Under the pieces are notes generated by a model. That model saw only the letters and a list, made by a program, of their open reading frames with translations. It did no database searches and was not told the origin of the DNA. The translations under genes were made by a program, and so were the position numbers. From Psococerastis gibbosa (Eukaryota; Arthropoda; Insecta; Psocodea; Psocidae): DNA of 64,000 nt. Positions 1 to 64,000 of the stretch are shown here, in pieces. The stretch lies in the NCBI GenBank assembly GCA_963971405.1, contig OZ020491.1, positions 6,442,855-6,506,854 of the forward strand, written 5' to 3'. Each line of letters begins with the position of its first letter. Position 1 is the first letter of the stretch.

Positions 1-108
1 CTATGCGTTATGTACTTACTTATTATATTGTAATAAGTCGTAGAAACCACCCTTGACGATTGTCCTACCTGCGTGAACAGATCAACAGAACACAGCGGCT
101 ACTTGTAC

Positions 109-241
109 GGCGCCAATTCCACCGACCTCGATAGTGATAGTGATATTGACGTGGTAGCAGACATTAAAGACTGCCTTTAATGTCTGCTACCACGTCGATA
201 TCACGCTGACAAACACAAACGAGGTCGGTGGAATTTGCGCC
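109..241. mobile_element. PIF/Harbinger-like fold-back MITE
   Basis: The ends GGCGCCAATTCCACCGACC and its inverted partner GGTCGGTGGAATTTGCGCC enclose a second inverted pair, GACGTGGTAGCAGACATTAA / TTAATGTCTGCTACCACGTC, so the whole unit folds into one hairpin. The flanks are TAC and TAA, a decayed 3-bp TWA-type duplication. It has no coding capacity. It is the plain (un-nested) form of the outer elements at 26812 and 50331. Confidence 0.75.
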
Positions 242-299
242 TAACCAGAACCAAATTATCCAAGGGAAGCTGCCTATAAGGTTTTATTGACAATAATAA

Positions 300-560
300 C
301 GGCAAAAAATATGTTAATTAAAAAAAAAAAATCATTACCCAAAATTGAGTTAGCCCTAAATAGAAAAATTATCCCGAGGTGTGATTATCCATCGTAATCC
401 TGTCAGTATAGTTTGACCCGAAATCGACAAACCGACAGACATTTCGCAAAAAACACCTTTTTGGGGGCCTGGCCGCCTGGGACTTCAAGACGTGTAAATC
501 CATTATAATCTCGAAATCAAAATTTTTTATATGCTGCATATATATATATATTTACAACCA
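300..560 (+). repeat. Repeat E, partial copy
   Basis: This shares the order of motifs seen in the fuller copies at 5590 and 13075: a segment like AAATTGAGTTAGCCC, then TTGACCCGAAATCGACAAAC, a short CAGACA run, ATTTCGCAAAAAACACC and GACGTGTAAATCC. It is degenerate and truncated at both ends. Confidence 0.6.
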
Positions 561-1239
561 AAGTGTCATTAAAACAAGATTAAAAAAATTACTTGAACTG
601 CACTGCATTGCATTGAGGGACAACACTCTTTCGGGACAGAGTTCTATGGGGTACTACGTACGTAAATCAAGAATTTTGCTGATCACAATGCTTTTCTTAT
701 ACCATTGAATATTAGAATATATAACACTAGTGTTATATATTTAATGCTTATACTAACGCATAAAGCAACAAAAAACGGCTAATAAAGTTTCAAGTTGGCA
801 GTCTAAATCAAATATTCCCAATTGGTGATGTCTTTTATGAGGGTTGGGCCGACCCGCATAAACAAAGCTGTCACCGACGAGATTTAAATAATTAGAATGG
901 ATTTCTCATCTATTGGAAGCATTATGCAAACAATACCGACTACTTTGTATAGATCTTCAGTGGGATGTTGTTTCTTTTAGACAAACTTTCCCCATTGTGT
1001 GTAAATGGTGATCTTACTTTAGATATACGTTTAGCCTGTTGGCTTCTCCTAAAGCTGATCGATGCACACATAGGTTTACATATTTAACTGAAGATGTCCG
1101 ATATTCCATTTTGAAGACCCCACAGTTTTTTTTGCAAGAAAATTCATTTTCGCATGAAATAGAATTATACCAATTATTTGACAGGGAAGTTTCATTGACC
1201 ACAAGACAATTAGGCGAACGTCCATTAAAAGCCATAATT
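561..1239. other. Unassigned AT-rich stretch
   Basis: No recognisable gene. An 89-codon ORF on the plus strand (1039-1308) matches no family I know, and its end runs into the C-tract of the following tandem repeat. It is probably chance. Confidence 0.4.
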
Positions 1240-1757
1240 CGACACCCGGACCACCCCCCCCCCCCTTGGAGTCGCTCTTGCCTTCTAGCCATTGGTCATA
1301 GATTTTGATTGATTGATTTTTGCTTTTTTTTGCCTCTTAGAAGACCAATCAGAATATGGTAATCTGACTACGGTCCCCTATTAGTGGCATTCGGAGTGTA
1401 ACAGGTCGTTGACCGGCAAGTTTCAATGCCCAAGTCAGTCATATTTCAATAGTAACTACCCCCGGACCTCCCCACCCCCCTTGGGGGCGCTCTTGGGGTC
1501 TAGCTAATGGTCATAGATTTTGACTGATTGATTTTTGCTTTTTTTTTGCCTCTTAGAAGTCCACTCAGAATATGGTAATCTGACTACGGTCCCCTATTAG
1601 TGGCATTCGGAGTGTAACAGGTCGTTGACCGGCAAGTTTCAATGCCCAAGTAAGTCATATTTCAATAGTTACTACCCCCGGACCCCCCCCCCCCCACCCC
1701 CCTTGGGGGCGCTCTTGGGGTCTAGCTAATGGTCATAGATTTTGACTGATTTTTGCT
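1240..1757 (+). repeat. Tandem repeat, about 220 bp, 2.4 copies
   Basis: The unit contains a C-tract, a GGGGGCGCTCTTGGGGTC-like segment, GGTCATAGATTTTGA, TGCCTCTTAGAAG, CCCTATTAGTGGCATTCGG and CAATGCCCAAGT. Copies begin near 1250, 1465 and 1690. The last copy is cut after the TCATAGATTTTGACTGA segment. Confidence 0.8.
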
Positions 1758-1984
1758 GCTTCCGAATGGAAACAGATGATGGATTGTTAATGAGCGTACC
1801 AGTTATGCTGGTGGGCGATATCTCCGCCGCCGCGTCGCGCAATTGGGACGTGAAAGTAGGGGTCAATGCACGAGCAAGACATTATAACGAGAAGTACTAG
1901 ACTCTTGAAAGTTGAGACTAAACAAATAAGGCGAGATTATTGCTATACCATGAGCTCGATTATACGACGGCTATGCAGGACAAT

Positions 1985-2330
1985 GAGAAAGGGACACACA
2001 TTCATTATCATTAAGGGGGGGGGGGGCTATAAAGGAGAGATGGGACTTTTGTTCCCGCCAAGGCATTTAGGAAGCACTTCGGTCAATTGACACGTCTTCT
2101 TTCGAGCAGTCAGAGCACGGGCTATATGATAAGGGCTGTATGATAAAGAGAATGGGACACCCACACACGTTCATTATCATTTTCAGGGGTTCTGTATAGG
2201 TTTGTTCACACCAAGGGATTTTTGGACGCACTTCGGCCAAGAGCTCAGATTCATTATAATTTGGGGGGGGGGGGTCTATGCAGGAGAGATGCGGTGTTTG
2301 TTCGTTGTTCCCACTAAGGGATTTTTATTC
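1985..2330 (+). repeat. Degenerate G-tract tandem repeat, about 3 units
   Basis: Three units share a TTCATTATCATT or TTCATTATAATT segment, a G-run (lost in the middle unit), a GGAGAGATG motif (first and third units), TTGTTC...C and a CACTTCGG(T/C)C motif (first two units). Period is about 120 bp. Confidence 0.55.
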
Positions 2331-3200
2331 AACTGATTTTGAAAGATGTTGTTTTCATTGCTCGAAACATAATTGTAAAAGTCCTAAACTTAACAAAGTA
2401 TTTAAAATTGTATTGGACATACAAAATAGCCTGAACAGTTTGAATGCTTGATATGTTTCTTTCGTCCGTCCACTGGGCATTCATCATAGAAAAAACTCGT
2501 TCAAACATGCATTATGGCTGGGAATGCAATAAAAATACTGTGTTTATTTTTTATTATTAAGTATTTTCATTTTTTAATTTCCCCTGCGATTGTTTTGGTG
2601 GCATATTCATGCCAAAATAGTATTGACATTAAAAAGGAAAATATTTTCAAACTCTTTCTAAAAGGAGGACAAATATTTTTGTCTAGAAAGGAGAAAGTAT
2701 GGCATGAAGCGTATATGCTATAAGAACGTACCCATATAGGCCTAGACTTGTTAGCATAAGCCATACAGTACTAAGTTGAAGCGGCCAAGCCTGTTTACAA
2801 ACAGTTATATTCTGGCATGTAGTCGCCACGAATTGCTATTTTGATTTTCCCCTTTCGCTCGGCCTCGGTGGGCCCCTCCATCGCGATAAGACCATGTGGA
2901 CCGTAATCAAGGGGGAACGTGGGAGAGCTGCCATTAAGTAGACCGTAAAAACACATTTGGTCAGCGTTTTATGCACTCTACTTCGTTTCAGAGTCACTGA
3001 GTCACTAGATGCTTAGGCGATTTTGAAAATATACGTGGGGTGAGTCAGATCACTCTTACCAGACATTACACTCAGGTATTATGAAGAAATTCGGTATAAA
3101 GAGATATTTTAGTGAGGAATACTGCATTGCCTTCCACTGTTGCCCAGTTTTCCTTACCGATAGTCCGAGACTAAGTCGGGGTCGATGTGATGACTTCTTG
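2331..3200. other. Unassigned, no gene seen
   Basis: Mostly AT-rich. Short ORFs occur on both strands (2514-2723 and 2567-2764) but overlap antisense and have low-complexity composition. I see no repeat family or RNA gene. Confidence 0.4.
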
Positions 3201-3391
3201 GTTCATTACTAAGCCAACCTAGCGAAGTTATGGCTACAAAGGCCTCTCTTACACTCAACTAGGAAAGCCCGGGACCGCCTGCTTTACATGCCCTTCGAAG
3301 CATGGCCGGAAATGTAGCATGTGTGGGACTCGAACCAACAACCTTGCGGGTGAAAGTCAGAGTCCTCACTACTAATCTACATGTCCTATAG
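3201..3391 (-). mobile_element. SINE A (tRNA-Glu-like head)
   Basis: Read on the minus strand it has the tRNA-like head GACATGTAGATTAGT..., a B-box match (GGTTCGAGTCC) and the body CATGTAAAGCAGGCGGTCCC...TTGAGTGTAAGAGAGG...GGTTGGCTTAGTAAT. It is decayed relative to the copies at 40296 and 40579. The hAT MITE at 3392 lies at its 5' end. Confidence 0.85.
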
Positions 3392-3683
3392 TAAGGTGAC
3401 CAGACGTCCCGTTCTTAAGTGTATGTCCCGTTGTCCCTAACAATCCTATCGGGACGCCGATTTGTCCCGTTTTAGCAAAATTTGTCCCCACCCACTTGAA
3501 AGAATGCTCATTTTAATAAAAAAATCTAAAAGATCTAAAAGTATGGTACCAAAAAAAAACTTCCCTTAAGTGCTTTAAAACTAGTGACTTTCAACCTTCA
3601 TTTTCACATTTTTCTCGGACAGTTTGTTATCTCCCCTCCCCCCCCCCACCCCCGTTTTCAAGTTCTCAGAATCTGGACACCTT
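3392..3683. mobile_element. hAT-like MITE (TAAGGTG ends)
   Basis: The ends TAAGGTGACCAGACG and CTGGACACCTT are inverted. The flanks are TCCTATAG and ACCTATAG, an 8-bp duplication with one mismatch. Non-coding, C-tract inside. Inserted at the edge of a SINE A. Confidence 0.75.
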
Positions 3684-3943
3684 ACCTATAGATGTAGTTC
3701 TCTATGGAAGGTCCAGTTTTAGAATAGGCGTACGGCCACGGCCCTGAAAAAAAAAATTCACAGACATTTTGTAGGTGTATTCCCGGAATTTCAAAAAACA
3801 TATTAACTTATGAGATGGAAAAGTCAATCATTAAAAAAGTCTTTTTTGGGGAATAAGAAAGTGGCAAAAATATACAATTTTCAAGTATCGGTTAGATTTT
3901 AATCGAAGTCCCTGAGTAGCCCGGATTATAACTAACCCTTTGT

Positions 3944-4138
3944 CAATAGCGGATCCAGCGGAAAACTTAGGGGGGTCACAAGTTTTATGTAAGCTTAAAA
4001 GGTAATTTTTTTTTGTTAAAAATTTGAGTTTTATTCAATTTAAAATTTTTTTTTACTATCATATGAATTTACTCATTTAGGGGGGGGGGGTCATGACCCC
4101 CCTGACCCCGCCTGTGGATCCGCCATTGCCCTTTGTTA
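3944..4138. mobile_element. hAT-like G-tract MITE
   Basis: The ends CAATAGCGGATCCAG and GTGGATCCGCCATTG are inverted, and CCCTTTGT flanks both sides as a perfect 8-bp duplication. The interior has long T and G runs and no ORF. Confidence 0.88.
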
Positions 4139-4401
4139 AATATAATTACACCATTGCCAGTAACCTTGACCGATAAACCCGGAAAATAAATATTAAATTT
4201 TACTTTCTTTTTTTAATTCCCGGAATCCCGTGACTATTCCCGGAACCCGGAACCCCGTATTATAAATTTCTGAATATAATTGTGCTTGACATGTTTAGGC
4301 ACATTCTAAGGCCACCACACCCTCCTATTATGCCGCTGCTTGGTCGGGGACGGATTATTCGTTATTTTAGCAGCTTGCCACCATGTAAGTAAGTAAGTAA
4401 G

Positions 4402-4817
4402 TATTTATTAATATCTGGTGGACTTTTCGCTATCCGTCACCTGCGACCCCGCTAGTAGCCCAATCCTTCCGACTCGATGCCTGGAAGCGATCTTACCCCC
4501 AAGTCCCCGATCCAAAGGAAGAACTGATGGCGGGCCACAACTTACCATACCCAATCTGGCGCACCCTGAACCGTTTGAGAACTGGCGCCCCACTCTGCAA
4601 AACAACAGCGGCGAAATGGGGTTTTATCGCTGAAGACGACACGGCGTGCGAATGTGGAGAGATCCAAGACGCGGCTCACATGCTAGTATGTAGACTACTG
4701 CCATCCCCTTGCACAGCTGCTGACCTGGCTGAAGCCAACGGCAAGGCCGTCCAGGCTGCTATATACTGGACCAATCAATAAAACGTGTGCCACCTGGACA
4801 CGTTAAGTAAGTAAGTA
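4402..4817 (+). pseudogene. 3' end of a LINE ORF2 with (TAAG)n tails
   Basis: An open frame runs from about 4402 to 4781. It contains WRTLNRLRTGAPLCK, a cysteine/histidine knuckle of the form CxCG(x5)AH(x3)C and a final AAIYWTNQ stretch. This is the usual C-terminus of Jockey/I-type non-LTR retrotransposon polyproteins. It begins right after one TAAGTAAGTAAG run (4385-4401) and is followed by another (4803-4817). It is a 5'-truncated retrocopy, not a gene. A second copy of the same family is at 51681. Confidence 0.8.
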
Positions 4818-5589
4818 GCCTGTAGCTCTGACTTAGGACTCACTTGACTATTCCAGCCATTTCTTTAGCCGAAACTGGTCACAAAACATCATTTTGAAAA
4901 ATATGAGTAAGTTGGAGCTAAGGCACTGACACTTGTAAAGTTATTTCACTTATTTATATTACCGGAATGTTTGAAACAGGACACCTTCAGACTATTCCTA
5001 ATAAATCATTTTGAAATGCCACATAATATGCAATGAAATAATCAAATGAAGTACCTATTGAAAACGCGCTTTATGAAATTCAGAAAATCACTGAAATACA
5101 GGATTTAATTAATAATGGAAGAAGGTTGCTCGGTCGATACCCAAGGGCATGCAAATTCAGTTGATTCATTAACTACGAGGGATTAAAGCCAATTTCCCAT
5201 CCAGTCACAATTTCGCGAGGCAAATATTTAATGAATTAAATTATACAGTACAATGATAAAGGATTAATGATGCGGAACATAAAATTATTAATTATTATTG
5301 TTGGCATTTTACAAAATGAAACAACAGTTCCGATTTTATCGATTGTCCCCTCCAGTGGGTTAGTTGCATGGACGGATATAGGGGGGGGGGCGCTGGGGTA
5401 GCTGCCCCCCCCCCCCAAATTTAGTAAATCTGTTTGTAGTTAAGTTATTACGGTCTTTTTTATCGATACTATGTTTGTTCCATTTTGACCCACAACTACC
5501 CCCCCCCCCCCGCAAATGGGCTGGATCCTTCCCTGGTTAGTTGTAAGTATAAATTGGACCCATTCAATTCAAGGCATAAGGCATAAGAG
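4818..5589. other. Unassigned; G/C tracts near 5380-5520
   Basis: No gene seen. The part 5340-5515 has paired G and C runs and a GGGGTAGCTGCCCCC segment related to 56160-56200, where it reads GGGGTAGCTAGCCCCCC. This is probably a decayed G-tract MITE. Confidence 0.45.
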
Positions 5590-6420
5590 TAGACAGAGAA
5601 AATGAGTAATTTTATGGTAAATAATTTTCCTATGATTAAATATCCGATATCTTGGGGGGGGGGGGGTTGCCCACCTGTCAATGGAGGTGAGGCAAATTCT
5701 AGATAGGTCAGACCAACACATTACCACCCAGCAATACTGGCAGGGCATGCAATGCATTGAGCGTGAATATTCATTTTTATATCATCAAATATCATTTTTT
5801 CAAAAAAACATTTTTTTGTACATAACCAAATACTTTTCTGGGAAAGCAACCTGTCCGGTTTCGTTACTCAATTTAACACCTAAAACATACCTGAAGGTAG
5901 AAATCATCGATAGAAAGGTTTCACAGAAAAATTATTTTTTTAGTAATTTTTCATTAAAATTTAGTTATTTTTATTTTTTTACCCCCAGAAGCAAACTATC
6001 AAGGGGCAAGCGACCCCCTACATTTTATCAACATGAATAAAAACTACAATATATGTGAATTTTAGGAATCGTTGAGGCCGTTTTGGAGAAATAATTTTTT
6101 AGGCGTTTTTTTTGGAGTTTTTTGAGAATAAAACCCCTCCAAATTGAGTTAGACTAAAATAAATAAAATGTTCCCGAGGCATAATTTTTGTAAACCTACA
6201 TGCCGAATTTAATCATAATCGACCGAGTAGTTTGCCCGGAAATCGATGAACAGACAGACAAAGCTACAGACAGACAGACAGACATTTCGTAAAAACCACT
6301 TTTTTGGGTTCCTGGGACCTCAAAACGTGTAAATCCGTTGAAATCTCGGAATCGGAAATTTCGACCATCACAAAGCTTTCCTTATACTACGTATAAATTG
6401 GAAAGCAATAAATATAGTGT
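5590..6420 (+). repeat. Repeat E, near full length
   Basis: A long non-coding repeat. In order: G-run near 5655, GAAGGTAGAAATCATCGAT, GAAGCAAACTATCAAGGGGC, a CAGA microsatellite (6250-6285), ATTTCGTAAAAACCACTTTT, GGGACCTCAAAACGTGTAAA and the end motif CACAAAGCTTTCCTTATACT. The 119-aa ORF across it is chance. Class unknown; I see neither terminal repeats nor RT motifs. Confidence 0.75.
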
Positions 6421-6424
6421 AGCA

Positions 6425-6905
6425 TATAGGTAGGTACAGGTTCCAAAATAGATGAGCTTCTGAGTAATACCTTCTAGTCTCAGAGGCGAAGTCAGGAGTG
6501 AAGTGGTGAAGACAGAAGAATTGCGTAATAGCGACTAAACATCACATCATTACATCACACAGCCGCAACCCTTATCTGTATAAATATTCCATAATGTAAA
6601 GCGAAAAAACAACAACAACAACAAAAAATTCCTACTGTTTATAGCCTATTGTAACTTCTTATTAAATGATTTAAATTTATAAAAAAAAACTACTTAACTA
6701 TCATAGAACAACGTAATATATAAATATATCCTATAACTACCATTCTTACAATAAAATTTGGTTACAAGTTCCTGTGAATAATTCCAAGCTTAGCATAAAT
6801 GAATCTAAGGTGTCATGATGATCGCCTATCTTCGATTGATGAGGCATTTGAAGAAGAAGAATATATCACATTTGAAAATATAGAGAACAACATGAAGGCT
6901 ACACG
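6425..6905 (+). pseudogene. LINE 3'-terminal remnant (RTE-like)
   Basis: Near 6812-6870 the sequence reads VMMIAYLRLMRHLKKK in one frame and runs into a GAA-rich tail. The same VMMIANLR ending followed by GAAGAAGAA occurs at 24195, 46380 and 49208, as expected for repeated RTE-like LINE 3' ends. The upstream part is non-coding decay. Confidence 0.5.
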
Positions 6906-7956
6906 AGTGCAATAGGTATTTCTTGTGGGAGGAAATAGTGATACGATAAGATAAGATACAATACGATACGATGATAGCAATTAATCACTTAATAACAATG
7001 GTTTCTCGCCGTCAAATCCGGGGGGTGATTGGCTGAAAATGAAAACCGTCAGCTTTTATCGTGAAACATTTTCATTCCTGCTGTTGTTTTAACGGTACAC
7101 ATTTCCCATGATCAAAATTGATGCCCCATTCAAATTTGGGGAGGTTTGTCTACCTCTGAATTTTTGAGGGCATACGTTTTCCCTAAAACATATTTAAGCA
7201 TTAAGGGCAAGGTGTACACAGTATTTTTATGTGGGGGAAGCACCAAAATATTTAACATGAATTTGCATGTTATTCTTTTCTACGCCTTCATTCTCTCCAT
7301 ATCTCATATTTAAATATTTAAATTTTTAGGGGGGGGGGAGGCAGCCAGTGTTCCTACAGGATACCTTGAGCCTGAAGCAGTGTATGCTTGATCAAGGCTA
7401 TGTAAAACCAATAAATGAACAATTATTTTTAAAATTCCTCACATTTTCTCATTTTTTAGACTGGTGGACTTGCGCGCCGCGACCTGCTTGATGAAAGCAA
7501 CGGAAATGACCTTTTGAGCACATGAAATTCTCCAAAAATGTAATTCACCAAATTTCTCAGAAGAAAATAAATTATTTGGGCGAGTCTCATAATAGAAAAG
7601 TAATCGCATACGACATCGAAAATCGATTTCTCGAATTTCAAAATTCCCTCGGCTCACTTGAATACATCTGGGTCATACATATACCTTCAATCCCAAATTC
7701 CAGCCCAACCTTCCAGCTGAATGAAGTTCGCGCTGGAAAATTTATTTCTCGTCTGCTCTTTCTCCACATTTTATTGAAAAGTAGTCGTTGAAGAGTGGAA
7801 ATTCTGGGGAAAGTAGGCACATTTTAATACCCTCGTGGTATGGAGCTGGCACTAGAACAGATTTTTGAAGGCATGACAAACGGTAAGCCTTTCCTGATAA
7901 AATAATATAGATATCTACGTAATTAATTAAAAAATAAAAATAAAAATAAAAAATGC
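6906..7956. other. Unassigned stretch with chance ORFs
   Basis: Contains a degenerate GATACGAT microsatellite (6937-6975), a poly-G run (7329) and overlapping ORFs on both strands at 7439-7820. None resembles a known family. No splice or promoter evidence. Confidence 0.4.
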
Positions 7957-8310
7957 CAACGGCATTACCATGTTGATCCCATTAGAGCAGAGCATGTTTC
8001 AAACTGCGGCAACTTGGTAGTGTGCACAGCGTTGGCAGGGGAACCTCGTGGGACATGATAACGCGCTTAGGCAGTATAAGTCGAGTCCTGGTCACCTCCG
8101 ATTTAATCGTGTGACTTTACCATGTTCCCCAAGTGGTTCGGAATCCACTATAATCAGGAGGACCACCCTGTTAGTCAACTCCCCTTTCCCCCGAGGTGAA
8201 AGAGTCTGCCCTTAGGGTGCCTCAAGTTAACAAACAGACTCACTCCCCCCGCCAGGCTGACAGGGTTGCTTAAAGCAGAAATGCTGAAAGCAGGCGTTAG
8301 AAACAACAAC
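7957..8310 (+). mobile_element. SINE C with (CAA)n tail
   Basis: Starts GCCAACGGCATTACCATG, carries AACTTGGTAGTGTGCACAG, a B-box-like GGTTCGGAATCC, GGGTGCCTCAAGTTAACAAA and ends GTTAGAAACAACAACAA. Near-identical copies are at 43545 (minus) and 45413. An AATTAATT segment occurs on both sides. The head begins a little like 5S rRNA (GCCAACG...ACCATGTTGA), but this is weak. Confidence 0.82.
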
Positions 8311-9370
8311 AATTAATTTAAAAAATTCAATTCAATTTAAAAAAAATCAATTTCAATTTGTTATCTATGCTGACTATAATACCACTATTGACTATCACTC
8401 TTGAAAAATATAAAATAATGAGACGAGGTAAGACGCACCAAAAGCCTTGCTGGGGGGGGGGGGAGTGGAAGTTATTTACGCCACTGAGTTAAAGTAAGGT
8501 CCTTCCAAAACGGTGATCAAACAGTATTAGTCACCACCACTACATATCAAAATGTAGAGGAAAATTTCTTCTACTTTCTCAATTATGCCTTTATTATTGA
8601 TATTTTATGAGAAATTTGACTTTGTTCAAAAAACGTCTAATTAGATAAAGGGCCCGATTTTCTTTAAGGAGAAGTGTCTTTAGGAGTCGATGTATGTGTA
8701 TAATAGTGTCCCGAAGGACTTTATATGAACCTAGGCGTGCATATAGTGGCTCATTGGTCCCTTGTCCGATGTCAACGACCCCATGAATTTTGGACATTAT
8801 TTACATTGTTTTCGTAAGGATTTTTGGCGATCGGCAAACTGGTATACGTGAATACGTCCTCAATGTCAACCTACACCGTCTACAAGCGGTAATGAACAAG
8901 CTGAAACAGGCTCATCATTGACGCAATGGGCGAAAGCATGACTTATTAACTATGTAGCTTTGAGCCGAGAATGAATATTTGTCTTCATAACTTCTTCCAA
9001 AGTCCTGAGGCTCCTTTTTTAAATTTTGTTGCAAAAAAAATAAGCGTTGAACGTTTAAATAGGTACTCATATAGCACGCACGACTCAGCACGAGCAACGA
9101 AGAGTGACTTACTCGGGACTTAAAATTAGTTTTCCGTTGAAATAACTTTAAAACATTGGGTTATTTTTTTTGTACGTTGAGGCCCTTCTTTACTCGTGAG
9201 TCTCGTGGACTGGCCATATAATAAATATTTACTCTAGAACGCTAATCAGTTTAGGGCAGCAGCCTGCGATTGTAACTTGGACGCATTCACAAGATTCAAG
9301 CCACAAAATATTTGTGTCCCACTGTTCCCACATTGCTAGGCGACAGATGTTCCGCCAATCAGAAAAATTA
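8311..9370. other. Unassigned stretch
   Basis: AT-rich, with a poly-G run at 8452. ORFs at 8594-8797 and 8915-9097 (minus) match nothing I know. I see no RNA gene or repeat family. Confidence 0.4.
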
Positions 9371-10075
9371 TTAAAAAACATTCATGAGAGTCCTCGAACG
9401 TTCTATATTATAACTTATTAACAAGTTTTTTTTGTAATTACACCATGGCTTCCGCCATCTTGCAGCCCAATACAACACATAATCTGGTGAACCTCTGCTA
9501 CTGAAGACAACAGGGCATGTCTTAAGGTGTTTTCTGTCTAATTCTCCTCGGGTGTCGCACAGAAGACAGGAAGGTTCCGCTGCTACACCTATACGGTTAA
9601 GAGTGTACAGCCCGTAGGAAAGTGGCAACCCGGCATTTATTCCTTTTTATATTTTTTATTTAATTAACTAAGCATGTTATTAAAGATTTGGCTCATCAAA
9701 GTTGTAGATGACTACTTCATGCATCATATTATAAGATATTTTTAATTTTCGAAGTTGCAGTTTTTTCATAAACATGCAAATATTTTATAAACAATAACTT
9801 TTCACGTAAAAGCGATTTTATAAAAAAACTACAATTTCGAAAACTAAAAATACCGTACCTTATTATATGATGCATGAAGTAGTCTTCTACAACTTTGATG
9901 AGCCAAATCTTTAATAACTTGCTTAGTTAATTAAATAAAAAATAAAAAGTTATAAATTTCGGGTAGCCAATTTCCTACGGGCTGTACACTTTTAAAGTGT
10001 TTTTGAAGATAGTCATGACCCGTTGTTAACCTAAATTCTGCCACTGATTGGTATCTGGGTCGGTTCTATCTCTTT
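9371..10075 (-). pseudogene. LINE ORF2 C-terminus, split by a TTAA MITE
   Basis: On the minus strand, 9992-10060 encodes an FRLTTGHDYLQKH segment. After skipping the MITE at 9601-9991 it continues in the same frame with NRIGVAAEPSCLLC and HLKTCP. This is the post-RNase H zinc-knuckle motif of Jockey-like LINEs (FRL.TGHD.L..HL.RIG....C.LC). Stops lie upstream, so it is a dead fragment. Confidence 0.8.
9601..9991. mobile_element. TTAA fold-back MITE (piggyBac-type target)
   Basis: The ends GAGTGTACAGCCCGTAGGAA and TTCCTACGGGCTGTACACTT are inverted, and TTAA lies on both sides. The interior is a long imperfect hairpin with the arm motif ATGATGCATGAAGTAGTC. Related copies are at 19945 and 49956. 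Confidence 0.87.
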
Positions 10076-10479
10076 CTTCTGCACTAAACTAGGGCTGCAC
10101 GTGTTAATAGGAAAACAAAAAAACAGTCCCGGTTTCAGAAAAAATCAAGAAGAATGTTATAGACGGTTTTCCTTACGCAACAGACGTTGACACATATTTA
10201 CGTGTCCTTTCTATTTGCGTTGGTGACCCAATTCAGGCAAGTGGCCTCGCTGATAGGCTAATACAGCATTCTAATATTTTTCCCATCGTTCATCAATCTG
10301 TTCTGTCTAACTAGACGGACTGTTAATTGACAGGTAATTAGCCAGGTCAACCATACAATGATGATGTTGACGATGATGATGTTGATGACGATGATGATGG
10401 TATTTATGATAATAATCAGAGGTACCGTTGCCGTTGCCGTTTTTATATTTGTATTTGCACAGAAAAAAAGTGGGCCACC
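10076..10479. other. Unassigned with GAT microsatellite
   Basis: An irregular (GAT)n/(GAC) run lies at about 10357-10408, followed by GCCGTTGCCG. The remainder shows no gene. Confidence 0.5.
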
Positions 10480-10860
10480 CTTATTGACTCGCCAACGCCC
10501 AGATCCCTGCCAAGGGCAGTGAGCGTTGCTGCTTACAGGACCACCACCGGCGACGACTATCTCCCTTCCGACCTGCATCGCATCGGGGTCCTTGCCTCCC
10601 ACAAATGCCCCCTGTGTAACGAAGGCGAAGTGAAGGCAGAGCATCCACCCGAGTGCCCAACCCTGGTAGAAGACGGGAAAGACCAAACCTCCCTTCCCAC
10701 ATGCATCGCATCGGAGTCCTTGCCTCCCACATCTGCCCCCTGTGTAACGAAGGCGAAATGAAGGTAGAGCAACCACCCGAGTGCCCAGTCCTGGTATAGA
10801 AGACAGGGAAAACCAACCGGACGACTTCTTCCGGGAGACAGCAAGGAGATACTGGTGAGC
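10480..10860 (+). pseudogene. LINE C-terminal knuckle with 128-bp tandem duplication
   Basis: The frame from 10519 reads VAAYRTTTGDDYLPSDLHRIG, then a CPLCNEGEVKAEHPPECP knuckle. The segment 10561-10688 is repeated head-to-tail at 10689-10816 with point changes, giving a second knuckle. This is a Jockey-like LINE remnant with a local duplication. Confidence 0.75.
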
Positions 10861-10976
10861 GCCTCATCAAATTGCTAACCTGCCATGGGTGGGCGTTGGC
10901 TAGTAAGTACCTTTTCTGTGCCTTATCCTGTGTGGTGTGTATCTTGGACGGAAGTGAAACATGGTACATTTTTTGT

Positions 10977-11243
10977 TTACAAAAAAACTAGAAGCGCTTG
11001 AGATGTGGTGCTGTAGAAGAATCTTGAAAATATCATGGAGATACCATAGAAGACGTGCTTCTTAGAATGATCCATAAACTCCTTCTTCGGCCACCCACTT
11101 CTATTGGTTCCTTCCACTGTGATGCTCTCAATGATGGTGTTGTGTCTTAATAATTGTCCTACCCATTTAGGTCTTCTACTTTGCATGTAAGGGAGCTGCT
11201 GTCCCTCTTCTTCAATAGCCTCTAGCACTCTTTCATTCGTCAC
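10977..11243 (-). pseudogene. RTE-like LINE reverse transcriptase C-terminus
   Basis: The minus-strand frame reads MTNERVLEAIEEEGQ, SRRPKWVGQLLRHNTI and VEGTNRSGWPKKEFMDH. This matches the standard end of many LINE RTs (T.E.VL..I......RR..W.GHLLRH......EG...G.P...). The paralogue at 56970 has the same layout. Confidence 0.78.
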
Positions 11244-11279
11244 TTGGTCCCTCCAGCTGAACCGAAATTAGAAGAAATA

Positions 11280-11345
11280 TGGAAAAACTGGAATTGGTGG
11301 GATTCGAAACGACGTCGTCTTCACCCGTACAGCTGATACAAATGT
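11280..11345 (-). mobile_element. SINE B head, degenerate
   Basis: On the minus strand: GAAGACGACGTCGTTTCGAATCC, a decayed B-box and the CAGTTTTTCCATAT end seen in the better copies at 27693 and 48323. Confidence 0.45.
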
Positions 11346-11394
11346 TCTGCAAGCCACATTTAAATCACTTCAAGCCTCTTCAGCTCCTTGTCTA

Positions 11395-12250
11395 CCTACA
11401 ATAAATGAAAGCTCCCCGACCCATTCGGCGGTGACTATGATCAGATTAATATTAGACACCCAGAATCAGCAGTTTTACACTACCTGTATCGTTCATACCC
11501 CAGAATTATCAGTTCTACACTACTTGTATGTAACGCACATTTCAATCGCTTCAAGACTCTTCAGTTCCTTACCTACCTACAATGAGGGAAAGCACCCCGA
11601 GCCATTCGTCGGTGACTCTGATCAGACTAATATAAGAGACCCAGAATCAGCAGTTTTACACTACTTGTATCGTTCATACACGCTACTTGTATGTAACACA
11701 AATTTCAATCGCGTCAAGCCTCTTCAGTTCCTTATCTACCTACAATGAGGGAAAGCACCCCGACCCATTCGTCGGTGACTCTGATCAGACTAACACGAGA
11801 GACCCAGAATCAGCCGTTTTACACTACTTGTATTGTTCATACCCAGAATCATCAGTTCTACACTACTTGTATGTAACACACATTTCAATCGCTTCAAGCC
11901 TCTTCAGTTCCTTGTCTACCTACAATGAGGGAAAGCACCCCGACCCATTCGTCGTTGACTCTGATCAGACTAACACGAGAGACCCAGAATCATCAGTTTT
12001 TCACTACTTGTATGCTTCATACCCTAGCCCCGCCTCAACCCTGTATCATAATAGATCTACCATCAGAGCCAGAAATTTTACACTACTTGCATGACTGGTA
12101 TCTCCAGCGTGCGGCCACGGTTGAACGAGTGCATAGCCTGTAATGATGAAAATTCAACCCCTGCATGTCGCCCCAGCCCCCAGTCTCACCCCTCCCCGAT
12201 CTGCAATGTGTGAAAGCGGCCCCCTACCCTTTCGGCGGTGACTCTAATCA
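11395..12250 (+). repeat. Satellite-like tandem array, 163-180-bp unit
   Basis: At least four units are phased on AATGAGGGAAAGCACCCCGA (about 11403, 11581, 11744 and 11924). Each continues CCATTCGTCGGTGACTCTGA, CAGACTAA..., CCAGAATCAGCAGTTTTACA and CACTACTTGTAT. A decayed unit follows at 12190-12250. An internal 40-bp sub-repeat (CAGAATCA(G/T)CAGTT...) accounts for the length differences. The ORFs across it are products of the repetition. Confidence 0.85.
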
Positions 12251-12564
12251 TTCCCCATGGGGACTTTTTCCCGCCACCTAAGGGAATTAGGATTAAAAGC
12301 TTCCGTGACTTAAGTGCATTACGAATTACGGCTTTTATCCCATTATTTTCGAATGAAGACTGGCTATAGGCTATTGGTTACCAAACTTTATGAGTCTTGG
12401 CCCACTTTTAAGAATCCAATTTGCCTACCCAGTTTACAGGGAAAAATGAATCAATATCAACATACATTGCTACTGTTTTCAACGCGACAAATATGGCTGC
12501 ATTCAATTAACTAGTTTTTTGCTTTCATACTTGGGTATATTCTACGTTAGTATAATCAGGGCTT
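12251..12564. other. Unassigned, no gene seen
   Basis: Nothing recognisable; AT-rich single-copy-looking DNA between the satellite and repeat E. Confidence 0.4.
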
Positions 12565-13074
12565 TGTGAATTTCAAAATTTTCAAATCGGAGGTTTTTAG
12601 TGGATTTGCACGTTTTGAGGTCCCAGGTACCCAAAATAGTGTTTTTTTACGAAATGTCTATCTGACGGTCTGTTTGTTCGTTTATTTGTGGGAAAACTAC
12701 TTGGTGGATTTAGATACAATTTTTTATGTCGGTTCACATAACTCATGCGGGTCCGATTGAGGATTTCAACGGATGTACACGTTTTGAGGTTTTGAGAACC
12801 CCAAAAAGGGGTTTTTACGAAATGTCGGTCTGTCTGTGAAGTCAGTCTGTTCATCGATTTCCGGGCAAATTACTCGGGGGGTTTTGACTAAATTTGGCAT
12901 GTAAATTCACAAATATCTTACCTCAGAAACATTTTATTTTATTTTAGGCTAACTCAATTTTGGGGGGTTTTACCCTCAAAATACACCAAAAAACGACTAA
13001 AAAATTATTTTTGAAAAACGGCCCCAACGATTTATTTTAAATTCACATATTATATTCTAGTCGTTAGTTATGTT
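12565..13074 (-). repeat. Repeat E, minus copy with duplicated 3' module
   Basis: Read on the minus strand it ends with ACCTCAAAACGTG..., as in the other E copies. The final module (GGACCTCAAAACGTG, TTTCGTAAAAA, CAGAC) occurs twice, near 12590-12670 and 12770-12860. It lies back-to-back with the plus copy at 13075. Confidence 0.65.
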
Positions 13075-13925
13075 AAAGAACCGGTCCGAGTTTACTCAAA
13101 CATGCTTTCCAATTTATAAAGTAGTAGATGGACATAATGGCTCATTTCATTGTAAATAATTTCCCTATGGTTAAATTACGGATCCCTCGGGGGGGGGGGG
13201 GGGTCCTCTTCAATACATTAAAAACCCCTAAAACTCAATTGCATATTCTGGAACGAACAGACTAATATATTGTAACAGTAGTAACAATGACAGGACAGGC
13301 AATGAATTTATTTTCCATAATTTCTTCAAAAAATAATTTTTTGCCCAGAACCAAATATTTTTTTGGGGAAAACAACCTGTTTGGTTCTGTTACTCTATTG
13401 AACACTTAAAACATATCTGAAGGTAGAAATCATCGATAGAAAGGTCTCGCAGAAAAATTATTTTTTTAGTCATTTTTCATAAAAATTGAGAAATTTTTAT
13501 TTTTTTTTACCCCAGAAGCAAACTATCAAGAGGCAAGCAACCCCCCGCATTTTGTTAACATTATTAACGACTACAATATATGTGAATTTAAAAGAAATGG
13601 TTGAAGCCGTTTTTGAGAAATAATTTTTTTAGACGTTTTTTTGGAGTTTTTTGATAATAAAACCCTCCAAATTGAGATAGCCCCAAATAAAAACAATTAT
13701 GCCGAGGCATGATTTTTGTGAACCTACTTGCCGAATTTCATCAAAATCGACCGAGTAGTTTGCCTGGAAATCGACACACAGACAGACAGACAGACATTTC
13801 GTAAAAACCACTTTTTTGGGTTCCTGGGACCTCAAAACATGTAAATCCGTTGAAATCTCGGAATCGAAAATTTCGACCATCACAAAGCTTTCCATATACT
13901 ACCTACGTATAAATTGGAAAACAAA
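13075..13925 (+). repeat. Repeat E, near full length
   Basis: Begins around AGAACCGGTCCGAGTTTACT, has a long G-run (13189), GAAGGTAGAAATCATCGATA, GCAAACTATCAAGAGGCAAG, a CAGACAGACAGACAG run at 13783 and ends CACAAAGCTTTCCATATACT. It forms an inverted pair with 12565-13074. Confidence 0.75.
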
Positions 13926-14297
13926 AACTCAATTGGGTCGCTTGCCCCTTGATAGTTTGCGTCTGGTTAATTTGAAGGGGGAGGGAGTTTATAGAAGGCT
14001 TCTCAATATACCAACAGCTCATTTCATTAAGGACGGCTATGATCTTGAAGAATGAAGTGTGAATGACTTGGACACACTCGCCTTACCCATGGATGTTTAA
14101 TGTCTGGAGAGGAGCGTGACCTGGCCACTGCAACCCTGCATTTTAACGAGAATTTTTTTTTCTCTTCATACAACACATTTAATAAACACACCAGACCAGG
14201 TGCGTATATACACGAGGATCCCGCGCCTAAGTATTAGTTAAAAATAAATAAGAATGTGCCGACCACGGAGGTGTTGAAACGTTTAGAATTCCTCTTT
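13926..14297. other. Unassigned
   Basis: A short frame (to 14055) shows no known family. No repeat borders are seen. Confidence 0.35.
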
Positions 14298-14471
14298 CAG
14301 CAGTCTGATCGAGGCGATTATAATACCGGGGTTAAATAAATACCCTAGGATTATAACTGTAAACAAGCAAATTTTGAATAGCACTTTTATTTTAAAATTA
14401 TCTTGTTTACATTTTTAATACCAGGGGATTAAATAAATACCGGTATTATAATCGCCTCAATCGGGCTGCTG
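14298..14471. mobile_element. Fold-back element
   Basis: The arms CAGCAGTCTGATCGAGGCG + ATTATAATACCGG and their inverted counterpart ending CGGGCTGCTG flank an AT-rich centre with GTAAACAAG / CTTGTTTAC. A related centre occurs near 45200. No clear duplication. Confidence 0.65.
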
Positions 14472-14750
14472 GTAGACCACGGTCTATCCAGCAGGTTTCT
14501 ACTGTCTCATCAACTTTATGCCAATGATTTGTCGGTAGTTTTAATTAAGTTCGACCTTATCTGGTCCACTGGTAAGGACCATGTCTGCGAATGCAATGCA
14601 ATAGCTATTCAATCGACCTTGCGACCTAATCAAGGACGACCTTGGGTTTGAATAAAACAACGCTAATCGTAATGACCTCCAAATTCCTAAACGCAATAAC
14701 CTATAAAAGCATCCTGTAAACATGAATGCACAAAACTGTATTTATCCATC

Positions 14751-14872
14751 AGGACATGCAGATCGTAGAGTAGTGGTACCTATTCAGACTTTCACTCGAA
14801 AGGTTGTTGGAGCCAGACTTGCTGCATTTTCTGGTCATGCTTCGGAGAGACTATGTAAAGCAGGGTCCTGGG
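14751..14872 (+). mobile_element. SINE A 5' part, interrupted
   Basis: Contains GTAGAGTAGTGGTACC, TTTCACTCGAAAGGTTGTTG and TTCTGGTCATGCTTCGGAG. It ends at the hAT-like insertion at 14873, and the expected 3' half is not seen on the far side. Confidence 0.75.
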
Positions 14873-15053
14873 CAAGGCCGTAGCCAGGATTTTTTTTGGG
14901 GGGGGGGGGGGGTTCAGAAATTTCATTGGATATTACATAGTAGTTTTTATTTTTCCTCTCAAAATCCAATTCTATCTAGTGTCAAGCCATTTAATTTCGG
15001 GGGGGGGGGGTTCATGGGGGTTCAACCCCCCCCCCCCCTTGGCTACGGCCTTG
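14873..15053. mobile_element. hAT-like G-tract MITE
   Basis: The ends CAAGGCCGTAGCCAGG and TTGGCTACGGCCTTG are inverted. GTCCTGGG is repeated on both sides (14865-14872 and 15054-15061). Long G and C runs inside. Confidence 0.9.
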
Positions 15054-15061
15054 GTCCTGGG

Positions 15062-16165
15062 GGAGCTAAGCCTACCCCCAGGTCTGCAGCTGTTCCTCCC
15101 CTGTATCCTAAATATAATCATACAAATGAATACATAAATACACAAGTAGAGTACAGAGTAGAAAAAGAAGCCCCGGGCGCCACATCGCATACGGACACCA
15201 AATTTGACAGAAAATAATCAACATGTTTATTATCTAACGCAAAAATTCCAGCATAAAAGTAATTAAATATTAAAAATATAAATAACAATATCGTAATTAT
15301 GTGGATTTCATTGTTGAATGAGGATTTATGTAGGCTGCAATCTACGTCAACCAGCTATCCCGCTGGTTTATAAGCTTTCTGACATTTTCTTCATCGTTGT
15401 CTATCTTTCTCTGAATGAAAATTGATAAACATTAAAAACTATTTACCAACCACACCACAATGTCTGAAGAGAGGCTGAACTCTCTTCTGTCCAGGGGCGC
15501 CCCGCCCTGTCCATTAAGCGAGCAAGGAGACCACTTAAAGCCCTGCGCTTTTGTAGAAACTCACTATCTTGCGCCTATTTATTAAAATCATTTCCCCCTA
15601 GAGAGACCCCCCCCCCCCGGTTTCCAGTTTTGTTAATTAAATCTTCATCTGCAAAATCTAAGCTTTACTGACAAAATGCGTAAAACCCCACTATGTCAGA
15701 TGTACTCGTATTTTCTCAAAGAAATTTCCTCCTGTTTTCTGGTATATTCTTTGACTGTAAAATCTAACCGTTATTGCTATAAAAATGCATTAAACCCCAC
15801 CATTTCAGTCCTTTCCACTGGGGAGATCCCCGGGCCCGGCGGGCCCCCTTCAAGTCTTCGGGCGCCTGCGAAAAGGACACTAAGGTCCCCTATAATTTAA
15901 AAGCTGCGTACGTCAATGAGAACGGCTTTCCTCTTCTTTTTCTACATATTTGTAAAAATGGGGAGGGGCCGCCAGCTAAATTTTTCACCTCCACCCCCCC
16001 CCCCCCTAAGACCTATTGTTACACCACTGGACCTACTTAAGGTGGAACATTGTGAGGGTATAGTAGACCCCATCTCAAAGGAAATGTTGGCCCTGTGTAG
16101 GAATCAGGACTTCGCCCCCCCCCCAGACTTTTTGATATTTCCCACCAATGTTCCACTCCCAAAAA
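15062..16165. other. No gene; C/G-tract MITE debris
   Basis: C-runs at 15608 and 15994 and GGGCCCGGCGGGCCCCC at 15833 resemble the interiors of the hAT-like MITEs, but I cannot pair their ends. ORFs here are chance. Confidence 0.4.
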
Positions 16166-16240
16166 ATTTAGCAAGAGTGGGAATAGAACCAACAACCTTT
16201 GAAATTGAGAATCCGTGCCACTACTCAACCTGTCCTGACA
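16166..16240 (-). mobile_element. SINE A head fragment, degenerate
   Basis: On the minus strand: CAGGACAGGTTGAGTAGTGG, AAAGGTTGTTGGTTC and CACTCTTGCTA keep the spacing of the SINE A head, with several changes in the anticodon arm. Confidence 0.55.
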
Positions 16241-17108
16241 TTTCATGACATATGCGATGGACCGAATGACAAGGGAGCTTAACACAGCTGTAGCAAAGGC
16301 CTTTTCTGATGTTTTCTGATTCTGATTCTGATTTCTGATGAAAAATTCAACTTTTTAATTAATTTTTCATCTGATCACGTTCATAGCTGTGGAACGAGAA
16401 ACGAAAAAACCACGGCCAATTTCTAAATAACAGTTCAGAATACAGGTATCTACAGTATCTCAAATAGTTCCTAACTACAATTAAATATACTTAATTAAAT
16501 ATGCTCCCTACTAACTTATCTACTCGTATATTGTACTTCATGTATTATTGTTTGTATTGACAATTGACGATTATTGTAACAATAACAACAGTTGATCTGG
16601 ACCCATAACGGGCCACGGCCTACCGGGTCCACGGTATTTTTGTATCACAAATTGTATATATTGTATGATTATATTAATTGATTGATTGAGTTCTTGCTGA
16701 CTAAATATTTTGAACTCTCTCCCTTAACAGGGGCACAGCCATATTTTTTAGAGGGGGTCTCCTGAAGGACTGCCAGAACCAGCTTGATTCAAAATTAAGA
16801 GCTTTATGTAGTGTCAATTGTTTTTTTTTAACCTCCAATTTTATCTGCAGCTTGGACAAGAATGCGAAGAATGTAACTGCAAGCAAGGGGGCCCCGGGGT
16901 CTCCCCCGGGGGATTTAAAAAACAATAAAAATAGATATGAAATAGTGGTGGGGTTTTACTCATTTTGATAGCAGTAACGTTTGCTTTGTCAAAGTCCATT
17001 AAATTCGGTGGGGGGGGGGGTCAGGACCGCAACTGGGTCAACAGATTTTGGTCACATATCCGTTAAAACTGCATTTCTACCCGTGAACAGGTACGCTTTT
17101 TCATATAC
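16241..17108. other. No gene; retroelement tail and MITE debris
   Basis: At 16585-16690 a CGGGCCACGGCC...GGGTCCACGG hairpin is followed by ATTGATTGATTGA, typical of a LINE/SINE 3' end with a simple-repeat tail. From 16727 to 17040 there are G/C-tract segments (GGGGGCCCCGGGGTCTCCCC) like the hAT MITEs. Confidence 0.45.
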
Positions 17109-17288
17109 AGAGTTCTATATAGGAGGGATGGGACATTCGAGTGCGCGCCAAAATTATTTTTTGAATCCTGGAGCCACCTGACACGTATTTTCAATGGCTT
17201 ATAATAGGAGACGTGGCATCAGACGGCCCTAGGATTCAAAAATATTTATGGCGCGCTTGAATGCCTCTTCTCTCCAATATAGAACTCT
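17109..17288. mobile_element. Fold-back MITE
   Basis: AGAGTTCTATATAGGAGGGA...GTGCGCGCCA and its inverted partner TGGCGCGC...TATAGAACTCT close the unit; TTTTTGAATCCT is shared by both arms. A fragment of the same family is at 20840-20935. Confidence 0.7.
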
Positions 17289-17519
17289 AAACAAATCCAT
17301 TACCTTCGGCTCCAAGATTCTCCATAACACCAAAGCACCGGTAATTAAACTAGGCTACGACAGCTGAAGTTATACTACAGCCGAGATAAGGGCTATATCC
17401 AGGGTAAAGGCATTGCAGTTAAAATTTAATGGTATTCTGTATGAGGCAATGTGTATAATAGACACATAAAAGGTGGATAGCGGACTGTACAATTTCCATT
17501 ATGCCTCGGGATTTATGTA

Positions 17520-17710
17520 TTTCTCCTTTCTTCTTCTTCCTCATCATCTTCTTCTTCTTCAGTTTCTTCTTCTTCCTCATCATCTTCTTCTTCTTCAATT
17601 TCTTCTTCTTCCTCATTATCTTCTTCTTCATTTTCTTTTTCTACATCATCTTCTTCTGGTTCTTAATTTTCTTCTTCTTCCTCATTATCTTCTTCTTCTT
17701 GTTCTTATTC
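17520..17710. repeat. (CTT)n-rich microsatellite with CTCATCATC interruptions
   Basis: About 190 bp of imperfect CTT repeats with a higher-order unit near 30 bp (TTCTTCTTCCTCAT...). It creates Phe/Leu-rich and Lys-rich ORFs on opposite strands; neither is a gene. Confidence 0.9.
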
Positions 17711-17769
17711 GTATTTTTTAATTAAAAAATTATATAGAACATATAGAACAGAACTGCAGTCGTCTTAAT

Positions 17770-18062
17770 GGGGTAAAGCAGCTCTTGCCCGGTGTACAAT
17801 AATGTTTTTTTTTCTTCGCTTTTGTCCCTAGATGTTCTTTTCGTTCTCTTCCATTCCCCGGGATGTACTTCGTCTGCAGTTGCTCCTTCAATTCTGAGGT
17901 CCTGACGGACTTTCGCTTCTACTGTTAGCCTGGGCCACTCTCGTCTTTTGCTTCCCTCAGCTTCGATAGGTTTTACCCGCTTGATTAGGTCATTTGGCTG
18001 CCTTCTTTCGACGTGACTCCACCATGACAGTTGTCGTTCTCGGGCTTCATCAAGCTTTATTA
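17770..18062 (-). pseudogene. LINE reverse transcriptase C-terminus
   Basis: The minus strand reads RQLSWWSHVERRQPNDLIKR, then PRLTVEAKVRQDLRIEGATA and WKRT. This is the layout seen after the RT domain of LINEs (R.L.W.GHV.RR...., W.....DL....., WKR). No start and no intact upstream RT; a dead fragment. Confidence 0.72.
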
Positions 18063-18403
18063 GTCAATAATATTTTGTAATACTTCGTCATATTAAAATT
18101 AATGAATAAGATGCACAACTTTGTCATGTATTAAATAAATAAATAAATAAATAGCGTTTAATATGCCAACAACAGAATAAACGGATCGAACAACGAAGGC
18201 ATTTACATTTACAACATAAAAATATTTAACAATTAAATTAAAAGTAATTAAGCTTTAAGCAATCGTCAATTCATAAAACCCAGTTTCTAAAATTGATATG
18301 TTGCAATACGTGGTTTCGGTACTAGGCCATCGCCAGGCGAATGTTACAAAATTAAAGAAGATATTTTCAAAAACCGAAAAAGTTACAAATAAACAGTCCC
18401 AAC
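18063..18403. other. Unassigned; AAAT microsatellite at 18134
   Basis: AT-rich with a short AAATAAATAAAT run. No gene. Confidence 0.4.
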
Positions 18404-18905
18404 ATCGACTTCGATGGCAATGTGGTAGCGTGCTTGTACTTGAGCCAGTCCCTACTAGAGGTGTGCCGTTCCTGGTTTTTTCAGGAGCTTGCGTTACCAG
18501 TTCCAGTGATCCAAGAATAACGGTTACTACGAATACGCGTTCTTTTAGGAACCAGTTCCTGGCTTAGGCTCAATCCCAACACTGGTGACTAGTAGATAGT
18601 AATTTATACTCTGTACTCTGTCGGAACCAGTAAGTAACTGATCGGCAATCCGGATATCCCCATTTTGCATTGCATTCCTCAAGATCCTAATATTTTTGTA
18701 TCCGGGAGCCGTTGCAACTAGTTCCTAGCTCAAGAACCGTTCTTAAGAACGGCTCCAGTAAGAACGACCCACCTCTAGTCTCTACCCGCTATATGGGATC
18801 GGAGATGTGTCGTAACTCAACACGGGTATATACTAACCTACAGAGGTGACTGATGAGGTCAATCTGAAACATCCATTAAATTGTTTGTATGCGATCAATA
18901 ATAAA
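18404..18905 (+). mobile_element. SINE D, split by a hAT-like MITE
   Basis: The head TCGACTTCGATGGCAATGTG + GTAGCGTGCTTGTACTTG is at 18404-18447. The body CGGAGATGTGTCGTAACTCA, ACACGGGTATATACTAACC and CATCCATTAAATTGTTTGTA continues at 18786-18905. The intervening 322 bp are the MITE at 18456. Confidence 0.75.
18456..18777. mobile_element. hAT-like MITE (TAGAGGTG ends)
   Basis: The ends TAGAGGTGTGCCGTTCC and GAACGACCCACCTCTA are inverted. The flanks GTCCCTAC (18448-18455) and GTCTCTAC (18778-18785) form an 8-bp duplication with one mismatch. Inserted inside SINE D. Confidence 0.85.
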
Positions 18906-19447
18906 CTTGCATCAAAGCCGCAACCTGTCCAAAGCATATAACATTGCTGGAGGCACCCTCTGCAATTCTAGAAGCATATCACGTAGGTATCAGCCTGGAG
19001 GCTTCAAGCGTGCGTCAGAACCAGATGTTGAAGCTTGAAGCATGAAAATTTCCAATTAATGTACCTAAATGATACTGGGGTATCGAAACAATTGAAATTA
19101 ATTATAATTCCTTGTTCCATATGGCATCAAAGATATCAAAATGCTCTTATGCCAAATTGGCAGAATGGCTAAAAATACAAGTTTTCTTAAAAAGCAAACC
19201 AATAATTGGAGTAACAATTACAATACTCGACTGATTCAATGCAATTACAATAACAAAAACACAAAAAAAAACAATTGCATTAATTATATTGATTCAATTT
19301 TAATACTTGACAGCTTCAACTGCCCTTATAGCAAATTGGTAAAATGGCAACAACAAAAATGTCTTAAAAAATGCGAACCAATTACAATCCTTGACTGATA
19401 TAAAAATAATCTATAAAATCGTTTTAATATAATAATAAGGACTTTTT
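18906..19447. other. No gene; imperfect 180-bp direct repeat
   Basis: Two similar segments, 19140-19235 and 19320-19400, share CTTATGCCAAATTGGCAGAA-like and TTACAATACTCGACTGAT-like sequence. The 85-codon ORF across them has low-complexity Asn/Lys composition. Confidence 0.45.
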
Positions 19448-19641
19448 ATTGTTTCTATTACTAAGCCAACCTAGCGGAGTTAGGGCTATAAAGCCCTCTC
19501 TTACACTCAACTAGGAAGGCCCGGGACCGCCTGCTTTACATGCCCTCCGAAGCATGGCCAGAAAATGTAGCCAGTGTGGAACTCGAACCAACAAGCTTTC
19601 GGGTGAAAGTCAGAGTCCGTACCACTACGCTACATGTCCTT
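19448..19641 (-). mobile_element. SINE A
   Basis: Full-length on the minus strand: GGACATGTAGCGTAGTGGTA, CTTTCACCCGAAAGC, GGTTCGAGTTCC (B-box with one change), the CATGTAAAGCAGGCGGTCCC body and GGTTGGCTTAGTAAT end. Confidence 0.88.
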
Positions 19642-19844
19642 TAATCGTGTTTTTATAGAGTAATATTATTTCAGTTGCGAAAATTCTTGTATTTTTATGA
19701 ATTTTATGTAATACCATTTTCTTATTTAATTTTCTTTCCTAACTGTTAGCTAACTGTGAGGTCCCTGCCTCTAATGACTATAATGAAAATTATATTAAAC
19801 TAACTTATGTTGAAAATCTGTTATAAACGAAATTAGAGGATTAA

Positions 19845-20345
19845 GAAAAGTCTGGACTTGGCGGGATTCGAACCCAGTTGTGTAGTTGGGTACCTGTCTA
19901 ACAAATAAGAATTCTGTCTTGTGAGCTAGTGGTCCAACAGTTAAGAGTGTACAGCCCATAGGAAATTGGCAGCCCGAAATTTAATACTTTTTATTTTTTA
20001 TTTAAGTAACTAAGCATGCTATTAAAGATTTGGCTCATTAAAGTTATAGAAGATTACTTTATGCATCATATAATAAGATATTTTTAATTATTCATAAACA
20101 TGATAGTATTTTATAAACAATAACTTTTCAAGTATAATAGTTTTTATAAAAAAAAATACAATTTCGAAAATTAAAAATACCTTATTATATGATGCATGAA
20201 GTAGTCTTTCTACAACTTAAATGAGCCAAGTCTTGAATAACTTACTTAGTTAATTAATAAAAAATAAAAAGTATTAAATTTCGGGCTGCACACTCCTAAA
20301 AGACGATGCCTCGGATTGTCATAGAACGTTAGTTCGAATCCCACC
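19845..20345. mobile_element. SINE B fold-back pair split by a TTAA MITE
   Basis: Left of the MITE lies an inverted SINE B stretch (GGACTTGGCGGGATTCGAAC) followed by the plus-strand A-box segment GAGCTAGTGGTCCAACAG. Right of it the plus head resumes with GACGATGCCTCGG and TAGTTCGAATCCCACCTAGT. Without the MITE the plus head reads like that of the copy at 48755. Confidence 0.6.
19945..20294. mobile_element. TTAA fold-back MITE
   Basis: GAGTGTACAGCCCATAGGAA and GGGCTGCACACTC are inverted ends of the same family as 9601-9991. Left flank TTAA; right flank CTAA, taken as a mutated duplication. Confidence 0.75.
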
Positions 20346-20631
20346 TAGTCCAGATATTTCTAAACACCTCTCGGTTACCCAGTCTAGTTGAAAACAATCA
20401 CCAACAAAATAGCATATGTTGTTGGTTGCTATTTTATGACTATGGTGCGCATTCTTCGCATGGAACGCGATGGAGACTTTTACTGCAATAAAAAAATGTA
20501 ATAATAAGGGGTGGATAAAAGTATTTGTAGACCTGTCAGCCCGGGAGCACTGGAGATCGATAACGGCAGCTTTACTGCCCAGCTCCATGCATTTTCAGCC
20601 GTTTCTGCTCCCTTATAATAACCAGCTGGTT

Positions 20632-20698
20632 GCTCGTAGCTCAGCTGGTAGAGAACTGGTCAAAAATTTGAAAGACCGGGAGTTCAAATTCTAGTATT
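20632..20698 (+). other. tRNA-like sequence (SINE head or tRNA pseudogene)
   Basis: GCTCGTAGCTCAGCTGGTAG is a good A-box and D-arm. GGGAGTTCAAATTCTAG is a T-arm/B-box with a mismatch. The middle has an enlarged loop (GGTC...GACC, 12 nt) instead of a 7-nt anticodon loop, and no clean acceptor stem closes it. Confidence 0.5.
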
Positions 20699-21002
20699 CA
20701 AAATATTTTTTGTTTGCAATTTGCTCTCTTGCATGTAGGCTGCCGCGCTGTGGAGTGATTGCGACAAAACCATAAAATGACACATTTTTTCTAATAAATC
20801 AATTAATTGGCATTCTAGTGCTACAATACCTAGATTTATATATAGGAGAGTGGGGACATTCGAGCGGACCAATGATACTTCTTGAATTCTGGGGCCAGCT
20901 GGTATGCCACGTCTCTAATGACCAGCCATTGAAAAAACGTAGAAGAAATTAAATTACTTCGTGGTAGGTATTTCATTTTAATAAACAAACAAAAGTGTTT
21001 AA
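20699..21002. other. Unassigned; fragment of the 17109 fold-back
   Basis: 20840-20935 matches one arm of the element at 17109 (ATATAGGAGAG, GGGACATTCGAGCG). Otherwise featureless. Confidence 0.45.
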
Positions 21003-21122
21003 GGCGGCTATTCCACTTGTCAATTTTTCTTCAATCATTGATGAGATTTTATCTTTATTCTATGTCATCTCATCAAATATTGATGCACAAATGACGGAAT
21101 ATTGACAAGTCGAATAGCCGCC
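21003..21122. mobile_element. PIF/Harbinger-like MITE
   Basis: The ends GGCGGCTATTCCACTTGTCA and TGACAAGTCGAATAGCCGCC are inverted. TAA is on the left, ATG on the right (duplication decayed). TTGATGAGATTTTATC / CATCTCATCAAATATTGATG also pair inside. Confidence 0.75.
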
Positions 21123-21198
21123 ATGGCAAAACTTGTTATAACAACTGAAACTACAATAGAATTAGTAAAAAATTTACTTTGTCTACGAAATCCACTTG

Positions 21199-21356
21199 TG
21201 TTAACATACAAAACCCTGAGCGCTTTCGGCAAGAACTGCATGTTCTCTTCGAGATGAGCAAGTCTCCAATCAATGATAAGTTGTAACTTTGCTAGTAGGT
21301 TTCCCACTGTAGATGGCAGTTCTTGCCGAAAACGCTCGGGGTTTTGTACTAACATG
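21199..21356. mobile_element. Fold-back element
   Basis: GTTAACATACAAAACC, GCGCTTTCGGCAAGAACTGC and the inverted GCAGTTCTTGCCGAAAACGC, GGTTTTGTACTAACAT form arms of about 40 bp around an 80-bp centre. Confidence 0.65.
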
Positions 21357-21377
21357 GGTCTGTTAGACAGTGTGAGA

Positions 21378-21475
21378 CTATCGAATATCGAATACATCTC
21401 GTAACTCAACACGCGTATTAAGCTACAGACTGAAGTGGTCAATGGGATGCATCCATTAAATTGTCTGCAAGCTCC
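21378..21475 (+). mobile_element. SINE D, 3' half only
   Basis: ACATCTCGTAACTCAACACG, CGTATTAAGCTACAGACTGA and CATCCATTAAATTGTCTG match the second half of SINE D; the head is missing. Confidence 0.6.
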
Positions 21476-21735
21476 TTACATTTAAAAAAAAAACTGAGCG
21501 TTAAACTAAACATGGTCACGTGCTGTGAAACGGTGAGACAATTAAAAGACCATTGGCTTAAACTAGAGCTCTGAAATTTTACAAAGTACCGAAATTTACA
21601 GGGTTCCAGGCCCGTAACCAGGGCTGCAACCCCCCTAAATTTTTATATACGAGTATTATATTATATTGATAAAATTGAACTTTCCAGACGTTCAACATTT
21701 CACTGTATATGCTACCCTAGGATCGCAGCCTTTCA

Positions 21736-21966
21736 CAGTGCCAGATTAAGCCATGGGCACTTGGGACACAAGCCTACGACCCCCCAAAAAATACCTAAAA
21801 TTTCCTACCCCCACAAGCGAGTCTTAAAAAAAAAATGAAAACCATTTCCAAAGTTTTGAAATTAAACGTTTCTTTTTTTTTGCTGGAATGTTGGTATACA
21901 GAGTTTACACCCACGGCCCCCCCATATCTTGTGCCCATGGCCCCCACAGGGGTTAATCCGATACTG
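21736..21966. mobile_element. hAT-like element, decayed
   Basis: CAGTGCCAGATTAAGCCATG at the left and GGGGTTAATCCGATACTG at the right are inverted, and GGGCAC / GTGCCCATGG pair inside. The flanks match only 5 of 8 bases. Confidence 0.55.
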
Positions 21967-22015
21967 GCCCCCCACGAAATATTCAATCAATCAAAAGGTG
22001 TATTAGAAAAATACA

Positions 22016-22085
22016 AATAAACAATACTGTAGGGCCAGAAGGCCCATAACAGACAGAATAAATAAATAAATAAATAAATTAACAA
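22016..22085 (+). repeat. LINE/SINE 3' end with (AAAT)n tail
   Basis: GGGCCAGAAGGCCC hairpin, then AGACAGAATAAATAAATAAA. The same hairpin-plus-AATAAA layout occurs at 46213 (GGGCCGAAAGGCCC). Confidence 0.6.
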
Positions 22086-22604
22086 CAAAATTTTAAACCC
22101 TTGTTTTAAACCCTGGTTAAGGGCCTGCTGGGTTCGTCTTTGACCCTTCACCACTAGGGATATCTAAAAAGCACGCTGAACTTAACGGAAAACTAGAAAC
22201 CGCCTCATTAAAGATTAATCAGAAAACCAATTTTCCGGGAGACAGACGATGAGACCTCTAATCCCGTAATCCCTTAATCCTGCGCTTTTTTTTCAAGTTC
22301 ATCAAATTACACCATTGCATCTTTGAGCAATACTGAGAGAGCCTCGATTTGTCTAACACTTCGGAGGAAAACAAGGTTTCATGGCCCAAACTCGACTGGT
22401 TTATTTATTTATTTATTACGTATTTACGGGTCATGTCCAATTTACAATTTTAACATATAATGAATTATTTCTACTTGTAATTAAATTTAAAATTAAAATT
22501 AATAAATAAAAGCTAGATCTCAGTCTAAAACTAAATCTATGTCTAAAACTAAACTAAAGTCTAAATTTAAGTCTAATTCTAAAAATAAAGTAATGCGATG
22601 CACA
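22086..22604. other. No gene; simple repeats
   Basis: TTTATTTATTTA at 22400 and an irregular GTCTAAAACTAAA hexamer-like array at 22518-22586. Confidence 0.5.
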
Positions 22605-22895
22605 TAGGCGCGGATCTACGGGGGGGGGGGGCTATGGGGGCTATAGCTCACCCCCCCCCCCCTTAGGGTCCTCAGAATGCGTAAAACCCCACTATTTCAG
22701 TCCTATTTTTCACAAATGTTTTCCCGGGGGGGTCCCCCGGGCCCCCCTTGTGCTCGATTGTATTAATTACCTATAATATAGAACCCTTATTGCTCTGAAA
22801 ATGAGTAAAACCCCAATATTTCAGCCCTATTTTTCAAAAAAAAATCGAAATTTAATCTTAGCCCCCTCCTTGGTCTCATTCTAGATCCGTGCCTG
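22605..22895. mobile_element. hAT-like G-tract MITE
   Basis: TAGGCGCGGATCTA and TAGATCCGTGCCTG are inverted ends. GATGCACA is perfectly repeated at 22597-22604 and 22896-22903. The interior holds GGGGGGTCCCCCGGGCCCC and CCTATAATATAGAACCCTTA, shared in inverse orientation with 25030-25343. Confidence 0.92.
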
Positions 22896-23083
22896 GATGC
22901 ACACCTGAAATGACTGCTGAAATCATGCCACCAACTGCAGTTGAAGAAGTCATGGATCCTGCTTATTTCAGAAACTAAGGGGAATTTTTATGTACAGAGT
23001 CGAATTTCACAGGAAATATTTATCGTACGACTGTCATAAATAGTTGCTAAAAGCAGAAATGCTCCTCTACTTTTTTTCTTAGG

Positions 23084-23520
23084 TTAGACATGTAGAGTAG
23101 TGGTACAGAGTCTGATTTTCACCCGAAAGGTTGTTGGTTCGAGTCCCACACTTGCTACNNNNNNNNNNNNNNNNNNNNNNNNNNNNNNNNNNNNNNNNNN
23201 NNNNNNNNNNNNNNNNNNNNNNNNNNNNNNNNNNNNNNNNNNNNNNNNNNNNNNNNNNNNNNNNNNNNNNNNNNNNNNNNNNNNNNNNNNNNNNNNNNNN
23301 NNNNNNNNNNNNNNNNNNNNNNNNNNNNNNNNNNNNNNNNNNNNNNNNNNNNNNNNNNGGTTCGAGTCCCACACTTGCTACATTTTCTGGCCATGCTTCC
23401 GAGGGCATGTAAAGCAGGCGGTACTAGTTGAGTGTAAGAGAGGGCTTTATAGCCCTAACTACGCTAGGTTGGCTTAGTAAAAACACAAATTTATTTAATT
23501 TATTTATTTATTTATTTATT
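23084..23520 (+). mobile_element. SINE A containing an assembly gap
   Basis: The head (GACATGTAGAGTAGTGGTAC, CACCCGAAAGGTTGTTGG, GGTTCGAGTCCCACAC) precedes 200 Ns. The sequence resumes with the same B-box segment and then the full body and (TTTA)n tail. The 23 bp before and after the gap are the same. Confidence 0.8.
23159..23358. other. Assembly gap, 200 N
   Basis: A run of exactly 200 N, a round number typical of unknown-size scaffold gaps. Flanked on both sides by the same SINE A B-box segment, so the contig ends overlap in a repeat. Confidence 0.98.
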
Positions 23521-23744
23521 CATCATTTCGATATATGACATAATTGACATATTGCCTTCATTAACACCAATTGGCCTCATTTCTTGAACTCCTTCCTCGA
23601 GACTACCACACCAATCGTTTTTTTTTTGACAAATTAAATTCAATACAATACAATAGGCCTAATAGGCTACTTGACAGCTGTAATAATAATAATTGAAGAA
23701 GTGTTTTCTGTACAAGACCTCGTTTACTAGGTTACAGGCGTCAG

Positions 23745-24006
23745 CAAGCACGTAACCAGGATATTATTTCGGGAGGGGCTAACTACCAGGGGGTTTGGGG
23801 GGGGGGGGGTGTGTGGAATATCCCCTGTAAAACGGCGGGTCAAGTCTTCCGTAATCTGCTGAAGTATCTTGCACTATCGAGTCTACTGTATATACACTGG
23901 ATCGAGCGAAATCAATTATAAATAAACTAAATATAAATCATTTCCCCCCCCCCCCCTTTTTTTACATTTCGGGAGGGGCTTCAGCCCCCTCCCTGCTCCG
24001 TGCCTG
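23745..24006. mobile_element. hAT-like G-tract MITE
   Basis: CAAGCACGTAACCAGG and CCTGCTCCGTGCCTG are imperfect inverted ends. GGCGTCAG is repeated exactly at 23737-23744 and 24007-24014. TTTCGGGAGGGGCT occurs near both ends. Confidence 0.88.
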
Positions 24007-24194
24007 GGCGTCAGCTCAACTTGCGAAGCTCGAAGTGTGGGAACGAGTCTAGCTAATACCCTGTATTCCTGGGAATAAAAAAAAGGTGTAAAATTTAGTA
24101 CTGTCGAGTTTGTTTGTGCTTAGCATGTAGCCTATATTTGGCATTTCTGTACAATTGTTACTAAGTACATTCGATACTCTACATACTTGACTTC

Positions 24195-24275
24195 CAAAGT
24201 ACGGCATCTACGACTCTACGATTGCCATGATGATCGGCAATCATCCGAAGAAGAGGCATTCGAAGAAGGAGAAAA
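24195..24275 (+). pseudogene. LINE 3'-terminal remnant (RTE-like)
   Basis: Reads AMMIGNHPKKRHSKK, the VMMIANLR-type ending followed by a GAAGAAG-rich tail; compare 6812, 46380 and 49208. The antisense 138-aa ORF is chance. Confidence 0.5.
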
Positions 24276-24645
24276 ACATTTTTATATAATATAATTAACA
24301 CAATTTTTGGAAAATTTTGGTTGGTGGGTCCATGGACTCCTTTCCCCCTTGGATAGAAGCCTGCTAGATGGGTAAAAAATTCAATAGTCTGAGTCGTCTG
24401 CAGTCTGCACAATCTTACTGTCAAATTTTCTCGGAGGAATGAAATTTTCCTAAAAATAACAAAATTTGAAAAGAATTTCCGCAGAGCTCTCTCGATTCTA
24501 TTTGAAATGGTAAGAGAGTCTGCAGCCAGCATCCTACAGCCCCTGGCCCCATCTCCCTTGGGGAAATCCACCCCCCTCCCCCTACTTGCCTGCATCTTTT
24601 TTTCATTAGTTTAGAAAACATCTACTTCTGACTATCCGACGACGC
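24276..24645. other. Unassigned
   Basis: No gene; CCCCCCTCCCCCTACTTGCC at 24571 is MITE-like debris. Confidence 0.35.
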
Positions 24646-24825
24646 AAGGCCGTAGCCAGATATTTTTTTGTGAGCGGGGGGGGGGGGGGACTGACGGACG
24701 TCACCGGAGGTGAGATACTTAAGATAATTTCAATATATTTAAGACTCCATTCCTTCTAGTTTAGGCTGCAAATCTTTCGGGGCGAGGGGGGGGGGGGTCC
24801 AGACCTCCTCTTGCTACAGACCGAA
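24646..24825. mobile_element. hAT-like G-tract MITE, decayed right end
   Basis: The left end CAAGGCCGTAGCCAGATA matches 14873. The right end CCTCCTCTTGCTACAGACC is a poor inverted match. Two G-runs inside; no duplication seen. Confidence 0.5.
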
Positions 24826-25029
24826 GTGTGCTGAGTATAAAATTTTTATTTGAAAATTACCGTTGCAATATGCTTAATTATAATAGGCTTAATAGGTTGA
24901 AGAATATAAATAATTGAAACATATACAATAATCCCTACCCTTTTCCATCTAAAAAAAATCGTAGATGGGCGTGATATGTGTGGCCTTGGGTGAAATAGCA
25001 GAAGATGACAACTTCCATACCGTTAGGCC

Positions 25030-25343
25030 CAGGCGTGGATCTAGAATGAGACCAAGGAGGGGGCTGAGATATGAAAGGGGGCCCCGGGGGTCTGCCCCGG
25101 GGGAAAATTGTTGAGGAACAGGGCTGAAATATGGGGGTTATACGAATTTTCTGAGCAATAAGGGTTCTATATTATAGGTAATTAAGTCAACTGAGTACAA
25201 GCGGGGCCCGGGGGCCTCCCCCGGGAGAAAATTTGTGAAAATAGGACTGAAATAGTGGGGTTTTACGCATTTTGAGGAACGTTATTGGGGGGGGGGGGCT
25301 ATAGCCCCCAAGCCCCCCCCCCCCCCCCGTGTATCCGCGCCTG
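25030..25343. mobile_element. hAT-like G-tract MITE
   Basis: CAGGCGTGGATCTAG and TATCCGCGCCTG are the inverted ends. The flanks GTTAGGCC and GTTAGTGG match over 5 bases. The interior is the inverse of 22605-22895 (GGGGCCCGGGGGCCTCCCCC, AATAGTGGGGTTTTACGC). Confidence 0.75.
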
Positions 25344-25868
25344 GTTAGTGGTGGCACTATTGGATGAAAATACGCCTACAGCCCGTATAGTATACAATTA
25401 CCACCCACTTACATCAAAGAATAGCTTTCCTAGTCAATCACAGTGTAACCAGATGACGTCATCGCCCCGCCATGTATAAGCAATGACCTAACCACCCAAC
25501 CGACCCCAACCCAACCCCTCCCCCTCCCCACGTCTGCCCCTCCACCCGCCCACTCTTACAAATCCCTGGGGTGGTTTCATCGAAATGAACTTGCTTTCGT
25601 CACTATTTTTCTTTCATTCCAATTTATGTTCTTTCCCAGTATAGGCATACCGGTTATTTGGATGTTTCTGCGGTGATTTTGATGGTTGAAAATATATTTT
25701 ATTTATTTATTTGACGCAGTCCAGTTCGCAGAAAAACTGAACTGAACTGAACTCGCTTTCGTCACTAGTTTTCTTTCATTCCAATAATGAAATTTGGGAA
25801 AATAATACAGGTATGAAATAAATGAAAAGCACGGAGCGGACTTCAAGCATCTGAAAATGGCGCGTTGT
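25344..25868. other. No gene; short direct repeat
   Basis: GCTTTCGTCACTATTTTTC-TTTCATTCCAAT at about 25591-25622 recurs at 25755-25785. An ATTTATTTATTTGACGCAGT segment lies between. Otherwise C-rich and AT-rich DNA. Confidence 0.4.
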
Positions 25869-26300
25869 CAGGCACGTAGCCACAGGCACGTAGCCAGGGA
25901 GGGGGCTTTGGGGGCTGAAGCCCCCCGAAATGTAAAAAAAGAAAGAAAATAGGGAGACTATTATTGTAAATGAGTGAAATTAGTTTTTTGCATATATTAC
26001 TATTAGTATTATGGAGCTGATTTAATTATAAAAGTAATTTTTTCATTCAATATTCTGTGTTTGGAAGATATCACACTTTTTATCCTTTTTTCAGTTTGAT
26101 GTTTCACTTGTAATTTTTTTCTCCCTCTAAAAACACTAAAACTGTGTTTTTGCATGTAAATTCTTATAAATTTCCAGGGGGGGGGGGGGGAGCGGACCCG
26201 CCGTTTTACTGGGGGAATTCTATACCCCCCCCACCCCCCCCCGACCCCCTGGTAGTTAGCCCCCCCCCCCCTCCGAAATAAAATTCTGGCTACGTGCTTG
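25869..26300. mobile_element. hAT-like G-tract MITE
   Basis: CAGGCACGTAGCC (repeated as GGCACGTAGCCAGG just inside) and TCTGGCTACGTGCTTG are the ends. CGCGTTGT (25861-25868) and CGCGCTGT (26301-26308) are the 8-bp flanks with one mismatch. G and C runs near the right end. Confidence 0.85.
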
Positions 26301-26494
26301 CGCGCTGTTAATGCGCAAAAGGACATAAACCTAAGTACCTGACTTTTCTAAGGTTGTCAAAATTTTGCCGAACAAAAGGCAAGGAACATACATTTGTGTT
26401 AATCCTAAGTTATCTTTGATGCATATTTTTTAGAATTGGAGTTAATCCAACTCCACGTTAAATAAGTAAATAAATAAATATTGACTATTTTTGT

Positions 26495-26685
26495 TCTATT
26501 ACTAAGCCAACCTAGCGGAGTTAGGGCTATAAAGCCCCCTCTTACACTCAACTAGAAGGCTCGAGACCACTTGCTTTACATGCCCTCCGAAGCATATCCA
26601 GAAAATGTATAGAGGTGTAGGACTCGAACCAACAGCCTTTCGGGTGAAAGTCGGACTCTGTACCACTACTCTACACCTTGAGAGC
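26495..26685 (-). mobile_element. SINE A
   Basis: Minus strand: GTGTAGAGTAGTGGTACAGA, CTTTCACCCGAAAGGCTGTT, GGTTCGAGTCC, ATGTAAAGCAAGTGGTC and GGTTGGCTTAGTAATAGAAC. Preceded on the plus strand by an AAATAAATAAAT tail. Confidence 0.88.
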
Positions 26686-26811
26686 TTACACCTTTATACT
26701 TTGGTCGTATTTCTTACAACTTCCTTCCGCAACATTTTGTTTTAGCGGGGTAGGGGCGCTGGAGAACTTGTTGCCCAGGGCGGTAAAATTCCAAGGTCGG
26801 GGCCTGCCTAA

Positions 26812-27187
26812 AGTGCCCATTCCATTGACCGGCTAGGGCTATTTCCAAAAACGGTGACGTGGTAGCCGACATTCAAGACTAAGGTGGCGTTTCCATCGAC
26901 CTCGCATTGCAGAATTGACGGAAATGTTTATTTTCCTCTATGCCATAGTTAAAATTGATCAATGATCATACAGTAAAATCACAAACAAACAAACTAAAAT
27001 TAAAAAAATGGCGTCATGGGATATGTTAAGTACAAACATTTTAATAGATTTCTATAAAAAGAAAAATTCTAATTTCCGTCAATGTCATTTGCATTCTGCA
27101 ATGCGAGGTCGGTGGAAACGCCACCTATGTCTGCTACCACGTCACCGTTTTTGGAAATAGCCCTAGCCGGTCGATGGAATGGGCGCC
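26812..27187. mobile_element. PIF-like MITE, outer shell of a nest
   Basis: AGTGCCCATTCCATTGACCG and CGGTCGATGGAATGGGCGCC are inverted ends; TAA and TTA flank it. GCTAGGGCTATTTCCAAAAA, then CGGTGACGTGGTAG, continue the arm. The loop is occupied by the element at 26883. Confidence 0.82.
26883..27125. mobile_element. PIF-like MITE, inner element
   Basis: GGTGGCGTTTCCATCGACCT and AGGTCGGTGGAAACGCCACC are the ends; the flanks TAA and TAT are near-duplicates. The centre (GCCATAGTTAAAATTGATCA, ATGGGATATGTTAAG) is shared with 50402-50647. Confidence 0.85.
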
Positions 27188-27204
27188 TTAAAGCCTTAAA
27201 CACT

Positions 27205-27338
27205 TTGACTATGACTTTCACCCGAGAGGTTGTAACTTTCTGTATTTTCAGGTACTGCTTCGGAGGATATGTAAAGCAGAAGATCCCTGTTTAGAGGGCT
27301 TCATAGTCCAAACTCCACTGGGTTGGCTTAGTTTTAGA
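27205..27338 (+). mobile_element. SINE A fragment
   Basis: CTTTCACCCGAGAGGTTG, GCTTCGGAGGATATGTAAAG, GAGGGCTTCATAGTCC and GGTTGGCTTAG. The 5' head is lost and the B-box is deleted. Confidence 0.65.
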
Positions 27339-27460
27339 ACAAAAGCCATAATTTCTTGCTTTCCAATTCATACGTACTGTAGCATAAATTTTCGATTCCG
27401 AGATTTCAACGGATTTACACGTTTTGAGGTCCCAGGAACCAAAAAAAGTGGTTTTAACGA

Positions 27461-27510
27461 AATGTCTGTCTGTCGCTCTGTCTGTCTGCCTGTATGTCTG
27501 TCTGTCTGTA

Positions 27511-27549
<39 letters not shown>

Positions 27550-27562
27550 CTGTCTGTCTGTA
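27461..27562. repeat. (CTGT)n microsatellite in repeat E
   Basis: About 25 near-perfect CTGT units with CTGC, CCGT and ATGT variants. It corresponds to the short CAGA runs in other E copies, expanded here. It gives a Ser/Val/Cys/Leu ORF that is not a gene. Confidence 0.92.
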
Positions 27563-27692
27563 TGTTCATCGATTTCCGGGCAAACTATTCGGCCGATTCT
27601 GATGAAATCTTGCATGTTGGTTCACAAAAATCATACCTCGAGACCATTTTTATTTTATTTTGCGCTAACTCAATTTGGGGGGGTTTTATTCT

Positions 27693-27921
27693 TTACATTG
27701 TAGTATTATATGGTATATAACACTGACATTAAATTAACTTTGGTTGAAGAGGTAACCTCCTCGTTATAACCGAAATTAGAGGATATGGAAAAAACTGGGC
27801 TTGGCGGGATTCGAACCCACGATCTACGCCTAACCGGGGCGTCGTCTTAACCGCTGGACCACAAGCCCCGACAAGTCCAGTAAATGCCAAATCCTCTACT
27901 TATGCTCTAATTGACATGATT
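27693..27921 (-). mobile_element. SINE B with 12-bp target duplication
   Basis: GGGTTTTATTCT flanks it at 27681-27692 and 27922-27933. The minus strand carries the head GGGGCTTGTGGTCCAGCGG, TTAAGACGACGCCCC, GGTTCGAATCCCGCCAAGCC, then GGTTATAACGAGGAGGTTAC. About 50 nt precede the tRNA-like part. Confidence 0.9.
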
Positions 27922-28652
27922 GGGTTTTATTCTCAAAAAAATCCAAAAAAACGTCTTAAAAAATTATTTCTCAAAAACGGCTCCAACGATTTCTTTTAAA
28001 TTCACATATATTGTAGTCGTTATTAATGGTAACAAAATGCGGGGAGTCGCTTGCCCCTTGATGGGTTGCTCCTTAGGGTAAAAAAAATAAAAATAACTCA
28101 ATTTTCATGAAAAATGACTAAAAAATAATTTTTCTGCGGAACCTTTCTATCTATGAATTCTACCTTCAGGTATGTTTTAGGTGTTCAATAGGGTAACAAA
28201 AACGGACAGGTTGCATTCCCAAAAATATATTTGCTTCTGTGCAAAAAATTATTTTTTGAAAAATTATGGAAAATTCACGCTCCAATACATTACATGCCTT
28301 GTGTCATTGTTACTACTGTTACAATGTATTGGTCTGTTCGTTCCAGAATATGCAATTAAGTTTTAAGGGGTTTTTAATATATATTGAGGTGAACCCCCCC
28401 CCCCCCCCCCCCCCCGCTCGAGGGATCTGAAATTTAACCGCAGGGAAATTATTTCCAATTATTTCAAATTGGGAAGCATGTTCGAGTAAACGCAGACCGG
28501 TTCTTTATTTATAAGCGTGATGACTACTGTATGACTTGACAGGTACCCCTGAATACCCTCAAAATTCATGTATTGTAAGTATAGAATATTTTTTACCTAC
28601 AAATTAAAGCCATTTGCGAGCACAAGCCTAATGCAGATGTAATCAGTCTTAA

Positions 28653-28814
28653 GGCGGGTATTCCACATACGTCAATCGTCAATGAAAAATTGAAAAATGT
28701 CGTAACAATGACGTAAATTGACGTGGTAGCAGAATTTTTAGTATGTCTTTAATGTCTGCTAAAACGTCATTTTTCAATTTTTCATTGGCGATTGACGTAT
28801 GTGGAATACCCGCC
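28653..28814. mobile_element. PIF/Harbinger-like MITE
   Basis: GGCGGGTATTCCACATACGT and ACGTATGTGGAATACCCGCC are exact inverted ends with TAA on both sides. Inside, TTGACGTGGTAGCAGA and TGTCTGCTAAAACGTCA also pair. Confidence 0.92.
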
Positions 28815-29130
28815 TAAAGCCCAAAGGTCAGGGATATGGCCTTACTATACAAAATGTCAGAACATTAATCCGAATAATATATTATTGCAGGTTTCAATTA
28901 AGAAATCAACCGGCCTTTTGGTGTGTTAATATCTGTAATTTCCTAGGAGAATTTCTATTAGCGACCTACAGTTTAACACGCGATACGTTTAATGACCTGT
29001 TTAGATTAGATTGTTGGCTTTATCAAATAGGTATACAATACTGAGGGATGAATCTAAAGATGTGTGACGTGCTGGCGCCCAATATTGGCTTTACGGTACT
29101 ACATGTTTATTTAAAATCTTGACTTTTTGC
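28815..29130. other. Unassigned
   Basis: An 81-codon frame crosses from the MITE into this stretch and matches no known protein. No other signal. Confidence 0.35.
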
Positions 29131-29300
29131 TGTTCTATTACTAAGCCAACCTAGCGGAGTTAGGGCTGTAAAGCCCTCTCTTAAACTCAACTAGGATGAC
29201 CCGGGACCGCCTGCTTTACATGCCCTCCGAAGCATGGCCAGGAATTGTAGCCAGTGTGGGACTCGAACCAACAACCTTTCGGGTGAAAGTCGGACTCTTT
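29131..29300 (-). mobile_element. SINE A, head truncated
   Basis: Minus strand: GACTTTCACCCGAAAGGTTG, GGTTCGAGTCCCACACTGG, CATGTAAAGCAGGCGGTCCC, GGTTGGCTTAGTAATAGAAC. The first 25 nt of the head are missing. Confidence 0.85.
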
Positions 29301-29471
29301 ATACTGTATTTATTAAAGAAGTACTAAAAAAATTGACCACGTTACTAAGAAAATAGTTGATTGAGTAGCGAAGAAAGTTAGTACCCAGTTCTCTAATAGA
29401 TAGATAATATTTGTATATAGCAATAAAACCTTTTCTGCCAGACTAAAGTCAAAATAAGTCTTAATTTCTTA

Positions 29472-29650
29472 GGCGGCTATTCCACTTGCCAATTTTTCCG
29501 TCATTTCTGCATCAATAATTGATGAGATTTTGGTTTTAATGAGACTATTATGTAGATACTTAACTTATGTATTATAAATTAAGTTATAATATGGTAGAGA
29601 CTTATTATTGATGCATAAATGACGGAATATTGACAAGTAGAATAGCCGCA
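29472..29650. mobile_element. PIF/Harbinger-like MITE
   Basis: GGCGGCTATTCCACTTGCCA and TGACAAGTAGAATAGCCGCA are inverted; TTA lies at 29469-29471 and 29651-29653. Its interior ACTTAACTTATGTATTATAA recurs in the element at 44703. Confidence 0.85.
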
Positions 29651-30328
29651 TTACCAGTGATATCCGAGAGTGCTATTTCAAAGTAGCAAATCTGGCTTTC
29701 ATGTAATAAATTATTATTTGCTTTTTTTGGTGTTTTTGTTTTATTAATCCATTGCGATTTTGTTTTTTGTGGCATTTTGTTTGGGCCCCTTTTTTGTGGG
29801 GGCCCTGGCCCCATAGCCAAACCCGGCACTGTACATGGGTGTGCTGGTAATCGCGCAAATCAGGCTTAAAAAAACCATCAGCGGCTATAGAAGACGGGGG
29901 ATGAGATAAAACCCCTGCAAGCAGCCCCTGAAATAGCATTATTATTAAATTCCCATATCAAATTTGAGATATCTCAGCTGTATACATATTTACTTGCGCT
30001 GGAACCCTCCACTGCAGACTTATTTTTGGAAACTTCTCGTCAATATCAACCCATAGATTTTGTCCCCGTACAAACACCACCACAGGACTCATATATCCGA
30101 ACTTGGCGAAGTCTTGCTTACGCCTCTTACATTGTGTCAATGGTGAGCTTACTGAGATTGGATTATTACATGTAGAAGGCGATACTTTTCGTTCCTCATC
30201 CATATGCAAGTTACCGTTTCTTAACCGTCAGCAACTACTCGACTGTAATTATTCACCTCAGTACCTTAACATTAGTGACAAGATCTCTCCGGGATCTGCA
30301 CTACCCTCCTGATATCCTGAGGAAACAG
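29651..30328. other. Unassigned; frame 29967-30170 of unknown origin
   Basis: A plus-strand frame without an early ATG reads SQLYTYLLALEPSTADLFLE and continues to about 30170. I recognise no family. Part of the stretch (ATTACATGTAGAAGGCGATA) recurs near 46526, so it is repetitive. GGGGGCCCTGGCCCC at 29798 is MITE-like. Confidence 0.4.
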
Positions 30329-30740
30329 CAGTGGCGGACCCAATGGGGGGCAGGGGATGGGCGGTTGCCCCCGATTATACCCAGTGAAGACTAGATAAAA
30401 TGCACTTGCCACATAAAATAAATACAAATCGTTACTATGGCATGGGGCCGGCCGACATACCATGTTGAATCCAGTGGACTAGAGCAGGTTCAAAGATGCA
30501 GATAACTTGGTCGTGTGCACAGTGCCGGTAGGGAAACATGGTAGGACTTGTCCTGGTCACCTCCGAACTAATCGTGTGTCTTCACTGTGTTTCCCAAGTG
30601 GTTCGGAATCCACTATAATCAGGAGGTCCACTGTCCTATGGGCCCACACCGTGGCCTGGGACTGTGTCCAACCATTCTACTACTACTATGGCATGGGACC
30701 GCCCCCCCCCCCGAGGGAAATATTTCTGGGTCCGCCCTTG
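30329..30740. mobile_element. hAT-like G-tract MITE with a SINE C inside
   Basis: CAGTGGCGGACCCAATGG and CTGGGTCCGCCCTTG are inverted ends of the hAT type. No convincing 8-bp duplication. SINE C sits in the middle. Confidence 0.65.
30447..30684 (+). mobile_element. SINE C with (CTA)n tail
   Basis: ACTATGGCATGGG is duplicated at 30434-30446 and 30685-30697. Body: ACCATGTTGAATCCAGTGGA, CACCTCCGAACTAATCGTGT, GTGGTTCGGAATCCACTATA and the tail TTCTACTACT. Confidence 0.9.
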
Positions 30741-31600
30741 GATGGAAGCAAGTAAGTACCGTTGGCAGCTGGGAGATTCCCCACTTCCGCAGGAAAAAAT
30801 TGGTATTTTACTTGCCGTGAAAGTATATTTCCGTGCCGCTTCTTTAATAAATCTCAGGGGAGTTCACGTACAAATGACGAATGGGAAGATTATGGCATAA
30901 CTAATTGTTGTGTATAGATAGGCTATTTCGGAAACTAAATGATGGAGTCTCAGGAAGAAGGCTAGCCTGCCGCGCCCATCTTGATTTAGCGTCAGACCTA
31001 AAGGAGACTATCCTAATTACATAACAATGACTGCACAATCAGCCAAGGAAGATCTATAAGATGTCAGACGCTCGATTTAATTATTTCACTGTGAGGTCAC
31101 GTGAATCACGTCACACACTCCTCTTAACGTCAGGGCAGCTAGCGTATCACTACATGTAACATGTAATAAGCCATTCATCTAATGATACATTCAAGAAATA
31201 ATAATAATAATAATAATAAATTTGTGAATTAAGAACACATCAGTTGTAACTTTCGCTACATAAAAAAATAAATATATATGGATCTACACACAATTAAATG
31301 GGTATTATAATTAGCATACATGATTTTCCTACTTGTAAGCAAGAAAACTAAAAGATAAATTAAAATAGAATATAAAAAATATAAGAACTGCAAAAAATAG
31401 AAACACATTAGATAAACGGCGTCCATTTTCGTTTTTTGTTTCTTTTTGTTCCTTTGCTTTTTTCGATATTGAATCCTTTATGTAGACCATAGAATATAGG
31501 TACGTTCAAAACAGAAGACTATGAGATTAAAAGTTGTTGAAAGCGCTGTAGCCCAAGATCGTGAGCGAGTTTTCATAATTATTGGTTATAACTTATCTTT
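30741..31600. other. No gene; one dispersed repeat
   Basis: 31010-31140 (CTAATTACATAACAATGACT, AGGAAGATCTATAAGATGTC, TTAATTATTTCACTGTGAGG) is paralogous to 42160-42290. An (AAT)n run lies at 31198-31220. The rest is AT-rich. Confidence 0.45.
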
Positions 31601-31605
31601 GATCA

Positions 31606-31790
31606 GGACATGTAAAGTTGTGGTACAGACTCCGACTTTCACCCGAAAGGTTTTTGGTTCGATTCCCACACTTGTTACTTTTTCTGGTCAGCAGCAGGCG
31701 GTCCCGGCCTTTCCTAGTTGAGTGCAAGAGAGGGCTTTATAGCTCTAACTCCGCTAGGTTGGCTTAGCATTAGAACAAAAAGTCTTTTAT
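31606..31790 (+). mobile_element. SINE A
   Basis: GGACATGTAAAGTTGTGGTA, CTTTCACCCGAAAGG, GGTTCGATTCCCACAC (B-box), then the body and GGTTGGCTTAGCATTAGAAC, followed by an ATTATT tail. A short deletion removes CATGCTTCGGAGGG. Confidence 0.87.
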
Positions 31791-32165
31791 TATTATTATT
31801 ATTATTTTTTTTAAATAAAATAATTATGGGAATTATACTAGTATTTATATTGCCTCTTGTTGTTACTTACCCTAATGAACATCCGACACATGGTTCCCTT
31901 CGGGTTGAAGAATTCCAGATTCAAGTAATTCTTTCCGCGTACCGAGTACTTTAAATAAATAAATAAATAAATAATCGTTTATTTGCAAACAGACAAAGTC
32001 CAATAATATGCAAATTAACTTAACTTACTTAACTATACTTATCATAATTTACATGTGTGATACATAACTATTGTACAATTACAATTATAAGCAGTATATC
32101 GTACATCTATTTAACAATGTGAAGATTAAAGAAAAAAGTTGTATACAAGTTATCTAGTTGGTATC
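31791..32165. other. AT-rich flank of the Polinton-type element
   Basis: AAATAAATAAATAAATAA at 31954 and AT-rich sequence; no gene. The last bases (32162-32171, TATCGACTTC) are the broken 5' end of a SINE D. Confidence 0.5.
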
Positions 32166-32171
32166 GACTTC
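32166..32171. repeat. Target-site duplication, left (GACTTC)
   Basis: GACTTC is repeated at 41394-41399. Joining TATCGACTTC from the left to GATGGCCAGG on the right restores the 5' end of SINE D (compare TATCGACTTCGATGGCCAGG at 44934-44955 on the minus strand). A 6-bp duplication is characteristic of Polinton/Maverick integration. Confidence 0.85.
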
Positions 32172-32183
32172 AGTAGATATAAA

Positions 32184-32660
32184 AGGGGGTTCCTGGGACA
32201 CTTTTAGGCCACTCTTGCTTTTTACCTCCGGGCATGGGGGTTCCTGGGACACTTTTAGGCCACTCTTGCTTTTTACCTCCGGGCATCATTATTGTTCTAA
32301 TTGTACATTGTCAGCCTCCGGCTATCACTTATTTTATACTACTTCTATGCTAACCTTGTAGCCTATAAAACCACAACACATCATATCACAGGGGGTTTCT
32401 GGGACACTTTTAGGCCACTCTTGCTTTTTACCTCCGGGCATCATTTATGTTCTTATTGTACGTTGTCAGCCTCCGGCTATCAATTATTTTATACTACTTA
32501 TATGCTAACCTTGTAGCCTATAAAACCACAACACATCATATCACAGGGGGTTTCTGGGACACTTTTAGGCCACTCTTGCTTTCTACCTCCGGGCATCATT
32601 ATTGTTCTTATTCTACGTTGTCAGCCTCCGGCTACCACTTATTTTATACTATACTTATAT
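32184..32660. repeat. Subterminal minisatellite (155-bp unit)
   Basis: Starts at 32186 and 32236 (50-bp partial), then 32391 and 32546. The unit reads TTTCTGGGACACTTTTAGGC, CTTTTTACCTCCGGGCATCA, GTCAGCCTCCGGCTATCA, TATGCTAACCTTGTAGCC. It lies directly inside the element terminus. Confidence 0.88.
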
Positions 32661-32796
32661 GCTAACCTTGTAGCCTTTCTTCTTCTTCCCTTCTCTTCTT
32701 CTTCTTCTTCTTCTTCACACAGTGTAAGGGGGTCGCCCCCTCCTGTTATCGGACATCATTCTCATCGTTTAAATAAATAAATAAATAAGGACTTTT

Positions 32797-33269
32797 TGTT
32801 CTATTACTAAGCCAACCTAGCGGAGTTAGGGCTATAAAGCCCTCTCTTACACTCAACTAGGAAGACCCGGGACCGCCTGCTTTACATGCCCTCCGAAGCA
32901 TGACCAGAAAATGTAGCAAGTGTAGGACTCGAACCAACAACCTTTCGGGTGAAAGTTGGAGTCCGTACCACCACTCTACATGTCCATTCTCATTGTTTCT
33001 TCTTCTTCTTCAGGGTCGCCCCCTCCTGTTATCGGACATCATTCTCATTGTTTAAATAAATAAATAAATAAGGACTTTTTGTTCTATTACTAAGCCAACC
33101 TAGCGGAGTTAGGGCTATAAAGCCCTCTCTTACACTCAACTAGGAAGGCCCGGGACCGCCTGCTTTACATGCCCTCCGAAGCATGACCAGAAAATGTAGC
33201 AAGTGTAGGACTCGAACCAACAACCTTTCGGGTGAAAGTTGGAGTCCGTACCACCACTCTACATGTCCA
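32797..33269 (-). mobile_element. Two SINE A copies in a 283-bp tandem duplication
   Basis: Copies at 32797-32986 and 33079-33269, both minus strand and nearly identical, each with GGACATGTAGAGTGGTGGTA, CACCCGAAAGGTTGTTGG, GGTTCGAGTCC and the GGTTGGCTTAGTAATAGAAC end. The duplicated unit also carries GGTCGCCCCCTCCTGTTATC and a TAAATAAATAAA tail, so the pair arose by duplication rather than two insertions. The anticodon-loop position reads TTC, as in tRNA-Glu. Confidence 0.9.
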
Positions 33270-33588
33270 TTCTCATTGTTTCTTCTTCTTCTTCACGTAG
33301 CCTACATACCATATTTCGGGCGATTTCGCCTCCGCAATGATTATTTATTTGATTTACATCATTTCATAGTCTATGATTAAGATAATCTTTCACCTTCACC
33401 ATTATTATTGAAGCAATAGTATGTTTCTTTCAACCATTGGTTTTTAATAATCATTATCTAATTATAAGCTTAAAACTAGTTATGTAATTAATAAAACAAA
33501 AACAGAAATATTTAAAGAAATTATTCATATATTTACATTTCATATTATTGGTGTAGTTAACATAATACTTCAGTACATAATGAAATCT

Positions 33589-33894
33589 TCATTCTAGGAT
33601 CTGTATGTTGACACTATTTTTTCCCCTATGGCTTGGAACGATGAGATACATCTCAGCTCCTGGAGTGACTTTGCTTCCTTGAAAGGCTGACAGGTATAGT
33701 TGAGGTATAAAACACTCCACAACTTCTTTTTCCGGTCCTCGCAGTATCACTTTCACAGCTGGCCCATATTCTGTTTTGTCTATCTGCACTATTTTCAGTA
33801 TTTGGTACTTAGCTCCAATCACCAGTTTTCGCATTGACATGGTGGGCCCGGCTTCTTGGTTGATGGCATTAACTTTATCACATAGAGATGCCAT
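33589..33894 (-). CDS. 101-aa OB-fold-like protein of the element, left copy
   Basis: A complete ORF from ATG at 33894. The pattern LVIGAKYQILKIVQIDKTEY followed by GPAVKVIL and a CFIPQLY segment (about residues 24-68) resembles small single-strand DNA-binding OB-fold proteins that I associate with arthropod mobile elements; this is recognition by pattern, not a proven family. No signal peptide or membrane segment. It is divergent from the 231-aa gene across a 403-bp gap, and is identical to the right-arm copy at 39671. A role in genome replication of the element is inference. Confidence 0.7.
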   Translation of the reverse strand: MASLCDKVNAINQEAGPTMSMRKLVIGAKYQILKIVQIDKTEYGPAVKVILRGPEKEVVECFIPQLYLSAFQGSKVTPGAEMYLIVPSHRGKNSVNIQILE

Positions 33895-34297
33895 GTTCTA
33901 AGATTACACAAATTCACTTGTAAAGTTGGCGTAGTATTACTTGAATGAAGGTTTGGTCTCAACTAAGCCCCTCAACTGAGATGAGGGTGTATATCAGGTA
34001 AAATCATGTTGTGAGGGCCACAGCCGGAGGGGGATAGTTAAGTAATTTCTCCATTGCACCATATTTGTTAATGTAGGAATCGTTTCTTAATGTTGATCTC
34101 TCATACACATCGGTGTATTATAGGCAGCTTACAACCTTAAATCAAATGACTGATTTGTCCTTCTGTACCTAAGGCACTACATTTATGGTACCCCACCTAG
34201 TTCTAAATCGATTGTGTCTCATTATCTCTCTTTAATGACCATAATTAACCGGGTTGTATATGTAACATGTGTGAAATAGCATCAGTTGCAATTGAAA
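33895..34297. promoter_or_regulatory. Divergent intergenic region, left arm
   Basis: 403 bp between two divergent ORFs, the only place where promoters for both can sit. It contains GGTTGTATATGTAACATGTG about 35 bp before the 231-aa ATG and several short inverted motifs (AATCAAATGACTGATTTG). No precise TATA or initiator can be fixed. Confidence 0.45.
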
Positions 34298-34993
34298 ATG
34301 AAGGGTGTCTTGACCACATATTATCCACTTCGTGATGGACTAAGCATTATTGTTGGTTTGCAATTCAAAGCATCAGCATTCGAAGTATACATCATAGTTG
34401 GTGATAAGGATCATGAAATTATATTCAATATGATCGAATGGCAGTCATGGTGTGCAACATTACAATCCTTTCGTTTATATCTACATAAGAAAACAATGTG
34501 TGGAAATATGATATGGACTCCTAATTTCATCAAATCAAACCTGACGATGATGTTAACGAATGATAATGAATTGGAAATGAAGTCCTCATCATCACATATT
34601 AAACTATCTAAAATAAATATTGAGAACATACAAGCGTTGAAAGCAATTCTTCATATTGTTTGCCATGAGTTGGAAAAGAAGAAGAGGTTGGCTAATTTCC
34701 ATCTAAAAAATATTATGGAAGAGATATTTATAGAGTTGGAAACAGATGATGTTTCAATGGAAGCTCTTTTACAGTTTGCCCAATCTCCAGCTCCAATAGT
34801 AGCTACTATCGAGGATGTTCGCAGTAAACTATTGTGGAAGAAGCATCAAAATCAATCAAATCGTATGTATTTAGAAATTATAACCATCTATGAAAATGAG
34901 TTGTGCTATGAGATACTTAAGCGCTGGTTGGAGCGAGCTAAAGTCATTATCAATCAGACTGTTGAACACGATGGAACCGCTGGGGATAATTGA
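34298..34993 (+). CDS. 231-aa protein of unknown function, left copy
   Basis: The first in-frame ATG is at 34298; the frame is open a little further upstream but only from a TTG. I do not recognise the family. Visible features: a hydrophobic N-terminal third (VLTTYYPLRDGLSIIVGLQF), a Trp/Cys-containing segment near residues 47-55, a Ser-rich patch near 97, and a charged helical C-terminal half with HELEKKKRLANFHLKNIMEE. No signal peptide or clear catalytic motif. Its last 23 bp overlap the next gene in another frame, a viral-style compact arrangement. Identical to the right-arm copy. Confidence 0.7.
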   Translation: MKGVLTTYYPLRDGLSIIVGLQFKASAFEVYIIVGDKDHEIIFNMIEWQSWCATLQSFRLYLHKKTMCGNMIWTPNFIKSNLTMMLTNDNELEMKSSSSHIKLSKINIENIQALKAILHIVCHELEKKKRLANFHLKNIMEEIFIELETDDVSMEALLQFAQSPAPIVATIEDVRSKLLWKKHQNQSNRMYLEIITIYENELCYEILKRWLERAKVIINQTVEHDGTAGDN

Positions 34994-35462
34994 GTTTCAA
35001 GGTTTCAAAGATAATGAAAATAATTTCATCATCAAAGAATTGGCTATGGGCCCTGCATGCAAGAACCAGTATGAACATTGGTTTTTCCGTCCACCCTTTC
35101 CATTCACCAATCTTACAAATCAAGTAAAAAGCAACAACACATGGTGCACAAATAATCTCCATAAGCTTCGTTGGGAAGAGGGGAACGTGGACTACATTCA
35201 TTTAAAGAATATTTTACTAGAGTTTGCTAACCAATATGTTAGAATTGCTACTAAAGGAAAGGAGAAACAAGTTTGGCTTGCAGGAATACTAGAATGTGTT
35301 GTGTATGACTTGGACTCTGTGCTTCTGAGGAGTTTTGAGAAGTTACCTCATCTAGAAGCTAAGAAATGTATTCATACAGGAAACTGTGCAATGATCAATT
35401 TGAGGAAACTACAGAAATGGTTTCAAGATGTCAATTGTTTAATTGATGATGATGTTGATTAA
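34971..35462 (+). CDS. 163-aa protein, possibly RNase H-fold, left copy
   Basis: The start is placed at ATG 34971 (overlapping the previous ORF by 23 bp); an upstream ATG at 34890 would add 27 residues read antiparallel in function to the 231-aa frame and is less likely. Motifs: GIIEFQGFKD near the start, an FIIKELAMGP strand, FRPPFPF, RWEEGNVDY, and a C-terminal KKCIHTGNCAMINLRKLQKW segment with CxxH(x..)CA..N...L..W spacing. The acidic residues after the first strands recall DEDD/RNase H-like nucleases, but I cannot prove a fold. It ends with TAA overlapping an AATAAA, 13 bp from the convergent integrase. Confidence 0.65.
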   Translation: MEPLGIIEFQGFKDNENNFIIKELAMGPACKNQYEHWFFRPPFPFTNLTNQVKSNNTWCTNNLHKLRWEEGNVDYIHLKNILLEFANQYVRIATKGKEKQVWLAGILECVVYDLDSVLLRSFEKLPHLEAKKCIHTGNCAMINLRKLQKWFQDVNCLIDDDVD

Positions 35463-35475
35463 AATAAAGTTATGT

Positions 35476-36537
35476 TTATAAAATTTCCGTTTTATTAATC
35501 CATGTAGGTTTCGGGAAACCAAGCCACTTCACATACAATTTATCCTTAGACTTTTTCAACACTTTCTCCACCAAATATACATCTGTGTGCTTGGTTTTCT
35601 GCAACTCTTCCATATACCACGACCCTAATATAGGTTCACCATCCATAGCCTCAAGGAGATAGGTAGTAGGTCGAGTAGGTTGTACAAGACGCACACGAAA
35701 TACTTCTGTAGACCAGTTCGGTTGGTAACCCTTCTCAAATAAGGCTTTCTGCTTGCTGATTCTGACGGGATCACCCTCTCGAAATTTCTGTTTGGTACTA
35801 CCTTTCTCATCAACAGCTCTATACATAGATAATAATTTTGCTTCATGTTCTTCTCCCACATCGGCAGGACACATCTTAATGGTCCTATGCTTCGTAGTGT
35901 TGTATTGTTGCACTAAGCGAGGTACTAAATGTAACCACTTATAACCACCCTGCAAGCTGAATTCCTTCCACATTCGATTTTTCAGAGTGCGATTCCAACG
36001 TTCAATAATTGAAGCTTTCAGTGTAGAATAAGTAGCATAATGATTAATGTTATATTGTTTTAGAATACATTTCATTTGTATATTGAAAAATTCCAGTCCC
36101 ATATCTGTCTGAAGGTGGGCAGGAGCTTGAGGAGCTCTATCGAGAATTTTTACAAAAGCTTCAGTTACATCCTTCATAGATTTAGTTTTAACTGCTTCTG
36201 CATAGCCGAACTTTGTGAATGCATTTATCACTGTTAGAATATATTTATATCCTTTATTAATCTTTGAATATGGAATCATTTCCACCAGATCTGCTTGCCA
36301 TAAATCATGCATTCCTTTAACAGTCACATGGCGTCGGGGATAATTCCGTCGAGCAGGTCGATGAATTTCATCAACCAAAGCTTGTTTCATTGAATAATAA
36401 TATTTGCTTCTCAAGACAGGTTTTAACTTCCGCTCTTGCTGAGAAGCCTCATTGTGTAGATCACGTTTAAGATTAAGGTACTTTTGTTGCAGAGCTTTGC
36501 GTATGTTGATAATATTCTTGATAACTTTGGTATCCAT
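35476..36537 (-). CDS. Polinton integrase with chromodomain (complete)
   Basis: 353 aa from ATG 36537. The N-terminal 50 residues are basic. The rve catalytic core shows the DDE triad: D83 in LWQADLVEM, D145 in HLQTDMGLEF and E179 in KASIIERWNRTLK, with D-to-E spacing 33. A C-terminal chromodomain (about 319-353) reads YLVEKVLKKSKDKLYVKWLG. The ERWNRTLKNRMWKEF and YNTTKHRTIKM segments are typical of Polinton integrases. It would insert element ends and make 6-bp duplications, as seen at both borders. The ATPase fragment lies 47 bp upstream on the same strand. This is the only complete integrase, because its first 42 codons lie in the spacer. Confidence 0.92.
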   Translation of the reverse strand: MDTKVIKNIINIRKALQQKYLNLKRDLHNEASQQERKLKPVLRSKYYYSMKQALVDEIHRPARRNYPRRHVTVKGMHDLWQADLVEMIPYSKINKGYKYILTVINAFTKFGYAEAVKTKSMKDVTEAFVKILDRAPQAPAHLQTDMGLEFFNIQMKCILKQYNINHYATYSTLKASIIERWNRTLKNRMWKEFSLQGGYKWLHLVPRLVQQYNTTKHRTIKMCPADVGEEHEAKLLSMYRAVDEKGSTKQKFREGDPVRISKQKALFEKGYQPNWSTEVFRVRLVQPTRPTTYLLEAMDGEPILGSWYMEELQKTKHTDVYLVEKVLKKSKDKLYVKWLGFPKPTWINKTEIL

Positions 36538-37152
36538 ATCTACTACACCGTGTTATAGTCGAATGAATAATGATGAGTTACGTGTTAAGCAGAGTTATTT
36601 ATATCTTTGAAATAGTGATCGAATCCCTGCCGATATCGTCCATCATTTAATCCAAAATCTTTTGCAATAACTAGGAATGTATGTGACTCTTTCCATGCTT
36701 CCGCACAGAGTTTCATGAATGTCGCTAAATTCATATCTCCCGCAACATGGTCTCTATACACATTCTTTATATTAAGCAAATCCTGTTTGAATAATACGAT
36801 AAAATTCAAATTATCTCGCAGCAAATGTTTCGGAATGGAGGTATAGGTCTGAGTGAGATAGAAGCAATCAACCCCTTTATGACGACCCATAGAGTAGACA
36901 TTTCGAATTTCCCCTTGAGATTCACATGAAACATCATCGAATATTAGCACAGAGTTAGGTTTGATGTCAGAGAGTGGTGTAACCGAATCGCCTGACCCTG
37001 TAAAAGTCATCCCACGAATAGAATTGATATTTTTCTCAAGCTGCTGGTATTTATGTTGAAACAATGTCTTGCAGAATAAGTACACATTTTCAAATCGTAG
37101 ACCAAACGGATGATATATCATGCCGAAATCATTAATATTATCAACGAATTGC
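36413..37152. other. Unique spacer at the palindrome centre
   Basis: 740 bp with no inverted counterpart. It holds the first 42 codons of the complete integrase, a 47-bp intergenic gap and the ATPase segment. Its right border, GC|GAGAAGC, is where the inverted arm begins. Confidence 0.9.
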
Positions 37153-37175
37153 GAGAAGCAAATATTATTATTCAA
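36585..37175 (-). pseudogene. Packaging-type ATPase, N-terminus lost
   Basis: About 189 genuine residues. Walker B is NSVLIFDDVSCE, followed by GRHKGVDCFYLTQTYTSIPK and LLRDNLNFIVLFKQD, the sensor region of A32/FtsK-HerA-type packaging ATPases found in Polintons and related viruses. The Walker A P-loop, which should precede FENVYLFCKT, is missing. The first eight codons of the open frame come from the inverted arm (antisense integrase), and the frame opens at a TTG, not ATG. The break at 37152 thus marks where the original element was lost. Not expected to be active. Confidence 0.88.
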
Positions 37176-38089
37176 TGAAACAAGCTTTGGTTGATGAAAT
37201 TCATCGACCTGCTCGACGGAATTATCCCCGACGCCATGTGACTGTTAAAGGAATGCATGATTTATGGCAAGCAGATCTGGTGGAAATGATTCCATATTCA
37301 AAGATTAATAAAGGATATAAATATATTCTAACAGTGATAAATGCATTCACAAAGTTCGGCTATGCAGAAGCAGTTAAAACTAAATCTATGAAGGATGTAA
37401 CTGAAGCTTTTGTAAAAATTCTCGATAGAGCTCCTCAAGCTCCTGCCCACCTTCAGACAGATATGGGACTGGAATTTTTCAATATACAAATGAAATGTAT
37501 TCTAAAACAATATAACATTAATCATTATGCTACTTATTCTACACTGAAAGCTTCAATTATTGAACGTTGGAATCGCACTCTGAAAAATCGAATGTGGAAG
37601 GAATTCAGCTTGCAGGGTGGTTATAAGTGGTTACATTTAGTACCTCGCTTAGTGCAACAATACAACACTACGAAGCATAGGACCATTAAGATGTGTCCTG
37701 CCGATGTGGGAGAAGAACATGAAGCAAAATTATTATCTATGTATAGAGCTGTTGATGAGAAAGGTAGTACCAAACAGAAATTTCGAGAGGGTGATCCCGT
37801 CAGAATCAGCAAGCAGAAAGCCTTATTTGAGAAGGGTTACCAACCGAACTGGTCTACAGAAGTATTTCGTGTGCGTCTTGTACAACCTACTCGACCTACT
37901 ACCTATCTCCTTGAGGCTATGGATGGTGAACCTATATTAGGGTCGTGGTATATGGAAGAGTTGCAGAAAACCAAGCACACAGATGTATATTTGGTGGAGA
38001 AAGTGTTGAAAAAGTCTAAGGATAAATTGTATGTGAAGTGGCTTGGTTTCCCGAAACCTACATGGATTAATAAAACGGAAATTTTATAA
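37175..38089 (+). pseudogene. Integrase, second copy, N-terminus truncated
   Basis: Identical to residues 50-353 of the complete copy, starting at an internal ATG. The arm supplies residues from 43 on; upstream is ATPase antisense with a stop in frame. The whole DDE core and chromodomain remain (D, D and E at 34, 96 and 130 in this numbering). Loss of the 49 N-terminal residues removes most of the region before the core, so function is doubtful but not excluded. Confidence 0.85.
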
Positions 38090-38102
38090 ACATAACTTTA
38101 TT

Positions 38103-38594
38103 TTAATCAACATCATCATCAATTAAACAATTGACATCTTGAAACCATTTCTGTAGTTTCCTCAAATTGATCATTGCACAGTTTCCTGTATGAATACATT
38201 TCTTAGCTTCTAGATGAGGTAACTTCTCAAAACTCCTCAGAAGCACAGAGTCCAAGTCATACACAACACATTCTAGTATTCCTGCAAGCCAAACTTGTTT
38301 CTCCTTTCCTTTAGTAGCAATTCTAACATATTGGTTAGCAAACTCTAGTAAAATATTCTTTAAATGAATGTAGTCCACGTTCCCCTCTTCCCAACGAAGC
38401 TTATGGAGATTATTTGTGCACCATGTGTTGTTGCTTTTTACTTGATTTGTAAGATTGGTGAATGGAAAGGGTGGACGGAAAAACCAATGTTCATACTGGT
38501 TCTTGCATGCAGGGCCCATAGCCAATTCTTTGATGATGAAATTATTTTCATTATCTTTGAAACCTTGAAACTCAATTATCCCCAGCGGTTCCAT
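38103..38594 (-). CDS. 163-aa protein, possibly RNase H-fold, right copy
   Basis: Mirror image of 34971-35462 with an identical translation; the same 23-bp overlap with its upstream neighbour and 13 bp to the convergent integrase copy. Confidence 0.65.
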   Translation of the reverse strand: MEPLGIIEFQGFKDNENNFIIKELAMGPACKNQYEHWFFRPPFPFTNLTNQVKSNNTWCTNNLHKLRWEEGNVDYIHLKNILLEFANQYVRIATKGKEKQVWLAGILECVVYDLDSVLLRSFEKLPHLEAKKCIHTGNCAMINLRKLQKWFQDVNCLIDDDVD

Positions 38595-39267
38595 CGTGTT
38601 CAACAGTCTGATTGATAATGACTTTAGCTCGCTCCAACCAGCGCTTAAGTATCTCATAGCACAACTCATTTTCATAGATGGTTATAATTTCTAAATACAT
38701 ACGATTTGATTGATTTTGATGCTTCTTCCACAATAGTTTACTGCGAACATCCTCGATAGTAGCTACTATTGGAGCTGGAGATTGGGCAAACTGTAAAAGA
38801 GCTTCCATTGAAACATCATCTGTTTCCAACTCTATAAATATCTCTTCCATAATATTTTTTAGATGGAAATTAGCCAACCTCTTCTTCTTTTCCAACTCAT
38901 GGCAAACAATATGAAGAATTGCTTTCAACGCTTGTATGTTCTCAATATTTATTTTAGATAGTTTAATATGTGATGATGAGGACTTCATTTCCAATTCATT
39001 ATCATTCGTTAACATCATCGTCAGGTTTGATTTGATGAAATTAGGAGTCCATATCATATTTCCACACATTGTTTTCTTATGTAGATATAAACGAAAGGAT
39101 TGTAATGTTGCACACCATGACTGCCATTCGATCATATTGAATATAATTTCATGATCCTTATCACCAACTATGATGTATACTTCGAATGCTGATGCTTTGA
39201 ATTGCAAACCAACAATAATGCTTAGTCCATCACGAAGTGGATAATATGTGGTCAAGACACCCTTCAT
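38572..39267 (-). CDS. 231-aa protein of unknown function, right copy
   Basis: Mirror of 34298-34993, identical protein, ATG at 39267. Both copies are complete because they lie fully within the arms, so the element carries two doses of this gene. Confidence 0.7.
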   Translation of the reverse strand: MKGVLTTYYPLRDGLSIIVGLQFKASAFEVYIIVGDKDHEIIFNMIEWQSWCATLQSFRLYLHKKTMCGNMIWTPNFIKSNLTMMLTNDNELEMKSSSSHIKLSKINIENIQALKAILHIVCHELEKKKRLANFHLKNIMEEIFIELETDDVSMEALLQFAQSPAPIVATIEDVRSKLLWKKHQNQSNRMYLEIITIYENELCYEILKRWLERAKVIINQTVEHDGTAGDN

Positions 39268-39670
39268 TTTCAATTGCAACTGATGCTATTTCACACATGT
39301 TACATATACAACCCGGTTAATTATGGTCATTAAAGAGAGATAATGAGACACAATCGATTTAGAACTAGGTGGGGTACCATAAATGTAGTGCCTTAGGTAC
39401 AGAAGGACAAATCAGTCATTTGATTTAAGGTTGTAAGCTGCCTATAATACACCGATGTGTATGAGAGATCAACATTAAGAAACGATTCCTACATTAACAA
39501 ATATGGTGCAATGGAGAAATTACTTAACTATCCCCCTCCGGCTGTGGCCCTCACAACATGATTTTACCTGATATACACCCTCATCTCAGTTGAGGGGCTT
39601 AGTTGAGACCAAACCTTCATTCAAGTAATACTACGCCAACTTTACAAGTGAATTTGTGTAATCTTAGAAC
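39268..39670. promoter_or_regulatory. Divergent intergenic region, right arm
   Basis: Mirror of 33895-34297; would drive the 101-aa gene rightward and the 231-aa gene leftward. Confidence 0.45.
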
Positions 39671-39976
39671 ATGGCATCTCTATGTGATAAAGTTAATGCC
39701 ATCAACCAAGAAGCCGGGCCCACCATGTCAATGCGAAAACTGGTGATTGGAGCTAAGTACCAAATACTGAAAATAGTGCAGATAGACAAAACAGAATATG
39801 GGCCAGCTGTGAAAGTGATACTGCGAGGACCGGAAAAAGAAGTTGTGGAGTGTTTTATACCTCAACTATACCTGTCAGCCTTTCAAGGAAGCAAAGTCAC
39901 TCCAGGAGCTGAGATGTATCTCATCGTTCCAAGCCATAGGGGAAAAAATAGTGTCAACATACAGATCCTAGAATGA
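39671..39976 (+). CDS. 101-aa OB-fold-like protein, right copy
   Basis: Identical to the left copy; ATG at 39671. The AACATGGCATC start context and the downstream AT-rich stretch are mirrored. Confidence 0.7.
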   Translation: MASLCDKVNAINQEAGPTMSMRKLVIGAKYQILKIVQIDKTEYGPAVKVILRGPEKEVVECFIPQLYLSAFQGSKVTPGAEMYLIVPSHRGKNSVNIQILE

Positions 39977-40295
39977 AGATTTCATTATGTACTGAAGTAT
40001 TATGTTAACTACACCAATAATATGAAATGTAAATATATGAATAATTTCTTTAAATATTTCTGTTTTTGTTTTATTAATTACATAACTAGTTTTAAGCTTA
40101 TAATTAGATAATGATTATTAAAAACCAATGGTTGAAAGAAACATACTATTGCTTCAATAATAATGGTGAAGGTGAAAGATTATCTTAATCATAGACTATG
40201 AAATGATGTAAATCAAATAAATAATCATTGCGGAGGCGAAATCGCCCGAAATATGGTATGTAGGCTACGTGAAGAAGAAGAAGAAACAATGAGAA

Positions 40296-40768
40296 TGGAC
40301 ATGTAGAGTGGTGGTACGGACTCCAACTTTCACCCGAAAGGTTGTTGGTTCGAGTCCTACACTTGCTACATTTTCTGGTCATGCTTCGGAGGGCATGTAA
40401 AGCAGGCGGTCCCGGGCCTTCCTAGTTGAGTGTAAGAGAGGGCTTTATAGCCCTAACTCCGCTAGGTTGGCTTAGTAATAGAACAAAAAGTCCTTATTTA
40501 TTTATTTATTTAAACAATGAGAATGATGTCCGATAACAGGAGGGGGCGACCCTGAAGAAGAAGAAGAAACAATGAGAATGGACATGTAGAGTGGTGGTAC
40601 GGACTCCAACTTTCACCCGAAAGGTTGTTGGTTCGAGTCCTACACTTGCTACATTTTCTGGTCATGCTTCGGAGGGCATGTAAAGCAGGCGGTCCCGGGT
40701 CTTCCTAGTTGAGTGTAAGAGAGGGCTTTATAGCCCTAACTCCGCTAGGTTGGCTTAGTAATAGAACA
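40296..40768 (+). mobile_element. Two SINE A copies, mirror pair
   Basis: Mirror of 32797-33269: copies at 40296-40486 and 40579-40768, plus strand. These are the clearest SINE A copies in the window and serve as reference: head, B-box GGTTCGAGTCC, body, TTTATTTATTTA tail. Confidence 0.9.
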
Positions 40769-40904
40769 AAAAGTCCTTATTTATTTATTTATTTAAACGA
40801 TGAGAATGATGTCCGATAACAGGAGGGGGCGACCCCCTTACACTGTGTGAAGAAGAAGAAGAAGAAGAAGAGAAGGGAAGAAGAAGAAAGGCTACAAGGT
40901 TAGC

Positions 40905-41381
40905 ATATAAGTATAGTATAAAATAAGTGGTAGCCGGAGGCTGACAACGTAGAATAAGAACAATAATGATGCCCGGAGGTAGAAAGCAAGAGTGGCCTAA
41001 AAGTGTCCCAGAAACCCCCTGTGATATGATGTGTTGTGGTTTTATAGGCTACAAGGTTAGCATATAAGTAGTATAAAATAATTGATAGCCGGAGGCTGAC
41101 AACGTACAATAAGAACATAAATGATGCCCGGAGGTAAAAAGCAAGAGTGGCCTAAAAGTGTCCCAGAAACCCCCTGTGATATGATGTGTTGTGGTTTTAT
41201 AGGCTACAAGGTTAGCATAGAAGTAGTATAAAATAAGTGATAGCCGGAGGCTGACAATGTACAATTAGAACAATAATGATGCCCGGAGGTAAAAAGCAAG
41301 AGTGGCCTAAAAGTGTCCCAGGAACCCCCATGCCCGGAGGTAAAAAGCAAGAGTGGCCTAAAAGTGTCCCAGGAACCCCCT
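40905..41381. repeat. Subterminal minisatellite, mirror copy
   Basis: Mirror of 32184-32660 with the same unit number and the same 50-bp partial unit nearest the terminus. Confidence 0.88.
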
Positions 41382-41393
41382 TTTATATCTACT

Positions 41394-41399
41394 GACTTC
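41394..41399. repeat. Target-site duplication, right (GACTTC)
   Basis: Second copy of the 6-bp duplication, continuing directly into SINE D. Confidence 0.85.
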
Positions 41400-41525
41400 G
41401 ATGGCCAGGTGGTAACGTGCTTGCACTTGTGCAAGTCCTTTCACGCCATGCGATCGGAGACGTGTCGTAGCTCAACACGGGTACTAACCTACAGAGACGG
41501 CTGAAGAGGTCAATCGGATACAAAA
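41394..41525 (+). mobile_element. SINE D interrupted by the Polinton-type element
   Basis: GACTTCGATGGCCAGGTGGT, ACGTGCTTGCACTTGTGC, CGGAGACGTGTCGTAGCTCA, ACACGGGTACTAACC and GAGGTCAATCGGATAC. Its first bases lie on the far side of the element at 32162-32171. Confidence 0.82.
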
Positions 41526-41639
41526 AAAATGTTTAAAATAAAAAAAAATAAGTAATGATAAAAATAAAAAGTAATACTATAAAGTAATACTATCTGCCAA
41601 TACATATCATTCTTATATATCTTAACTAAGTCTTTATTA

Positions 41640-42130
41640 TTTAAAAATGGTAATCTTATAAAAGGTAGTCTATTGGATTCATTATAGCTAATGTTTTAAT
41701 AAATTTACGTTTGCCATCGGTGGTGTCTAAATGTGTAGCATTAAGATTAAATATTTTAGTTAGCCTGTAAATGGGAGTATTTGCACATATTCGGGTAGTT
41801 TGTAGATAAAAAAAAGGTCATTGTTTCTGGATCGTCTATTTGGGGTATTAATTAAAAGTTTTTCTGAGAGCTCTGATGAATCGAGTATTGAATGGAAAAT
41901 GTTATATAAGACTTTTATTGCAATTTTTGTTCTTCTTGTCTTAAGCGTGGGCATCAGAAAGTAATTTAGTAATGCTTCGTAAGGCGTTAGTTGTGGGTAA
42001 ACACCCGTTTGTCTATAGTACATACATTTTAAAAATCTCTTTTGTACTTTTTCTAAACTTTTTATGTTGCCCTTTGTGTAGGGGTCCCCGTATTCGAGTA
42101 TACTCCTGCATAGGGAGTTTACACGATTCC
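41640..42130 (-). pseudogene. LINE reverse transcriptase C-terminal part
   Basis: The minus-strand frame from about 42120: CRSILEYGDPYTKG, LEKVQKRFLKCM, then LKTRRTKIAIKVLYNIF, ILDSSELSEKLLINTPNRRS and RNNDLFFIYKL. This is the standard region after the RT palm/thumb in CR1/Jockey-like LINEs (RSILEYG...E.VQKRFL...RR.......). It stops at 41760. No catalytic YxDD in this piece. Confidence 0.8.
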
Positions 42131-42300
42131 ATGGCCTGATAAGGCGGCATCGGATCTATTCAAGATTATCCTAACTGCATCACAATGACTGCTCAATCAT
42201 TCAAGGAAGCAAAGGCAAGGAAGATCTATAAGATGTCAGATGGTCTATTTAATTATTTCGCTTTGAGGTCACACACGCCTCTGGGGGTCTGAATGGAACA
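42131..42300 (+). repeat. Dispersed repeat with a short ORF
   Basis: Paralogous to 31010-31140. A frame starting MTAQSFKEAKARKIYKMSD covers 39 codons here; the other copy has a deletion and stops after ten. It may be the remnant of a coding repeat; family unknown. Confidence 0.45.
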
Positions 42301-43544
42301 CCAGGACATGTTGCGGATTCCAACATGGAATTTGTATGATGCTGCTGCCTCATGTTCCTTCTCTGATCAAATTAAGCATGAGAGCATCCTGTTCCTTTCG
42401 AGTCGATTCCAGAATTCGAGTAATTCCTTTCAATTACCGAGTATTTGGGGCACGGGATCTGTGTTGTGGAGTTAGAGATGGTAATTAATTTGTGTTTATT
42501 ATTTCTGGTGATACCTGTTCCTTTCAGAACACATTAGTTCCTTTTTTTAAAAAAACGTGTATTGTATAATTCTAGCTATTTCACTAATCAATCAATATAA
42601 TTTGTTCTGACTTAAGTCTGATTTAAGTGCTCGTCAGATGATGGCCATAGTCTGGGGGCTGAAAAATTGTGAATTTAAATAAATCATAAATCTAGTACCG
42701 ATATATGAATAAGTCTTCCAATGTGAATTCTAAACGTTACTGATGTTAAAATGCGTAAAACACCATTATTTTGCGCCTATATTTTCAAAATTTCTTTCGG
42801 GGGAGCCCCAGGATTCCTCTCTGTCCTTCTAAACCGTCGTAGTTGTAACTTTTTGAATTAGTCCGTGTGTCCGCAAAATGTTATCTGTCTGCCTATGTCA
42901 GCAAATAGACTTTTCTCTCATATAAGAGTAACACCAAAAATTCTGAAGAATACAATAGATACAATTGAGTTCTCAAGAAAAAATTACACTACATAGGCCT
43001 ATACAGTTGCCATAACATCCCCCCCCCCCCCACGAAAAAATCCTGGCTTCAGCCCTGGGACAGGTAGTATAATATTATGTACGTATATATGTCATTTTTT
43101 TCAAAAACTTGCGAGTTTCATCTGCTGACCTTTGGATACACATGTTTAAGCTCTTATTATAAGTGTACAATTCTTTGTAAGCGATCAGTAATTCAACAGT
43201 CATCGTTGGTAAAAAAAAAAAACGAAAGATCAATTTGCTACTATTGGGAAGTGATAAATCAGCCACATCAATCCCAAAGCCCGCACGCACCAGCAAATCG
43301 GAAATTTGCCCCCCCCATAGAACTCAGCACTGGGAGAAAGCACAAACAGAAATTGAAAGGAACGATCGTGAAAGTGGTGAGAGGGCAATCAGACTGTATT
43401 AATAGACTAATCCAAAAACAGAGCGCTCTCTCTGCCATTCCAAAATAACTTGTCCCTCGGGGTTGGGGGAGGGTGGAACACGCCCCCTCCAAACACCCTA
43501 CTCCACAACTAAAGTCTTAACTGCTCTGGTTATAATACAATATG
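42301..43544. other. No gene; MITE debris and AT-rich DNA
   Basis: 42753-43050 resembles a hAT-like G-tract MITE (AATGCGTAAAACACCATTAT, a C-run, TCCTGGCTTCAGCCCTG). The ORFs at 43075-43492 overlap on both strands and match nothing. Confidence 0.4.
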
Positions 43545-43918
43545 TTGTTGTTGTTGTTGTTGTTGTTTCTAACGCCTGCTTTCAGCATTTCTGCTTTAAG
43601 CAACCCTGTCAGCCTGGCGGGGGGAGTGAGTCTGTTTGTTAACTTGAGGCACCCAAAGGGCAGACTCTATCACCTCGGGGAAAGGGGAGTTGACTAACAG
43701 GGTGGACCTCCTGATTATAGTGGATTCCGAACCACTTGGGGAACATGGTAAAGTCACACGATTAGATCGGAGGTGACCAGGACTCGACTTGCACTGCCTA
43801 AGCGCGTTATCATGTCCCACCAGGTTCCCCTGCCAACGCTTTGCACACTACCAAGTTGCCGCAGTTTGAAACATGCTCTGCTCTAAATGGAATCAACATG
43901 GTAAGGCCGTTGGCAATT
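43545..43918 (-). mobile_element. SINE C with 14-bp target duplication
   Basis: TATAATACAATATG flanks it at 43531-43544 and 43919-43932. The minus strand starts GCCAACGGCCTTACCATGTT and ends in a CAA tail (GTTG run at 43545-43566). Confidence 0.92.
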
Positions 43919-44001
43919 TATAATACAATATGGCATAATATACCTGTAAACTTGGCAGGGCAGTAATAATGACCCGGAGGATTTTAGTGCAGTGAGCAAT
44001 A

Positions 44002-44345
44002 TAGCCAACCGCCATACCGTGTTGAATCAACTAGAACAGAGCCTGTTCCAAAGTGCGGCAAACTTGGTAGTGTGCAGGGCAACATGGTGGGACATGATAA
44101 CGTGCTGAGACTATACTAGCTAGTCTGAGTGCGTGGCATCTCCGAATTAATCGGGTGACTTTACTATGTTCCCCAAGTGGTTCGGAATCCACTATAATCA
44201 GGAGGTCCATCCTGTCAGTCAACTCCCCTACTCGCCGAGGTGAATGAGTCTGCCTTTAGGGTGCCTCAAGTTAATAAACAGACTCACTCCCCCCGCCAGG
44301 CTGACAGGGTTGCTTAAAGGAGGAATGCGTTGGAAAACAAACAAC
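44002..44345 (+). mobile_element. SINE C, diverged
   Basis: GCCATACCGTGTTGAATCAA, AACTTGGTAGTGTGCAGGG, GTGGTTCGGAATCCACTATA, GGGTGCCTCAAGTTAATAAA and an ACAAACAACAAACA tail. Confidence 0.8.
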
Positions 44346-44480
44346 AACAAACAGTTAACCACCATGGCAAGGTGGAGACTTGGGTTCAAGTCCCATTTCC
44401 GTCCCTTTTTTCTTCTTCTTCTTCCCCCATAGTCGGGTGATCTCGCCCCTGTCGGACGTTAACGCCCTTTTTCCATGTCT
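44346..44480. repeat. tRNA-like B-box and CTT tail remnant
   Basis: GGTGGAGACTTGGGTTCAAG + TCCCATTTCCG has a good B-box (GGTTCAAGTCC). It is followed by a CTT run and ATAGTCGGGTGATCTCGCCC, which resembles the CTT/GGTCGCCCCC segment inside the Polinton arms (32700-32760). Confidence 0.4.
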
Positions 44481-44702
44481 TTCTATTTCTAATTCTCCTG
44501 CCTGAATAGGCTTCCTATTTAGTTAAATAGGTATGTATGTATGACCTTGGAGGCGGAACCCCACCCAAAATTTGGACACATGTAGGCCCCCCAGTCGTAC
44601 TAGTCAATTTCTATTGTTATAAGAATTGAACACCAGGTCACCATAAAACAGCATTCAGCACCCAATGCGACAAGTACAACTATGAAGGAAAAACACTGTT
44701 TA

Positions 44703-45123
44703 GGCGTGTATTCCACTGGTCGATTTTCCCGTCAACTGTTTTTTTTTTACTTTATTTTTTTTATTGAAAAAATTATTAATCGCATACAAAAAATTTAATG
44801 AATGTATCCGATTGACCACTTCAGTCGCCTCTGTAGGTTAGTACCCGTGTTGAGTTACGACACGTCTCCGATCGCCTGGCGTGTAGAGACTCGCCCAAGT
44901 ACTAGTACGCTACCACCTGGCCATTGAAGTCGATACCTGGCCATCGAAGTCGATATGATAAAAAAGAGTCTGCTACCATATTATAACTTAATTTAAGGAG
45001 ACTATTATGTAGTTAGAGAGATACTTAACTTATCTATTATAAATTAAGTTATAATATGGTAGCAGACTCTTTTTAATCACATTTGACCTTTGACATTTAA
45101 AATTGACGAGTGGAATACCCGCC
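44703..45123. mobile_element. PIF-like MITE carrying a SINE D
   Basis: GGCGTGTATTCCACTGGTCG and CGAGTGGAATACCCGCC are inverted ends with TTA on both sides (44700-44702 and 45124-45126). Inside, AGAGTCTGCTACCATATTAT and ATAATATGGTAGCAGACTCT form a second hairpin. Confidence 0.85.
44772..44957 (-). mobile_element. SINE D inside a MITE
   Basis: Minus strand: ATCGACTTCGATGGCCAGG repeated twice in tandem at the 5' end (the second as GACTTCAATGGCCAGG), then TGGTAGCGTACTAG, GGAGACGTGTCGTAACTCA and CATTCATTAAATTTTTTG. Confidence 0.8.
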
Positions 45124-45412
45124 TTATGTGTATAATAGACAATATAATCAGTCATTTTTAATCCTAACCTGGGAATGTAAATGTAAACTAGAAATAATGG
45201 AAAGTGCTATTCAAAATTGTTTTGTTTACATTTTTTAACTCCAAGAATTAACTAATATCAAACGGTTTAATATTATTAATTCTATAGAACCGCAGCAAAA
45301 ACATAGGTCTACTTTAATGGAGGTCGTCATAAACTAAACATAGAACCGTCCTAATTTAATTTCTAATACTAAAAATAATTTACTAAATAATTAAAGTCTA
45401 ACTTTAAGAAAT

Positions 45413-45769
45413 TGCCAACGGCCTTACCATGTTGATTCCATTAGAGCAGAGCATGTTTCAAACTGCGGCAACTTGGTAGTGTGCACAGCGTTGGCAGGGG
45501 AACCTGGTGGGACATGATAACTCGCTCAGTCAGTATAAGTCGAGTCCTGGTCACCTCCGATTTAATCGTGTGACTTTACCATGTTCCCCAAGTGGTTCGG
45601 AATCCACTATAATCAGGAGGTCCACCCTGTTAGTCAACTCCCCTTTCCCCGAGGTGAAAGAGTCTGCCCTTAGGGTGCCTCAAGTTAACAAACAGACTCA
45701 CTCCCCCCGCCAGGCTGACAGGGTTGCTTAAAGCAGAAATGCTGAAAGCAGGCGTTAGAAACAACAACA
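45413..45769 (+). mobile_element. SINE C with 12-bp target duplication
   Basis: ACTTTAAGAAAT flanks it at 45401-45412 and 45770-45781. Full-length and nearly identical to 7957-8310; tail AACAACAACA. Confidence 0.93.
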
Positions 45770-45956
45770 ACTTTAAGAAATGGTAAAATATGTCAGTAGT
45801 GAGGTAGATTTGCCGAGAGAAATAATTCCATCTTGGAACAAATCATTAGGAGTCCTTTCACCTTACTCTTCTCTTTTGAGTCTTTTGCGTCTTCTCTATT
45901 TAGACTGTGTAAGTCTGGTCCCTGGTTATTATTTAAATATAGTATAATAAAAACTG

Positions 45957-46265
45957 AGCCTTAGCTCTGCTGCCCCTGCCATACCAAAATAACCCTGGGG
46001 GCGAAGAATGGGGGATGCAAGGAAGAAGGGGTGGGAAGCCCCTCCATCGTACTCCCCTCTATCTAATAAGCTTTCCTCAACCCTGTTCGCCTTGTTTCTG
46101 TGGCTTGTATACTTGGGTCCAAACGCCCCCTCTGTAATCTGTAATTATATATGTACAATTTTGTTTTCATACAATCAAGAAACCGCCTACAATATACAAT
46201 ATCTGGGTTAATTGTAAGAGTGGGCCGAAAGGCCCGAAATTCAATAAATAAAGTTAATTTTCTTT
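45957..46265 (+). repeat. LINE 3' UTR-like end
   Basis: CTCTGCTGCCCCTGCCATAC, TTTGTTTTCATACAATCAAG and GTGGGCCGAAAGGCCCGAAA with AATAAATAAA. The hairpin-plus-tail is like 22029-22080. The start is arbitrary. Confidence 0.5.
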
Positions 46266-46379
46266 CTTTCTTCTTTCTAATGTTCATCAATTTAATTATG
46301 TACTATAATAACACTATTGTAGAAAAATATGTTTCAGAAAATGTAAGAAGTTGATAGGTACACTGTTGCTTTACATCAT

Positions 46380-46440
46380 CTTCCTCTTCTTTAAATGCCT
46401 CTTCTATCAAAGATTGGCGATCATCATGGCAATTTGGACC
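46380..46440 (-). pseudogene. LINE 3'-terminal remnant (RTE-like)
   Basis: Minus strand: ATTGCCATGATGATCGCCAA reads AMMIANL then stop, followed by GAAGAGGAAGATG tail. Confidence 0.5.
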
Positions 46441-46654
46441 TCGCAGACTGCTGCTTTGAAGGTTGTGATCAACAAGGATGTTCTTCGGCTGCCGGGAGCC
46501 CTCCGTCCCCCTATCTTCCCTTTGATTATTACATGTAGAAAGCAATAGTTTTCTTTTCTCGTCCCACGAGTATGTTAGTTTCCGTTTTTTAAACTTTATC
46601 TAATTTGTGATAATTAAGAGAATAGTGCCCCTGTGGCTGTAAAATAAGTATTGA

Positions 46655-46825
46655 CTTTTTGTTCTGTTTCTATGCCAACCTAGTGGAGTTAGGGCTATAA
46701 AGCCCTCTCTTACACTCAACAACGTGCCCTCGAAGCATGGCCAGAAAATGTAGCAAGTGGGGGACTCGAACCAACAATATCTCGGGTGAATGTTGGAGTC
46801 TGTACCACTAGTCTACATGTCCTGA
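46655..46825 (-). mobile_element. SINE A with internal deletion
   Basis: Minus strand: GGACATGTAGACTAGTGGTA, GGTTCGAGTCCCCCAC, GGCCATGCTTCGAGGGCACG then directly TTGAGTGTAAGAGAGG. The segment AAAGCAGGCGGTCCCGGG is missing. Confidence 0.83.
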
Positions 46826-47229
46826 CATAATATGCGTACACAGTATGTAAGTTTTATCATATTTTTATTTACATTGCTGTTCATCATATAAAATATAGCC
46901 TATCAAGAGTCCTACAAATGATAAACACATATAAAGGGTAGCCTATTAGACTGTCATGATTTTTTTTATGTTAAATTTTCAAGTGCTTAATACTGCTCGT
47001 CCAAAGAAAGGTTATTAGTTTTGTAAATGAACCCTGTATAATCCTGACGAATTTAAAATTAATGCACTAATTTTAAATTGGGTTGACGTCAAAAGAATTG
47101 AAAATTGAGCTAATAAAAAAAGATAATTTCATTATTTCTACTCAGTTTCTCCCCTCCTTCATTTCATTTCAGGCCATGATCAATGAAATTTTTATGACAG
47201 TTGCCTGGCTGTTCGTGCATTTCCAACAT
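46826..47229. other. Unassigned AT-rich DNA
   Basis: No gene or repeat border recognised. Confidence 0.35.
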
Positions 47230-47775
47230 CAAACCTTGGAATATGGAAGACGACTTGCCGGACGTCCTCGAATAATGAATTGGAAACTGACCTTCGCGAA
47301 TTGGGAGTCCGTAGATGGGGGAGCTTTGTACAAAACCGAGATGACCGGAGGTAGATGTTTAGTTAGAATAATAGGTTTAGGGAAAGATGAATTTATGTAG
47401 GTACTTACAGATGGTTTTGGTGTTCTCTTACTTGATACCTTTCCGAGCTCGGTTAAGAGGTGGAGGTGTCCTTTTCTTGAGACAGATTCTTGCATGTAAA
47501 ATAGTTGTTCAGTAGCAGTTGATTAAATAATATGATGGTAAAAGACTTGTTATTTTAGTAGAACTTATTAAATTATAAAGTAGTGGCAGTTGGTTGCAAA
47601 TGTGAAGAGTCAAATTCGTATGGACTTGAAAATTAGATGTGATAGTTTTATATAGGTGGCGCACGAGTCGCCAGTCACAAGTTAGGCGCCAATATTTAAA
47701 TTGTGACTAGGAGGAGTGTTGTTGAGCAGGCCAAAGCTCATCAAGGGCTGTAGAACCAGAAGAAGAAGAAGGCCT
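47230..47775 (+). pseudogene. LINE RT C-terminus, plus copy, interrupted
   Basis: Reads GRRLAGRPRI, then after a frameshift LETDLRELGVRRWGSFVQNR, DDRR. After about 345 bp of foreign sequence (to 47705) the motif resumes as RRSVVEQAKAHQGL-stop with a (GAA)n tail. GGAGG occurs at both ends of the interruption. Confidence 0.7.
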
Positions 47776-47859
47776 TGGAATAGCCACTAACGTAATTTGT
47801 GGAAACACAGTGGTTCTTGTTGGAAATGCATCAGTCAAAGAAATTTGAACGTTGTGTAA

Positions 47860-48245
47860 TATTCCTATCTTCTTCTTCTTCTGGTTTTCCAGCCTTTGAT
47901 GAGCTTTGGCCTGCTCGACAACATTCCTCCAGTCATCTCATTTTTGTACAACGCTCCACCATCTATGGACTCCCAACTCGCGAAGGTCAGTTTCTAACTT
48001 GTCCTTCCAGCGTTTCGAGGACTTCCGTCCAGTCGTCTTCCTGTCATGCTTGATGTATATATCTTTTCCGGCATGCGGTCGTCTGATATTCTTACGACGT
48101 GTCCCAGCCATTTTATGTGTCGCGGTTGTATGAACCGGACAATATCTTCTCCGTTGAGTATTGCGTCTATTTCGGCGTTGTTAATTCTTATATGCCACCC
48201 TCCGCTACGTCTTCGCACATTATCTTTCTTTCCAATACTCACATT
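47860..48245 (-). pseudogene. LINE RT C-terminus, minus copy
   Basis: From 48242 on the minus strand: VRRRSGGWHIRINNAEIDAI, LNGEDIVRFIQPRHIKWLGH, VVRISDDRMPEKIY, then after a frameshift KRWKDKLETDLRELGVHRWW and DDWRNVVEQAKAHQRLENQ with a GAA tail. Same family as 47230, tail-to-tail with it. Confidence 0.82.
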
Positions 48246-48322
48246 AATATTCCTATAGCCTACTGTAACCTACTGTTTTCAAATTATTCGCGATTTCATA
48301 TAATAATGTACAAAAACGTTAC

Positions 48323-48552
48323 ATTGTAGTATTATATGGTATATACTATAATACTGACATTAAATTAACTTTGGTTGAAGATGTAACCTCCTCGTTATAA
48401 CCGAAATTAGAGGATATGGAAAAACTGGGCTTGGCGGGATTCAAACCCTACGCCTAACCGGGGCGTCGTCTTAACCGCTGGACCACAAGCATCGACAAGT
48501 CCAGCAATCGCCAAATCCTCTACTTATGCTCAAATTGACATGATTCGTATTG
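48323..48552 (-). mobile_element. SINE B
   Basis: Starts and ends exactly as the copy at 27693 (TTACATTGTAGTATTATATG ... TTGACATGATT). The head has a deletion of CGATCTA next to the B-box, which reads GGTTTGAATCC. Confidence 0.82.
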
Positions 48553-48635
48553 TTAGACAGGTTAACACAACTACACAACTATCTAACCGAACAGGTCTGT
48601 GAGCTTACTTAATTGCATAAAGGCAATGCTTTATT

Positions 48636-48852
48636 CAATATATTGTAGTAATGTATGGTATATATAACACTGACATTAAATGAACTTTGGTTGAAAAGGT
48701 AACCTCCTCGTTATAACCGAAATTAAAGGATATGGAAAAAACTGGGCTTGGCTGGGGCTTGTGGTCCAGCGGTTAAGACGACGCCCCGGTTAGGCGTAGA
48801 TCGTGGGTTCGAATCCCACCAAGCCCAGTTTTTTCCATATCCCCTAATTTCG
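48636..48852. mobile_element. SINE B fold-back
   Basis: 48636-48753 is an inverted SINE B body ending GGATATGGAAAAAACTGGGC. A plus-strand head follows at once and then the body restarts in plus orientation (AAGCCCAGTTTTTTCCATAT). The two bodies pair over about 35 bp with the tRNA-like head as loop. Confidence 0.75.
48755..48826 (+). other. tRNA cloverleaf-like SINE B head
   Basis: 72 nt with a perfect 7-bp acceptor stem (GGGCTTG / CAAGCCC), D-arm and A-box TGGTCCAGCGG, anticodon stem ACGCC/GGCGT with loop CCGGTTA, and T-arm GTGGG-TTCGAAT-CCCAC. The loop lacks U33 (it has C), and the sequence is repeated in other SINE B copies, so I call it a SINE head rather than a working tRNA gene. Confidence 0.75.
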
Positions 48853-49262
48853 CATACAAAAACGTGTAAATCCATTGAAATCTCGGATTCGAAAATTTCG
48901 ACCATCACAAAGCTTTCCTTATACTACGTATAAATTGGAAAGCAATAAAAGACTAAAAGTATAGTGCTGAAAGTAGCTGAGCTTTTGAGTAATGCTTTAT
49001 AAATAGTTTCAGAGGCGAAAATCCCTTATCTGTACCTCGTCGTAGTGAAGATGTTACGACAGAACAGATAGATTTTGAGCTGAGATAAGTGAAAAACACT
49101 GTCTTTTGGAAAACTGGCCACGAGTGTGGAGAAACGCAATGAAAACTCAACGGTAGAAGACAACGCTGGAACCACTGCATTTCAATTCGTATAGACATCA
49201 TGACTACAGTTGTCATGATGATCGCCAATCTTCGATAGAAGAAGAAGAAGATAGATAGATTG
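48853..49262 (+). pseudogene. Repeat E 3' module, then LINE 3' end (RTE-like)
   Basis: 48853-48945 is the last module of repeat E (GTGTAAATCCATTGAAATC, CACAAAGCTTTCCTTATACT). Then 49150-49250 reads RRQRWNHCISIRIDIM and VVMMIANLR-stop with GAAGAAGAAGAAG and GATAGATAGAT tails. The same E-to-LINE order occurs at 6300-6870, so E and this LINE end may be parts of one element. Confidence 0.6.
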
Positions 49263-49279
49263 TGGAAACACAGGAACTA

Positions 49280-49700
49280 GAGCTCTGATTGGCTAGTAAT
49301 GACGTACAATTGATGACAGCAGGCCATAGGTACACTGGTACAAACGTGTATTACCTTTATACCTCGCTGTCCAGAGTGAATCATAATTATGCAATTGAGG
49401 ACAAGAATTTGTCAGAACTGACGTATGGTTGTAGATCCGTTCGATTCCACTTTCCGAATATTTCCCGTCACATGGTTATTGCGGGAACTCATTTGAATCA
49501 TCAATGCGGTAGACTTCGTTGGCAACAGCGAGGCTTGCCCATGAGTCGGCATATTTCTCATTAGCTACTAAAATCATGAAAATAACACGCGCGCATGAGA
49601 TCATTTGTTATCATTTTTAAGTTACATTCCAATGAGTCACATATTATCCCAGCTTTTTTCAGCTTCATTACCCACCGATTTCGGTGGAAACTACTTACAT
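49280..49700 (+). repeat. Dispersed repeat G, plus copy
   Basis: GTAGATCCGTTCGATTCCAC, TTGCCCATGAGTCGGCATAT, GAGATCATTTGTTATCAT. The inverse copy is at 55841-56128. A 91-codon ORF lies in this copy but is not kept in the other. Confidence 0.6.
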
Positions 49701-50330
49701 TTATTTCCAACTCGGGGTACCACGAGCTGCGAATAAACGTATGTGGTTTCCCCCCAAAAACTCTTTGCCTCTTTTCCTTGTTTTATTAAACCAGATGTTA
49801 GGTTAGTGATTTAGTGGGAGGGGGTATGTTCTCCAAATAAGACCAAATAGCCTACTTGGGAATGTCTGAAAAAAATTGTAAATTCATTATATTTCGTCAA
49901 TTTACAATTGAAAGTTCAAGAGAATGATGAACAAGTTATATTCTACTCTGATTAAGAGGATATGTTATGTAGAAAATTGGCACCCCAAAATTAAATGCTC
50001 TTCATTTTTTATTTCATTAACACAGCAAGTTATTAAAAATTTGGCACATTTAAGTTGTAGGAGACTACTTCGAGTATCATGTAATTGGGTATTTTTACTT
50101 TTCGGTTTTGTGGTTTCTCAAAAAATCCTAGTTTACGCTAAATTTTAGTCCCCACTGGTTTTTATGAAAGAACTAAGGTACCAAAAATTTAATATCTCCT
50201 ATTATATGATGCAAGAAGTAGTCTTCAACAACTTACATGAGCCAAATCATTAATAACATGCTTTTTTAATTCAATAAAAAATAAAAAGTCAATAAAAACA
50301 ACAAATTTCGGGGGGATCATTTTCTACTTA

Positions 50331-50720
50331 GGCGCGGTTTCCACCGACCTCTAAGTGCAAAATACACATACGGTGACGTACTAGCAGATATCATTAATAA
50401 AGGCGGGGTTTCCACCGACCTCTCATTGCAGAATGCAAATGACATTGACGGACATTTTTGTTTTACTCTAATGCCATAGTTAAAATTGATCAATGATCGT
50501 AGAGTAAAATCACAAACTAAAATTAAAAAATGACGTCATGGGATATGTTAAGCACAAACATTTTAATAGATTTCTATAAAAAGAAAAATTCAAATTTCCG
50601 TCAATGTCATCTGCATTCTGCAATGAGAGGTCGGTGGAAACCCCGCCTAAGTCTTGAATGTCTGCTACCACGTCACCGTATGTGTATTTTGCACTTATAG
50701 AGGTCGGTGGAAACCGCGCC
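50331..50720. mobile_element. PIF-like MITE, middle shell
   Basis: GGCGCGGTTTCCACCGACCT and AGGTCGGTGGAAACCGCGCC are exact inverted ends; TTA and GTA flank it. CGGTGACGT(A/G) and AGCAGA continue the arm. Confidence 0.87.
50402..50647. mobile_element. PIF-like MITE, innermost
   Basis: GGCGGGGTTTCCACCGACCT and AGGTCGGTGGAAACCCCGCC are exact ends, flanked by AAA and TAA. The interior is homologous to 26883-27125. Confidence 0.88.
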
Positions 50721-50745
50721 GTAGCAATGTAGCATGTCCTCTTAA

Positions 50746-51183
50746 TCGATGTGAGCTAAGACGTATTGATACGGTATTACGCGGAATCAATATCCGGGGA
50801 TTCCATTCCGAAAATCATCGATCGGAATCACTCGATTGGAAACGGATGTTCCTACGATAAGCCATTACAATTTGAAATCATTATTATTGTCATGCAAGTG
50901 CACATAAATCGATGCAAATACAATCCAAAACTACTCCTGGAACGCTGTTATGGGACGAAACCGGAAGTAGACATTGTATACGACTTTTCTGACCTCCGGA
51001 TGTGACACAAAGCGAGTTGTTATCGGCAGACGTAGAGACTCGTAAAAAACAAACACAATAACGCTTCCTCGTAACGACAGAGCAGGCTTTGTAGGTTGCA
51101 CCTACACAAAAAAAATGCAGTTCAAAACAGTCCTTTCTTGTTAAAAGTGAGCATTAAATTTTTGGCGCCAAAGTAACTATACT
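50746..51183. other. Unassigned
   Basis: Overlapping short plus-strand frames (to 51005) with no recognised family. CGATCGGAATCACTCGATTG at 50820 is not repeated elsewhere in the window. Confidence 0.35.
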
Positions 51184-51290
51184 TAAGAGGATATGCTAAG
51201 TAGAAAATAGACACTCCAAAATTAAATACGTTTCATTTTTATTTCAATAACTCAGCAAGTAATTAAAAATATATTATAATTTATATACCA
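51184..51290 (+). mobile_element. TTAA MITE, left-end fragment
   Basis: TTAAGAGGATATGCTAAGTA and TTTCAATAACTCAGCAAGTA match the left arm of 49956; the rest is missing. Confidence 0.6.
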
Positions 51291-51680
51291 GCTTGCCAAA
51301 GGCAAAAAACTCAGGCGGAAACAATACAAATAATGTCTGAAATCTATGGGATCGTTGGAATTGGACAAAGGACCTATGGCCCACTATAAATAGGCCAGGG
51401 GTCCATAAGAAGTCCTTAAAAAAAAGTACAACATCTATAAAGTCAGATTCAAATCATATTCTTCAACATGAACATTCGAAATATTTCTTCGATTGAATAG
51501 ATATTGGAGTGTGTCATAGGGATCCCAGCCATTTGCCCGCGGGCAAGAGTGGGTATTCTTAATGGTTAATAATAGAAAATGCATAAATACTAATATTCTT
51601 CACACTGCCATCTGCTCGATAAGCCAAAGCTTGAGTGTGAATATTAATGGTTTGAAAAATTAACTGTCAATATATTACCA
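51291..51680. other. Unassigned
   Basis: No gene. CCATTTGCCCGCGGGCAAGA at 51532 is a local palindrome. Confidence 0.35.
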
Positions 51681-52075
51681 ATCAGGCCGTGCCTCAGGAA
51701 GAGCTTCGTCTCCAGTCCAGGAGAGGTTTCCTTAGCAATGTCCCTCTGGAGCCTCCAGCCTGGTACCCTCTACGGCCGCCTCAAACGACAGGTACCTATC
51801 TCGACTGGCGGACATGGGCAACCCTAAACCAAATACGCTCTGGTGCGGCCCGTACGAAGACCAACAGGGCTAGATGGGGTCAGCTCGATGAAAATGACAC
51901 CCTCTGCGCATGCGGCCAGCGCCAAGATTTAGAACATCTGTTCCTGTGCAGCCTTTGCCCCCACCGCTGCACACCTGAAGACCTGTGGGAGGCCAATGTG
52001 GCGGCTATGAATTTCGCCCAGTTTTGGACGCGCTTGGACACGAAAAAGTAAGTAAGTAAGTAAGTAAAGTAAGTA
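51681..52075 (+). pseudogene. LINE ORF2 3' end with (TAAG)n tail
   Basis: 120-codon frame: DWRTWATLNQIRSGAARTKT, RARWGQLDENDTLCACGQRQ, DLEHLFLC, ANVAAMNFAQFWTR. The CxCG(x3)D(x2)H(x3)C knuckle is the same as at 4402. TAAGTAAGTAAGTAAG begins at the stop. The frame is open throughout, so this copy is relatively young, but it is 5'-truncated. Confidence 0.82.
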
Positions 52076-52079
52076 GTCA

Positions 52080-52320
52080 GACTAAGTGCTTGTCGAGCCC
52101 TGGTAATTTCCGAATTAATCGTGTGAATTTATTATGTTGTACAGATAGTTCAGGATCAGAAGGCCCGCCATATCAGCATATTCCCTTTCTCCCTGAGGTG
52201 AAGAAATCTGCCCTTAGGGTGCCTCAAGTTAAGAAACAGACTCACTCTAGGCTGACAGAGTGGCTTAAAGCAGAAATGACGAAAGCAGGTGTTGGAAAAC
52301 AAAACAAAACCTATAGGCTG
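52080..52320 (+). mobile_element. SINE C, degenerate 3' part
   Basis: GAGCCCTGGTAATTTCCGAA, TTAATCGTGTGAATTTATTA, GTGAAGAAATCTGCCC, GGGTGCCTCAAGTTAAGAAA and a CAAAACAAAAC tail. The 5' half is absent. Confidence 0.7.
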
Positions 52321-52510
52321 TACCTACTCCCTCAGCACATATTTGAGACTTTTTTTATTGCACCTCTGAAGGGCCACAAATAAGGTTTCTGAATAAGCAA
52401 AACCTAGCTAAGTTTTCTATGGTGGTTGGCAAAAGACACATGGTGATGTTTCATAGCATGTAAGCCGTGTTTAACCCGCATAGCTCATTATTCATAGTGT
52501 ATACGGGTAT

Positions 52511-52646
52511 GGCGGGGTTTCCACACACGTCAATGGTAAATATGGTTTTGACGTGGTAGCAGACATTTTTAGTATGTCTTTAATGTCTGCTAAAAACGTC
52601 AATTTCACATTTATCATTGACCATTGACGTATGTGGAAACCCCACC
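52511..52646. mobile_element. PIF/Harbinger-like MITE
   Basis: GGCGGGGTTTCCACACACGT and ACGTATGTGGAAACCCCACC are inverted; TAT on both sides. Interior TTGACGTGGTAGCAGACAT pairs with ATGTCTGCTAAAAACGTCAA. Confidence 0.9.
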
Positions 52647-52869
52647 TATAATATTGATCAATGATCATTCACATATCACACAGTTCACTACGAATATAAG
52701 TTTTTTTTAAGCTGATCTGAATAATTTCGAGCAAGCCAATACCATGTGAGACCAGATCCTCTCCAGCTTCACATAAATTACCAATAATGCCCCAAAAATA
52801 GGTGAGGTCGTTGACAGGGCAAGATTCAATCCTCCCAACAAGCAGGCCCAAAAAACCCTTCAAATTATA

Positions 52870-53062
52870 CCATCCTACATTTTGGCGACTTCGGTGGCAT
52901 GATGGTAGCGTGCTTGCACTTGATAGTGTCGGTGCATACCTTGCAATCGGGGACGTGTCGTAATTCGACACAAGGACCACACTAAGTGAGGCCATTGAAG
53001 AGGTTATCGGATACATTCATTAAATTGTCTGTATGTAGTAGTAGTAGTAGTAGTAGTAGTAA
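52870..53062 (+). mobile_element. SINE D with (GTA)n tail
   Basis: GCGACTTCGGTGGCATGATG, GTAGCGTGCTTGCACTTGAT, GGGACGTGTCGTAATTCGAC, CATTCATTAAATTGTCTGTA then GTAGTAGTAGTAG. This is the best full-length copy outside the Polinton border. Confidence 0.82.
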
Positions 53063-53139
53063 TAAAAATTTAGTAATTTAATATTTCGCAGTAGCACTTT
53101 TTTACTTTTTTGTTAAAGTATTAAAAAATAAGGACTTTT

Positions 53140-53335
53140 TATTGTATCTACTACTAAGCCAACCTAGCGGAGTTAGGCCTAAAAAGCCCTGTCTTACACT
53201 CAACTAGGAAGGCTCGGGACCGCCTGCTTTACATGCCCTCCGAAGCATGGCCAGAAAATGTAGCCAGTGTGGGACTCAAACCAACAACCTTTCGGGTGAA
53301 AGTCAGAGTTCGTACCACTACACTACATGTCCCGA
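53140..53335 (-). mobile_element. SINE A
   Basis: Full-length on the minus strand with head GGACATGTAGTGTAGTGGTA, CTTTCACCCGAAAGGTTG, GGTTTGAGTCCC and the usual body and end. Confidence 0.88.
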
Positions 53336-53423
53336 CCCCTTCAATTCAATATTTTTGACGTGACAACGTCTAATAAATCGAAGAGCGCCGGCTGGAATAT
53401 GGTGCATCTACGAAAAAATGTAA

Positions 53424-53478
53424 CACGGGTCGCTAACGCGGGTCAGTAACGCGGGTCAGTAACGCGGGTCAGTAACGC
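53424..53478 (+). repeat. 13-bp minisatellite
   Basis: GTAACGCGGGTCA-type units, about four: one variant with CGCTAACG, two perfect copies and a last with GCTGGTT. Confidence 0.9.
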
Positions 53479-53479
53479 T

Positions 53480-54345
53480 GGTTTAAAGCAATTTTTTGGG
53501 CAGATGTAGAAGCCCTATCTCAATTTAAAATGTCAATTTAAATGTCTTCATCTATTCTTCCTCTTTCAGGCCACGCTATATTTGTTGTGATAGGGCAAGG
53601 GGTTCGACTTTGGGAGTGTGAAACGTGAGGAGGTGCGCCCAAATCGGGCCCGAATTTGCCGAAATTAATCGAAAATAGGCCTTTTTCGGCCGCGTTTTTG
53701 GGGGTGTTAATATCAATTCGAAAACTTCAAACTACTTTAGTTCGTTTCCACCTTTCTTATTCTTTCCAGACATATATTCAATTTTACTATCCGTCTCTTC
53801 GTTCAGGGTCAAGTGAGTGTATAAGCCATCCGTGTTTCGGCGGAAAACAGGTTCAAAGGATACTTTTGAAACTACGTGCATAGTGTAAACAAAATTCCAC
53901 AGCCTGCAATTTTCAACCGAAATTAATTTTTAATGTCTCATTGGAAGCAGTATGAATTAAGGTTTCAAACGAGTATAGATACATAGTTTCAAAATCACCC
54001 CTTCACCCCTTAAACACGAGTGGAACACATAATGACGCATTTCCAGCAATCCCATTTGAATTGCATTGGCGGGTTTAAAGCAATTTTTGGGCTGATGTCG
54101 AAGGCCTATCTTAATTTCAATTGTACCCATGTCTTCGTCTATTCTTCTTCTTGCAGGCCATGCTATATTTGTGGTGATCAAGCAAGGGGTTTGGCTTTGG
54201 GGGTGTGAAACGTCAGGGGGTGCGCACGATTTTAAACAGAAATAGGCCTCTTTCGGCCACGTTATTCTATTTAAAAAATGCAAACTACGGTACTTAAGGG
54301 CTTTTCCACATTTCTTTCTCTTTCCAGCCATATATTATTTAAGTT
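53480..54345 (+). repeat. Diverged 590-bp direct repeat with splice-acceptor-like tracts
   Basis: Segment 53485-53800 recurs at 54070-54345. Shared: AAGCAATTTTTTGGGCAGAT, CTATTCTTCCTCTTTCAGGC / CTATTCTTCTTCTTGCAGGC, CAAGGGGTTCGACTTTGGGA, AATAGGCC..TTTCGGCC and TTCTTTCCAG. Each unit has two pyrimidine tracts ending in CAG. I see no conserved frame following them, so this may be a repeat or duplicated intron/exon debris. Confidence 0.6.
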
Positions 54346-55040
54346 AATTAATTAATTAAGTTTAAGATAATTTAGGCGCTGTCACGTAAAACTATCGTCC
54401 GTAAACCGACTTTACAACCGACTTAACAGCCAACCAATTTTTTTTTTTCCATCAAAAAAGTTCAATGTTTCCCTCTTTATTTACGTCCAATCGCCGTATC
54501 TGCAAGCCTGTACAAAATTGAAAGGTCTTGGCTGAAGGGTACATAGATTAAAACCACCGGAAAAAACTTTGGAACGCTTTCCTGATAAATTGGCATTTTG
54601 CAGTTAGAACAGTTGGCAAATTAAGGAGGTCTTTGCTAGTTGCTCCTAAGCAGTAGCATTATCGTTCAGACATGGCAAAAAGTGCCAAGGAATTTTAGTT
54701 GCACCTTGAAAATGCGTAATGAGACTCGTACATGAGTCAACAGGCTTGCCGCACTCAGCCATGGGGATCGCCCAACGTCCTCCCAATCTAAATTTAACTT
54801 CCTGAATAATTCGACATTTCAATTCCACGTGAACATTGCTGACCTTGGTGCAACTTCCCATAATGATTAGTCAACGTCCTTGAAATTTTTGAAAGACTAC
54901 ATGAGTCATGATTCATGATTCATTGGCACATTGCACAAATGCATTAAAACCTACGAGGCCTGTTACGCGCCCATATTTTCAAGAATTTTCCCTTTCGGTC
55001 TCCGAACACGGTTTCCAGATGTAATATAATAATAATGTAA
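54346..55040. other. Unassigned
   Basis: ORF 54646-54861 (minus) has no recognised family. No repeat borders. Confidence 0.35.
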
Positions 55041-55200
55041 TAAATGAAAAAGGTTAAATCGCATGCAAACAATTTAATGGATGTATCCGATTAACCTCTT
55101 CAAACGCCTCACTAAATTGTCACCTAATAGGTACTTGTGTCGAGTTACGACACGTCTCCGACCGCAAGGTGTGTAGATAACTCGCACAAGTACAAGCAGG
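55041..55200 (-). mobile_element. SINE D, 3' part and middle
   Basis: Minus strand: CTTGTACTTGTGCGAGTT, CGGAGACGTGTCGTAACTCG, ATCCATTAAATTGTTTGCAT. The first 25 bases of the head are gone. Confidence 0.7.
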
Positions 55201-55226
55201 TATGGGGAGTATGTGGAGACTCCAAT

Positions 55227-55366
55227 CAAGGGCCGATCCAGGAGAAAATTTAGGGGGGTTACTAGTTTTTTGTAAGTTTAGAAGGTAATTTGAACTGTAC
55301 TATGAATTTACTCATTTAGGGGGGTCATTACCCCCTGACCCCCCCCCCCCCCCGGATCCACCATTG
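55227..55366. mobile_element. hAT-like G-tract MITE
   Basis: CAAGGGCCGATCCAGG and CCGGATCCACCATTG are imperfect inverted ends. ACTCCAAT and ACTCAAAG flank it (6 of 8). The interior AATTTACTCATTTAGGGGGG is shared with 3944-4138. Confidence 0.72.
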
Positions 55367-55840
55367 ACTCAAAGACAAATATAATATTTAAAACATTTCA
55401 CATGGGGTGGCGGAAGTAATAAGTAGTTATGTCAGTGGGGACACCGTCTGTGATAGACAATGGGGGGAGGGGCTCCCCTGGAGGTGCAGACATTTTAGAA
55501 GGAAAATTTAGGGTTGAGATAACCTTTTTTTAATTTTTTTCTACGCTTTAGTATACCATAATTTGTAAGTATAGTTATTTTCAGAAAGCCACTCACCTCT
55601 GCTTCGAGGTTTTCTTCTTCTTTAAATGCCTACCATTTATTTCCTTTGTATGTACTATAAATTGTACTACTTATGGCCTAGTATTTATTTAAGAGTAAAA
55701 TTAGAAAGTGATTATTTTTTTTTAGTAAATCTCCCCATTTTTAATCCTGGCTATGGGCCTGCCTCTGAGTTCTGTACTTCGGCGACCCCATCGTTGACAA
55801 TTTTGCACGAAAGAATATACAGTATATGACTGTGAGTCAT
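55367..55840. other. No gene
   Basis: GGGGGGAGGGGCTCCCCTGG at 55463 is MITE-like. CTTCTTCTTTAAATGCC at 55614 resembles the LINE tail at 46384. Confidence 0.4.
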
Positions 55841-56128
55841 GTTGGATGTTGTTTTTAAATAGGTGAAAAATGAAGTTAAGAAAGATAATGGTGTTATATG
55901 ACTCATGATTGTTTAACTTAGGAATGATAACAAATGATCTCATGCTCATGTTCTTATCATGATTTCAGCAGCTAGCGAGAAATATGCTGACTCATGGGCA
56001 AACATCGCTGTTGCCAACTATTGTACATCTACTTACCTATAATAATGACTCAGATCCCTAACCATGAGACGGTAAATATTCGGAATGTGGAATTGGACGG
56101 ATAATGCAGAGTCTACAACCATGATTCA
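55841..56128 (-). repeat. Dispersed repeat G, minus copy
   Basis: Inverse of 49400-49700: GATAACAAATGATCTCATGC, AGAAATATGCTGACTCATGG, GTAAATATTCGGAATGTGGA. The pair lies 6.4 kb apart in opposite orientation. Confidence 0.6.
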
Positions 56129-56748
56129 GATTAGAATAAGAGTAGTAGGACCATAGGTTGATACAGGGGGGCAGGTGGGGTAGCTAGCCCCCCCAATTTA
56201 ATAAATTAACTGTCAGTTAATTTATTACACTCTAATTTAATCGATATGTTTCTTCTATTTTGAGTTAGGCTTTAAGGAACACCTACAGAGGACCGACATG
56301 AGCATGAGTAGTGGACAACTTCTTCCGTAAAAATTACTTAATGATTTGTATATGATTTCTACATGAAATTTAATTTTAATTAGCGCAAAAGTCCAAAGTT
56401 GCCGGCATGAGAGGGTGCCTCAATCAGCATAGGCGCCGAATGAAGTAGAAAAGAGAAAAAAAAAATGAATGGAATCCCGCAGGTTGCTCGAGAGGCCGCT
56501 TGCCCCCTGGGTTCGCTAGGGGAATTTCAAAGAAGACTTGACTGGACCCTGAAATGTGGTCACCCAGCCTGTAACGTCATTCCCCCCCCCCCCACCCCCT
56601 AGCGCCATGCCACGTGAGTATGGACCCCACAATGCTCCCACTTATATTTAGCCCCCGCAGCTACTGGTTTTGAGCATTGCACTGTACCGGTGTGAAACAT
56701 GGTGTATAAGTGAGAAACAACTCAAAAAACTCGAAACGCATGTCAAGA
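56129..56748. other. No gene; G/C-tract debris
   Basis: 56160-56240 is related to 5370-5460 (AGCTAGCCCCCCCAATTTAA). A C-run at 56581. At 56675-56748 a frame reads IALYRCETWCISEKQLKKLE, which is the RT-associated LINE motif (alLYG.E.W.....L..LE) leading into the SINE A at 56749. Confidence 0.45.
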
Positions 56749-56950
56749 CATGTAGAGTAGTGGTTCAGACTCCAACTTTCACCGGAAAGGGGTTGCTGGT
56801 TCGAGTCCCACACTTGCTACCTTTTCTGCTGGCCATGCTTCGGAGGGCATGTGAAGCGGGCGGTCCCGAGTCTTCCTAGTTGAGTGTAAGAGAGGGCTTT
56901 ATAGCTATAATTCCGCTAGGTTGGATTAGTAATGGAACAAAAAAGTCAAT
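56749..56950 (+). mobile_element. SINE A inside a LINE RT fragment
   Basis: GACATGTAGAGTAGTGGTTC, CACCGGAAAGGGGTTGCTGG, GGTTCGAGTCCCACAC and full body. It separates a LINE segment ending LKKLETH (56740) from one starting EMWCYRRML (56978), which are adjacent in LINE RTs. So the SINE probably inserted into the LINE. Confidence 0.85.
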
Positions 56951-56969
56951 GTTTCTTTTTATTTTTTTA

Positions 56970-57240
56970 AACATTTGAGATGTGGTGCTATCGTCGCATG
57001 CTACTGATACCTTGACAAGCCCATGTTACAAATGAGGAGGTTCTAACCAGAATAAGCGAAACTCTGGTTGCATCGATAAGTTCAAGAAGAGCTCACTGGA
57101 TTGGACATTTGCTTCGACACGAGAACTTCGTAAGCTGCATCATAACAGGAACCATAGAAAGCGTCAACCGAACTGGGCGCCCGAGAAAAGAGTATCTACA
57201 GCAAGTGATGGAGGATGTAGCCGATGCCCTATAGGGGCCA
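56970..57240 (+). pseudogene. LINE RT C-terminus (RTE-like)
   Basis: Plus frame: EMWCYRRML, then a stop, HVTNEEVLTRISETLVASIS, SRRAHWIGHLLRHENFVSCI and TGTIESVNRTGRPRKEYLQQ. Same family layout as 10977 (minus). Stops and the SINE A at 56749 make it dead. Confidence 0.8.
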
Positions 57241-57505
57241 ATGCCAATGCGTACGTGGAGCTGAAGAGGACGTGCCAGGATCGAGGGGAGTGGAGGCATC
57301 GATGCCACATGTTGCTGCCAACCAGCCAGCCGGCTGTAACTTGAAGGAGAGAAGCTACTGGCAGACAGCCTTACCTTTATGAGCACATCTAGGCCCTCGT
57401 CGACCCCATTAATCTTCTTTTATGTTTTATGTTCACAGTTTTCTTTTACAGCTACATTCAAACCTACTGACGGGCGAACTTACGTACAAGGCTAACTCTG
57501 ACACC

Positions 57506-58036
57506 CAGTGGCGGAGCCAGAAATTATAACGCGGGGGGGGGGGGCATGAGAGGGCATGACTTCTATCTGGGGGGGGGGGGGGGGGCAATGAAATAACAAA
57601 ACATTTTTCGCTGGGAGTAGGTATAATGAAAGTAGTAGTAGTAGTGGTATGGTTGGACACAGTCTCAGCCCACGGTGTGGGCCCAGAGGACAGGGATTAT
57701 AGTGGATTCCGAACCACTTGGGGAACACAGTGAAGTCACACGATTAGTTCGGAGGTGACCAGGACAAGTCCTCCCATGTTTCCCTACTGGCACTGTGCAC
57801 ACTACCAAGTTATTTGCATCTTTGAACCTGCTCTGGTCCGCTGGATTCAACTTGGTAAAGCGGCCGGCTAATGAAAGTAAGTAACTTGTGACCAGTTTTA
57901 ATTCTGACGGTTTCGAATTACAAAAATTCTGCTACATAGCATGTAAAATATCTCAAAAGTGGGCGGGCCCAGGGGGGGCCGGAGAAAGTTTCAACGGGGC
58001 CAGGCCCGTCCGGGCACCCCCGTAGCGCCGCCACTG
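57506..58036. mobile_element. hAT-like G-tract MITE carrying SINE C
   Basis: CAGTGGCGGAGCCAG and AGCGCCGCCACTG are inverted ends. Left flank CTGACACC; GTGACACC lies 2 bp beyond the right end (7 of 8). Two long G-runs. Confidence 0.7.
57635..57868 (-). mobile_element. SINE C with 11-bp target duplication
   Basis: TAATGAAAGTA flanks it at 57624-57634 and 57869-57879. Minus strand: AGCCGGCCGCTTTACCAAGT, AACTTGGTAGTGTGCACAGT, GTGGTTCGGAATCCACTATA, tail ACCACTACTACTAC. Confidence 0.92.
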
Positions 58037-58445
58037 CAGTGACACCCCCCCCCCCCCCCCACCAAATACGGCATACTGCGCCTTTCCTAGATGCCGTACT
58101 GCTGCGTTTCCATCCTGTCCCATAATTTCACCTTATCCGCTTTCCTCCCAACACCATCCTCCCTAAGTAACGAACGTTTTTATTCCAGCATCTACAGGAC
58201 TTCCCCTGATGTGGGGTTTAGTTCGGCTCGGCTGAGCGGCCTCAAGAGAGGTAGAACGCTCAGTTAATCCCACACTACCTGGATGCTACCCCGAATCACA
58301 CATATAAATATCCATGGCAGTGATGAAAGGGGGCAAGTAAAGGCACAGGTGCTTGATTTGCGAGTTTTCCACTTCCGCAGAAAAAAAACAACTCGGTGTT
58401 CCGCTTAAGCAAGTTTTCGAATAAACAAAGTGCTCCAAGTGGCAT
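58037..58445. other. Unassigned
   Basis: C-run at 58045, otherwise no recognisable feature. Confidence 0.35.
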
Positions 58446-58500
58446 CCTATCGTGGTCGGGTCGTACATGCACGCTACCGCCATGGCATCGAAGTCATACA
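58446..58500 (-). mobile_element. SINE D head fragment
   Basis: Minus strand: TATGACTTCGATGCCATGGC then GGTAGCGTGCATGTACG. The body is missing. Confidence 0.6.
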
Positions 58501-59036
58501 TTTTCTACTGACAATAATTAAATGTACAATATACTTTATACTGTAGATTAGTGCTGCTATAGCCTATACGACTAGTATATGTAATACCGTTTGGAAGCTT
58601 ACGGTTAAATTCTATTACGGTATCGCAGGGCACGGAGTGACGCAATGTACAGTACCACTGCGTCACAATCCGGAAGTATTGAGGCCTGTGACCCCGGCTA
58701 TGGGCCAGGTACCGCGGCAGCTCTCAAGCACATTGTCTAATATCCGTTCTTCTTCGCACGAATGCTGTCGGTGCAGGGGGGGGGGGGGGTATTTGGTAGT
58801 TGACAGTTGACTTGCCAGTAGCGCTATGGACGCCAAGGGGCGGGAACTGAGTATAAAACTTTCGAAACGATAAAGAAGTCATTGAATAAATAAAAAATTG
58901 AATGAAAAAATAAAAGACTCTTTGTTCTATTAATAAACCAACCTAGTGGGTCCTTGCGAGAGTTTCCTCAGTGACTTTATGGAACTTGGAGAAGTGAGAA
59001 CGCAATGATTCACAGTACAATAATTGTACTAGAAAC
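58501..59036. other. No gene; SINE A 3' stub at 58917
   Basis: 58917-58950 is the last 35 bases of SINE A on the minus strand (CTAGGTTGGTTTATTAATAG). A G-run at 58776. Otherwise unassigned. Confidence 0.45.
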
Positions 59037-59327
59037 CAGAGGCGTAAAGTTGTAGAATGATGGCGGGGGCAAAACTAAGTAGACCTTATGACGTCATAAG
59101 GCAGTATAAGGAAAAATTGAAAATATGAGAGCAAAATAGTAGGGTTTTACGCATTTTAATAGTTGTAAATTATAGCTGTAGATTTTACAAAGCTAAAAAA
59201 GGAATGCTTACGTTCATATTGCTGCAAAGGGGACCATGAACCACGTCTTACATTGCTCGCGGCTGGACTTTGGGGGGGGGGGAGGCTAGTTGGACCATGC
59301 CCCCCCCCCCCCAACTTTACGCCCCTG
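59037..59327. mobile_element. hAT-like G-tract MITE
   Basis: CAGAGGCGTAAAGTTG and CAACTTTACGCCCCTG are the ends. CTAGAAAC (59029-59036) and CTGGAAAC (59328-59335) are 8-bp flanks with one mismatch. Confidence 0.87.
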
Positions 59328-61987
59328 CTGGAAACGCATTACCGTATTTCGTCATTATTACGAATTACACGGTAATACGTTTCTATCATCAGATAAAGAA
59401 GCACATGAAAAAAAACGTCAGCAGAGCAGCATACACTGAGAAAAATCGCCTTAAAACACACGTTAGATTTTATGATGTTTTCATTGAGTATTTCTGTGAT
59501 TCACCGTGATATTCGGTGGTACGTCGTGATACTATAAGACTCAATAAGTATCAAGGTGATAATCGAGGCGTAACGGGGTGAAAACGACATGTGATAAAGT
59601 GACTATTTAGTCACCTAGGATCTAAACGTATGTCTATAAATATGCATCATGGTTCATGGTGACTACAGGATCTCCCTAGGTGACAAGCATGGCTCGGCAA
59701 GGTGTAATTTCCCTTTGATCCATGACGATAGTATATTCACTTGAAACAGCATGAATACAAGTACAAGATGATGTTTCCATCATGCGTTATAGTGGTTATT
59801 TATTCGCCATGTAACTTCTTGTCTTGAACGTTTAGGAACACATTGCTAAACGTCTTGTATTGCTTCGAGTTAGCGTTTTATTACTAAACGTTGAATTATT
59901 TTCCCCAATCACAGCAATACAAAACGAGTACATCATGTTTGTGTTGTTTACGTCCAATTGCTCACTGACTTTGTGGGAAATTTTAGCGTTCTGCAACTTG
60001 GTGTGGTCGTCAGGCTGTTACTGAGTGAATAATTTGGAAAAGTTACGTCACAGTCGCATTACTAGCTATTCATTCGACATGTTCCAAGGTGTTAGAGAAG
60101 AAAAATGACGTCACATGGGTATTAGTTAGGCTTCCACCAACAGCATTGCACGGCTGGTCAATGCTGAAAGTAACATTTTACCATGAATGCTGGCGTGGCA
60201 TATTATATATTATATATTGGATCATACATTGATAGAATTCCAGATTTGACAGGAACGCCTTCAGTCAATATCCTAGTATGTCCTCCAATGACCTCAAGTA
60301 CCCGATTACAACAACTTTATTGGGTTACCCGCGACTTAGTGAGACAACTTAAGAGGTTAATCGTATACATTCATCCAAGATGATTGTATATCCGTAAAAA
60401 ATAATCATAATAATAATAATATATAATTCCGTGTTTATACATGTTCAAATTATAATCCACAAAGCAATAATAATGTAATAAATCAACAAAATCCGAAATC
60501 AGGTTATGCTATATCTGTACACGTTCACAGATATCTTATACACTGAGTAACAGGGTAGTCGCCCAGAATCATGCTGGTACGTTCTGCGTCACGAGGCTTT
60601 CACCAAGTTTAAGTAGATTCACAGTATGCAACTCAATGCTTTCGTTATGGCGGCAATAAAATAACGCCAATTTTAAATTGCCAAACATTTATTTCAATTT
60701 TTTTCTGCTTAAATATGAAATGTTAAACGATGAGCCAAGGGTCAATAAAACAGAAAACAGTAAAAGAATCAAATTTCAGCAATTTCAACTTCATATTTTG
60801 TCGCTATGTATTTTTCAGACCCTTCATATATCAGCGTATAAATAGGCGTAATATAACTTTCATCTCATAAACGATGCCCGGGTTATTACCGTAGGTAACT
60901 CCGACGAATGTTGCCCCACATGACTGAATAACGTGAAATTTGGTTGAATTCTCCATTTCCATTGAATAAGTATTCAGAATATTAACGAATTTAGAGTAAA
61001 AATGGGGAGGGGGATCTAGACGAGACCCATCCCTAAATTAATAAAGTAAAATAAGTCATGGACGTCTACGGTTCATGGGCTTGCCACTAACTAATTATTG
61101 TAATGCAATTTATTGTTTTTTTTAAGACCAATAACTGTCTGGGATACCCCTATATTGGTGGCAGGGTTGTAGTACTATACGGCAGTGGTCAGGCCGCCAT
61201 GGGACCGTTGTTTTAGCGTGTATTTTCATATATTAATGGTTTGAGTAATGGTCAAACCATATTTGATGATGGTATTTGCTAGTAGGCATCTCCCTTGTCA
61301 TCGAGCAATTGTCCTAGCTCCCCGTAAAGAACGGGTTCTGGTGTGTAAAAGTTTCGAAATCGTAATGAGTACTCAACGACACGGGCCAATAATGTTTTAG
61401 TGAAATGCAAGGCATTTTAAACTTCAAAACTTAATGAGAGCTCCAAATTTGGCCTGTATCGCTGGAATGGAGTGGCGTCTAAATCACACATAATAATGTA
61501 ATATCTCTTAGTGCTCAGTGATTATCGTTGTACTGCATGTATTACGCGTACATGTCTCAGTAACTCGATGCTGAATTAAAATCGCCATGAACCATAACGC
61601 AAAAATGAATGAAAACCGTTAGAAGCCAATTTAGCACCTTATTTACGATGTTTTCACTTAAAATAAGACGCTGGAACGTTCTAGAATGTTCTCGACGTTT
61701 CAATCCACCAATTGGAGTGTCTGTTACAAACAAATTATGTATCCGCGATCCTGATTGGTCGCCGTCAATTTCATAACATCAGCGGCATCAGCTCAGCTCA
61801 TGCCGATGTCATTTGCAGTGGATGGCATTAGCGTTCGAGTCAACATTAGTGTTTTTATTTAATTTAATAATTTCAACATGGAAATGTGGTTGTGTTCTTG
61901 TGCGTTTGATTTACGATAGGTATCTTCTTTTGCCTCTCCAACCGACATTGCTAATTATGTAGTGCAATACAGTAGTATAATCTGAAA

Positions 61988-62135
61988 GCGTGCTTCCAAA
62001 CGTTTCGTCAAAATTATCAAAAAATTATCAGTGGAACTTGACTAGACTTGTAAGATACCGTACCAACTTAGGCGTATCCTACGCAGTGCCACTGTCCCTC
62101 TGATGATGTCGACCTTAGATATTGACGAAACGCTT
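61988..62135. repeat. Local inverted repeat with GACGAAACG motif
   Basis: CCAAACGTTTCGTCAA (61995) and TTGACGAAACGCTTG (62119) pair across 110 bp. CTGATGATG...GACGAAACG is a common layout of CR1/L2-like LINE 3' ends, so this may be a LINE tail remnant. Confidence 0.45.
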
Positions 62136-62984
62136 GAAAGTACAGCGATATTATGCATGTCTGGCCTTTTTATGTATACGGTACTGCAATAGTTGTTGTT
62201 TTGGTCTTGTTAAAATCGGATTAATGAGCCGTGGTTTTTGATATGGCTACGGCCTCGGCTCATTTCACGATATTGCCTATAAATATGATTGTAATAGTTC
62301 GACATAATATAAAAGTTAAAATAAATTAAACTATACCTAGTGATTGAAAAATATCTTGAACTTAGAAAAATTATATATAAAGAATTGTACCTCATAATAT
62401 TGCATCATTTTCATCTTTAAGCAAAATAGTTGTTTGATTTATTTTAACATTATTTACGGCATTGCCCTCAATCCTCTGTGTATTGCTCGATGTACCTAGA
62501 TATAGTAGTAACATCTTTAACATTGTCATGATCAGGGTGATTATCCTTGGTGTTAAAGAAATTTAGCCATCATAGTGTGGTTCGTTAAAGTTATCTACGT
62601 TGTTCAATAATTTCCGTGGTTGTAGTGATATGTTCAGTTTCATTTCATGGACATATTTTCTGATTATTTGTTTGTTTCTGCAGTTTTTTTATTTATACTT
62701 ACTCTTTTTTGTCATTATAAAGTATATCACTGCAAAGATATGCTTTTTTGTACTTTGACCTAGTGCTTAATATAATCTAGAGTATCTATATTATGTATTA
62801 CCCTAAGTTAAATTACTTTTTTAGCATTAATTGAATACCTTTAATGCCCCATAATAAGCGGCAATAATTATCAAACCTAATGTCATTAATAAAGCAGAAA
62901 TATATTTGAAACTATTGTATTATTATGTACATACTCACACCTTGTCAGAAAGGAAACGTGCTGTGATTGTCACTGTATTTGCTG

Positions 62985-63012
62985 CTTGACATTTTTTTTT
63001 TTCTGTTGCAGA
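62985..63012 (+). other. Strong 3' splice-site-like sequence
   Basis: TTTTTTTTTTTCTGTTGCAG is a near-ideal pyrimidine tract and acceptor. What follows has no long frame. I cannot link it to a donor or an exon. Confidence 0.3.
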
Positions 63013-64000
63013 AATCGTACGCTTCCAAACCAGAGTGTACAGTGATTTCATCGGATTGTGGTAGGCTACCACAGAGGATGAAAGTCAGAGCGACCTAACT
63101 GCTGAACCTACTATTAGGTATTCGGTATCTCTTGTCATTAAAAAAAACACAAGATGAAAAAAGTTGATAATTTGAGATACCTAATACCTAATAGTAGATC
63201 CAGCAGCTAGGTCAAACCTGATTTCCATCCCCTGTAGTAGCCTACACCGCAGCGCTGAGATTTATGATGCAATCACCGTGGTTCGGGGTGGGGCAGTACG
63301 ATTTCAGCACCAGATAATAGGATGCTAAGCAGCATAAACACGGTGGCAATCACCGTGAACAACGTGCGTAAGCACCATGAATTTAGGGTTTAGACAGCAT
63401 AAGTAGGATGAAGCATTTAGGAACAGGCTGAATTAGCAACTAGAATTACATGAGTGCAGGGAATATAAGAAGCCAAGCAGCTAGCATTTGGTGTTAAGCC
63501 CATGGTAATATGCTGCAGCAGCTTAATACGCACGCAGCAGCATGTGCATACATGCTGAACAACGTGCCTCAGCGTGCGACTAGGTGCTTTTATCTAAAAG
63601 CAGGGCGTTTCTGAGTGTTTTGACACCAAGAACGCTATGTCGGCGCAGTGTAATATGGTGAAACACCGCGTTACATGTATTGTCACCTAGATTATAATGC
63701 TCAATCTTCATGAATTACATGTATTCATCTAGTCACAACTGGAAATGCTCGGTTTTAGGGGAAAACAGTGACGTCACTTATGCCATACGTCACTGTTTAA
63801 GCACCATGTTACATGTGCAAGGGTCAACCCCATGATCCTCGAAGATTAGGCACAGCACAACATAGCATCATAAATCATAGGGTTCTGTTTTCTCAGTGTA
63901 TCCAGCATGGGGATGTATACATAAATCAAGGGTATATCTGATGATGGATTGTATCCGAAACCGGTCATATTTTAGGGGAGAAACAATTGAATTGAAAAAC

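Follow-up and report, generated by a model that had tools for sequence, protein, structure and literature searches.

Among protein-primed linear DNAs, inverted end duplications are known from the symmetric defective genomes of adenoviruses, for which the primary paper is reportedly that of Daniell from 1976, and from palindromes derived from linear plasmids of yeast. In the Polinton-type family described here both ends give palindromes. In the available text of PMC8235507, the snapback (defective interfering) genomes of AAV are self-complementary, derive from the left or the right half, are symmetric or asymmetric, and form a major class alongside full genomes. Among endogenous mavirus-like elements (EMALEs), three shortened ones keep flanking terminal inverted repeats, and the authors considered that these repeats must have regenerated after truncation; palindromes and their junctions are not described in the available portion of that account (PMC8547959). 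Terminal repeats and 6-bp duplications are given as marks of intact Mavericks in the available part of PMC8097293. No description of a palindromic Polinton class was found in the portions of the literature searched.

The window is a 64,000-nt stretch of Psococerastis gibbosa DNA (assembly GCA_963971405.1, contig OZ020491.1, positions 6,442,855-6,506,854, forward strand), and its numbering is used below and in Table 1. In the assembly sequence, 32172-41393 is a Polinton-type palindrome of 9,222 bp with a 740-bp spacer. The left arm (32172-36412) and the right arm (37153-41393) are reverse complements of each other at 4,241 of 4,241 bases, with no mismatch; this anatomy, with GACTTC on both sides, is as the initial annotation had described it. 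When the flanks were joined, the resulting empty site matched a second SINE copy (44937-44803) without gaps through GACTTC, 120 of 135 bases being identical. Therefore, the element was inserted into a SINE with a 6-bp duplication, as had been proposed. The arm match and the duplication-bounded insertion are far beyond chance. The ends start with AGTAGA, which is near, but not identical to, the vertebrate Maverick terminal motifs (AG/AGT repeat type) in the available part of PMC8097293. A 283-bp unit (i559-841; i is the distance from the integrase-side end, measured against other family copies) occurs twice in the left arm; the terminal inverted repeat is 916 bp in a normal copy of the family.

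Table 1. Features of the symmetric element and its insertion site (window positions).
Feature	Position	Strand	Remark
Left target site duplication, GACTTC, 6 bp	32166..32171		
Left arm, integrase (I) side	32172..36412	+	i1-841, then i559-3958
Left terminal inverted repeat equivalent	32172..33370	+	lengthened by the 283-bp repeat
101-aa frame, no assigned function	33589..33894	-	left arm; mirror 39671-39976
Two overlapping frames, no assigned function	34286..35462	+	left arm; mirror 38103-39279
353-aa frame	35476..36537	-	integrase (rve, E 6.5e-10) joined to the beginning of an upstream frame
Deletion junction	36412..36413		549 nt (i3959-4507) of other copies missing; 2-nt microhomology
Loop, i4510-5220, single copy	36413..37123	+	end of ATPase gene and start of neighbouring frame
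Packaging-type ATPase, C-terminal part	36585..37175	-	Pox_A32, E 4.2e-5
Fold-back junction, i5220|3987	37123..37124		microhomology absent
Right-arm stretch, 29 nt, i3987-3959	37124..37152	-	left-arm partner gone with the deletion
Right arm	37153..41393	-	exact reverse complement of left arm
Second complete integrase frame, 304 aa	37175..38089	+	
Right terminal repeat	40195..41393	-	mirror of 32172-33370
Right target site duplication, GACTTC, 6 bp	41394..41399		
SINE copy split by insertion	41394..41528	+	first bases left of 32171

Compared with the other copies, the window copy runs from i1 to 3958 and from 4508 to 5220, and then, inverted, from 3987 to 1. Because of this map, the fold-back junction was placed at 37123/37124 and not at the arm/spacer border at 37152 given by the initial annotation: it is at 37123/37124 that the other copies leave the shared sequence and run on into the N-terminal part of the ATPase. 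The final 29 nt of the 740-bp "spacer" are right-arm sequence. The border at 36412/36413 marks a deletion of 549 nt that lies apart from the fold, in the left half of the window copy. A deletion cutting into the integrase was considered and rejected; the deleted stretch sits just upstream of it. The window's fold-back junction was unique among 40 scored of 142 candidates and in the maps of the paired copies.

A complete 304-aa integrase frame is present in each arm, the complete integrase part of the 353-aa frame in the left arm being 35476-36390. PF00665 was matched by the integrase frames of both the window copy and a normal copy; homologues were up to 61% identical, and one is labelled putative polinton-1. 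The ATPase frame spans the fold-back junction, and its C-terminal part, the only one present, scored 23.6 bits with Pox_A32 against a cut-off of 22.8. In other copies of the family, a double-jelly-roll capsid gene (PF21738, E 2e-92) lies at i7394-8620, and a 1,345-aa frame at i8908-12942 has homologues that include adintovirus PolB (45%) and PF03175 proteins. When this frame itself was scanned, Pfam, NCBIfam and PHROGs returned no family of polymerases, and the PDB gave no match. With four frames, the NCBIfam and PHROGs searches yielded only weak matches apart from endonuclease VII-like ones, which fell in the polymerase-size frame. For an adenovirus-type protease the scan gave just a sub-threshold Peptidase_C5 match (E 0.06), and a viral contig collection searched with the integrase gave no match.

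The normal copies thus resemble Polintons/Mavericks (adintovirus-related) in their rve integrase, ATPase, double-jelly-roll capsid and polymerase gene, and also in the 6-bp target duplication and the terminal inverted repeats. In contrast to such elements, which have repeats of hundreds of bp and a unique interior, the window copy has 4,241-bp arms around 740 bp and is a palindrome of one end; the polymerase and capsid genes are absent from it, as the initial annotation had stated. The family fits Polinton/Maverick, and the window copy is a defective derivative and not a complete member.

In the 409-Mb assembly from which the window comes, 38 insertions of this family were paired; 12 matches to the polymerase (P) side and six single ends lie outside these pairs. 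Each of the 38 is flanked by a perfect 6-bp duplication, no two of them alike, where about 0.01 would be expected by chance; three of the pairings had been picked using the duplication itself. Normal polarity (I/P) was seen in 24 copies, 12 of them 14.16-14.19 kb long. Eleven are symmetric, seven I/I (the window copy included) and four P/P, and their junctions are all different, with 0-3 nt of homology. The remaining three are scrambled, each with an internal terminus. A genome-wide search for a marker located just within the P end agreed with this sorting: no marker in each of the seven I/I copies, two or three in each of the four P/P copies, and exactly one in 23 of the 24 normal copies. The initial annotation had read the window copy as a Polinton-type element that had folded back, carried one end twice and was inserted as a unit, and had predicted further palindromes in the genome, each with a different 6-bp duplication around it. 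The ten further symmetric insertions among the 38 duplication-bounded pairs bear out the prediction and support the reading.

It should be mentioned that four of these ten are built from the opposite end, which had not been foreseen. Two candidates for I/I, C20:2363372 and C34:30451, were rejected and counted as scrambled; their right ends are terminal repeat only (732 and 206 nt). The right end of C2:38981184 has just 206 nt of terminal repeat, followed by I-side sequence; this copy was assigned to I/I on account of i2312-3738, of which it has two copies in inverted orientation.

In three of the seven I/I copies the pair of breakpoints is almost identical (3608|9222, 3737|9345 and 3738|9255), which was matched by 2 of 200,000 random draws in a test devised after the pattern had been seen. 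Plain random fold-back does not predict these near-coincident pairs, and they would be favourable to a long-lived palindromic subfamily, similar to Foldback transposons, that copies itself as a palindrome. However, none of the palindromic junctions is repeated among the 11 symmetric copies, palindromes arise from both ends, and the three similar copies have no minor allele in common at any of 10 informative sites. A single self-propagating subfamily was therefore rejected, and we give this explanation hardly any credence.

An error of assembly is likewise very improbable. Family copies of 14 kb are nearly identical and might be mis-joined, or fold-back chimeric reads might be built in; the palindromes are known here from the assembly, and one of the contigs involved, C34, is tangled and just 55 kb long. 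Chimeric fold-back reads, however, would double the flanks, whereas two different flanks with their own 6-bp duplication were observed at 38 of 38 sites, by which a simple chimera is rejected. Furthermore, all 11 symmetric copies are in contigs of at least 22.8 Mb, and the sole N run in the window (23159-23358) is outside the element.

Within a single element the arms are nearly always identical, with one mismatch and one gap in 23,559 bp over nine elements and differences at 0 of 1,427 positions in a tenth. I arms taken from different elements differ by a median of 2.0 per kb, and six of 210 pairs are identical (21 of 231 pairs were left out as too short). In C14:28459323 (i2254) and C2:38981184 (i2381), private variants occur on each of the two arms, and C12:12807519 carries one prior rearrangement that is the same in both. 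The arms of the P/P copy C20:19813814 differ at four sites in 3,560 bp, and for this reason it looks joined from two molecules. A strictly intramolecular fold-back for every copy was rejected on the same difference.

A further explanation is conversion in place, which is known in outline for cut-and-paste transposons. An inserted I/P element would be cut, the broken end in the terminal repeat would copy the opposite arm, and end joining would close the gap; the 6-bp duplication would be kept because the outermost bases are never replaced. The same anatomy would result: loops, fillers, 0-3 nt of homology and intact duplications. Conversion should, however, retain the original outer end. Over the outer 800 nt the two ends differ in 10 of 16 normal copies, yet they are identical in nine of nine palindromes (six of the 16 normal ones have identical ends; Fisher p 0.003, or 0.017 without three normal copies that have large gaps; the test took in 16 of 24 normal and nine of 11 symmetric copies). 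The internal termini of the three scrambled copies are also left unexplained by conversion alone. We regard conversion as unlikely, and as less likely than extrachromosomal fold-back.

Probably, then, the window copy and the ten other symmetric insertions are fold-back (symmetrised) Polintons that were formed in extrachromosomal replication and then integrated. The family would replicate off the chromosome as linear DNA with one origin in each terminal repeat, probably by protein priming, as homology of its relatives' polymerase and other papers suggest. A nascent strand may snap back onto itself or onto the sister strand at 0-3 nt of homology, or two half-genomes may be joined head to head at similar homology, so that the product carries one end twice. 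This product would be inserted like a normal genome, giving the 6-bp duplication, because the terminal repeats hold the signals that the integrase needs. The window copy has additionally lost 549 nt beside the fold. With its two integrase frames, but without genes for polymerase or capsid, it would depend on a helper for replication.

Fold-back Polintons would work like AAV snapback genomes. Self-complementary genomes of one end are found here together with possible helpers, seven I/I and four P/P beside 24 normal copies. AAV is a hairpin-primed single-stranded virus whose snapbacks, in the available text of PMC8235507, were seen in particles, whereas those here are chromosomal insertions with target duplications, in a different kind of element. 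More tentatively, fold-back Polintons may be defective-interfering-like satellites of an animal Polinton that replicates currently or did so recently, symmetrised from either end in protein-primed replication and competing for the polymerase of the helper. They might integrate no less readily than full genomes, since the shared terminal repeat holds both cis-acting needs, and their head-to-head, self-complementary chromosomal copies could yield double-stranded RNA against the family.

The symmetric class would be overlooked wherever annotation makes a unique interior or a polymerase a requirement. By fold-back, a truncated element can regain two terminal repeats in one step, which is the puzzle noted for mavirus-like elements in the available portion of PMC8547959. 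Target duplications flank I/I and P/P copies alike, so that the cis needs for insertion all appear to lie in the shared terminal repeat. Polinton particles have not been observed, according to the available part of PMC8097293, and free replicating genomes are hard to catch; the symmetric insertions would preserve, in the chromosomes, a record of errors in replication for which a linear extrachromosomal stage is required, and the order of events is still legible in them. Mirror-image insertions from either end thus suggest that the family replicates as free linear DNA and that its misfolded products can still insert.

The palindrome at 32172-41393 of the window is exact by self-comparison, with arms of 4,241 bp without mismatch and a spacer of 740 bp, as the initial annotation had described. 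GACTTC lies at both borders, and the joined flanks restore a SINE, which aligns without gaps with another copy, located at 44937-44803 (identity at 120 of 135 positions). Because of this restoration and the flanking GACTTC, the palindrome represents one insertion with a 6-bp duplication, again as proposed. Two predicted tRNA-Thr (GGT) genes flank the insertion at 27796-27868 (minus strand) and 48755-48827 (plus strand), in opposite orientation and about 21 kb apart.

The fold-back had been placed at 37152, and this position did not hold. Among 40 near-identical spacer relatives scored of 142 candidates, the match ends after spacer base 711 (37123/37124) in all 39 relatives other than the window copy; beyond it they run on into an ATPase with a nucleotide-binding motif (recognized by eye). 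Mapped against other copies, with i as the distance from the integrase-side end, the window copy reads i1>3958, 4508>5220, 3987>1, each pair giving the limits of one continuous stretch. This means that it contains one fold-back and one 549-nt deletion. The deletion led to a shorter left arm, so that 29 nt of the right arm mimic spacer. A 283-bp repeat unit is doubled in both arms; tandem repeats of 51, 155 and 283 bp within the terminal repeat (32172-33370 and its mirror) vary in number among copies.

The gene set of normal copies comprises an rve integrase, an ATPase, a double-jelly-roll capsid protein (E 2e-92) and a domain of phospholipase A2-like type, the last encoded at 370-1146 of fetched piece L018 (PF08398, E 9e-14). 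Relatives of a 1,345-aa frame in normal copies include an adintovirus PolB, and the named ones are mostly from marine invertebrates; domain and structure scans of the frame itself gave matches limited to endonuclease VII and zinc-finger. In the window copy the integrase frame is retained twice and the ATPase in part, and each arm holds three small frames; the capsid and polymerase regions are absent from its frames and block map.

In the assembly surveyed (409 Mb, 68 contigs), where the window is C19:6442855-6506854, the family's terminal 30-mer occurs 85 times, always without mismatch: 76 termini were paired into 38 insertions, three lie inside scrambled copies and six are single ends. Nearest facing ends were paired in 35 cases; for the three scrambled copies (named, like the others, by contig and start), no duplication flanked the nearest pair, and the outer ends, which had one, were used. 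A perfect 6-bp duplication was found in 38 of 38 pairs, with 38 different sequences, three pairs having been picked by the duplication. These pairs are part of the family, since a P-side marker reveals 12 more P sides outside them. Other copies (e.g. pieces L012, L018 and L022) are near-identical and preserve long open frames, so the family has recently been active.

Ends were assigned to the integrase (I) or polymerase (P) type from the bases directly internal to the terminal repeat and by block mapping. Normal I/P copies numbered 24 (11.6-14.9 kb; 12 within 14,155-14,193 bp), C3:36942501 being counted from the block preceding its right junction, since that junction falls inside the repeat. 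There were seven I/I copies (9.2-13.1 kb), four P/P copies (8.1-16.4 kb) and three scrambled copies (10.6-15.4 kb), in which I sequence at both outer ends is clear only for C1:43544372. The P-side marker is absent from all seven I/I copies, occurs 3, 2, 2 and 3 times in the P/P copies, and exactly once in 23 of the 24 normal ones. The palindromic Polinton initially read at one locus is real in the assembly and recurrent, with ten further symmetric copies whose duplications are all distinct.

Junctions and scrambled copies (positions in the window or on the named contig; jumps a>b in family coordinates i)
Feature	Copy	Position or jump	Detail
Fold-back junction	window	37123/37124	loop i3988-5220; map on other copies
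Deletion junction	window	36412/36413	549 nt missing; map on other copies
I/I junction	window	5220>3987
I/I junction	C1:25349168	3296>2156	after jump 6562>2067
I/I junction	C2:27444078	8836>1355
I/I junction	C2:28936238	3608>9222
I/I junction	C2:33115259	11424>1313
I/I junction	C2:38981184	3738>9255	plus 206>2312
I/I junction	C14:28459323	3737>9345
P/P junction	C15:12573821	11115>9111
P/P junction	C19:7911815	10268>6674
P/P junctions	C20:19813814	6228>12485 and 13323>9602
P/P copy	C12:12807519		each arm is P sequence fused to repeat plus I sequence
Scrambled copy	C1	43544372-43559198	pieces L014-L016
Scrambled copy	C20	2363372-2378764	pieces L023-L025
Scrambled copy	C34	30451-41003	pieces L027, L028

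Inside nine symmetric copies, the two arms differ by one mismatch and one gap in 23,559 bp, and further stretches from the C12 (1,705 bp), C14 (728 bp) and C2:38981184 (1,427 bp) copies added no difference. Between I arms of 22 different elements, the median was 2.0 differences per kb, and 6 of 210 pairs were identical (21 pairs excluded as too short). Private variants are present on both arms of the C14 copy (i2254) and of C2:38981184 (i2381). In most cases, both arms thus derive from one molecule or from sister molecules. The exception is C20:19813814, with 4 differences in 3,560 bp; together with the arms of the scrambled C1:43544372 (9 in 3,704), it indicates that joining of, or switching between, different molecules occurs too.

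Homology at the inspected junctions is 0-3 nt, and the C14 and C15 copies carry filler sequence of 2 and 6 nt, respectively; this makes homologous recombination an unlikely origin. Three I/I copies (C2:28936238, C2:38981184 and C14:28459323) have near-coincident breakpoints at i3608-3738 and i9222-9345. This might be caused by a hot spot of replication arrest, by a size constraint, or by recent common descent with later trimming; no minor allele was shared in a comparison of the three.

Conversion in place, after insertion of a normal copy, might also produce symmetry, and the converted end should then keep its original outer sequence. When the outermost 800 nt were compared between the ends of each copy, 10 of 16 normal copies showed differences and 9 of 9 symmetric copies showed none (p = 0.003, or 0.017 without three large-gap normal copies). 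Eight of the 24 normal copies stood outside this comparison, seven of them retrieved as short pieces and the eighth having its repeat cut at 690; so did two of the symmetric ones, the C20 copy (ends not fetched) and C2:38981184 (identical over its 200 nt). In the scrambled copies, an exact internal family terminus is fused directly to internal sequence, and one 6-bp duplication encloses the whole; this suits joined extrachromosomal molecules better than conversion in place. Formation before insertion is therefore favoured on the sequence evidence and conversion is less likely; an error of replication preceding insertion is quite probably the origin of the palindromes.

It should be mentioned that C34:30451 has some stretches without match on the family map. 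Contig C34 (54,994 bp) starts at i3163, a different copy within it has a break at i3161, and a further fold-back (L026) has its left end cut by the contig start; the assembly path behind C34 may be tangled or circular.

The most probable course is that a linear genome, during its replication, folds back or becomes joined head to head. The symmetric product would then integrate through its ends, since these are the same as normal ends. Protein priming, an extrachromosomal stage and helper dependence are suggested by analogy with the family, as described in PMC6431247 and PMC8097293. No description of palindromic Polintons was found in the literature searched, including accessible parts of PMC12090768, PMC6431247, PMC8097293, PMC12220804, PMC8235507 and PMC8547959, a coverage outside which most subscription titles fall. 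Within this coverage, the nearest in kind are AAV snapback genomes (PMC8235507) and mavirus-like elements whose terminal repeats have regenerated after truncation (PMC8547959). Given that symmetric copies of both types, I/I and P/P, have integrated, insertion does not seem to depend on any single internal I or P signal in cis.
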